From positions 1-37,979 of the forward strand of contig DVLO01000042.1 in the NCBI GenBank assembly GCA_018715495.1: a DNA stretch of 37,979 nt, read 5' to 3'. A program made the position numbers and the translations under genes. The notes below the pieces were generated by a model. That model saw nothing but the letters and a program-made list of their open reading frames with translations, had not been told where the DNA came from and searched no databases. Numbering within the stretch: position 1 is the first letter of the stretch; every line of letters begins with the position of its first letter. The stretch is from Candidatus Limihabitans stercoravium. GTDB taxonomy: Bacteria; Bacillota; Clostridia; Christensenellales; CAG-314. Shown one piece after another: positions 1 to 37,979 of the stretch.

Positions 1-708
1 ACAGGAAAACTCACTCCCTCTGTCACATGTGATCGTCTTTACCGCTTCTTTCGGAAACTCTGAGAGTACGGAAATGATCGCTTTCGCCATCGTTTCTCCC
101 TTTCTGTCCGGTATCTTCACTGCTATGTAATATCTCGTCTTTCTCTCGGCAAGCGTTGCAAAACATGTCTTGCTTTTCCCTTGTCCGGATACCACGGTAT
201 CCGCTTCCCAATGCCCGAACTCCTTGCGATTATACACGCTCTTATCTCGTTTCCTTATACTTTTTCCCGTTGTGAACCTTCCTCCATTGCCTAAACGCTT
301 GCGCGTCTTTCCTTTCCTCCTCAGGTTTTTCAGGGTGGAATGCAAATATCTTTCGTCTATCCAACGATAAATTGTTTTGAATGAAGGCATTTTCATGCCG
401 CACGGTGTGTTGGATATTTGTTCGGGAGACCATGTTTGGGACAGCTTTTCGTCTATGTAATCCAATACTTCTTGTTTCCAAAACATCCCGCGGTGCCGAT
501 AACTGTTGCGCAGGTTGCTTTTCTTTTGCGCCGTATGCGGATAGTATCTCGGGATATCCCTGAAAAACGTACAATTCCGCCTCAGCTCCCGAGATACTGA
601 GCTGACATTTCTTCCGAGCAATCTCGCGATTTCCCTATAACTTTTTCCTTTGACATAGTATTCTCGTAGACAACAACGCTCTTCTATGGTAAAATGTTTA
701 TAGTTCAT
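1..708 (-). CDS. IS30-family transposase, C-terminal part outside the window
   Basis: This is a DDE transposase that would cut and join the ends of its own IS element. The frame is open from ATG at 708 down to base 1, giving 236 residues. The start MNYKHFTIEERC is followed by an IS30-type helix-turn-helix (SYREIARLLGRNVSSVSREL, residues about 23-42). A basic linker and the catalytic core follow. The first Asp lies in HWEADTV and the second in TCDRGSEF; the catalytic Glu must lie beyond the window. AGGAG lies about 7 bases upstream of the ATG, which supports this start. No stop or frameshift is present in the visible part, so the gene may be intact. Confidence 0.88.
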   Translation of the reverse strand, partial: MNYKHFTIEERCCLREYYVKGKSYREIARLLGRNVSSVSRELRRNCTFFRDIPRYYPHTAQKKSNLRNSYRHRGMFWKQEVLDYIDEKLSQTWSPEQISNTPCGMKMPSFKTIYRWIDERYLHSTLKNLRRKGKTRKRLGNGGRFTTGKSIRKRDKSVYNRKEFGHWEADTVVSGQGKSKTCFATLAERKTRYYIAVKIPDRKGETMAKAIISVLSEFPKEAVKTITCDRGSEFSC

Positions 709-817
709 ACAGATCTCCTCTTGTGTAAATGGTTTTGCAACTCTATTTTACCACAGATTTGTATGAACTCCTTTTTTTTTCTTCCTCACCTGTTGCACTT
801 AATAGTATAATTCACCC
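1..817 (-). mobile_element. IS30-family insertion sequence, partial (continues beyond the window start)
   Basis: The left part of the window is the 5' half of an IS30-type element whose transposase reads leftward out of the window. The outer end probably lies at about 790-817, where TGTTGCACTTAATAGTATAA precedes a TTCACC, which resembles IS30-type ends. A similar TTGCA-ACT-TATTTTACC stretch at 735-752 makes the exact end uncertain. The other terminal repeat and any target duplication cannot be seen. The element stops just before the terminator of the next gene, so it sits between transcription units. Confidence 0.7.
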
Positions 818-828
818 TTAGCGTAAAA

Positions 829-856
829 AAAAACTCCCACCGAAGTGGGAGTTTTT
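829..856 (-). terminator. Rho-independent terminator of the pyruvate:ferredoxin oxidoreductase gene
   Basis: A perfect 12-bp stem (AAAAACTCCCAC with GTGGGAGTTTTT) closes a CGAA loop. Read on the minus strand it ends in a run of T and lies 25 bases after the oxidoreductase stop codon. It also isolates the gene from the IS element. Confidence 0.9.
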
Positions 857-880
857 GTAGTCTATAGAAGTAGTGTGCAA

Positions 881-3800
881 TTACTTGCCGGCAAGGTGCT
901 TGTACTTTTCAACTCTTGCCTTAGCTTCTTCTTCCGAACGTTCAAACAGTTGTTCAGCGATTTCAGGCTTGGACTTCATCAAGCTTGCGTAACGTGTTTC
1001 GCCCTTGATGAAATCTTGGTAGCTACCTGTAGGATCCTTGCTGTCCAGTGTGAATGGGTTCTTGCCTTGTTCAGCAAGTGTTGGGTTGTAACGGTACAAC
1101 TGCCAGTATCCGCAATCAACAGCCTTTCTGATTTCTTCTTGAGACTTGCTCATGTTGATACCGTGGTTGATACATGGAGCGTAAGCAATGATCAAGGATG
1201 GTCCCTTGTAAGCTTCAGCTTCTGTCAAAGCCTTTACAAGTTGAGCCTGGTTTGCACCCATACCAACTTGTGCAACGTAAACGTAGCCGTAGCTCATTGC
1301 CATCATACCAAGGTCTTTCTTCTTGATACGCTTACCGCCTGCAGCGAACTTAGCAACAGCACCTGTAGGACTGGACTTACTAGCCTGTCCACCTGTGTTA
1401 CTGTAAACTTCTGTGTCAAGAACAAGTACGTTTACATCTTCGCCACTAGCAAGAACGTGGTCAAGACCGCCGTAACCGATATCGTAAGCCCAACCGTCAC
1501 CACCGAAGATCCAGATGGACTTCTTAACAAGCATGTCTTTTTCAGACAGGATGTAATCAGCAAGGCTTCTTACGGGGCATTCGCTGCTGCAAGCGGAGAT
1601 GAGTTCAAGCAATTTAGCGGATGCTTTCTTGCTTGCTTCTGTGCTGTCGAAACCTTCAAGCCATTCAGCGCAAGCCTGCTTCAATTCTTCGCTTTTAGCT
1701 TGTTGTTGAAGTTGTTCAATAACTTCCTTGAGCTTAGCTCTGCGTTGAGAAACAGCAAGGTTGTAACCGAAACCGAATTCAGCGTTGTCTTCGAACAAAC
1801 TGTTAGCCCAAGCAGGACCGTGACCTTCGGCGTTGGTGGTGTAAGGACATGTAGGAGCGGAACCGCCGTAGATTGACGAACAACCTGTAGCGTTAGCAAC
1901 CATCATCTGATCACCGAACAATTGTGTAATAAGTTTTACGTAAGGAGTTTCACCACAACCTGCGCAAGCACCGGAGAACTCAAACAAAGGTTGCTTGAAT
2001 TGGCTACCGATAACAGTGTCTTGCTTCATGGGGCTTTCAGCTTGCTTTACAGTCTTGCTGAACTTGTAGTTTTCTTCTTCGTGAACTTCCGCTGCGGGAG
2101 TCATTGTCAATGCCTTCTGAGGACATTCGTTAGCGCAGCTTCCGCAACCTGTACAGTCAAGAGGACTTACCTGAACTCTGAACTTCTTACCATTAGCGTA
2201 CTTAGGATTCATTGTTGTGAAGTTTTCAGGAGTTTCGGTTGCTTCATCCATCAATACGGGACGGATACAAGCGTGAGGACAAACGAAAGAACACTTGTTA
2301 CAAGCAACGCACTTTGTTGCATCCCAAACGGGGATATCAACAGCGATACCACGCTTTTCGTACTGAGTTGTACCTGTGGGAACAATACCGCTTGCATCGA
2401 ATGCAGATACGGGAAGAGTGTTACCCTTCAATTTTTCGATAGGACGAACGAATGTTTCGTAGTATTCGCTTGCTTCGGGGTGAACAAGTGTAGCACCTTC
2501 GGTTGTTGTAGCCCAGGATTCGGGGATCTTTACTTCCTTCAAGCCTGCGATAGCTCCGTCGATAGCAGCGAAGTTAGCGTCAATTACCTTCTGACCCTTC
2601 TTGCCGTAGGACTTGATTACAGCTTGCTTCATGTATTCTTCAGCTTCAGCGTAAGGAATGATGTTAGCAAGTTTGAAGAATGCAGCCTGCATTACCATGT
2701 TAGTGGATTTAGCGGAACCTGCGCTCTTAGCAATGTGCAAACCGTCGATGATGTAGAACTTAGCCTTCTTCTGAGCAAGTTGGTTCTTAACGATAGCGGG
2801 AAGTTCAGCTTCAAGTTGATCTTCTGTCCAAGAGCAGTTGAGCAGGAATACGCCGCCTTCCTTCAATTCGGAAAGCATGTCGTAACGTGTGATGTAGCTT
2901 TGGTTGTGGCAAGCAACAAATTCAGCCTGGTCGATGAGGTAGCTGGACTTGATGGGGTTCTTACCGAAACGCAAGTGAGAAATTGTGATACCGCCGGACT
3001 TCTTGGAGTCGTATTCGAAGTAGCCCTGAGCGTAAAGATCTGTGTGGTCACCGATGATCTTGATGCTGTTCTTGTTAGCACCTACAGTACCGTCGCTGCC
3101 CAGACCGTAGAACTTACAACGAGTTGTGCCTGCGGGAGCAACGTCGATGGATTCTTCAATGGCAAGAGAAGTGTTGGTAACGTCATCGTTGATACCTACT
3201 GTGAAGTGGTTCTTCAAGCCGTTGTCAAGGTTCTTGTAAACGGAAAGGATCATGGAAGGAGTGAATTCCTTGCTGCCCAGACCGTAACGACCGCCAACAA
3301 CGTCAAGTTTAACTTGTTGTTCAGCAAGTGCGGTAACAACGTCAAGGTAAAGAGGTTCACCAAGAGAGCCTGCTTCCTTTGTTCTGTCAAGAACAGCAAT
3401 CTTCTTTACTGTCTTGGGAAGTGCAGCAACAAACTTGTCTGCAACGAAAGGACGGTACAATCTTACTTTAAGTACGCCGACCTTTTCGCCCTTCTTTGTA
3501 AGGTAGTCAACTGTTTCTTCAACAGCGTCAGCGCCGCTGCCCATGATTACGATTACCTTTTCGGCATCGGGAGCGCCTACGTAGTCAAACAACTTGTAGT
3601 GTCTGCCTGTAAGTTCGCCAACCTTTTCCATGTACTTTTCTACGATTGCGGGAACAGCTTCGTAGTACTTGTTAGCAGCTTCTCTGTTCTGGAAGTAGAT
3701 GTCGGGGTTCTGAGCTGTACCCTGGCATTGAGGATGTTCGGGGTTCAAAGCTCTGTGTCTGAAATCTTCAACGTACTTCATGTCAAGAAGTTTAGCCATG

Positions 3801-4363
3801 TCTTCGTAGGAGATTTCTTCAATCTTGCTTACTTCGTGACTGGTACGGAAACCGTCGAAGAAGTGAAGGAAAGGTACTTTAGCTTCCAATGTGGAAAGGT
3901 GAGCTACAAGTGCCAGATCCATTGCTTCCTGTACGCTGTTGCTTGCCAGCATTGCAAAACCTGTCTGACGGCAAGCCATTACGTCTTGGTGGTCACCGAA
4001 GATGGACAGTGCATGTGCAGCAAGGGCACGTGCGGAAACGTGGAATACGCAGGGCAACAATTCGCCTGCAATCTTGTACATGTTGGGGATCATCAGCAGC
4101 AAACCTTGGCTTGCAGTAAATGTGCTTGTCAAAGCGCCTGCAACAAGGCTTCCGTGTACTGCACCGGCAGCACCTGCTTCAGATTGCATTTCGGCAATTC
4201 TGATTGTTTGACCGAAAAGGTTTTTTCTTCCGTTGGCAGACCATTCATCAGCAACTTCAGCCATGGGGCTGGAAGGAGTGATGGGGTAAATAGCCGCTAC
4301 GTCGCTAAATGCGTACGCAACGTGAGATGCGGCGGTATTGCCGTCAATAGTTCTCTTTGCCAT
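881..4363 (-). CDS. nifJ: Pyruvate:ferredoxin (flavodoxin) oxidoreductase, single-chain type
   Basis: This enzyme converts pyruvate and CoA to acetyl-CoA and CO2 and reduces ferredoxin; it is central to energy metabolism in anaerobes. The product has 1160 residues, the normal length for the homodimeric fused form. The N-terminal pyrimidine-binding domain begins MAKRTIDGNTAASHVAYAFS and carries AIYPITPSSPMAE. Two [4Fe-4S] motifs lie near residues 685-700 (CVACNKCSFVCPHAC) and 735-750 (CTGCGSCANECP). The C-terminal thiamine diphosphate domain has GDGWAYDIGYGGLDH near residue 955 and NTGGQASKSSP after it. The ATG at 4363 is preceded by AGGAGGACAC. The gene stands alone, with its own strong promoter and terminator. 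The symbol por is also used for this gene. Confidence 0.97.
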   Translation of the reverse strand: MAKRTIDGNTAASHVAYAFSDVAAIYPITPSSPMAEVADEWSANGRKNLFGQTIRIAEMQSEAGAAGAVHGSLVAGALTSTFTASQGLLLMIPNMYKIAGELLPCVFHVSARALAAHALSIFGDHQDVMACRQTGFAMLASNSVQEAMDLALVAHLSTLEAKVPFLHFFDGFRTSHEVSKIEEISYEDMAKLLDMKYVEDFRHRALNPEHPQCQGTAQNPDIYFQNREAANKYYEAVPAIVEKYMEKVGELTGRHYKLFDYVGAPDAEKVIVIMGSGADAVEETVDYLTKKGEKVGVLKVRLYRPFVADKFVAALPKTVKKIAVLDRTKEAGSLGEPLYLDVVTALAEQQVKLDVVGGRYGLGSKEFTPSMILSVYKNLDNGLKNHFTVGINDDVTNTSLAIEESIDVAPAGTTRCKFYGLGSDGTVGANKNSIKIIGDHTDLYAQGYFEYDSKKSGGITISHLRFGKNPIKSSYLIDQAEFVACHNQSYITRYDMLSELKEGGVFLLNCSWTEDQLEAELPAIVKNQLAQKKAKFYIIDGLHIAKSAGSAKSTNMVMQAAFFKLANIIPYAEAEEYMKQAVIKSYGKKGQKVIDANFAAIDGAIAGLKEVKIPESWATTTEGATLVHPEASEYYETFVRPIEKLKGNTLPVSAFDASGIVPTGTTQYEKRGIAVDIPVWDATKCVACNKCSFVCPHACIRPVLMDEATETPENFTTMNPKYANGKKFRVQVSPLDCTGCGSCANECPQKALTMTPAAEVHEEENYKFSKTVKQAESPMKQDTVIGSQFKQPLFEFSGACAGCGETPYVKLITQLFGDQMMVANATGCSSIYGGSAPTCPYTTNAEGHGPAWANSLFEDNAEFGFGYNLAVSQRRAKLKEVIEQLQQQAKSEELKQACAEWLEGFDSTEASKKASAKLLELISACSSECPVRSLADYILSEKDMLVKKSIWIFGGDGWAYDIGYGGLDHVLASGEDVNVLVLDTEVYSNTGGQASKSSPTGAVAKFAAGGKRIKKKDLGMMAMSYGYVYVAQVGMGANQAQLVKALTEAEAYKGPSLIIAYAPCINHGINMSKSQEEIRKAVDCGYWQLYRYNPTLAEQGKNPFTLDSKDPTGSYQDFIKGETRYASLMKSKPEIAEQLFERSEEEAKARVEKYKHLAGK

Positions 4364-4433
4364 TGTGATAGTGTCCTCCTAAAATATTGTAAAGTTTGTG
4401 TGTGGATACAAAAGAATCACAACATACAAAAAT

Positions 4434-4462
4434 ATTATAATAAACAAGACAGTAAAAGTCAA
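4434..4462 (-). promoter_or_regulatory. Sigma-A type promoter of the pyruvate:ferredoxin oxidoreductase gene
   Basis: On the minus strand TTGACT (4457-4462) and TATAAT (4434-4439) are separated by 17 bases, 71 bases upstream of the start codon. Confidence 0.85.
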
Positions 4463-4662
4463 GTTTAATAATGCAATCCCGACAATATTTTACACATCCG
4501 ATACAATGGCGATGGTGTATTTCGACGCTTTGAGGGGGCATTGTAGCGGGGTGATTTTGAACAATTTCGCTGTAAAAACTCTGTTACGGGTTCGGTTTGT
4601 GGCAGGTTGTCGCAATAAGTTAATTTTTGTCCACTTTCTCACGAATATTTGCTCTATTTGTT

Positions 4663-4690
4663 TTGAAAAAAAGCGTTGTTGTGGTATAAT
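4663..4690 (+). promoter_or_regulatory. Promoter of the ECF transporter operon
   Basis: TTGAAA (4663-4668) and TATAAT (4685-4690) are spaced by 16 bases, with TGG directly before the -10, an extended -10 arrangement. The start codon of ecfA1 is 52 bases downstream. The remainder of the 379-base divergent gap (4364-4742) shows no other gene or clear riboswitch. Confidence 0.75.
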
Positions 4691-4742
4691 TTATAAATAA
4701 CCTTTCATAAGGACAGCTAATTTTATTTAATTTGGAGTAACT

Positions 4743-5600
4743 ATGAGTCTTATCAAGCTTACCGATGTATCGTACAGCTACAAAGTACCTGCCGATGACG
4801 ATTCCTACACATGGCAAGTGGGCGTCAAGGATGTCAGCCTTGAAATTGAGAAAGGTTCTTTTGTTGCGCTGGTCGGACACAACGGCTGCGGCAAGAGTAC
4901 TCTTGCTAAACTGTTAAACGGATTGTTCATTCCGCACAATGGCACTGTAGAAGTGGACGGCATGACAACCGATGACCCTAAAAATATATTCAAGATTCGC
5001 AGTACTGTCGGCATGGTTTTTCAGAACCCCGACAACCAGATGGTAACAAGTATTGTTGAAGAAGACATCGCTTTCGGACCGGAAAATCTTGGTGTCCCGC
5101 AAAAGGAAATCGTCGAACGTGTAAAGTGGGCGCTTGACAAGGTTGGAATGTCGAAATTTGCTAAAAACACCACGACAAAGCTGTCAGGCGGACAGAAACA
5201 GCGTATCGCAATTGCGGGCGCACTTGCAATGCATCCGCAGGTTTTGGTGTTGGACGAATCCACCGCAATGCTTGACCCACAGGGAAGAAAGGAAGTTCTG
5301 GAAGTTGTTCATTCGCTCAACAAGGAAGAAAACATGACGGTGGTGCTGATCACTCACTTTATGGAAGAAGTGCTTGGCGCAGACAAGGTGGTTGTCATGA
5401 ATCACGGACAGAAGGTAACCGAAGGCACACCTATGGAAGTGTTCAGTCGCAGTCAGCTGCTTGATGAAGTGGGTTTGAAGATTCCACGCACAATCGAACT
5501 GGCACGCAAACTCAACAGTGCCGGTTGGGATGTTGATGTAAATTGTACCGACGCAACGGAATTGGGGGATAGAGTATGTCAATTGTTGCAAAACAACTGA
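4743..5600 (+). CDS. ecfA1: Energy-coupling factor transporter ATPase EcfA1
   Basis: This is one of two ATPases that drive ECF vitamin transporters from the cytoplasmic face of the membrane. The product has 285 residues. Walker A is GHNGCGKST (about residues 45-53), the ABC signature is LSGGQ (about 147) and Walker B is VLVLDEST (about 166). The Q-loop lies in GMVFQNPDNQM, which is typical of EcfA. The ATG at 4743 follows GGAG. The next gene starts inside its last 25 bases, so the two ATPases are probably translationally coupled. No S component is encoded nearby, as expected for the shared energy module of group II ECF systems. Confidence 0.95.
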   Translation: MSLIKLTDVSYSYKVPADDDSYTWQVGVKDVSLEIEKGSFVALVGHNGCGKSTLAKLLNGLFIPHNGTVEVDGMTTDDPKNIFKIRSTVGMVFQNPDNQMVTSIVEEDIAFGPENLGVPQKEIVERVKWALDKVGMSKFAKNTTTKLSGGQKQRIAIAGALAMHPQVLVLDESTAMLDPQGRKEVLEVVHSLNKEENMTVVLITHFMEEVLGADKVVVMNHGQKVTEGTPMEVFSRSQLLDEVGLKIPRTIELARKLNSAGWDVDVNCTDATELGDRVCQLLQNN

Positions 5601-6430
5601 ATTTCATATACAACCAAGGCACGCCCTTTGAAAAACATGCCCTTCGTGACGTAAATGTGGAAATCGGCGACGGCGAATTTGTAGCCATTGTCGGACACAC
5701 AGGCAGCGGCAAGACGACATTTGTTCAACATCTCAATGCATTGATTCGTTTGCAGAGCGGTAGCCTTACCGTCGGTGACATCGACCTTACACAGAAGAAA
5801 ACCGATCTCAAGAGATTGCGTGGTATGGTGGGAATGGTATTTCAGTACCCTGAATATCAACTGTTTGCCAACACAGTTGAAGAAGACATCGCCTTTGGAC
5901 CTAAAAACATCGGTGTGGACAAGGAAAAAATAGAAACCCTTGTCAAGGATTCGCTTGAACTGGTTGGGATGCCCCTTGCAGTGTTGAAGAAATCGCCCTT
6001 CGACCTGTCGGGCGGTGAAAAACGTCGTGTTGCGTTGGCAGGAGTGCTGGCAATGCAACCCAAGGTGCTTGTGCTTGACGAACCCACGGCAGGGCTTGAC
6101 CCCAACGGTAAGAGAGAAATCTTGTCTTTGGTAAAAAAACTCAACCGTGAAAAGGGCATTACCGTAATCATGGTATCGCACGACATGAACGAAGTTTTCG
6201 AAAATGTCGACCGTGTAATAGTGTTCAATCAGGGACAGGTGGTGCATGACCTTCCGCCCAGAGAATTGTTCCGTAAGCAGCAGGACGTGGAAGGAATGAA
6301 TCTTGAAGTTCCCTACGTTGCACAGTTTCTTAACGCCCTTGAAAGTCACGGCGTTGTGTTGAATCAGGACATCAGAACAGTTGATGAGGCATTTGCCGCA
6401 GTCAACGCTTTGAAAGGGGGTAGCAAGTAA
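5576..6430 (+). CDS. ecfA2: Energy-coupling factor transporter ATPase EcfA2
   Basis: This is the second ATPase of the ECF energy module, which forms a heterodimer with EcfA1. The product has 284 residues. Walker A is GHTGSGKTT (about residues 40-48), the signature is LSGGEKRRVALAG (from about 145) and Walker B is VLVLDEPTAGLDP (from about 164). The start overlaps the end of ecfA1 by 25 bases in another frame. The stop overlaps the start of ecfT by one base. This supports one polycistronic mRNA with fixed subunit ratios. Confidence 0.95.
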   Translation: MSIVAKQLNFIYNQGTPFEKHALRDVNVEIGDGEFVAIVGHTGSGKTTFVQHLNALIRLQSGSLTVGDIDLTQKKTDLKRLRGMVGMVFQYPEYQLFANTVEEDIAFGPKNIGVDKEKIETLVKDSLELVGMPLAVLKKSPFDLSGGEKRRVALAGVLAMQPKVLVLDEPTAGLDPNGKREILSLVKKLNREKGITVIMVSHDMNEVFENVDRVIVFNQGQVVHDLPPRELFRKQQDVEGMNLEVPYVAQFLNALESHGVVLNQDIRTVDEAFAAVNALKGGSK

Positions 6431-7275
6431 TGTTTCGTGACATAACATTCGGACAGTACTACCCGTCCAATTCATTTGTGCACAAGATGGATGCACGTAT
6501 CAAGTTGGTTTTAAATCTATTGTACTTGATCGGAATCTTTTTTGTCGTTTCCTTTGTGGGCTTTGCCTGGATTACGTTGTTCTTGCTCATTGCAATTTTC
6601 GCATCGAAAGTTCCGCTGAAAAACGTACTGAAGTCGGTAAAAGGCATTTTGTTTTTGATGCTTTTCATGATTGTATTGAACGTCTTTTTCACCAAGGGAG
6701 AAAATCTGCTTGTAAAGTGGTGGATCTTTGAAATTTACGCCGAAGGTCTGATTTTTGCAGCCAAGATGTTTTTGAGACTGAGTTACCTTGTAATAGGTTC
6801 AAGTCTTTTGACATTGACGACAACACCCGTTGACCTTACCCACGCACTGGAAAGTCTGTTGAAACCTTTGACATGGATTAAAGTGCCCGTGCATGACCTT
6901 GCGTTGATCATGAGTCTTGCGCTTTCACTTATTCCCAGTCTGATCAACGAAACAGACCGTATAATCAGGGCGCAGAAGGCAAGAGGTGCGGATTTCGACA
7001 CGGGCGGACTCATCAAACGTGCCAAGGCATTTGTACCCATTCTGATACCTTTGTTGGTGTCCAGTTTCCGCCGTGCGGAAGAACTTGCATTTGCCATGAA
7101 CAGTCGTTGCTACGAAGGTTCAACACATCGTACATGTATGCGTGTAATGAAGTTGTCGTGGCGTGATTTTGTGGGTACGTTGGTCGTAATTTTGTTCTTT
7201 GCAGCAGTGTTTACGGTGTATGCAACACAGGACACCTGGGGACTTTCGGAAGGTCTCAAGTGGCTGTATTTCTAG
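6430..7275 (+). CDS. ecfT: Energy-coupling factor transporter transmembrane protein EcfT
   Basis: EcfT is the membrane scaffold that links the two ATPases to interchangeable substrate-binding S components. The product has 281 residues. The N-terminus (FGQYYPSNSFVHKMDARIKL) is characteristic. Several hydrophobic segments follow (about residues 25-85, 98-125 and a last one at about 240-265). The coupling region has the first Ala-Arg-Gly motif in QKARGADF (about residue 181) and a second, diverged as MNSRCYEG (about residue 222), a form I recall as common in Firmicutes. The ATG overlaps the ecfA2 stop as TAATG. truA follows after 8 bases. Confidence 0.95.
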   Translation: MFRDITFGQYYPSNSFVHKMDARIKLVLNLLYLIGIFFVVSFVGFAWITLFLLIAIFASKVPLKNVLKSVKGILFLMLFMIVLNVFFTKGENLLVKWWIFEIYAEGLIFAAKMFLRLSYLVIGSSLLTLTTTPVDLTHALESLLKPLTWIKVPVHDLALIMSLALSLIPSLINETDRIIRAQKARGADFDTGGLIKRAKAFVPILIPLLVSSFRRAEELAFAMNSRCYEGSTHRTCMRVMKLSWRDFVGTLVVILFFAAVFTVYATQDTWGLSEGLKWLYF

Positions 7276-7283
7276 GAGATTTT

Positions 7284-8102
7284 ATGAGGGTAAAACTGAC
7301 AATTTCCTACATCGGCAAGGAATATGACGGTTGGCAAAGTCAGCCGTCGGGACGTGGTGTGCAGGACCATGTGGAAAAGGCGCTTGGCGAAGTGTTGGGA
7401 CATCCCGTAAGACTGTACTGTGCAGGACGTACCGACAAGGGCGTTAACGCAACGGGACAGGTTGCCCATTTCGATACCGACAGAACACGTCTTACACCTT
7501 ATAAAATATGTCTTGCAACAAACATACTGTTGCCGTCGGACATCAGCATTGTTGATGCGGAAATTGCCGAAGACAACTTCGACGCACGTTTCTGGGCGGA
7601 CAGCAAGACATATATTTACAGACTGTATGTCAGTCCTACACGTAAACCCCTTCTTGACATCAACCATGCGCAGGTGTACAAGCCGTTGGACATTGAGAAA
7701 ATGCAAAGGGTGACAAAACTGTTAGAAGGTACGCATGACTTTGCCACATTGCAAAACACGGGCAGTAATCTCAGGGGAACAGTCCGTACGTTGCACAAGG
7801 TTGAACTGCGTGACAACGGCGACGGAACTCTTGAAATTGAAATCAATGGCAACGCATTTCTTTACAACATGGTGCGTAACATCGCAGGATTGCTTGTTGC
7901 TGTGGGTAGTGGTAAAATCAAGGAAGAAGACGTTGAATCGATACTGAAATCAGGGGACAGAAGGCTGTCGGGCAAGACGATGCCTGCATGCGGATTGACT
8001 CTTGAGAAGATACATTACGACGGTGACAGACGGCAAAGGTTCCTAAACCTGTACCGCAACGGAAGCGCCGATGCCATGCCCGATGACGATTACTGCGACT
8101 GA
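7284..8102 (+). CDS. truA: tRNA pseudouridine(38-40) synthase TruA
   Basis: TruA converts uridines 38-40 of the tRNA anticodon arm to pseudouridine. I place the start at ATG 7284 (MRVKLTISYIGKEYDGWQ) because AGGAGA ends 4 bases upstream. An in-frame GTG at 7260 lies inside ecfT and lacks such a site. The product then has 272 residues. The catalytic Asp is in GRTDKGVNATGQ (near residue 50). NMVRNIAGLL, typical of the family, lies in the C-terminal half. The position after ecfT and before rplM-rpsI follows the usual Firmicutes order. Confidence 0.95.
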   Translation: MRVKLTISYIGKEYDGWQSQPSGRGVQDHVEKALGEVLGHPVRLYCAGRTDKGVNATGQVAHFDTDRTRLTPYKICLATNILLPSDISIVDAEIAEDNFDARFWADSKTYIYRLYVSPTRKPLLDINHAQVYKPLDIEKMQRVTKLLEGTHDFATLQNTGSNLRGTVRTLHKVELRDNGDGTLEIEINGNAFLYNMVRNIAGLLVAVGSGKIKEEDVESILKSGDRRLSGKTMPACGLTLEKIHYDGDRRQRFLNLYRNGSADAMPDDDYCD

Positions 8103-8105
8103 TGT

Positions 8106-8139
8106 GGTGAGCGTCACCGTTGTGACAAAAATTTTTGTA
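8106..8139 (+). terminator. Possible weak terminator or alternative hairpins after truA
   Basis: Two overlapping short hairpins are possible: GGTGA-GCG-TCACC and GTCAC-CGTT-GTGAC. They are followed by the palindrome ACAAAAATTTTTGT. The stems are only 5 bp, so termination would be weak. The strong promoter just downstream suggests a new transcription unit starts after it. Confidence 0.3.
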
Positions 8140-8178
8140 AAAATGTAAATATTTGTTGTCATATTGTATTGTATTTGC

Positions 8179-8207
8179 TTGACAACAATGTGTTGTATCA
8201 GTATAAT
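8179..8207 (+). promoter_or_regulatory. Consensus promoter of rplM-rpsI
   Basis: TTGACA (8179-8184) and TATAAT (8202-8207) are both perfect and spaced by 17 bases. This fits a highly expressed ribosomal protein operon. Confidence 0.92.
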
Positions 8208-8213
8208 AGTAAG

Positions 8214-8318
8214 GCTGTGAATAATTCGGCGTCATATTTTAAGCTCTGTGTCGCCTAAATCGCATTTCCACTGGCGGTAATTGTTCAACCGTGAACAGCA
8301 AACAAACTTAAATATTCT
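8214..8318 (+). promoter_or_regulatory. Untranslated leader of rplM, candidate ribosomal protein autoregulatory element
   Basis: About 118 bases separate the predicted transcription start from the rplM start codon. The leader can form GGCG/CGCC (8228-8231 with 8252-8255), CGGT/ACCG (8275-8278 with 8288-8291) and TGTTCA/TGAACA hairpins. L13 leaders that bind the operon product are known in Firmicutes. I cannot confirm a match to that family by eye. Confidence 0.35.
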
Positions 8319-8331
8319 AAGGAGACTCACA

Positions 8332-8763
8332 ATGAAAACTTTTATGGCTAAAAAGGAAGCCGTTGAAAGAAAATGGTATGTAGTAGACGCAACAGGTATG
8401 CACCTCGGTCGTCTTGCTAGCCAAGTAGCTGCTATTCTTCGTGGCAAGAACAAGCCTACATTTACTCCTCACGTAGATACAGGCGATTTCGTAATCGTTC
8501 TCAACTGCGACAAGGTTGTTCTTACGGGTAAGAAACTTGAACAAAAGATTTATCGCCGTCACACAGGTAAGCCGGGCGGACTTAAGGAAATTAAGTACGA
8601 AAGACTCATGCGTGAAAGAAGTGACTTCGCTGTTATGCGTGCCGTAAAGGGTATGCTTCCCAAGAACAGTCTGGGCAGAAAGATGCTCACCAAGTTGCGT
8701 GTATACAAGGGCAACGAACACAAGCATTCCGCTCAACAACCGGAAGCATTGACACTTGCGTAA
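8332..8763 (+). CDS. rplM: 50S ribosomal protein L13
   Basis: L13 is an early assembly protein of the large ribosomal subunit. I choose ATG 8332 ([20 protein letters not shown]), with AAGGAGA 6 bases upstream. This gives 143 residues, the usual length. A longer reading from 8281 would start inside the leader. [15 protein letters not shown] and the C-terminal [16 protein letters not shown] are typical. rpsI follows after 14 bases that hold its own AAGGAGGT site. Confidence 0.97.
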
Positions 8764-8777
8764 GGAGGTAATGAACA

Positions 8778-9188
8778 ATGGCGAAGATCAGTTCTAAGAA
8801 AAAGGTACAGTTCTGGGGAACAGGTAGAAGAAAGAAGTCCATCGCTCGTGTAAGAATTATCCCCAACGGCAATGGCAACATCACAATCAACAAGAGAGAC
8901 ATCGACCAATACTTCGGTTTGGATACATTGAAATACATCGTTCGTCAACCTCTCAACGAAACAGGTACTCTTGCTAAGTACGACGTTGTAGTAAACGTAA
9001 ACGGTGGCGGTTACACAGGTCAAGCCGGTGCAATCAGACACGGTATTTCAAGAGCATTGGTAGTTGCAGGTGAAGACAAGGCAATCTTGAAGAAGGCCGG
9101 TTTCCTCACTCGTGACCCAAGAATGAAGGAAAGAAAGAAGTACGGCTTGAAGAAGGCTCGTAAAGCTCCTCAATTCTCCAAGAGATAA
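8778..9188 (+). CDS. rpsI: 30S ribosomal protein S9
   Basis: S9 is a small-subunit protein whose C-terminal tail reaches the P-site tRNA. The product has 136 residues, a few more than usual because of an N-terminal extension ([12 protein letters not shown]). The family motifs [14 protein letters not shown] and [19 protein letters not shown] are present. The tail ends in the expected basic [12 protein letters not shown]. It is cotranscribed with rplM and followed at once by a strong terminator. Confidence 0.97.
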
Positions 9189-9209
9189 TCTTTCAATTAC
9201 AGATTATTC

Positions 9210-9243
9210 AAAAGCGTTGTGCATTTTCGCACAACGCTTTTTT
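9210..9243 (+). terminator. Terminator of rplM-rpsI
   Basis: A perfect 13-bp stem (AAAAGCGTTGTGC with GCACAACGCTTTT) closes ATTTTC and continues into a run of T. It closes the ribosomal protein operon. Confidence 0.95.
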
Positions 9244-9310
9244 CTTGTGTTGAAACGGTACAATTTGTCAACAATTGTTGTGAGTCAATCACACATCGGC
9301 GGTTTTGATG

Positions 9311-9339
9311 TGGACAAATGAATTTCAACAGTGTAATAT
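9311..9339 (+). promoter_or_regulatory. Possible promoter of the thioredoxin reductase gene
   Basis: TGGACA (9311-9316) and TAATAT (9334-9339) are spaced by 17 bases. The match is moderate, but the site lies between a terminator and an AAGGGGG ribosome site at 9357-9363. Confidence 0.45.
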
Positions 9340-9372
9340 GTAAATATAAAAGCTCACAAGGGGGTAAAACTC

Positions 9373-10281
9373 ATGATGAAAATGGCAATTATCGGTGGCG
9401 GTGTTGCAGGACTGTCCGCAGCAATTTACGCATTGCGTGCCAATGCCGATGTAACAATATTCGAACAGTACGGACTGGGTGGCTTGACTGCCAGTCTTGA
9501 CAAAATTGAAAACTACCCGTCCTACACATCAATCGAAGGATGGCAACTTGCCGACAGCATGGCAAATCAGGCACAGGCTCTTGGTCTCAAGGTCATCTAC
9601 GAACAGGTGGTTGACATCAAAAAAAACGACAACGGCTTTGACATAATCACCTCCGAAAACACATACAATTTCTTATCGGTAACAATTGCAACGGGTACCA
9701 AACACAACAAGTTGGGTATCGAAGGCGATTACGTAGGCAGGGGTGTGAGTTACTGTGCAACATGCGACGGCAATTTCTACCGCAACCGTCCGGTGACAGT
9801 GGCAGGCAACGGCAACAATGCCGTCAACGAAGCGTTGTATCTGTCCAATCTGGCGTCAACGGTGTACGTCATCAATCCTTCCGACACATTCAACGCTGAC
9901 CAAGTACTTGTGGACAGATTACTGTCGGCGGAAAACGTCAAGGTGTACTACAACAGCAGCGTCACTTCACTGCACGGCGAAGAAAAGTTGTCAAGTATTG
10001 TAGTGTTGGGAGAGCACGGCAAGGAAGAAATTGCAACAGACGCACTGTTTGTTGCGGTGGGATCTCAGCCGTCAATTGACTTCCTGCGCAGTCTTTCGCC
10101 TGAAAAGGACAAGGCATTCATTAAGGCTGACGAACACATGCAGACTTCCATTGAAGGGCTGTTTGTGTGCGGTGACGTTTCCAACGGTCCGTTGAAACAG
10201 ATTGTCACTGCTTGTGCGGACGGTGCTAAGGCAGGTCACTACGCAGCGGCTTATTGCAGAAAAATTGCCAAGAAAAAGTAA
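9373..10281 (+). CDS. Thioredoxin reductase-like flavoprotein, probably ferredoxin- rather than NADPH-dependent
   Basis: This FAD protein should reduce thioredoxin through a redox-active Cys pair. The product has 302 residues. The FAD motif GGGVAGLSAA is at about residues 8-17, the active site CATCDG near residue 131, and a C-terminal FAD motif in CGDVSNGPLKQIV. The second nucleotide site is altered. It reads AGNGNNAVNEALYL where NADPH enzymes have GGGDSA, and VINPSDTFNAD where they have HRRxxxR. Clostridial ferredoxin-dependent flavin thioredoxin reductases are known to lack both motifs, so I infer this type. A ferredoxin reducer, pyruvate:ferredoxin oxidoreductase, is encoded in the same window. 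The start ATGATG at 9373 follows AAGGGGG. glmM follows after 35 bases, probably on the same mRNA. Confidence 0.85.
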   Translation: MMKMAIIGGGVAGLSAAIYALRANADVTIFEQYGLGGLTASLDKIENYPSYTSIEGWQLADSMANQAQALGLKVIYEQVVDIKKNDNGFDIITSENTYNFLSVTIATGTKHNKLGIEGDYVGRGVSYCATCDGNFYRNRPVTVAGNGNNAVNEALYLSNLASTVYVINPSDTFNADQVLVDRLLSAENVKVYYNSSVTSLHGEEKLSSIVVLGEHGKEEIATDALFVAVGSQPSIDFLRSLSPEKDKAFIKADEHMQTSIEGLFVCGDVSNGPLKQIVTACADGAKAGHYAAAYCRKIAKKK

Positions 10282-10316
10282 AAGATTGTTACCGAAATAT
10301 TCATTTGGAGTTGTAT

Positions 10317-11600
10317 ATGAATTTTTTCGGTACAGACGGTATCAGAGGAACTTACGGCAGTACCATTACAGACGGTACTGCCTTTTTGCTTGGCAAGAGT
10401 CTTGCATTGAAGGGCGGAGACAATCCCATTGTGCTGATAGGCAGAGATACCAGACTATCGGGGGAAAGTCTGTTCAACGCATTGGCATTGGGTGTGTACA
10501 GCGGCGGGGGTACGGTAGTCAATCTTGGCGTGCTGCCCACCAATTCGGTAGGACATTTTGTAAGAAAACTGGGCGGTGACTACGGTGTCATGATCAGTGC
10601 CAGTCACAATCCACCGGGCGACAACGGACTTAAGGTGTTTGACAAGTACGGAGTCAAGTTGTGTCAGTCCAAACAAGCGGTGTTGTCTGACCTGATGAAC
10701 AGTCTCATGCACATTGTTCCCAACGGTAAGGTTTACGAACCTGTGTTTTACGACATCGACAACATGTATTGCAGGGACATCTGTAACACAGTCAATGTTG
10801 ACTTGTCCGGTATGCGTATTGCAATTGACTGTTGCTATGGTGCAAGTTTTTCCGTTGCTGAAAGAGTGTTCAGGATGTGTGGAGCGGAAGTGGTAGCGTA
10901 CTGCAACCGTAACAATGGTAAAGACATCAATGTCGGATGTGGTGCAACCAATACATCATTTCTGGAAGAAAAGCTAAAGAATTCCGACATTGAACTTGCA
11001 TTCGCATTCGACGGTGACTGTGACAGACTGGCTGTGCTTGAAAAGGGCAAGACGCTTGACAACAACACGGTATTCATTGCCATTGCAAGGTACATGAAAG
11101 AAGAAGGACTACTTCGTGGGGATTCTGTTGTCGGTACTGTAATGACAAACGGCGGTGTTGAAGATCAGTTGTCGCAGTACGGTATAGGCCTTGTTCGCAC
11201 AGCAGTCGGAGATATAAACATTTACAATGAGATGACTAAATTGTCACTCAATGTGGGCGGTGAGGACAGCGGACACTATCTACTGTCCGACTACGCAACA
11301 AGCAGTGACGCATTGATTACGGCACTTTTGGTGTGCAAGATATGGCGTGCTAAGGGAAGTATAGAAAAGTACGGACACTACACGCCACATCCCAGTGTGA
11401 AGTGCAATATCACAGTTACCGATGACAACCGCCTGCTTGCCACTCAGTCGCTTGACACCATCCGAAACAGGGTAGCGTCGCTGTGTAACTGTCGTATCGT
11501 ACTGAGAAAAAGCGGAACAGAAGACGTCATCAGGGCATATGCCGAAGGACAGCAATGTGAAAAAGCTCTTGAAATGATAAAGGCAACTTTGTGCAATTGA
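10317..11600 (+). CDS. glmM: Phosphoglucosamine mutase
   Basis: GlmM converts glucosamine-6-phosphate to glucosamine-1-phosphate for peptidoglycan precursors. I choose ATG 10317 (MNFFGTDGIRGTYG), preceded by TTGGAG, because this N-terminus is the family signature. The product has 427 residues, about 20 short of typical. The phosphoserine motif SASHNPPGDNG has its Ser near residue 96. The Mg2+ site DGDCDRLA lies near residue 232 and the phosphate-binding loop RKSGTEDVIRAYAEG near residue 397. All catalytic motifs are present, so the short length probably reflects trimmed loops. Confidence 0.94.
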   Translation: MNFFGTDGIRGTYGSTITDGTAFLLGKSLALKGGDNPIVLIGRDTRLSGESLFNALALGVYSGGGTVVNLGVLPTNSVGHFVRKLGGDYGVMISASHNPPGDNGLKVFDKYGVKLCQSKQAVLSDLMNSLMHIVPNGKVYEPVFYDIDNMYCRDICNTVNVDLSGMRIAIDCCYGASFSVAERVFRMCGAEVVAYCNRNNGKDINVGCGATNTSFLEEKLKNSDIELAFAFDGDCDRLAVLEKGKTLDNNTVFIAIARYMKEEGLLRGDSVVGTVMTNGGVEDQLSQYGIGLVRTAVGDINIYNEMTKLSLNVGGEDSGHYLLSDYATSSDALITALLVCKIWRAKGSIEKYGHYTPHPSVKCNITVTDDNRLLATQSLDTIRNRVASLCNCRIVLRKSGTEDVIRAYAEGQQCEKALEMIKATLCN

Positions 11601-11709
11601 TGACTTGATTTTCATGCCACGTACACTTAAAAAGCGACATTTTCCAGGCTTTAAAAAAAGTAAATTGCAATAAAACAATTGAAAAAAAAGCTGTTTTTTG
11701 TGCGTTGCA

Positions 11710-11738
11710 TTGACTTAAAATTGCCGTTGTGATACAAT
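11710..11738 (+). promoter_or_regulatory. Promoter of the cation efflux gene
   Basis: TTGACT (11710-11715) and TACAAT (11733-11738) are spaced by 17 bases, 48 bases before the start codon. Confidence 0.8.
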
Positions 11739-11786
11739 ATGTCAATGTAGTTAAAAACTGCATATATTGTTCAGAGGCGATTTATT

Positions 11787-12953
11787 ATGACAAATCTTCT
11801 TGTCAAACTTTTTGTTAAAAACAGCTGTAATACGACAGACCCGAAGGTACGTGAGAATTACGGTAAACTGGCAAGCATTGTGTGTATTGTACTCAACATG
11901 CTGCTGTCGGTTGGTAAGATTGCAGTGGGTATGTTGTTCGGGGCAATTTCCGTAACAGCCGACGGTTTCAACAACCTGACAGACTGCGGTAGTAACATTG
12001 TATCTCTTGTCAGTTTCAAGGTGGCTGGCAAACCTGCCGACAAGGAACATCCCTACGGACATCAACGTGTGGAATACATTTCCGCAATGATTGTTGCTTT
12101 CATCGTATTGATGTTGGCAATTGAACTTGCTAAGGAATCTTTCGACAAGATTTTAAATCCTACTCCGTCGGAAATTTCCTACATCATGCTTGCAGTATTG
12201 GGTGTATCGGTACTTGTAAAGCTGTGGATGTTTGTGTTCAACAGGAAACTGGGCAACAGGGTTAATTCCGATGTGTTGAAGGCTACTGCAACGGACAGCA
12301 TTACGGACGTCATTGCTACAACGGCAGTTGCCATTGCAAGCGTTGTAAGTTACTTTGTCAACTTCAATCTTGACGGTTTCATGGGTATTGCCGTTGCAAT
12401 TGTAATTGCCATTGCAGGTATCGGAATTTTAAAGGACACAATGAGTAAGTTGTTGGGGCAAGCACCCGACAAACAGCTTGTCGACAGTATTCAGGCACGA
12501 ATCATGGCATTTGAAGGCGTACTTGGAATACATGACCTCACTGTCCACAACTACGGACCGCAGAAATACTACGCAAGCGTACACGTTGAAGTGGATGCTT
12601 CCGTTCCAGCCATGGAAAGTCACGATCTCATGGACAGAATTGAACGTGATTTTTTAAACAACACCGACATCATTCTGACAATTCACCAGGATCCAATCAT
12701 TACCGATGATCCGCAAGTTACCTTGTGGAAAGAAAAGGTGACGGAAATTGTCAAGTCCATTGACGACAGATTCGCAATACACGATTTCAGAGCCGTCAAG
12801 GGTGTTACACACACCAATCTGATTTTCGATGTGGCAATTCCATTTGATTGTCAGATGTCGGAAGTGGAGATTTCAGCGGAAATTTCCCGTCTTGTTTCGG
12901 AATTTGATGAAAAATTGTACGTTGTGGCTACTGTAGAGAAACAAATAAGCTGA
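11787..12953 (+). CDS. Cation diffusion facilitator (CDF) family transporter
   Basis: CDF proteins export divalent metals such as Zn2+, Mn2+ or Fe2+ in exchange for protons. The product has 388 residues. About six membrane segments span residues 28-205. The metal-site helix reads TADGFNNLTDCGSN (Asp residues four apart), and HPYGHQRVEYISAM follows. A cytoplasmic domain with the CDF dimer fold runs from about residue 230. The protein is longer than the simplest CDFs because of an extra C-terminal segment from about residue 310, which resembles a second ferredoxin-like domain. The metal specificity cannot be told from the sequence. The gene is monocistronic, between its own promoter and terminator. 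Confidence 0.92.
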   Translation: MTNLLVKLFVKNSCNTTDPKVRENYGKLASIVCIVLNMLLSVGKIAVGMLFGAISVTADGFNNLTDCGSNIVSLVSFKVAGKPADKEHPYGHQRVEYISAMIVAFIVLMLAIELAKESFDKILNPTPSEISYIMLAVLGVSVLVKLWMFVFNRKLGNRVNSDVLKATATDSITDVIATTAVAIASVVSYFVNFNLDGFMGIAVAIVIAIAGIGILKDTMSKLLGQAPDKQLVDSIQARIMAFEGVLGIHDLTVHNYGPQKYYASVHVEVDASVPAMESHDLMDRIERDFLNNTDIILTIHQDPIITDDPQVTLWKEKVTEIVKSIDDRFAIHDFRAVKGVTHTNLIFDVAIPFDCQMSEVEISAEISRLVSEFDEKLYVVATVEKQIS

Positions 12954-12958
12954 TTTTT

Positions 12959-12990
12959 AAGCAACTCCTTAAATGGGGTTGCTTTTGTTT
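12959..12990 (+). terminator. Terminator of the cation efflux gene
   Basis: AAGCAACTCC pairs with GGGGTTGCTT (one G-U pair) around TTAAAT and is followed by TTGTTTT, starting 5 bases after the stop codon. Confidence 0.85.
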
Positions 12991-13074
12991 TGCTATCAAT
13001 GTGGTAGACTTTTTCGGTAAAATACTTGTAAAAAGGTTTTTCCGGTCCATGTTTACACAATGCCATATTTTGTG

Positions 13075-13119
13075 TACTGTATTTAGCAGCATTTTGTGTC
13101 AAATTTTATAAATACAGTA
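13075..13119. repeat. Perfect 11-bp inverted repeat in the thyA upstream gap
   Basis: TACTGTATTTA (13075-13085) and TAAATACAGTA (13109-13119) are perfect inverted copies separated by 23 bases. They lie in the roughly 290-base AT-rich gap before thyA, about 105 bases upstream of its -35 box. The gap holds no open frame. The repeat could be an operator pair or a hairpin. No binding protein can be assigned. Confidence 0.5.
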
Positions 13120-13223
13120 AAACTGAGTAAAGTATTTTGTCACAAAAATTTAAGACTAAATTTTTCTTATTAAAAAGCTGATAATTTGTAAAATTTATAT
13201 CTGTAAGCTAGCAGATTTTTGGT

Positions 13224-13252
13224 TTGACTTAAGTGTAAAAATTTGTTAAAAT
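13224..13252 (+). promoter_or_regulatory. Promoter of thyA-folA
   Basis: TTGACT (13224-13229) and TAAAAT (13247-13252) are spaced by 17 bases, with TGT just before the -10 as in extended -10 promoters. Confidence 0.82.
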
Positions 13253-13279
13253 ATATCGACAGAACCAAGGAGAAATACT

Positions 13280-14110
13280 ATGAGCAAGGCAGACAGCATA
13301 TTTATTTCTAACATCAAGGATATTCTGGACAACGGATTTTCTGACAAAGACCTCAACGTGCGTCCCAAGTGGCTTGACGGCACCCCTGCGCACACTGTAA
13401 AGAAGTTCTGTATTGTCAACAGATACAATCTTGCTGAGGAATTTCCCATCATCACATTGCGTCGTACTGCATTCAAGTCGTGTATCGACGAACTGTTGTG
13501 GATCTGGCAGAAGAAGAGCAACAACATTCACGACCTCAACAGTCACATCTGGGACAGTTGGGCGGATGAAACGGGCAGCATAGGCAAGGCTTACGGCTAC
13601 CAATTGGGTGTCAAGCACAAGTACAAGGAAGGCATGTTTGATCAGGTTGACAGAGTGCTGTACGATCTTAAACACAACAAGCAGAGCCGTCGTATTTTGA
13701 CAAACATATACGTTCACGCCGATTTGTCGGAAATGAACCTGTATCCCTGTGCTTACAGTGTCACATTCAATGTCACGGGCAACAAGCTCAATGCCATTCT
13801 CAATCAGCGTTCCAACGACATGGCGGTTGCCAACAATTGGAATGTTGTACAGTATGCAGTGCTTGTGCACATGCTTGCGCAGGTTTCCGATCTTGAAGTG
13901 GGCGAACTGGTGCACGTTATTGCCGACGCACACATCTACGACAGACACATTCCGGTAGTGGAAAAGATGATTTCCAACCCAAGTTATCCTGCACCCAAAT
14001 TTGTAATGAATCCGGATGTCAAGGATTTTTACAGTTTTACGGTAGATGATTTCAAGTTGGAAGACTACCGGTTTACACCCTTTACAGACAAGCTGGAGGT
14101 GGCAGTGTAA
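13280..14110 (+). CDS. thyA: Thymidylate synthase
   Basis: ThyA methylates dUMP to dTMP using methylenetetrahydrofolate and leaves dihydrofolate. The product has 276 residues. The nucleophile Cys lies near residue 157 in LYPCAYSVTFNV, where many ThyA proteins have PPCH. The nucleotide-binding QRSNDMAVANNWNV follows, matching QRSxD in the family. HVIADAHIYDRHI near the C-terminus is the conserved dUMP-contact region. AAGGAG precedes the ATG. The stop codon overlaps the start of folA as TAATG, which makes sense because FolA recycles the dihydrofolate that ThyA produces. Confidence 0.94.
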   Translation: MSKADSIFISNIKDILDNGFSDKDLNVRPKWLDGTPAHTVKKFCIVNRYNLAEEFPIITLRRTAFKSCIDELLWIWQKKSNNIHDLNSHIWDSWADETGSIGKAYGYQLGVKHKYKEGMFDQVDRVLYDLKHNKQSRRILTNIYVHADLSEMNLYPCAYSVTFNVTGNKLNAILNQRSNDMAVANNWNVVQYAVLVHMLAQVSDLEVGELVHVIADAHIYDRHIPVVEKMISNPSYPAPKFVMNPDVKDFYSFTVDDFKLEDYRFTPFTDKLEVAV

Positions 14111-14604
14111 TGAAAGCTATTGTAGCAGCCGACAAATTTTGGGGAATAGGCAAGAACAACGACTTGTTGTTCAAGCTGCCTTTGGATATGAAACATTTTC
14201 GCAATCAGACTCTTGGAAAGGTAATTGTAATGGGTAAAAACACCTACGACAGTTTTCCGTCTGGTGCTTTGCCACGCCGTGTAAACGTAGTACTGGACAG
14301 TGGTGACATGCAGTACATTGACGCTAAAAAAGTTTCATCCATTGAAGAAATGATGCAATTTGTATCACAGTTTCCCACAGAGGATGTTTTTGTGGTGGGC
14401 GGGGCTTCCGTTTACAGACAACTGATAGACAGATGCGACAAGGCAATTGTCACCAAGGTTGATTGTGACGGAGGCGCTGAAGTATTTTTCCCCAATCTGG
14501 ATGAAATGCCAGACTGGAAGGTGGAAAGTATTGACGGGCCTTACGTTGACAACGGCATGACAATTTCCTTTTATACCTATTGTAAAACGCAGGCAAACGA
14601 TTGA
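14110..14604 (+). CDS. folA: Dihydrofolate reductase
   Basis: FolA reduces dihydrofolate to tetrahydrofolate with NADPH. The product has 164 residues, the normal bacterial length. The N-terminus MKAIVAADKFWGIGKNNDLL contains the mobile loop. The active-site acid is the Asp in LPLDMKHFRNQT (near residue 29). GKVIVMGKNTYDSFP and VVGGASVYRQL form the NADPH site. Translation is coupled to thyA by a one-base overlap. The TGA stop lies in the loop of a small hairpin. Confidence 0.95.
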   Translation: MKAIVAADKFWGIGKNNDLLFKLPLDMKHFRNQTLGKVIVMGKNTYDSFPSGALPRRVNVVLDSGDMQYIDAKKVSSIEEMMQFVSQFPTEDVFVVGGASVYRQLIDRCDKAIVTKVDCDGGAEVFFPNLDEMPDWKVESIDGPYVDNGMTISFYTYCKTQAND

Positions 14605-14615
14605 GTTTGCCTTTT
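14591..14615 (+). terminator. Short terminator-like hairpin over the folA stop codon
   Basis: AGGCAAAC (14591-14598) pairs perfectly with GTTTGCCT (14605-14612) and four T follow. The folA stop codon is in the loop. Termination is probably partial, so the exporter gene downstream may be partly cotranscribed. Confidence 0.55.
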
Positions 14616-14673
14616 ACCATGCGCAATCATGAGTCACTGTGAGTGTGCAGAAAACAAGTGACAAGGAGATAAA

Positions 14674-16140
14674 ATGACAGAAGAAATCAGTACAGAAGAA
14701 ATCAAGACAGAGCAACTTAGCAGCGATAAGATGCGCAGCAAACCGGTAGGCAAGTTGTTGACGGAAATGGCACTGCCTGCAATCATTTCTATGTTTGTAC
14801 AGGCTTTGTACAACATTGTAGACTCTATCTTTGTTGCAAATATTACTAGCAGTATATTTTCCCCTGATTACGCAGGTACAGTCAAGCAGCTGGGCGATGA
14901 CTCATTCATTGCGGTAAGTATCGTGTTCCCAATGACCATGGTAGTAATTGCACTTGCGCTTGCAATAGCAATTGGCGTCAACGCCTACATTGCACGTAAA
15001 CTTGGTGAAGGAAATGTCGAAAAAGCCAATCGTGCTGCACAGACAGCCATTGTAATGGTGTTTATTGTATGGGCAATCCTTGCAATACTTGCATTTACAA
15101 TTGTTGATCCGTTTGTAAGAGCGTTTATAACTACCGACAACGTTACATCGGTTGATTACGTTGTAGAACAGGCAAATCTTTATCTGACAATGTACATGGC
15201 AGGTAGTCTTGGATGTCTTTTCGCAATGACAGGCGAACGCATACTTCAGGCAACAGGAAACATGAAGGTTTCCATGTGCAGTCAGATCATCGGTGCCGTT
15301 GTCAACATCATTTTGGACGCAGTGTTCATTCTGGTGTTCAAGTGGGGTGTGTTCGGAGCAATTCTTGCAACCCTTATAGGTCAGTGGTGCAGCGCCGGAT
15401 TTGTATTGTGCAACTTCCTGTTTAAGAAAAACGACGTTTCTATTTCCTTTAAAGGATTTAAATTTGAAAAAAGCTACTTTAACAACATTGCCAAGGTAGG
15501 TTTGCCGGTATTTGTAATGAACGCAATGAGTTCGTTTATCACAATTATCCTGAACGTAATCCTGAAACAGTACCCAAGCGGAATTTTCGTGTTGTCCGCT
15601 TACTTCAAGGTTCAGTCCTTCATCTTCATGCCCATTTTCGGTTTGATGCAAGGAGCAATGCCCATCATGAGTTACAACTACGGTGCAAATCTTCGTCAAA
15701 GATTTAAACGTACCTTCCAGCTTGTAATTTACGTTTCGCTTGCTATAATGGTGGTAGGTACAGTGCTTTTCCAGGTAATCCCTTACCACATCATGGGAAT
15801 TCTGACAAGTACTGAAGCTACAATCAAGGACGGTGCATTTGCTTTCCGTATCATCAGCTTGTCCTTTATTCCTGCGGCATTTTCTATTGTGCTCATCAAC
15901 ATGTTGCAATCCATCAATAAGCCCATCACGAGTCTGTTGATGTCACTGTGCCGTCAGTTGATCATATTGTTGCCCGCAGCGTTTTTACTGGATCATCTTT
16001 TCGGTCTTGAAGGAATCTGGTTCAGTTATCCTGTTGCAGAAGTTCTGTCTGTTGTAATATTCATTCCCTTTGTTATAAAGGATTACCGTAAACAATTTGA
16101 ACGTAAACAATTGCAGTACGAACAGGGATTACTCAAGTAG
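14674..16140 (+). CDS. MATE family multidrug or metabolite exporter
   Basis: MATE proteins are 12-segment antiporters that export drugs or metabolites using Na+ or H+ gradients. The product has 488 residues. An acidic N-terminal tail (about 25 residues) precedes KPVGKLLTEMALPAIISMFV, a usual MATE start. Two bundles of six hydrophobic segments follow. MTGERILQATGN and FGLMQGAMPIMSYNYGA are family motifs from the two halves. AAGGAG precedes the ATG. A GTCACT/AGTGAC inverted repeat (14633-14662) ends exactly at this ribosome site and could affect initiation. The substrate is unknown. The broken nitroreductase follows after 10 bases. Confidence 0.92.
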   Translation: MTEEISTEEIKTEQLSSDKMRSKPVGKLLTEMALPAIISMFVQALYNIVDSIFVANITSSIFSPDYAGTVKQLGDDSFIAVSIVFPMTMVVIALALAIAIGVNAYIARKLGEGNVEKANRAAQTAIVMVFIVWAILAILAFTIVDPFVRAFITTDNVTSVDYVVEQANLYLTMYMAGSLGCLFAMTGERILQATGNMKVSMCSQIIGAVVNIILDAVFILVFKWGVFGAILATLIGQWCSAGFVLCNFLFKKNDVSISFKGFKFEKSYFNNIAKVGLPVFVMNAMSSFITIILNVILKQYPSGIFVLSAYFKVQSFIFMPIFGLMQGAMPIMSYNYGANLRQRFKRTFQLVIYVSLAIMVVGTVLFQVIPYHIMGILTSTEATIKDGAFAFRIISLSFIPAAFSIVLINMLQSINKPITSLLMSLCRQLIILLPAAFLLDHLFGLEGIWFSYPVAEVLSVVIFIPFVIKDYRKQFERKQLQYEQGLLK

Positions 16141-16150
16141 GAGGTCATTT

Positions 16151-16672
16151 ATGAAAATATTTTCTTTAAGACAAAGTTGCCGAAATTACGATGGCGGCAG
16201 AGAGGTAGAACAAAGCAAACTCAATGCAGTGCTTGAGGCAGGAATACTTGCCCCTTCTGCTAAAAACTTTCAGCCATGGAACTTTTACGTTTGCAGAGGA
16301 AACAGCGCCGAAAAGGTGCGCTAACATTGTCAACACGGCGGAGCTAATGCTTTCCTGGACAATTGCCCTGTGCTGATCGTGGTGACGTTGAGACAAAAAC
16401 CCGATTCCGGCGAAAGACCGCTCAACGTTACTAAACAAGATTTTCGTCCATTTGACGCAGGCATGGCAGTAGAACAGATGTGTCTTGAAGCAACCGATCA
16501 GGGACTGTCTACGTGCGTAATAGGTTGGCTGGACTGCACGGGAATTCAGCAGGAAATCGGCACTGACGAAGAAGTCAAGGTTGTTCTTGCACTGGGATAT
16601 GCCGCTTCCGATGATGTGATACGCCCAAAGAAAAGACGTTCTTTCGAAGAAGTGGTCAAGTTTCTCAATTGA
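16151..16672 (+). pseudogene. Nitroreductase family protein interrupted by one in-frame TAA codon
   Basis: The family uses FMN to reduce nitro compounds or quinones. An ATG at 16151 after AGGAGGT starts MKIFSLRQSCRNYDGG, where RQSCRNY matches the phosphate-binding start of the family. LAPSAKNFQPWNFYV, another family motif, follows. Codon 58 (16322-16324) is TAA. The same frame then continues without a shift (HCQHGGANAFLDNCPVLIVV) to TGA at 16670-16672. The total of 173 residues would be normal for a small nitroreductase. A CAA to TAA transition would explain it. A second start at ATG 16463 or GTG 16379 could give only a fragment. It is probably a recent nonsense mutation; a sequencing error or readthrough remains possible. 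Confidence 0.85.
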
Positions 16673-16691
16673 CAAAAATACTTAAACTTTT

Positions 16692-16723
16692 AAAAGCAAT
16701 CACAAGTGTGGTTGCTTTTTTTT
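16692..16723 (+). terminator. Terminator after the nitroreductase
   Basis: AAAAGCAATCAC pairs with GTGGTTGCTTTT (one G-U pair) around AAGT, followed by more T. It starts 20 bases after the nitroreductase stop. Confidence 0.9.
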
Positions 16724-16793
16724 GTGTTTCTGCTCAATTCTACACTGTGAAGCATCGTCATACAATACAGTATCACTATTGGGGGAAAATGTA

Positions 16794-19289
16794 TTGTTTG
16801 ACAAAAATCTGGACATTGTGCGCAAACATCTTGACACTGATTTCGATAAAGGCTTGACGGATGAACAGGTGCAATTGCGGTTGCAGACATATGGATGTAA
16901 CAAACTTCCATCTAAGGACAAGCACGGTTTCTTGTACAGGTTTTTTGCACAGTTTGGCGACCTTATGGTATTGATTCTACTCATTGCGGCGGTAATTTCA
17001 TTTGTTGTCGGAATTGTGGAAAAGGACACTTCAAACTGTATTGAAGCGTTGTTGATTGTAGTTATTGTAATCGTCAATGCGTTTTTGGGAACATTACAGG
17101 AATTCCGTGCGGAAAAGTCAATTGAAGCGTTGAGTAAAAGTGCGCCATTGCATTGTGATGTTTTGCGCAACGGAGTTGCGGTAAGGGTGGAAAGTAGCGA
17201 AATTGTACCCGGTGACGTGATTTTTATGGAAGCTGGTCAGGTTGTAGCTGCCGACTGTCGTATTGTGGACAGCAACAGACTGGAAGTGAACGAATCAATG
17301 CTGACGGGAGAGTGGCAACCCATCAGAAAAAACAAGGGTGTGTTACATTCGGATACGCCAATGTCATCAAGAAGCAACACATTGTACGGCGGAAGTTTTG
17401 TTGTCAAGGGCAGCGGTAAAGCTGTAGTTACAGCAACAGGCAAGGACACCGAAATGGGAAAAATTGCAATGATGTTGACGGAAAAGTCAGTTGTAACACC
17501 GTTGCAAAAGAGACTTGTCAAACTTTCCAAATTACTTGGCGTCATCTGCGTTGCTTTGTGTGCGGTGGTTTTTGTAGTGGGATTTGTAAAGGGAATTGTC
17601 AACAAGCCTTACGACATGACCTACACCGAAGTGTTCCTGGAAGTATTTATGACAAGCGTATCGCTGGCTGTAGCGGTAATACCTGAAGGATTGCCTGCAG
17701 TTGTCACGGTAGTTCTTGCACGTGGCGTGGAACGTATGGCAAGACACAACGCAATTGTAAGAAATCTTCATTCTGTAGAAACGTTGGGCAGTGCCTCTGT
17801 AATATGCACTGATAAGACGGGTACTCTTACTGCAAATCGCATGACTCTTGACAGCATTTTCGATGGCACACGCAAGGATGTAGGGGAAAGTAAGTGGCTG
17901 CAATTTGCAGCAATGTGCTGTGAAGGAAAGGAAGATCCAACAGAAAAAGCGTTGCTTGACAGTGCAGAAAAATACGGCCTTACAACAGACTTTAAAATAA
18001 AAGATAAGTTACCCTTTGACTCCGACAGAAAGATGATGACTGTTTCCGTCAGTTACAATGGCAACAATTACGTTGTAACTAAGGGTAGTCCAGATATCAT
18101 GCTCAAACTAAGTCCTGACACAAGCCCTGCATTTATGAAGGCGTACAGAGAGTGGGCGGCAGTGGGATTTCGTGTAATTGCGCTGTCGGTTGTCCGTTCG
18201 GAGCAGTTGTCGGAAGACAAACTCAACGTTGTTGCGTTGTTTATATTGAACGATCCATTGCGCAAGGAAGCACAGGACAGTGTTCGTCAGTGTATTCAAG
18301 CAGGCATCAAGCCTGTGATGATTACAGGAGACGGTGCGGATACAGCGTCTTACGTTGCACGTCAGGCGGGAATACTGCGTGACGGCGACAAGGTTCTGAC
18401 GGGTACTCAACTTGACAAAATGACGGACGCAGAGTTTTGTCAATGTGTAAAGGATGTTTCCGTTTACGCACGTGTGACGCCTGCCGACAAGTTGCGCATT
18501 GTCAAGGCATGGCAAAGCAACGGCAATGTGGTGGCAATGACAGGAGACGGTGTAAACGACGCTCCAGCCTTGAAACGTGCAGACATCGGCTGTGCAATGG
18601 GGAGTGGCTCTGAAGTTGCCAAAAGCAGTGCCGACATGATACTTGCCGACGACAACTTCATGACAGTGGTGTCGGCAGTAGCGGAAGGAAGGACAATTTT
18701 TGACAACATTTTAAAGACGGTCAGATATCTTCTTGCATGCAACATCGGTGAAGTGCTGACGGTATTTATTGCGTTGTTGGTGTGGGATGTTTCTCCACTG
18801 GGAGCAATGCAGTTGCTTTGGGTAAATCTGGTAACAGACAGTCTTCCCGCACTGGCTCTTGGTATGGACAGTTGCAATGATGCACTAAGTAAACCCCGTG
18901 CATCTAAAAACTTCTTCACACGAAGGTCGGCGTTGCAAATCGGTTTTTACGGAGTGCTGGTTGGTGCTGCAACTCTTGTTGCCTATCTTATCGGAACAAG
19001 GGAAGGATTCGCCGCTGCATCGACAATGGCATTTGCCGTGTTGTCTTTGTCACAACTGGTGTTTGCTACGGTTTCGCTCAACAGAATAGGCAAGTCTGCC
19101 GTAGTGTGTATCGGTATATCATTGGTACTTGCACTTGCCGTTTTGTTCATTCCGTCACTGTGTGCTTTGTTCGGTTGCGTAGGTCTTTCCGCACTTCAAT
19201 ATTTCATTTGTGTATTGCTGGCGGTTTTGCCTTCGTTGGTGTTCAGACTTTTCCAATGGGTAAACAGAGTAAAAAATTACAAAAAGTAG
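16794..19289 (+). CDS. Calcium-type (P2A) cation-transporting P-type ATPase
   Basis: This membrane pump probably exports Ca2+ using ATP. I place the start at TTG 16794, 7 bases after GGGGGA; an in-frame start at 16722 would lie in the preceding terminator. The product has about 831 residues. The motif VIPEGLPAVVTVVLARG (near residue 297) is the segment-4 ion site. The phosphorylated Asp is in CTDKTGTLT (near 340). The hinge is TGDGVNDAPALKRADIG (near 582). LLWVNLVTDSLPALALG (near 677) is the segment-6 ion site with Asn and Asp as in Ca2+ pumps. A weak promoter (TACAAT at 16761-16766) may lie upstream. The ion is inferred from family motifs, not proven. Confidence 0.9.
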   Translation: MFDKNLDIVRKHLDTDFDKGLTDEQVQLRLQTYGCNKLPSKDKHGFLYRFFAQFGDLMVLILLIAAVISFVVGIVEKDTSNCIEALLIVVIVIVNAFLGTLQEFRAEKSIEALSKSAPLHCDVLRNGVAVRVESSEIVPGDVIFMEAGQVVAADCRIVDSNRLEVNESMLTGEWQPIRKNKGVLHSDTPMSSRSNTLYGGSFVVKGSGKAVVTATGKDTEMGKIAMMLTEKSVVTPLQKRLVKLSKLLGVICVALCAVVFVVGFVKGIVNKPYDMTYTEVFLEVFMTSVSLAVAVIPEGLPAVVTVVLARGVERMARHNAIVRNLHSVETLGSASVICTDKTGTLTANRMTLDSIFDGTRKDVGESKWLQFAAMCCEGKEDPTEKALLDSAEKYGLTTDFKIKDKLPFDSDRKMMTVSVSYNGNNYVVTKGSPDIMLKLSPDTSPAFMKAYREWAAVGFRVIALSVVRSEQLSEDKLNVVALFILNDPLRKEAQDSVRQCIQAGIKPVMITGDGADTASYVARQAGILRDGDKVLTGTQLDKMTDAEFCQCVKDVSVYARVTPADKLRIVKAWQSNGNVVAMTGDGVNDAPALKRADIGCAMGSGSEVAKSSADMILADDNFMTVVSAVAEGRTIFDNILKTVRYLLACNIGEVLTVFIALLVWDVSPLGAMQLLWVNLVTDSLPALALGMDSCNDALSKPRASKNFFTRRSALQIGFYGVLVGAATLVAYLIGTREGFAAASTMAFAVLSLSQLVFATVSLNRIGKSAVVCIGISLVLALAVLFIPSLCALFGCVGLSALQYFICVLLAVLPSLVFRLFQWVNRVKNYKK

Positions 19290-19309
19290 CGTATATTTAC
19301 TGTTTTTTG

Positions 19310-19338
19310 TTGAAATTCAGTTCAAACAATGGTAAAAT
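19310..19338 (+). promoter_or_regulatory. Promoter of clpC
   Basis: TTGAAA (19310-19315) and TAAAAT (19333-19338) are spaced by 17 bases, with TGG before the -10. No CtsR-type heptad repeat is visible around it. Confidence 0.78.
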
Positions 19339-19369
19339 GAACTGTAAGTAAAGTTGTTACGGAGGAGAA

Positions 19370-21805
19370 ATGTATTCCAAGGAGTATTTCGCTGTAATTG
19401 AATATGCCCGTAAGTATGCAATAGACAACAAGTTCGGTCAACTTGAGTCCAAGCATATACTTGTGGGATTGGCAAATGTCAACTGTCCTGCTCAGCAGCT
19501 GTTGGCAAGATTTGGTATAGGCAAGCAGTTGAATTTTGCAAGTGACGGCAGATTTTTCGGAACTCTTGAAATGTCTGAAAATGCAGCTTCCATCATTCGT
19601 ACTGCTGAGGAACTTGTCAATGTCATGCAGGACAATGAGGTCAACAGCATACATTTACTGTTGGCAATATTGGTCATGAACAATTGCTATGCCTACAAGA
19701 CGCTGGAATACCGACTTAAATCTCACAACGTAACGGTAGACACATTCTTTGAATACATTGTGGGCAGGTTGCCGAATTCTGCGAAACTTCGTGCCTATGC
19801 CAACGGCAAAGGACATGACGCAGACAATCCTAAAGAATTCGTTTCGACGGCTCAACGCAAGGATGACGATGTGGAAGTCAATGTGTCTTTCGGAACGGAT
19901 CTTACCGAACGTGCAAGACAGGGTAAATTCGATGCAGTTATCGGTCGTGATGAAGAAATTCAGCGTGTTGTACAGACGCTGGCACGCAGATCGAAGAACA
20001 ACCCTGTGTTGGTTGGTGAACCGGGCGTGGGTAAGACTGCGGTAGTGGAAGGTCTTGCGCAGTGCATTGCAAGCGGAAACGTTCCTTACCCGTTGCAGGG
20101 CAAGAAAATTATTGAACTTGACCTTGCGGGAATGGTTGCAGGCACAAGATATCGTGGCGACTTCGAAGAACGTCTGAAGAAGATAATCGAACAGGTTGTT
20201 GCAAGTAAAAACATAATACTGTTCATTGACGAAATACACAATCTTGTTGGCGCAGGCGGTACGGCGGAAAGTAACATGGACGCAGCCGAAATTTTAAAGC
20301 CCATGCTTGCACGTGGTGAATTGCAGGTCATTGGCGCAACCACCATTGAAGAATATCGCAAGTACATCGAAAAAGACAGCGCACTTGAACGCAGGTTTCA
20401 GCCCATCACTGTTGGCGAACCTACGGTAGATCAGGCAATTGAAATTCTGTGGGGCGTTCGCAATAAGTACGAACAGCACCACGGTGTGGAAATCAGCCGT
20501 GACGCAATCGAAGCTGCTGTGAGACTGTCTGTAAGATACATCAATGACAGATTCCTGCCCGACAAGGCATTTGACCTGATTGATGAGGCGTGCAGTCGTG
20601 TCAAGATCAGGGCAATGGCAGTGCCGCAATCATTGTCCAATGCCGTCAACGCATTGAACGGACTTAAAAAGCAAAGAGATTTTGCCGTATCGACAGGCAA
20701 CATTGCGGAAATTTCAAGACTCAACGAACAGTACGACAGACTGTATTTCTACTACGAATTCGAACGTGAGAAATACAATCAGGAAAAGAGCAATTCCCGT
20801 TGTGTAATCACTGCGGACGACGTTGCCGAAGTGGTGTCACAGTGGACAGGTGTTCCTGTAACGCAAATCAGTTGCAGCGAACGTGACAAGTTGCTCAATC
20901 TTGAAAACATGCTTGCCGACCGTGTTGTTGGTCAGCGTGAAGCGGTGCAGGCTGTTGCACTGGCAATCCGACGTGCAAGAAGCGGACTGAAAGATCCCAA
21001 TCGTCCTATCGGAAGTTTTATCTTTGTCGGTCCTACCGGTGTCGGTAAAACGGAACTGACAAAGGCGCTTGCTGAGTGTCTGTTCGAAAGCAGTAACGAC
21101 ATCATTCGTCTTGACATGAGTGAATATATGGAAAAGCAGTCGGTTGCTAAACTTATCGGCGCTCCTCCAGGATACGTAGGATTTGAAGAAAGCGGTATTC
21201 TTACCGAAAAGGTACGCCGCAAACCCTATTCGGTCGTGTTGTTCGATGAAATTGAAAAGGCACATTCCGACGTGTTCAATCTTATGTTGCAGATATTGGA
21301 CGAAGGACGATTGACCGATTCACACGGCAAGACCGTTGACTTCCGTAACACTGTCATCATCATGACAAGTAACACTGGCGCCGAAGAATTTACACGAACA
21401 ACCGGCTTTGGCGGACGCAACATACAACAGGTCATACATGTTGCCTTGCGCAAACAGTTTAAACCGGAGTTTTTAAACAGAGTAGACGAAATCGTTCTGT
21501 TCCACCCATTGACAAGGGAAGAAATCTGTCAGATTTCACGTCTTTTGTGCGGCAACCTTGTCAAGAGACTGAGACAGACGCTCAACCTGAAGTTCACCGA
21601 AGTTGCAATCAACTGGCTTGCGGAAAACGGTTACGATCGTGAATATGGTGCAAGACCGTTAAAGCGCAGAATACAGCGTGACGTCGAAGACGCTCTTGCG
21701 ACAATGCTTTTAAAGGGTGAAATATCCAAGGGCGATTGCGTGATTGCCGATGTCATCAATGGAAAGTTGGTATTTCGTAAAATAGGTAACAGCTGTAAAA
21801 ATTGA
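19370..21805 (+). CDS. clpC: ATP-dependent Clp protease ATP-binding subunit, ClpC type
   Basis: ClpC is a hexameric unfoldase that feeds damaged or tagged proteins to the ClpP peptidase in the cytoplasm. The product has 811 residues, normal for ClpC. An N-terminal Clp repeat domain covers about residues 1-145. The first ATPase domain has Walker [10 protein letters not shown] (about 215) and Walker [11 protein letters not shown] (about 283). A short middle domain runs from about 425 to 475. The second ATPase domain has GPTGVGKTE (about 554) and [12 protein letters not shown]. The usual partners ctsR, mcsA and mcsB are absent on either side, so control must differ from the Bacillus pattern. AGGAG lies just upstream of the ATG. 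Confidence 0.94.
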
Positions 21806-21857
21806 GGTTTGCCCTTAAAAAATACATCTTTTTTGCAAAAGTTTGAGGCGTTTAGTA

Positions 21858-21886
21858 TTGAAAATAGTAAAGCAATGTGCTATACT
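21858..21886 (+). promoter_or_regulatory. Promoter of the hibernation factor gene
   Basis: TTGAAA (21858-21863) and TATACT (21881-21886) are spaced by 17 bases, with TGC before the -10. Confidence 0.8.
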
Positions 21887-21935
21887 CATTACAAGGTGAA
21901 AACCTAATAGGCAACTTACAAGGAGGAAAGTATTT

Positions 21936-22469
21936 ATGAAATTGGAAGTTTTAGCCAAAAATTACCGTGTATCCGAAAGACTCAATGAAATCTTGCAAGC
22001 CAAGATCAAGAAGTTGGACAAGTACTTCCCCGACAGTGACACCGTTGCCAAAGTAGTTATGACTGACCTGGGCAGACAATGCAAAATGGAACTTTCCATC
22101 AACTACTACGGTACGCAGTTACGTTCGGAAGTAGTGGGAAACACAATGTACTACAACATCGACGAATGTTTGCCGAAGATTGAAAGACAGATTGTAAAGT
22201 ACCGTGAAAAACTCAATAAAAAGAAAAAGATGCCGACCTTTGACAACAACGATTACCAATTTGTATCGGAAGTTGATGTCGAACCTGTTACAATTGCTAA
22301 GGTCAAGAAGTTCGAAATTGACGAATTGACCCCCATTGAAGCAGCAGAAAATCTTGAAATGGTCGGACATGACTTCTATCTGTTCCACAATGTTGAAACA
22401 GGAAGGGTTGAAGCTGTTTACCGCAGAAAAGATGGCACGATAGGACATCTTCAGCCTTACAAAAAGTAA
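21936..22469 (+). CDS. hpf: Ribosome hibernation promoting factor, long form
   Basis: Long HPF pairs two 70S ribosomes into inactive 100S dimers during slow growth. The product has 177 residues, as expected for the long form. The N-terminal S30AE domain covers about residues 1-97 (MKLEVLAKNYRVSERLNEIL). A lysine-rich linker follows (LNKKKKMPTF). The C-terminal dimerisation domain has PIEAAENLEMVGHDFYLFHN and ends YRRKDGTIGHLQP. AAGGAGG precedes the ATG. It has its own promoter after clpC. Confidence 0.95.
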   Translation: MKLEVLAKNYRVSERLNEILQAKIKKLDKYFPDSDTVAKVVMTDLGRQCKMELSINYYGTQLRSEVVGNTMYYNIDECLPKIERQIVKYREKLNKKKKMPTFDNNDYQFVSEVDVEPVTIAKVKKFEIDELTPIEAAENLEMVGHDFYLFHNVETGRVEAVYRRKDGTIGHLQPYKK

Positions 22470-22487
22470 CTTAACAAGTAAACTTTT

Positions 22488-22517
22488 ACTGCGTGCCGCA
22501 CATAAGTGGCACGCAGT
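22488..22517 (+). other. Hairpin between hpf and the NfeD gene
   Basis: ACTGCGTGCC (22488-22497) pairs perfectly with GGCACGCAGT (22508-22517) around a 10-base loop. No T run follows, so it is more likely an mRNA stability or processing element than a terminator. The NfeD start is 25 bases downstream. Confidence 0.5.
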
Positions 22518-22541
22518 TGTAAATTACAGGAGTATTTATTT

Positions 22542-23087
22542 ATGACAAGTCTATTTATGTTAGCCAATGCCTGGACAAGTTTTATCGAACTGTTCACAGG
22601 TATGAGCGCAGTTGTCGCTATACTGTTCATTCTTGGTATAGTGATGTGCGTGGTCGAAATCTTCATGCCGGGATTCGGAGTGTTCGGCATAGGCGGTATT
22701 GTTTGTATGGCTTTGGCTATACTTCTGCGTATGCTTGACGGCGGTAACGGTTGGATGCTTTTCTACATGCTTCTGATCGGTGTGATTGTGTGCGTGATTT
22801 GTTTCTTTGTGCTGTCCAGATTGGCAAATAAGGGAAAAATGAAGGGCGGCATGTTCACTGTGGAATCAAGCGTACCAACAACAAGGACGGAAGGAACAGG
22901 GGACTTCGAATATCTTCTTGGACAACAAGGCGTCACGGTCAATGCTTTGCGCCCTGTAGGTAAAGCAAGGTTTGGTACCGACACGGTCGAAGTTGTATCT
23001 TCTTCACTCTTTATTGATGCCGACACTAAAGTCAAGGTCGTAAAGGTAGAAGGTAACGTAGTAACAGTACAACCGATTAAAAAGTAA
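22542..23087 (+). CDS. NfeD family membrane protein
   Basis: Short NfeD proteins work beside flotillins in membrane organisation and stress. I choose ATG 22542 (MTSLFMLANAWTSF) because CAGGAGT lies 8 bases upstream. An upstream in-frame start at 22506 has no site. The product has 181 residues. Hydrophobic segments cover about residues 20-85. A soluble C-terminal OB-fold domain runs from about 115 (LLGQQGVTVNALRPVGKARF). The serine protease domain of long NfeD is absent. floA follows after 67 bases, the usual partner gene. Confidence 0.9.
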   Translation: MTSLFMLANAWTSFIELFTGMSAVVAILFILGIVMCVVEIFMPGFGVFGIGGIVCMALAILLRMLDGGNGWMLFYMLLIGVIVCVICFFVLSRLANKGKMKGGMFTVESSVPTTRTEGTGDFEYLLGQQGVTVNALRPVGKARFGTDTVEVVSSSLFIDADTKVKVVKVEGNVVTVQPIKK

Positions 23088-23154
23088 CAATTTATATGTA
23101 CGTAACACAGTTTTCTGTGTAAAAATTTTAAAATCCTTTTAAGGAGGGGGCAAA

Positions 23155-24174
23155 ATGAACTCATTTTTGGCTTTTGCAGGATCGCCTATTGATCCTGTGT
23201 GGTATTTGGTCATTGCACTTGTTGTAGTGATACTTGTAGTACTCATTTTCATTCCTTTGGGCACATGGTTTACAGCACTTATCAGTAAAGCGCACGTAAG
23301 CATGTCACGTCTTATCGGTATGAAGTTGCGTCGTGTACGCTACAAGAAACTTGTTGATGTTTACATCCGTGCTAAGAAAGCAGGACTTGACATTGACATT
23401 GCGGAACTGGAATCTCACGTAATGGCAGGCGGTAACGTTTCTAACGTTGTAAATGCTCTTATTTCCGCACACAGTGCCAATATCGAACTGAGTCTGCAGG
23501 CTGCAAAGGCAATTGACCTTGCAGGTCGTGACGTATTGAACGCCGTAAAGGTGTCAGTAAATCCTACAGTAATTGAAACACCCATCATTTCCGCTATTGC
23601 TAAAAACGGTATCGAACTACGTGTAAAAGCACGTGTAACAGTCAGAGCTAACATCGGCAGATTGATTGGTGGTGCGGGTGAAGAAACAATTATTGCCCGT
23701 GTAGGTGAAGGTATTGTAACAACAGTAGGTTCTTCCGAAACTCACAAGGAAGTGTTGGAAAATCCCGACACAATTTCCAAGACGGTATTGCGTAAGGGGC
23801 TTGACGCCGGTACAGCATTTGAAATTCTGTCCATCGATATTGCCGACGTAGACGTTGGCAGAAACATCGGTGCTCAGTTGCAGATGGATCAGGCGGAAGC
23901 CGACAAGCGTATTGCTCAGGCTAATGCCGAAGAACGTCGTGCAATGGCTGTTGCTACCGAACAGGAAATGCGTGCTTACACTCAGGAAATGCGTGCTAAG
24001 GTAGTAGAAGCGGAAGCTGAAGTTCCACGTGCTATGGCTGAAGCATTCAGAAACGGTCGCCTTGGTGTAATGGATTACTACAATATGCAAAACATCCAGG
24101 CTGATACAGCAATGCGCAATGCTATTTCCGGAAATACTAACCAGGAAGAAAAGAAGGAAAGCAAGAAAAAGTAA
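23155..24174 (+). CDS. floA: Flotillin-like protein FloA
   Basis: FloA is an SPFH-domain scaffold of functional membrane microdomains. The product has 339 residues, close to the family length. A membrane segment lies at about residues 17-40 ([20 protein letters not shown]). The SPFH domain follows to about residue 215. A helical Glu-Ala-rich region has [20 protein letters not shown]. The end [20 protein letters not shown] is a FloA signature. A lysine-rich tail closes it. AAGGAGGGGG precedes the ATG. It is placed between NfeD and a small membrane protein, probably in one operon. Confidence 0.95.
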
Positions 24175-24184
24175 CAACTCTGTA

Positions 24185-24208
24185 TTGACGGGTGGCAACA
24201 CCCGTCAA
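24185..24208 (+). other. Perfect GCAA-loop hairpin between floA and the next gene
   Basis: TTGACGGGTG (24185-24194) pairs perfectly with CACCCGTCAA (24199-24208) around GCAA, a GNRA tetraloop. No T run follows. It sits directly before the AGGTAGGTGAG ribosome site of the next gene and could set mRNA stability or translation. Confidence 0.55.
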
Positions 24209-24223
24209 GAAGGTAGGTGAGAT

Positions 24224-24610
24224 ATGGATTTTTTAGAATATCTTGATATTTTTCCTGTTATAGCGATAATTATTGTAATTGTTGTGTTAGTAATTGTAGC
24301 GGCTGTCAAGAAGGTGTCCAATTCATTGAAAGATTCCGAACATGGCAGCGGCGATAAACAAATACAGATCAACAACAAGTTTTTCGGAGAAAGCAACATC
24401 CATGACAGGCTTAAGGAATACAAGGAAAAAAAGGCGGCACAATCTGCTGAAAAGGTCGAAACGGTTGAAGACACTATAGAAGTAGAGGGTGAACCAATGA
24501 TTTCGGTACTTGAACTGGATGAGGAAGACTACAAATCAACGGCACGTGCTATTGTTTGGGGAGAAATTCTTGCTACACCCAAATGTAAAAGTATAGGCCG
24601 CAGAAGGTAA
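24224..24610 (+). CDS. Small single-pass membrane protein of unknown function, linked to floA
   Basis: I do not recognise this 128-residue protein. It has one strongly hydrophobic segment (about residues 9-29, FPVIAIIIVIVVLVIVAAV). A charged tail rich in Lys and Glu follows, and the end is basic (CKSIGRRR). The tail probably faces the cytoplasm, since it follows a membrane segment with Lys at its end (VKKV). It starts 49 bases after floA with AGGTGAG upstream, and a terminator follows it, so it is the last gene of the nfeD-floA group. A role in that membrane system is inferred from position only. Confidence 0.75.
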   Translation: MDFLEYLDIFPVIAIIIVIVVLVIVAAVKKVSNSLKDSEHGSGDKQIQINNKFFGESNIHDRLKEYKEKKAAQSAEKVETVEDTIEVEGEPMISVLELDEEDYKSTARAIVWGEILATPKCKSIGRRR

Positions 24611-24617
24611 ACAAATG

Positions 24618-24663
24618 ACACAGTGGTGTGCTGTATTTACAGAGACATCACTGTGTTTTTTTT
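24618..24663 (+). terminator. Terminator of the nfeD-floA group
   Basis: ACACAGTG (24618-24625) pairs with CACTGTGT (24649-24656), with an inner CTGT-ATTT-ACAG hairpin, followed by eight T. Confidence 0.88.
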
Positions 24664-24693
24664 GCAAGATTGTATCAATCTTCTTTAATTTAT

Positions 24694-24722
24694 TTGACTA
24701 AAAACAGCAAATATAATATATT
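24694..24722 (+). promoter_or_regulatory. Possible promoter of the hydrogenase gene
   Basis: TTGACT (24694-24699) and TATATT (24717-24722) are spaced by 17 bases. Overlapping TATAAT at 24712 is too close to serve this -35, so the -10 choice is uncertain. Confidence 0.6.
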
Positions 24723-24756
24723 ATTTCAGTAAAATAAAAGGATAAGAGGATGAATT

Positions 24757-26199
24757 ATGGCAGAAAACAGAGTTTTTGACACCCATGTGCAGGGTATAAA
24801 ATACAAGGCTGTACGTGAAATCATTAAGGCTTACGATGAAAAAAGAATGGCAACAGCCTTTATTGATATTCCCAAACTTGCTTTACCCGGTCCTAAAGGC
24901 ACTTTGAGATGTTGTATATATAAGGAACGTGCTATTTTCCAGGAAAGATTGAAGGTTGTACATCAAAAGGTTACCGCCGATACAAAGAGTATCGTAGAGG
25001 TAATAGAAATTGCCTGTGACGAATGTCCTGTTGACGGTATGTTGGTAACATCTGCGTGCAGAGGATGCCTTTCTCACAAGTGTATGGAAGTTTGTCCTAA
25101 GGACGCAATCAGGATCATTGACAAGCATTGCGTAATTGACAAGGAAAAGTGCGTTGAGTGTGGTAAGTGCGTGACAGCATGTCCTTACAACGCCATCATT
25201 AAACAGCAACGTCCCTGCGTAACAAGTTGTAAAGTAAAGGCAATTTCCGTCGACAAGGACAAGAAAGCTAAGATCAACGAAGACAAGTGCGTTTCCTGCG
25301 GTGCATGTGTAAGACAATGTCCATTCGGAGCAATTCAGGAAAAGTCATTGATTCTTGACTGTCTTGACATTCTCAGCGAAAGCAAGGAAAAGGGCTTCAA
25401 TGTTTACGCAATTGTTGCTCCGTCTATTGCAAGTCAGTTCAGTTACGGCACTACCGAACAGGTTGTGGAAGGAATCATCAAGCTGGGATTTGTAAGAGTT
25501 GTTGAAGCTGCGCTTGGCGCTGACGTGTGTCTTGAACACGAATCACATGAGTGGGCTGAAAAAGGCAGATTGCTTACAAGTTGCTGTCCTTCGTTTGTCA
25601 AGTTTGTGGAAAAGAATTTCCCCGAATTCAAGGATTGCATCAGCAGTTCTTTGAGTCCCATGGTGGAAACAGCCAAGATAATCAAGACAGCCGATCCTAC
25701 TGCTAAAACGGTGTTCATCGGACCTTGCGCAAGCAAGAAACTGGAATGTAAACTTCCCAAGACACAGGGATTGATTGACTGCGTTTTGAGTTTTGAGGAA
25801 TTGCAGGCATTTTTCGATGCACGACAGATTGATATAGAAACTCTTGAAGGTATCGAAATGAATGACGCTACATATTTTGGCAGAATTTTTGCCCGTTCAG
25901 GCGGTATCAAGCAAGGACTTACTGAAATAGCTAAGCAAAAAGGCATTGAAGGTATCAGTGCTGTGGCAATGAGCGGTCTTGACGAATGCCGATTGAACCT
26001 CTTGAAGTTGCGTGCCGGCAAGAGTCTGGACAACTTCTTTGAAGGAATGGCTTGTAACGGCGGTTGTGTAAACGGCCCGCTGTGCTTGCGTCAGGGACCA
26101 ACAACAGTTGCAGCAATTGAAAAATACGGCAAGGAATCCAAACAGACGGAAATTGCCAATTCCGTGCGTAAGTATGACAACGGAACTTTGGAAGACTGA
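24757..26199 (+). CDS. Monomeric [FeFe] hydrogenase, probably group B
   Basis: This enzyme would make or oxidise H2 at an H-cluster, with ferredoxin as likely partner. The product has 480 residues. The N-terminal half carries several Cys motifs for [4Fe-4S] clusters: CRGCLSHKCMEVCP (from about 100), CVECGKCVTACP (about 132) and CVSCGACVRQCP (about 178). The H-cluster motifs are TSCCPSFVKF (about 274), IGPCASKKLE (about 322) and FEGMACNGGCVNG (about 428). TSCCPS instead of the group A TSCCPGW, and the N-terminal RCCIYKERA, suggest group B. The maturases HydE, HydF and HydG are not in the window. The start ATG 24757 follows GGATAAGAGGA. It is monocistronic. Confidence 0.92.
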   Translation: MAENRVFDTHVQGIKYKAVREIIKAYDEKRMATAFIDIPKLALPGPKGTLRCCIYKERAIFQERLKVVHQKVTADTKSIVEVIEIACDECPVDGMLVTSACRGCLSHKCMEVCPKDAIRIIDKHCVIDKEKCVECGKCVTACPYNAIIKQQRPCVTSCKVKAISVDKDKKAKINEDKCVSCGACVRQCPFGAIQEKSLILDCLDILSESKEKGFNVYAIVAPSIASQFSYGTTEQVVEGIIKLGFVRVVEAALGADVCLEHESHEWAEKGRLLTSCCPSFVKFVEKNFPEFKDCISSSLSPMVETAKIIKTADPTAKTVFIGPCASKKLECKLPKTQGLIDCVLSFEELQAFFDARQIDIETLEGIEMNDATYFGRIFARSGGIKQGLTEIAKQKGIEGISAVAMSGLDECRLNLLKLRAGKSLDNFFEGMACNGGCVNGPLCLRQGPTTVAAIEKYGKESKQTEIANSVRKYDNGTLED

Positions 26200-26227
26200 T
26201 TAAACTTAACAATAACTACTAATTAAG

Positions 26228-26264
26228 AAACGCTCTGAGGTTTGACTCTCAGAGCGTTTTTTTT
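26228..26264. terminator. Terminator shared by the convergent hydrogenase and beta-galactosidase genes
   Basis: AAACGCTCTGAG pairs perfectly with CTCAGAGCGTTT around GTTTGACT and continues into eight or more T on the plus strand. The minus strand has a shorter T tract, so it may serve both genes. Confidence 0.92.
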
Positions 26265-26293
26265 GTTTTAGGAAGTGTTTCAACAGATTTTAT

Positions 26294-29191
26294 TTACGGT
26301 TTTACAATAGAAATTGTGAACTTCAATTTCAGCGGCTTGTTGCGCTTTACAAGGTATTTATCATGTACCTTTGCACCCCAGCTGTCATCTCCGCCCACGC
26401 CGCACATGTGGCTTCTTATACTCACAACGGTAGTTGTGGACTTTGGAAGTTCGTAGGCGTTAGTGCTGTGTTCAAGCTGGTGTGATGTGTATGGAATTGC
26501 ACTGAACATAAATGGAGTTTGTGATGCGATTTCCAGACCGTAACCATCATTATCGCAAATCTTTACAAATGAAACATCTGTCTTGTTTCCGTATTCTTGC
26601 GGATTGAGATACATCGGTTGTTGATTTGCAACGTAGTTCTTGTACCCCACAAGCCTGCCGTTTCGTCTGTCGGGGTAACTTTCCTTTTGTGTGTTTCCGT
26701 AGTATGTGACGTTTGAAAATGTGTTGGGCATGGTAAATTCCGCTCCAAACATCGGGATGTCGCCTTCACCACGTGGCAATGTCATTTCTATTTCTACACA
26801 ATGCTTGAAAAACCTGTAACGTGCCAACATTTTTTCACCGTTTGCTAGCAAAAATTCCGCATTTATCGTATTGCCTTGACAGGTAAGTTTCATCACCTTT
26901 CTGTACAGGCTTGCGGCTTTCCAGCTTGACCACCGCAAAGTGTTGTCGTTGGCAAGGTCGTTGTCAGTTGGAGCACGCCAGAAAGAGGGAGTCAACGGTT
27001 GCGTCAACATTTGTCTTCCTTCTACTGTAAGGTTGTCTAACAGTGCGCTTTGCAGTCGGACAGATGCAAATCCGTTTTCAATGTAGCAGCCGGTGTTAAA
27101 TTTACCTTTTACAAGTTGTGCTTTTTCGTTGGTGTAGTTGCAAGGAGTAAAGTCCGGCGTGGTAAATATGTGCTGACCGTATGCAACGCAGTATCCCTTG
27201 TCTGCCCATACCTGTGGTGTGTTGAGATAAGCCGAACAGGTTACAAAGTTACATTTTGTAATATCGTCGGTGAATGAACGGAAAACACTTTGTCGCGGCG
27301 GGATCTTTGCCGTAAACACAGTAACTGTCGATTGTTTGCCGTAATTTGTTTCCAGTTGAAAGTAGTAGTCGCTGCTGTCGGCAAAGCTGTTTAGGTTGGT
27401 TATTTCTATTCCTTTTTCAGTGAAATTGAATCGGAAACAACCGTTTAAATACTTTGCTTCTTCCATCTTTCCTGCGTCCTGTCTGTCACTTGTCAGCAGT
27501 CCGTCTCCCACAAAGTATCCGTCATTGGGTTGCAGACCCATTTGTCCGCCCGAAAGACATTTTGTGCGGTTGTCAACAAGTCCCATGTCTGCAAAGTCCC
27601 ATACAAAACCGCCGTTGTAGTTGGGGTATCTGAAAAGGTTGTAGTATTCGTCAACGTTGCCGAAAGAATTTCCCATTGCATGTGCAAATTCACACAGCAT
27701 GAATGGTTTTTCGGGGTGATTTTTAAGATACGTGACTACGTTTTCAGGCGTAGTGTACATCTGACTTTCCACATTGAAATTGTCACAGTACCGTCTGTCA
27801 TTGAACACTCCTTCGTAGTGCACAAGGCGGCTGTTGTCACGGCGGCGGAAGTATTGTGCCATTTCATTCAATGTCTTTCCGCCGAAACTTTCATTTCCGC
27901 ATGACCACATGATTACCGAAGGGTGGTTCTTGTCACGTTCCAACATGCGTTCTGCACGTGACAGTACGTTTGCTTTCCACTCAGGATTTCCGTCAGGCAG
28001 TGTGTACTTGTTGGCTTTTATTCCGTTGCAGTCCTGCCACGTTCCGTGTGTTTCAAGGTTTGTCTCATCAATTACGTACAATCCGATTTTGTCGCAGATG
28101 TCGTAAAATACAGTCTGATTGGGGTAGTGCGATGTGCGTATTGCATTGAATCCGTTACGCTTGATTATGTAAAGGTCGTTTTCAATATCCTCTTTGCCAA
28201 TTGCACGTCCCTTTTGGTAGTGGAATTCGTTTCTGTTTACACCTTTCAAGTAAATTCTTGTTCCGTTTACAAGTATCGAACCTCTGGGGTCAACTGAAAC
28301 GGTACGTATTCCATAGATTGTTGTAACCGTGCTCAGGCTGTCATTCAACGTGGATGTTACCGTAACTTTGTAAAGGTTTGGCTGTTCGGCGTTCCACAGT
28401 CTGACATCGGATAAGGTAAGTGTAGCAACGTGCATTTTTCCGTCATATTGCGCAGACACAGTGATTTTATCCATTGTGACTGTAACACGGGAATTTTCGT
28501 TGCATGCAACGGCTATTTTAACAGTAGCGGTTGATTTTTCAATGGACGTGGTAGTGATTTCGACGTCATTTATTGTGCTACTTTTCTTTGTGTACAGGTT
28601 CACAGAACGGAACAATCCCGAAAAACTCCAGAAGTCCTGATCTTCCAGCCAACTTGAACTGCTGTAGTGCACATTGATTACTACCAGCTTGTTGTGTTTT
28701 TCGACACAATGCGACACGTCGAAGTGCGCAGGCGTAAATCCGTTTTCAGCGTATCCTACAAAGATTCCGTTTAACCACACGAATATTGCGCTTTCGAAAC
28801 CGTCAAATCCAAGTATGGCATCGCCTTCGTTGTTCCAATCGAATGTCCTGCTCAACACTACAGTATCGTTGGCAAGTAGTGGAATTTCAGGGGGATTGAT
28901 GTTTTCCTTGCCGTCCCAAGGGTACATCACATTGTTGTATTGTGGTGCTCCTACTTTAAATTGTACATGAGAAGGCACAGTTATTGTATCTGTGCCATCA
29001 AGATTGAGAAAGTCAACGCAATGCTGGAATTGTTCGAAATTGGGAAAGTAAGTAAATTGCCATTGCCCGTCAAGACATTGCTTTCTCATGTTTTCCGCAT
29101 CGTCATATACGCAGTGGCTTGCAGGTTTCATCCTGTTTATTTCAAAAATTTGAGGGTCTGTCAATACCCTGTACATTTGTTTTTTATCCAT
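26294..29191 (-). CDS. lacZ: Beta-galactosidase, glycoside hydrolase family 2 (LacZ type)
   Basis: This enzyme hydrolyses terminal beta-galactosides such as lactose. I place the start at ATG 29191 (MDKKQMYRVLTDPQIFEINR) after AAGGTG; a longer frame to 29293 would run into the promoter. The product has 965 residues. The acid/base Glu is in IMWSCGNESFG (near residue 432) and the nucleophile Glu in MLCEFAHAMGNSFGN (near residue 500). The C-terminal small-chain domain has FWRAPTDNDLANDNT. No signal peptide is visible, so it acts in the cytoplasm. No transporter or regulator is adjacent, so sugar uptake must be encoded elsewhere. Confidence 0.95.
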   Translation of the reverse strand: MDKKQMYRVLTDPQIFEINRMKPASHCVYDDAENMRKQCLDGQWQFTYFPNFEQFQHCVDFLNLDGTDTITVPSHVQFKVGAPQYNNVMYPWDGKENINPPEIPLLANDTVVLSRTFDWNNEGDAILGFDGFESAIFVWLNGIFVGYAENGFTPAHFDVSHCVEKHNKLVVINVHYSSSSWLEDQDFWSFSGLFRSVNLYTKKSSTINDVEITTTSIEKSTATVKIAVACNENSRVTVTMDKITVSAQYDGKMHVATLTLSDVRLWNAEQPNLYKVTVTSTLNDSLSTVTTIYGIRTVSVDPRGSILVNGTRIYLKGVNRNEFHYQKGRAIGKEDIENDLYIIKRNGFNAIRTSHYPNQTVFYDICDKIGLYVIDETNLETHGTWQDCNGIKANKYTLPDGNPEWKANVLSRAERMLERDKNHPSVIMWSCGNESFGGKTLNEMAQYFRRRDNSRLVHYEGVFNDRRYCDNFNVESQMYTTPENVVTYLKNHPEKPFMLCEFAHAMGNSFGNVDEYYNLFRYPNYNGGFVWDFADMGLVDNRTKCLSGGQMGLQPNDGYFVGDGLLTSDRQDAGKMEEAKYLNGCFRFNFTEKGIEITNLNSFADSSDYYFQLETNYGKQSTVTVFTAKIPPRQSVFRSFTDDITKCNFVTCSAYLNTPQVWADKGYCVAYGQHIFTTPDFTPCNYTNEKAQLVKGKFNTGCYIENGFASVRLQSALLDNLTVEGRQMLTQPLTPSFWRAPTDNDLANDNTLRWSSWKAASLYRKVMKLTCQGNTINAEFLLANGEKMLARYRFFKHCVEIEMTLPRGEGDIPMFGAEFTMPNTFSNVTYYGNTQKESYPDRRNGRLVGYKNYVANQQPMYLNPQEYGNKTDVSFVKICDNDGYGLEIASQTPFMFSAIPYTSHQLEHSTNAYELPKSTTTVVSIRSHMCGVGGDDSWGAKVHDKYLVKRNKPLKLKFTISIVKP

Positions 29192-29221
29192 GTTTTTCAC
29201 CTTGTTTTGTGTTATGTCAGT

Positions 29222-29250
29222 ATTATACAACAACTTTAAATGTATTTCAA
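29222..29250 (-). promoter_or_regulatory. Promoter of the beta-galactosidase gene
   Basis: On the minus strand TTGAAA (29245-29250) and TATAAT (29222-29227) are spaced by 17 bases. The remaining gap up to 29502 is AT-rich, with no gene or clear structure. Confidence 0.82.
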
Positions 29251-29502
29251 TGGACAATTCAATGTTTTTGTGAATTGCGACAGCTGACAGCAACAGTATT
29301 TTGTTTTTTACAATAGTGTAGCATTAAATTTGTTTTGCCTTTAACTTCGGAAATTGTTCCTGTTTAGCTGCAATAGTTTGAGTGAAACAGTTGAAATCCT
29401 GAGCGTTTTTTGTGGTACGTTACATTATTTTGTGAGTATTTAATGTATGTTTGGTAGAATTGTCAAATCAAGCGCACAACTGCAAAGATAGAATTTTCTT
29501 GC

Positions 29503-29535
29503 AGAGAAAAACGCACTTCAATACGAAGTGCGTTT
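29503..29535 (-). terminator. Terminator of the PH-domain protein gene
   Basis: AAACGCACTTC pairs perfectly with GAAGTGCGTTT around AATAC. On the minus strand it ends in TTTTTCTC and begins 3 bases after the stop codon. Confidence 0.88.
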
Positions 29536-29538
29536 CGG

Positions 29539-30177
29539 TTATCCCTTGTATTTTGTATTAAAACCGTGATTGTCCTGTGGCCTGAGGTCATTGGGAAAAT
29601 GCACGTCTGTTTTAATGTCATTTACAATTTTTTGCAGGTTGTTTACTACTGCGTAGGGTGAGTCGATGTCCCACAGTACTTGTGCGCTGGACGTTGCCTT
29701 GATGTAGATATCTCCCACTCCGCACATCTTGTCGACTATTCCGACACGAAGGTTTACGTTGGAGATTTCGGTGTAGTAAATGTTGTTGATGTCTATACCT
29801 ACAAGTCCAGATTTGATGATGATGCGTTTATTTGTAAACACGTAATCAATGTTCTTGTGCCTTGCACTTGCCGTCACAATGTTGTGAATCCATATCCACA
29901 CAGGGATCAGATGTATTGCGAAGAACACAACAATCAGTATTGCAAATCCGCCTAATTCAGCAAAAATGTTGTTTGCTAACATCATGTATATGAAGAATCC
30001 GTCGAAACACAGCCAAATCAAGGCGAATGGCAACATTTTCAGTACGTTGTTGAGTACGAATGCCTTTTTATTGGGCTTTCCTTGCCAGACGATTTCTTCA
30101 TCGGCCCCTACAAGTGAACTTATGTCGTATGGTTGGTCGTCTGAACCACCGAAATACTTTTCATCGAATTTAGCCAT
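29539..30177 (-). CDS. Membrane protein with a bacterial PH-like (bPH2, DUF304-type) domain
   Basis: The role of this 212-residue protein is not known. An N-terminal cytoplasmic stretch contains GADEEIVWQGKPNKKAFVLN, a start often seen before PH-like domains in membrane proteins. Two hydrophobic segments lie at about residues 48-70 and 75-98. The PH-like part follows with YVFTNKRIIIKSGLVGIDINN (about 130-150) and ISNVNLRVGIVDKMCGVGDI, both typical of the domain. The start has AAGGAGAAAAAC upstream. Its promoter abuts the first copy of the 254-bp repeat, which may carry control sites for it. Confidence 0.85.
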   Translation of the reverse strand: MAKFDEKYFGGSDDQPYDISSLVGADEEIVWQGKPNKKAFVLNNVLKMLPFALIWLCFDGFFIYMMLANNIFAELGGFAILIVVFFAIHLIPVWIWIHNIVTASARHKNIDYVFTNKRIIIKSGLVGIDINNIYYTEISNVNLRVGIVDKMCGVGDIYIKATSSAQVLWDIDSPYAVVNNLQKIVNDIKTDVHFPNDLRPQDNHGFNTKYKG

Positions 30178-30196
30178 GTTTTTCTCCTTTTTTTAT

Positions 30197-30225
30197 ATGA
30201 TATCAAATTACATCAGTAAAGTCAA
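30197..30225 (-). promoter_or_regulatory. Promoter of the PH-domain protein gene
   Basis: On the minus strand TTGACT (30220-30225) and TATCAT (30197-30202) are spaced by 17 bases. The repeat motif CTACTACCGTA begins 8 bases upstream of the -35. Confidence 0.72.
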
Positions 30226-30232
30226 CCTCATT

Positions 30233-30742
30233 CTACTACCGTAGGGGTACTATGCAAAGCTTAATTCTGTTAACAAGAACTTGTTTAATATCAATTATTC
30301 TTTAGCCGTACCTGTTTCTAGAAGTCTACTACCGTATGGACAGGGAATGATACATGCCGGCACATTTGTGCACCTGATACGTATGCAACAAGTACATACA
30401 TTGAGATTGAACTGTCGCACACTTTGAAAACATATCAACCCTGATGTTGATGTCTATAAAAGTTTTAGTAGTCGCCGTACGCAGTACTACTACCGTAGGG
30501 GTACTATGCAAAACTTAGTTCTGTTAACAGGAACTTGTTTAATATCAATTATTCTTTAGCCGTATCTATTTCTACAAGTCTACTACCGTATGGGCAGGGC
30601 ATGATAAATGCCGGCACATTTGTGCACATGATACGTATGCAACAATTACATGCATTGAGATTGAGCTTTCACACACTTTAAAGACATATCAACCCTGATG
30701 TTGATGTGTATAAAAGGTTTAGTAGTCGCCGTACGCAGTACT
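30233..30742. repeat. Two tandem copies of a 254-bp non-coding repeat
   Basis: Copy 1 (30233-30486) and copy 2 (30487-30740) align end to end without a gap and differ at about 18-20 positions, roughly 92-93% identity. Each unit holds the 11-mer CTACTACCGTA twice (30233, 30326, 30487, 30580). Hairpins kept in both are GCACA-TT-TGTGC, ATCAAC-CCTGAT-GTTGAT and AACAAG-AA-CTTGTT; the last becomes AACAGG in copy 2, still pairing through G-U. No open frame fills the unit. It lies between the promoter of the PH-domain gene and a tRNA. The function is unknown; an operator array, a structured RNA or a dispersed repeat family are all possible. Confidence 0.9.
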
Positions 30743-30807
30743 CACGTTATTTCAGAATCCGCATGGCGCAATCAAAAGGGAAGCGAAGCACAAAGAAGCG
30801 GGAATAA

Positions 30808-30836
30808 AGAAAAGGAACGGTAGAACCCGTTCCTTC
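30808..30836 (-). terminator. Terminator of the tRNA-Val gene
   Basis: AAGGAACGG (30812-30820) pairs perfectly with CCGTTCCTT (30827-30835). On the minus strand it is followed by TTCTTTATT, 35 bases after the tRNA. Confidence 0.75.
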
Positions 30837-30870
30837 TTTATGCCTGCGACTAAAAGCAAGCTTTCCGTAA

Positions 30871-30947
30871 TGGTAGAGACAGTAGGGCTCGAACCTACGA
30901 CCTCTTGCATGTGAAGCAAGCGCTCTGACCAACTGAGCTATGCCTCC
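30871..30947 (-). tRNA. tRNA-Val (anticodon CAC)
   Basis: The minus strand reads GGAGGCATAGCTCAGTTGGT at the 5' end, with a normal D arm. The anticodon loop is TTCACAT between CTTGC and GCAAG, giving anticodon CAC for GUG. The T arm contains GGTTCGAGCCC. The acceptor stem pairs GGAGGCA with TGTCTCT (two G-U pairs), and ACCA is encoded at the 3' end. The length is 77 bases. Confidence 0.96.
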
Positions 30948-31103
30948 ACAACGTGTACTGTTATTATAGTACTGTATTTTCCCGTTGTCAATTGAGTTTT
31001 AAAAAATAAACCACATTTTTTGTCGAACAGGGTAGTTGTGAAGTCAATAGAGCGTACAAAAAAATTGCATATTATCAAATGCACCCCATCTGAAAGTGTA
31101 GTA

Positions 31104-31132
31104 TTGACAAAAAAATTTCTGATGTGTATAAT
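31104..31132 (+). promoter_or_regulatory. Consensus promoter of the small membrane protein gene
   Basis: TTGACA (31104-31109) and TATAAT (31127-31132) are perfect and spaced by 17 bases. The leader to the start codon is about 73 bases. Confidence 0.9.
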
Positions 31133-31211
31133 CTACGTAACAGAATTAGGTAAATTAATTCTAAATTTTACAATGTCTGAGTTCATAAACTTGGACTAAA
31201 AGGAGGCTTTT

Positions 31212-31592
31212 ATGAAAGAAGGTTGGTCTCAAAGATGGAAAAAATTACTTGTATGGGTCTGCGGTTACTCTAGTATAGTTGCATTTGTAATCGTGGGAGG
31301 GTATTTCGTTGTCAAGACTGACGATAAGGAACTCAAAAACACAGTAAAGAGTGCATTTATTGTCACATTGATTTTTACGGCGCTGTCGATGTTGTTTTCA
31401 CTCTACAATCACATTGGCAATCTGGTCGACGGTTACTACGTATCCAGCGCTTACCAAGTGTACGACGTAATGAGTACTCTTGTCAACATCGCCAAGATTA
31501 TAGTTTATGTCGTTATGGCAGCCATTGCATTTTTTAAGGACGGAAGGTCAACCGTCGTAGCCGGCGAAACCAAACAAACTGACGAACAGTAA
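31212..31592 (+). CDS. Small three-segment membrane protein of unknown function
   Basis: I do not recognise this 126-residue protein. Hydrophobic segments lie at about residues 13-34 (VWVCGYSSIVAFVIVGGYFV), 46-64 (SAFIVTLIFTALSMLFSLY) and 88-108 (LVNIAKIIVYVVMAAIAFF). A basic N-terminus (KEGWSQRWKK) and a polar tail (GETKQTDEQ) flank them. AAAAGGAGG precedes the ATG, and the promoter is perfect, so the gene should be well expressed. A hairpin (ACGAAC/GTTCGT, 31582-31614) covers the stop codon. It stands alone; neighbours give no clue to function. Confidence 0.78.
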   Translation: MKEGWSQRWKKLLVWVCGYSSIVAFVIVGGYFVVKTDDKELKNTVKSAFIVTLIFTALSMLFSLYNHIGNLVDGYYVSSAYQVYDVMSTLVNIAKIIVYVVMAAIAFFKDGRSTVVAGETKQTDEQ

Positions 31593-31704
31593 TGGTGTAC
31601 CACTGGTAGTTCGTTGCGTGCTTGATGCAGCTGTACAAGTGGGCAGCTTTAAGCAAGTTTTGCAGTAAGTGCGGAAGGAAAACAGTTTTTAAAGATAGCA
31701 ATTG

Positions 31705-32249
31705 CTAAATATTTACTTTAAACAGCAATGCCCCGAAAAAAGTCACGGTGTTTGTTCCGTTGATATATCTCATGCCCGCTTCGTCGGCAAGTTCTTTTAT
31801 AATAAAACCGTATCCCTCTAAAGAGTGGTGAAGAAGTTCAGGAAATTTGCACTGGAAATCGGGGTAGGTGCATTTTTCACATCTTCCACATCCTTCGTTG
31901 GACAGCAACAAGTAATGGAACAAAATTGGCTGTAACTTTTGCTGAAAATTATCCACGCTGTGCTTGAAATCCTTTAATCCGGCAATCATACTTTCGAAGT
32001 CGAAGGAATCGTTCAATTGGTATTTTTTACTGAATATCAACATCTTGTCAAATTGATGAACTCTTTTTTCACATTGCGAAAGTGTACCGATTGCCGGTGG
32101 GCAAGCCCACGATGTTCCGTAATTCTGACAGGTATTTTTTTACAAAGTGTTCGTACTTCTTCGTAAAATTTTAAATTTTTGATTTCAACGTAGCCGTATT
32201 CAAAAAATATGTCTTTGGCAATGTTTTCTATTTTCGACAGCAAATTCAT
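31705..32249 (-). pseudogene. DUF2284 family putative metal-binding protein, frameshifted at an A7 run
   Basis: DUF2284 proteins are small cytoplasmic proteins with conserved Cys residues thought to bind metal; their function is not known. One frame starts at ATG 32249 (MNLLSKIENIAKDIF) and reads to KFYEEVRTLCKK. Adding one A to the seven-A run (T run at 32135-32141 on the plus strand) restores NTCQNYGTSWACPP, a family motif, and continues to HQFDKMLIFSKKYQL and GCGRCEKCTYPDFQCKFPE. The restored protein would have about 181 residues and end at 31705. The unchanged frame ends at 32037. This is a single-base loss in a homopolymer: a real mutation, a sequencing error, or slippage-based expression. 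The gap before it shows only a doubtful TATATT. Confidence 0.85.
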
Positions 32250-33127
32250 GATGTAGGTGTCCTTGAATAAATATAGTGTCTGAATTTAGTAAACAGTCAG
32301 CTGCACCTGTTTTCGGTGTTGAATTTTTTTCTGCAGTCAAACCAAATGTAAAAATTTGCATGCTGCAAGGCAAATTTTGTACTGCTTCTCTGCAAAATTT
32401 AGCGTTGCAAATGAAGTTATTTTAATTTGCCTAAAGAATACAGCATTATGCGTTTCATGTCAACGGTTGGGAGGTTGTGGCACAAGTGCACAACACTTTT
32501 GTTATCATTAATATGTTTGTACAATGGTTTAACAGAAAAGAGCAGCAGAAACAATCTTACTTTTGGGGTCGGCAGTTACAATGTGTGTAACACCATGACG
32601 AAATTGTGTTCGGTACTGGTATCGCTCAATCTTTGACGCTACCAATTAATCAATGTGATAAGCATTGTAGATAAATCGTCACAGGGCTTTTGTGCTTGCT
32701 TACACAAATGTTATGATGCAATCAAGTTGCTACTTTCAAGTTGTCAGTCGAACAGTGGGTCAGTAATTTGAACTCAACTGTTCACATGAATTTATGCAAG
32801 ATTTCCACATAAGCTAAAATACGTAAATATAACCATCCAATGGGTCCCAATGAGGCATTGCAAGAGAATTGGCAGTGTTCAATAAATTTAAAAGTATAAA
32901 TCCAAATGTTACGATTTGTGGTAATACTTTTAATTGCTTTTAAAGATGTCGGAAGATCATTCTGATACGAAACCTGATGTGCAAACTGTCTTCAGGAAGA
33001 AATCGATGGAAAACCGCTGTATATTTTATTATTGGCGGGCGCATGAATGCACTTACGCCAAATAAACGGAACAGCATTTCTTGTTGAAGGAAACAACGGC
33101 TAAAATTTGAATTTGACGGAGAGTTTT
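32250..33127 (+). other. Gap of about 880 bases without a supported gene
   Basis: This AT-rich stretch lies between the DUF2284 remnant and the acetyltransferase. The longest frame (32427-32636) starts with TTG, lacks a ribosome site and has no recognisable motif. Near 32985-33105 short stretches look faintly coding but contain stops, possibly a decayed gene. No tRNA, terminator or repeat array is visible. Confidence 0.5.
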
Positions 33128-33643
33128 ATGAAAATAAATGATATTGTAACTTCAAGACTTTTACTAAGAGGATTCACCAGAGAAGATGCTTTGTGGGCAT
33201 ATAGTATCTGGAACAATCCGGAGATGGGACAATATTTGCCTGATGAAGCAAAAGAAGAAATAGATGATGAATATCTGAAAATGTTAGAAGGCTTAGGTGA
33301 AGATGAGGAATGTTGCTATTTGATCCCTGTTTTTAAGAATTCGCTAGAACGGGTAGGAACATGTAGCTTCATGATAAGTGATGACAAGAAAGTTTACGAT
33401 ATTGCCTATTGCGTACACAAGAATTTCTGGTGCCAAGGCTATGCAACGGAAATCGCTCAGGCAATGATAGATTACGCTCGTAGTCAGGGAGCGGAGAAGG
33501 TAACTATTTTTGTCAGTCAGGAAAACGCCGCTTCTAATCGTGTTGCCCAGAAATGTGGCGGAAAAATTGTCGGAGAGAGCACATATAAGAAAAAGGGAAC
33601 AGATGTAATCATGAAAGATTACAAATACGAAATTGTGTTATAA
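33128..33643 (+). CDS. GNAT family N-acetyltransferase, RimJ/RimL type
   Basis: These enzymes transfer acetyl from acetyl-CoA to protein N-termini or small amines. I choose ATG 33128 (MKINDIVTSRLLLRGFTRED), with ACGGAGAG upstream, over a TTG at 33107. The product has 171 residues, normal for the family. The start TSRLLLRGFTREDA is typical. The acetyl-CoA loop is in HKNFWCQGYATEIAQAMIDY (about residues 100-120), with QGYATE in place of the usual R/Q-x-x-G-x-A. SQENAASNRVAQKCGGKIVG follows as expected. The substrate cannot be told. Confidence 0.9.
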   Translation: MKINDIVTSRLLLRGFTREDALWAYSIWNNPEMGQYLPDEAKEEIDDEYLKMLEGLGEDEECCYLIPVFKNSLERVGTCSFMISDDKKVYDIAYCVHKNFWCQGYATEIAQAMIDYARSQGAEKVTIFVSQENAASNRVAQKCGGKIVGESTYKKKGTDVIMKDYKYEIVL

Positions 33644-33714
33644 AGTATCTCATATTTAACGTGAGACAAGTTATCATTTATCTTAATAATTTTTTTTTGT
33701 ACTCTAATTTTTTA

Positions 33715-33723
33715 GGGGGGGGG
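33715..33723 (+). repeat. Run of nine G in an AT-rich gap
   Basis: Nine consecutive G lie between the acetyltransferase and the XRE gene, outside any supported frame. ACCTG-TGT-CAGGT follows a few bases later. Confidence 0.6.
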
Positions 33724-33847
33724 ATGCACCTGTGTCAGGTAATGAAGGCAGGAAAACTTTTTTGAATTTAATATTGTTTATTGTTACTGTGTTTAGTTTG
33801 ATTTTGGCGGACCTTACCATGATGTTGTAAGTTTGTGAATTTTAAGT

Positions 33848-34576
33848 TTAACGTTGATTGTTTGAAAATTCCAGTTCTAAAGATGCAACAGTACTACCTG
33901 CATACTTAATTGAAAAGCATTTCAAGTCAAGATCCGAAAGCCAGATATCACCAGATGTAATGACTATTTCTATCAATACATCTTCATGTGGAGGAATGGT
34001 GATGCTGTCTATAAACATAAGTTGACTAACTGTAATTTTTAACTGTTTGTTGTCTATGCCAAAGTTTTCTTTCGAACATTCTTTGGGATAGTCGTTGGAA
34101 TTGTAGACATTCAACGAAATTACTAATGTATTGTCTACCGGTCTTATGTATGGATCAAAGTAACCATTGGTGGTTTTTTCAGGCATAAATGTAAATTCTA
34201 GGCCATGAACTGTCACCATTGAAGTGCTAGAATTGTTGTTTACCAAGGTCGCAATTACTATGCACAATGCTACAACCAACGCAAACATAAATATAAGTGC
34301 AGATAATAAAATTATCGTCAATTTATTTGTGTTTTTATGTGAAAAGGTGGTTGTGTCGGCAGGTGCAGTGGAAGTTGTATTGCTGTTGACAAGATAATCT
34401 ACACTCACGCCGAAAAAAGAAGCCAACGAATCGATGGATGTGATGTCAGGTACTGACTTGCCCTTTTCCCACTTTGAAACAGTTTGTTTGGTGACAAATA
34501 GTTTGTCAGCAAGTTGTTGCTGTGTAAGATTTTTAGAGATTCTCAATTTGCGTATTTTGTCTTGAATTTTATCCAT
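33848..34576 (-). CDS. XRE-family regulator anchored in the membrane, with an outside domain
   Basis: The product has 242 residues and joins a DNA-binding head to a membrane segment. The helix-turn-helix covers about residues 9-62 (LTQQQLADKLFVTKQTVSKW). A Thr-rich linker follows. One hydrophobic segment lies at about residues 86-112 (IILLSALIFMFALVVALCIV). A C-terminal domain of about 130 residues, probably outside the cell, contains beta-type segments (NTLVISLNVYNSNDYP). I do not recognise that domain. Such a layout would allow an outside signal to affect transcription, but this is inference. It diverges from a second XRE gene. A palindrome lies just upstream of its promoter. Confidence 0.85.
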   Translation of the reverse strand: MDKIQDKIRKLRISKNLTQQQLADKLFVTKQTVSKWEKGKSVPDITSIDSLASFFGVSVDYLVNSNTTSTAPADTTTFSHKNTNKLTIILLSALIFMFALVVALCIVIATLVNNNSSTSMVTVHGLEFTFMPEKTTNGYFDPYIRPVDNTLVISLNVYNSNDYPKECSKENFGIDNKQLKITVSQLMFIDSITIPPHEDVLIEIVITSGDIWLSDLDLKCFSIKYAGSTVASLELEFSNNQR

Positions 34577-34607
34577 TTCACAGCCCTCAAATTTATTTTG
34601 TGATTAT

Positions 34608-34637
34608 ATTATATCATCTTATACTGTTGTATTTCAA
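34608..34637 (-). promoter_or_regulatory. Promoter of the membrane-anchored XRE gene
   Basis: On the minus strand TTGAAA (34632-34637) and TATAAT (34608-34613) are spaced by 18 bases. Confidence 0.65.
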
Positions 34638-34648
34638 CGGTTTTGTTG

Positions 34649-34663
34649 TCAACTTTCAGTTGA
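34649..34663. promoter_or_regulatory. Palindrome, candidate XRE operator
   Basis: TCAACT-TTC-AGTTGA is a perfect 6-bp inverted repeat with a 3-base centre, 12 bases upstream of the -35 box of the membrane-anchored XRE gene. The size fits a helix-turn-helix dimer site, but the binding protein is not known. Confidence 0.45.
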
Positions 34664-34833
34664 TTTGGGTATATTGTTGAATTACAGTCGGTCATTTTTG
34701 ATTAATTCGCATTAATTATACGCCTGAATATCACTGGAAGAAATGTCTGGATACAACCTGTCTGTTTTCTCACATTACTCTGTGTTTGTGCGATTTTGTT
34801 AACTTTAAGTGCGAAAGTTCCATCAACTAATGG

Positions 34834-34862
34834 TGGACGTTTTTAGTATTTGCTTTTATAAT
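34834..34862 (+). promoter_or_regulatory. Promoter of the second XRE gene
   Basis: TGGACG (34834-34839) and TATAAT (34857-34862) are spaced by 17 bases. An imperfect inverted repeat TCCATCA-ACTAA-TGGTGGA overlaps the -35. Confidence 0.7.
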
Positions 34863-34893
34863 AACAGTAAAAGCAGTCAAGGAGAAAACGGAC

Positions 34894-35340
34894 ATGCAAT
34901 TGGGAAACAACCTGTTCAATGCAAGAAAAAAGAGTGGTCTTTCGCAGGAAGAAGTGGCGGAAATACTTGGGGTCACAAGACAAACGGTTTCCAAGTGGGA
35001 AACAGACGAAACGCTTCCTGACATCAGACAGGCTAAACGTATGGCGTTGCTGTACAATCTGTCGCTTGACGAATTGATCAGTTTCGACGTTGATGTAAAG
35101 CAAATTGAAGAAATGATAGAAAAAACTACCGACGAAGTACAAAACAAGGTGGATTGGACAAAGGTGTGGAGCAAGAAATATCCCATACTTGCCCGATACC
35201 AAGGAGAAGTTCAAACGGAAATATACGCTAGGGAACTTGACAAGTTGTTGTGCGACATAGAAAAGCGGTACGGCTACTCAAGGTTGGACAGTCTGCTTGT
35301 CCTTAAAGACATCCTGGCGCATATATGGAATAAAAAGTAG
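34894..35340 (+). CDS. XRE-family transcriptional regulator
   Basis: The product has 148 residues. The helix-turn-helix covers about residues 5-60 (LFNARKKSGLSQEEVAEILG, then VTRQTVSKWETDETLPDI). The C-terminal part (about 65-148) is helical and charged and has no membrane segment; I do not recognise it. AAGGAGAAAACGGAC precedes the ATG. The promoter carries an inverted repeat that may be its own operator. It is divergent from the membrane-anchored XRE gene about 320 bases away. The target genes are unknown. Confidence 0.88.
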   Translation: MQLGNNLFNARKKSGLSQEEVAEILGVTRQTVSKWETDETLPDIRQAKRMALLYNLSLDELISFDVDVKQIEEMIEKTTDEVQNKVDWTKVWSKKYPILARYQGEVQTEIYARELDKLLCDIEKRYGYSRLDSLLVLKDILAHIWNKK

Positions 35341-35348
35341 ACTGTTAC

Positions 35349-35426
35349 TTGCTTTTGGGGGTGCTGAGTTTTATTACTTTAGCGGTGTTTGTCGGATTTG
35401 TCGTAGTGATGAGGTGCACAAAGTGA
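35349..35426 (+). CDS. Possible 25-residue membrane peptide
   Basis: A short frame from TTG 35349, 8 bases after the XRE stop, reads a single hydrophobic segment (LLGVLSFITLAVFVGFVVVM) ending in RCTK. It could be a one-segment micropeptide translated after the XRE gene. No clear ribosome site is present and the start is not ATG, so support is weak. Confidence 0.25.
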   Translation: MLLGVLSFITLAVFVGFVVVMRCTK

Positions 35427-35536
35427 AAGTGTAATCTTTTCACAACAAATAGTAAAACGGGCTAGAAGATGATTTGTATTTCTAACTAAAGGTATTGTTT
35501 GTGCTGTAGATCAATGGTCTTATTTTCAAACCGGTA

Positions 35537-35565
35537 TTGACAATGGCTGTCGGATAGCATATAAT
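35537..35565 (+). promoter_or_regulatory. Consensus promoter of the 70-residue protein gene
   Basis: TTGACA (35537-35542) and TATAAT (35560-35565) are perfect and spaced by 17 bases. The leader is about 25 bases. Confidence 0.9.
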
Positions 35566-35595
35566 TTTGTTACAAAGCAACAAAGGAGGGCTATC

Positions 35596-35808
35596 ATGAG
35601 AAAAGTATTGCAAAATCCGAAGTATGGCGAAGTTGTTGTTGAAATGGACAATACCAATCAATGGCATGTCTTTGTCAATGGCAAAGAACTTGAAAGACGT
35701 GGTAACAACTTTTTTGAAATCCAACCGGGAAACACTGTTACAATCAGTCAGAGCATAAACGGAAAAGCGTATTTTTCCGTAGATGGTCAAAGTTGCGAAA
35801 TTTCCTGA
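35596..35808 (+). CDS. Small hypothetical protein, 70 residues
   Basis: I do not recognise this protein. It has no signal peptide or membrane segment and looks rich in beta strands (EVVVEM, WHVFVNG, NTVTISQ, KAYFSVDG). It carries one Cys near the C-terminus. AAAGGAGGG before the ATG and a perfect promoter indicate that it is a real, expressed gene. It stands alone between the XRE gene and a terminator about 150 bases downstream. The function cannot be inferred. Confidence 0.78.
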   Translation: MRKVLQNPKYGEVVVEMDNTNQWHVFVNGKELERRGNNFFEIQPGNTVTISQSINGKAYFSVDGQSCEIS

Positions 35809-35959
35809 AAAACAATTTAACAGTTGATGATGCCCCCATCTTGGGTGAAATTGGCAGCGGTTGCTGTGAATTGCCGACGGGAACGTGGTGCGTCTGCATG
35901 TTTTTGTTGCTCTTTCAAATTGAATAACTAACTATCGAATGTAGCTAATTTAATCAATG

Positions 35960-36000
35960 AAAAACAGTCATTTGCACATTGTCAAATGACTGTTTTTTTT
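35960..36000. terminator. Strong bidirectional terminator
   Basis: AAAAACAGTCATTTG pairs perfectly over 15 bp with CAAATGACTGTTTTT around CACATTGT, followed by more T. It may end the unit of the 70-residue gene on the plus strand and limit transcription arriving on the minus strand. Confidence 0.9.
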
Positions 36001-36007
36001 AGTTGAT

Positions 36008-36154
36008 ATGGTGGAACTGAAAGCCGCAAAAACGCACACAGTATTATATCAGATAAACAGAACGGAATACTATTGCCAAGTCGATTTGCCGCTTTCAGAT
36101 TATCCGCTATACGGCAAACAATTAGTCGCAATAAATGTACGGAATAATATATAA
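36008..36154 (+). CDS. Short open frame of 48 residues, possible gene remnant
   Basis: A frame from ATG 36008 reads MVELKAAKTHTVLYQINRTE and ends KQLVAINVRN-NI at 36154. Codon choice and composition look coding, but no ribosome site or promoter is present and it begins right after a terminator. It may be the remnant of a larger gene cut by past recombination. It abuts the end of the convergent hypothetical gene. I do not recognise it. Confidence 0.35.
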   Translation: MVELKAAKTHTVLYQINRTEYYCQVDLPLSDYPLYGKQLVAINVRNNI

Positions 36155-36529
36155 CTAATCTATAATTTTGAGTATATTTTTCTCAACTAATGCAACAGGA
36201 TAACGAGTCATACCTTGTTTGACTCCATTTTTCCCGAATATTTTTTCGATTGTTCCCTTGTTTCTAACTGTCATTCCTTGTATAACTTTTCCGTCAACAC
36301 TTTTTCTTCTTATCGTAATACAGTTTTCATCGTATTCTTCAAGAAATTTAACGGCAATTATTACTTTTCCATTTTGTTGCGCTGTTAAAAGTTGTGCAAA
36401 CTTAAAATTACCCGTATCCTCAACCAGTTTACATGCTTCCGCGTTGAAGTCAAGCTGTCCTCTTCCTATACTTACAAATGCTGATGAACGTCCGTCTGCT
36501 TGTTTGATTTTTACAACTTGCCATTCCAT
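36155..36529 (-). CDS. Hypothetical protein, 124 residues
   Basis: I do not recognise this protein. The start at ATG 36529 (MEWQVVKIKQADGRSSAFVS) has AAAGAGGAGAAT upstream and is better than a longer frame to 36604, which would cover the promoter. No membrane segment is visible. It is rich in Lys and Val and contains KFAQLLTAQQNGKVIIAVKF and RNKGTIEKIFGKNGVKQGM. Its promoter is perfect. It lies next to the recombinase, so it may belong to a mobile element or mark its edge. Confidence 0.78.
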   Translation of the reverse strand: MEWQVVKIKQADGRSSAFVSIGRGQLDFNAEACKLVEDTGNFKFAQLLTAQQNGKVIIAVKFLEEYDENCITIRRKSVDGKVIQGMTVRNKGTIEKIFGKNGVKQGMTRYPVALVEKNILKIID

Positions 36530-36562
36530 GATAATTCTCCTCTTTGAGTTTTTATTGTCTAT

Positions 36563-36591
36563 ATTATATGCTATATTTTTATTAATGTCAA
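36563..36591 (-). promoter_or_regulatory. Consensus promoter of the 124-residue protein gene
   Basis: On the minus strand TTGACA (36586-36591) and TATAAT (36563-36568) are perfect and spaced by 17 bases. The rest of the gap up to 36796 is AT-rich with no gene. Confidence 0.9.
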
Positions 36592-36796
36592 TGCTTTTCC
36601 GCAAAAACGCTAATACTTTTATTAATTACTTATTTTATTTCTTGTATTGCTAACAGAGTGTTGCTTTTTATATTAGGTTTATTCCCTTATTGATAAGATA
36701 TTTTAAAACGGTAACACGTGAAAATGTATATTTTATCTCTGTTAAGTATAATTGTTCAGTATCAAACTCATTACGTGAACGAAAATGCCCGAAAAT

Positions 36797-36823
36797 GAAA
36801 AAGAAACCGACAAAGCGGTTTCT
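36797..36823 (-). terminator. Terminator of the recombinase gene
   Basis: AGAAACCG (36802-36809) pairs with CGGTTTCT (36816-36823) and a T-rich tract follows on the minus strand. It overlaps the stop codon. Confidence 0.8.
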
Positions 36824-37979
36824 AATTCTGACATAAACGCAGAGTGTGCGTATACGTCGCGTTTGGTGGAGTTGTTCCGTCCAAATCCGAACCTAATTCG
36901 GCGGTGATTTCGTCTATTGTGGCTGTTTTTGAGCCGTCTTTGTAGTTAAATGTGAATACTACCTTGTCATCATAGACGAACACGGCGTTCACAAAGCTCT
37001 CGACTAGTCGTTTTCGGCTTGCAATGTCAGTCAAATCAGCGTCGCGGAATTTGCTTATCCAAAAGGCAATGTGTTCCTTTGTAATCCTCGGCTTTTGTAA
37101 TTCCTCGCTATAAATGGCGACTTTCAGTTCTTCCTTTTCCTGTTCTAATGCTTCAAGCCGCTCTTTTGTAGAGGGAGTGAGTATACCTTGCTGTATTGCG
37201 TTCAGCATATTCTGTATGCCGTTCTCTATCTCTTTCAGGCGCCCGTTGAGTTGCGGCAGCTTGGAGTTCTCCTGTGCGAGAATGTTGAGTATCGCATCGG
37301 CAATGTGGTCAATGAGTTCGTCGTCCATGACAATTTTCATGATGTAATGAATGACGGCATTCTCGATCCAATCTTTCTTTACGGGCTTTTTGTCGCATCC
37401 CATCTTGCGCTTGGCATGGGAGCACTTATAATAGCGATGAACGGTTCCCGTGTGGCTCCTGCCGCTCTCTCCGACCATGAACGTGCCGCATTTGCCGCAA
37501 AACAGCCGAGTCGTCAAGATATAGTCGTCCTCCGCTTTGCGCATGGCGGGGGCCTTTTGATTTCTCGCCATGATCTCCTGCACGCGATTGAACAGATCTT
37601 CGGAGACGATGGGCGGAATGGCGTCGGGGATCATCATATCGCGGAATTTGTACTCTCCGATATACCGCCTGTTTTTGAGAAGGTAGTGGACGACGTTGAG
37701 CGTGATCTTGTTTCCCTGCGTCGTGCGAATGCCGCGCCGCGTCAGGTCTTTGGCAATATCGGTCATTCTTTCGCCGTCGGCATAGCGGGTAAAAATTTCC
37801 ACGACGACGGGAGCGGTCGTTTCGTCAATTTCCAGGCGCTGATCTTTCATGCGATAGCCGAATGTCAGCCCGCCGCCGTTCATCTTGCCCTTTAAGGCGT
37901 TTTCCGTCAAGCCGCGCCCGATTTTTTCGGAGAGATCGACCGAATAGTATTCTGCCCAGCCCTCAAGCATCGATTCGAG
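36822..37979 (-). CDS. Large serine recombinase, N-terminal part outside the window
   Basis: These recombinases integrate and excise mobile elements through a Ser nucleophile. The frame is open to the window edge; about 385 residues are visible and the catalytic domain lies outside. The visible part begins SMLEGWAEYYSVDLSEKIGR, the end of the catalytic domain. The recombinase domain follows with GYRMKDQRLEIDETTAPVVV and HYLLKNRRYIGEYKFRDMMI. A zinc ribbon reads CGKCGTFMVG and later YYKCSHAKRKMGC. A coiled-coil region follows (LEALEQEKEELKV). GC content is visibly higher than in the neighbours, which suggests transfer. An attachment site would be expected near its 3' end. Confidence 0.92.
   Translation of the reverse strand, partial: LESMLEGWAEYYSVDLSEKIGRGLTENALKGKMNGGGLTFGYRMKDQRLEIDETTAPVVVEIFTRYADGERMTDIAKDLTRRGIRTTQGNKITLNVVHYLLKNRRYIGEYKFRDMMIPDAIPPIVSEDLFNRVQEIMARNQKAPAMRKAEDDYILTTRLFCGKCGTFMVGESGRSHTGTVHRYYKCSHAKRKMGCDKKPVKKDWIENAVIHYIMKIVMDDELIDHIADAILNILAQENSKLPQLNGRLKEIENGIQNMLNAIQQGILTPSTKERLEALEQEKEELKVAIYSEELQKPRITKEHIAFWISKFRDADLTDIASRKRLVESFVNAVFVYDDKVVFTFNYKDGSKTATIDEITAELGSDLDGTTPPNATYTHTLRLCQN

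Follow-up and report, generated by a model that had tools for sequence, protein, structure and literature searches.

The tandem pair of 254-bp copies that separates a tRNA-Val(CAC) gene from a PH-domain gene in Candidatus Limihabitans stercoravium is probably, at a probability that we put at about 0.6, a truncated, non-autonomous, module-duplicated member of a family of elements that spread among tRNA 3′ ends. The window analysed here is the whole 37,979-nucleotide stretch of contig DVLO01000042.1. Read along its minus strand, the locus comprises the tRNA promoter, the tRNA-Val(CAC) gene, a terminator-like hairpin, an arm ending in TGAAATAACGTGA, copy 1, copy 2, and the promoter and start of the PH-domain gene (Table 1). 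From this order, the array is the tail of the tRNA gene, and the head of the PH-domain gene by position only. Several observations form the basis of this reading: the tRNA-linked position and orientation of the tails, their copied 3′ ends, one pair of filled and empty sites, tandem arrays, a difference in occupancy between two species of one genus, a module that is present or absent at the apex, and precise module ends with compensatory mini-hairpins. An earlier note on this DNA, which described the repeat, had noticed neither the tRNA gene at 30871–30947 (−) nor the recurrence of the unit's ends behind other tRNA genes.

Table 1. Features of the tRNA-Val(CAC) tail and its surroundings, in minus-strand order (window coordinates).
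Feature	Position	Strand	Basis
tRNA-gene promoter, TTGACA-17-TATAAT	30963..30991	−	12/12 consensus positions
tRNA-Val(CAC)	30871..30947	−	ARAGORN; Rfam tRNA, 69.4 bits
Proximal tail: trailer with terminator-like hairpin (30810–30837), arm ending TGAAATAACGTGA	30741..30870	−	terminator scan
Module copy 1, tRNA-adjacent, 254 bp	30487..30740	−	repeat search; both ends match other modules
Left-end mini-hairpin GTAC-TGC-GTAC, copy 1	30731..30741	−	stem paired in 16 left ends
Internal imperfect right end ATAC-GGTA-GTAG, copy 1	30580..30591	−	sequence; inferred
Right-end mini-hairpin CTAC-GGTA-GTAG, copy 1 (CTACTACCGTAG on the plus strand)	30487..30498	−	stem paired in 13 right ends
Module copy 2, distal, 254 bp	30233..30486	−	repeat search; copy comparison; end matches
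Left-end mini-hairpin GTAC-TGC-GTAC, copy 2 (one base in common with the right end of copy 1)	30477..30487	−	
Internal imperfect right end, copy 2	30326..30337	−	sequence; inferred
Right-end mini-hairpin CTAC-GGTA-GTAG, copy 2	30233..30244	−	
PH-domain gene promoter, TTGACT-17-TATCAT, abutting the array, outside the repeat	30197..30225	−	10/12 consensus positions
PH-domain gene	29539..30177	−	bPH_2 domain

A repeat search of the window placed the two copies at 30233–30486 and 30487–30740, 93% identical and gapless. Direct comparison gave 235 identical positions out of 254; the other 19 are all substitutions, transitions in 11 cases, and there are no indels, in agreement with the earlier description of two copies that differ in sequence and not in length. 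The 11-mer CTACTACCGTA occurs at 30233, 30326, 30487 and 30580, as described earlier, and a count across the 1.716-Mb genome (G000), a check proposed in the earlier note, returned these four copies in the array and no others, against three matches for the reversed-pattern control. The 11-mer is part of the module's right-end mini-hairpin (CTAC-GGTA-GTAG). Its inner occurrence in each copy corresponds to an imperfect right end, so that the 254-bp unit may be a fusion of two older modules of 161 and 93 bp.

No further copy of the full unit was found in the same genome, in the other genome of the genus (G001) or in the family, nor in the phage and plasmid records searched with it; 395 other genomes of the order contained none, yielding only two matches of approximately 30 nt. 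Rfam scans of the window and the locus returned the tRNA only. Whole-unit folding was ordinary for both strands of both copies, with z-scores of −0.64 to −1.50 relative to shuffled sequences. The hairpins named in the earlier note are present; since the folding of entire units does not surpass that of shuffles, however, the gapless alignment and the conserved hairpins, from which constraint had been surmised, are weak signs of it, and the lack of indels beside 19 substitutions is likewise weak evidence. The proposal that the copies are structured RNAs finds no support for the whole unit, given its ordinary folding, the lack of an Rfam match and the terminator that precedes the array, even if the mini-hairpins at its two ends covary between copies.

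Both ends of the window unit are found again at other loci of the genome, almost all of them behind tRNA genes and oriented like the tRNA. The left end matches other modules over 22 nt at 95% identity and the right end over 30 nt at 87%, at loci that include tRNA-Thr, tRNA-Ser, tRNA-Pro, tRNA-Val and others. In a permissive search the junction between the copies matched a tRNA-Thr locus (contig C26, 37544–37575) at 97% over 32 nt, and pieces matched further places. The proximal tail (30741–30870) aligns with the tails of tRNA-Pro in G001, tRNA-Ser(CGA) and tRNA-Val(TAC). A species-specific repeat family, one of three options raised earlier, thus comes closest to what was found: the body of the unit is confined to its own genome, but its ends and surroundings are those of a family of tRNA-tail elements that spans the order.

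A full tail, read on the tRNA strand, consists of a terminator-like hairpin, GAAATNNNGTGACG or a similar sequence, a variable apex, GCTATTCCGTCGC-TTC-GCTCCTTAC, and a stretch that repeats the tRNA in question from its T-loop to its 3′ end. The parts follow the scheme tRNA, terminator hairpin, GTGACG arm, optional module, CCGTCGC-TTC-GCTCCTTAC arm and same-tRNA 3′-end copy, and no coding capacity was found inside the tails. The apex is a short hairpin in some tails and a module in others: the tRNA-Val(TAC) tail of G001 has no module (GTGACG[CTCAAGCAACAAGTTGCTTTC]GCTATTCCGTCGC), whereas one is present in the homologous tail of C. L. stercoravium (GTGACG[GTACTGCGTACGG...GTGTGGCAACACTTT]GCTATTCCGTCGC). 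Modules have GTAC-TGC-GTAC-GGCGACT or variants at their left end and AGTGCCC-CTAC-GGCA-GTAG or variants at their right end. Judged by these end sequences, the window unit is the inner module of such a tRNA-tail element. The window tail is tandem and lies behind a tRNA, but it has neither the distal arm nor the tRNA 3′-end copy and is for this reason regarded as truncated. Only tRNA-Val and its promoter region are common to the window locus and G001, which precludes a direct empty-site comparison.

The mini-hairpins at the module ends vary in a compensatory manner. In the right ends, a set of 13 that includes four sequences from a relaxed search, the 4-bp stem is always paired and three of its four pairs are changed on both sides (GC/CG, AT/GC, CG/TA). 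The left-end stem is paired in 16 of 16 sequences, a set that excludes variants with a four-base loop, and two of its four pairs are changed on both sides (AT/GC, CG/TA). Neither set, in which copies from one genome are related to each other, contains a one-sided change; the covariation score was maximal in register and was reached by none of 500 shuffles. This is the pattern of change expected of structured ends. As GTAC-type stems are self-complementary, a process acting at the DNA level could also maintain their symmetry. Pairing of the left end with the right end was considered and rejected as less consistent: modules with different left and right stems exist, and local hairpins therefore fit better.

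In the genome of C. L. stercoravium, tails are located behind tRNA-Thr(GGT), Ser(CGA), Ser(GGA), Pro(CGG), Val(TAC), Val(GAC) and Val(CAC), and also behind tRNA-Ile, Asn, Trp, Arg(CCG), Leu(CAG) and Gln(CTG); the neighbourhoods of tRNA-Thr(CGT), Tyr, Glu(CTC), Leu(TAA), Arg(ACG), Ser(TGA) and some others contained none. Tails behind Val(TAC), Gln, Trp, Asn, Leu(CAG) and Pro are common to this genome and G001. The latter has no tails at Val(CAC), Thr(GGT), Ser(CGA) and Val(GAC), and it has one at Leu(TAA), where the former has none, a difference in occupancy that is consistent with both gain and loss. Several assembly contigs stop in or just past tail-bearing tRNAs or tails. A run of tail modules at L120 (C21:25188–25760) begins after GGTCTTTCTAGCCA with no recognisable tRNA gene, perhaps marking a tRNA that was lost or has decayed. 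Downstream of a tRNA-Met (L113, from 2901, contig C35) and a tRNA-Ile (L103, from 2198, contig C45) there are apparent antisense copies of the tRNA's own anticodon arm, interrupted by small hairpins and followed by a direct T-arm piece and then TGACGC.

The wider family was traced through the distal motif GCTATKCCGTCGCTWCGCTCCTTRCRA. At up to 3 mismatches, 34 of the 200 order genomes searched contain it, and the reversed pattern has no match; at up to 2 mismatches, none of 372 genomes sampled from other orders of the class does. Named records bearing it are gut Clostridia MAGs, some of them under the names Christensenellaceae, Christensenella or Candidatus Coproplasma. Sixty distinct motifs lie within 1.5 kb behind a tRNA or tmRNA on the same strand; 53 of these are followed by at least 9 nt of the 3′ end of that same gene, and 47 by at least 12 nt, compared with 2% and 0.25%, respectively, in controls with other tRNAs. 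An insertion flanked by an intact tRNA and a partial copy is thus characteristic of the family (53/60), although not of the truncated window copy. Dispersed repeats at a distance from tRNAs (L151, L165, L173, L189, L216 and others) contain the motif as well, followed for example by GACCGAAGCG...GGAGAAATCTC; the motif alone is therefore not diagnostic, whereas the motif together with a tRNA end is. Upstream of the arm, a T-arm copy in inverted orientation (at least 7 nt; 43% versus 14%) is enriched but not general, and was rejected as a universal part of the tail.

Tandem units that lie behind a tRNA and carry its 3′ end were seen in many members of the family, the window copy being tandem without that end. 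The units are regular, about 140–200 bp long; at a tRNA-Cys gene (L149), five tandem units of approximately 158 bp each begin at the T-loop. Genes for tmRNA (L139, L141, L150, L159 and L220) have tails of the same type, in which the copied 3′ end is that of the tmRNA. One locus (L185) could be compared as a filled site with the empty site at tRNA-Ser(TGA) of the C. L. stercoravium genome (contig C41): the flank past the element and copied tRNA end matches the flank directly behind the C41 tRNA at 97.5% over 80 bp, and this common flank may be the end of another mobile element. No description of Clostridia tRNA tails of this kind was found in the open-access literature, which does not in itself prove novelty.

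The repeats at the tyrT/tyrV locus of Escherichia coli (rtT/RttR RNA, RF00391) resemble the tails in being tandem non-coding units directly behind a tRNA, on the same strand and with copies of the tRNA 3′ end. In the K-12 strain the units behind tyrV are spaced at 178 bp, and every one of them closes with AATCCTTCCCCCACCACCA, which corresponds to the final 19 nt of the tRNA; hairpins (GGGCGAAGCGC...) precede the tRNA copy, and an inverted piece of the tRNA 3′ part, GGGGAAGGAT, lies upstream. The E. coli repeats belong to one tRNA, whereas the Clostridia tails occur at many tRNAs and at tmRNA; the former are annotated as an ncRNA and with a tpr reading frame, and neither is known for the tails; and the E. 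coli units hold the tRNA 3′ copy that is missing from the window. The RF00391 covariance model matched the E. coli positive control but had no match at E ≤ 1 in the C. L. stercoravium genome and none in the window, so that membership was rejected, the layout being alike and the sequence not.

Integrative elements that target tRNA genes (phages, ICEs and islands) share with the tails an intact tRNA on one side and a partial 3′ copy on the other, as well as tandem accretion and the use of tmRNA. They span kilobases, whereas the tails measure tens to hundreds of base pairs, are gene-free and have no linked integrase, and a single family of tails serves many unrelated tRNAs, the copied end agreeing in each case with the local tRNA. 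Serine recombinases adjoin tails at tRNA-Ser ends only, and at those ends also integrate without a tail; they were therefore rejected as the general mobiliser. In two genomes, a tail at a tRNA-Ser 3′ end is immediately preceded by a gene for a large serine recombinase (L119, 4184–6079, plus strand; L160, reverse strand, about 4941–6536), which suggests integrative elements that use tRNA-Ser ends beside tails. At the far end of the window (36825–37979, minus strand), the C-terminal part of a large serine recombinase, with Recombinase and zinc-ribbon domains, runs off the contig, and related recombinases sit behind tRNA-Ser genes in G001 (L310 and L313). REP/RAYT and IS200/IS605-like elements are, like the tails, short, dispersed, non-coding, hairpin-forming and presumably non-autonomous; unlike them, the tails lie behind tRNA or tmRNA genes with copied gene ends. 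A mobiliser of the RAYT/IS200 type was rejected, as no Y1 transposase (PF01797) was matched in the C. L. stercoravium genome, a MAG that is 94% complete and in which a gene could have been missed. Integron attC-like sites have imperfect palindromic ends, covarying stems and exchangeable segments, a resemblance only, and the tails differ from attC systems in having no gene-bearing cassettes.

In the mechanism that we favour, family members would be short non-autonomous insertions, of tens to a few hundred base pairs per unit, 3′ of tRNA and tmRNA genes. A complete unit would carry or recreate the 3′ end of its host tRNA, from the T-loop to CCA, and displace the DNA formerly downstream; the tRNA gene would stay whole because the inserted unit brings or rebuilds the local 3′ end. 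The mini-hairpins would take part in recombination or replication as single strands in folded form, with the mobilising enzyme presumably provided from elsewhere, and movement of the elements is likely. The pair of 254-bp copies would then be a tandem duplication of the inner module in the hairpin-rich non-coding tail of tRNA-Val(CAC), a secondary event that may be neutral. If a circle that bears a tRNA end integrates in the classical way, this accounts for one tRNA. Standard attP/attB integration does not explain how the body of one family comes to stand behind many tRNAs and to be joined at each to the 3′ end of that tRNA, and either promiscuous T-loop recombination with conversion or a duplicative or template-switching step is therefore needed. 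No recombinase, transposase or reverse transcriptase tied to the family was found, and a viral origin was rejected, the distal motif being absent from viral contigs.

The tails could instead be part of the tRNA precursor transcript, as 3′ trailers that form hairpins, mimic the tRNA 3′ half and serve as sponge, decoy or processing signal, as was earlier proposed for rtT/RttR RNA and other tRNA trailers; the window module would then be a duplicated piece of such an RNA. Their invariable tRNA orientation, the covarying end mini-hairpins and the ncRNA annotation of the E. coli analogue fit this role. We nonetheless think it unlikely, since a terminator-like hairpin (30837–30810) stands between the tRNA and the array, as at the start of many tails, whole units fold like shuffled sequence, conservation of the unit body does not reach even the sister species, and single tails are gained or lost between species. 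Little probability also attaches to the tails being scars, that is, old attachment sites and tandem accretions of ordinary integrative elements at tRNA 3′ ends, retained and duplicated by chance. The same arms stand behind many unrelated tRNAs and tmRNA, mostly with no large element or integrase, the distal motif is not found in viral contigs, and the tandem units are regular in length; against this must be set the serine recombinase genes that adjoin tRNA-Ser tails in two genomes and lie behind tRNA-Ser in G001, and the partial tRNA copies commonly left by integrating elements, in examples that are kilobases long (PMC9897764).

Two further explanations concern the window array itself. The earlier note named a lack of copies elsewhere among the signs that would point to simple neutral duplication, here of unremarkable intergenic DNA. 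The full unit is indeed unique to this locus, its 19 substitutions are scattered and its folding is ordinary, but this argument overlooks the composite nature of the unit, whose two ends both match module ends at other tRNA loci and whose copy–copy junction recurs at the tRNA-Thr locus. As a full account, neutral duplication is thus contradicted and appears improbable, even if the duplication step was neutral. That the 11-mers form an operator array for the PH-domain gene, as had also been proposed, is very improbable. The nearest 11-mer does lie 8 bases from the −35 box, as reported, with the promoter (30225–30197) outside the repeat; equivalent mini-hairpins of other sequence, however, follow unrelated tRNAs at loci that lack a PH gene, the 11-mer itself is found nowhere else in the genome, and two of its four occurrences are imperfect internal copies within the duplicated unit. 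The window copy probably does not regulate the PH-domain gene.

Beyond the reading of the window array as a truncated family member, a more speculative generalization, which we advance tentatively and think may well be wrong, is that gene-free miniature elements move among tRNA and tmRNA 3′ ends throughout the order, carrying or rebuilding the local end and swapping modules bounded by covarying mini-hairpins. They would spread through single-strand folding, promiscuous T-loop recombination or template switching, outside the described integrase pathways, and could also explain the E. coli tyrT repeats. Those repeats have so far been an isolated oddity, for which a large family of the same layout behind many tRNAs provides comparative material. 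The family raises the questions of how a sequence acquires the 3′ end of its host tRNA and whether the tails are selfish DNA or functional trailers. In these genomes, the tails may also account for contig breaks at tRNA genes and for spurious partial tRNA calls.
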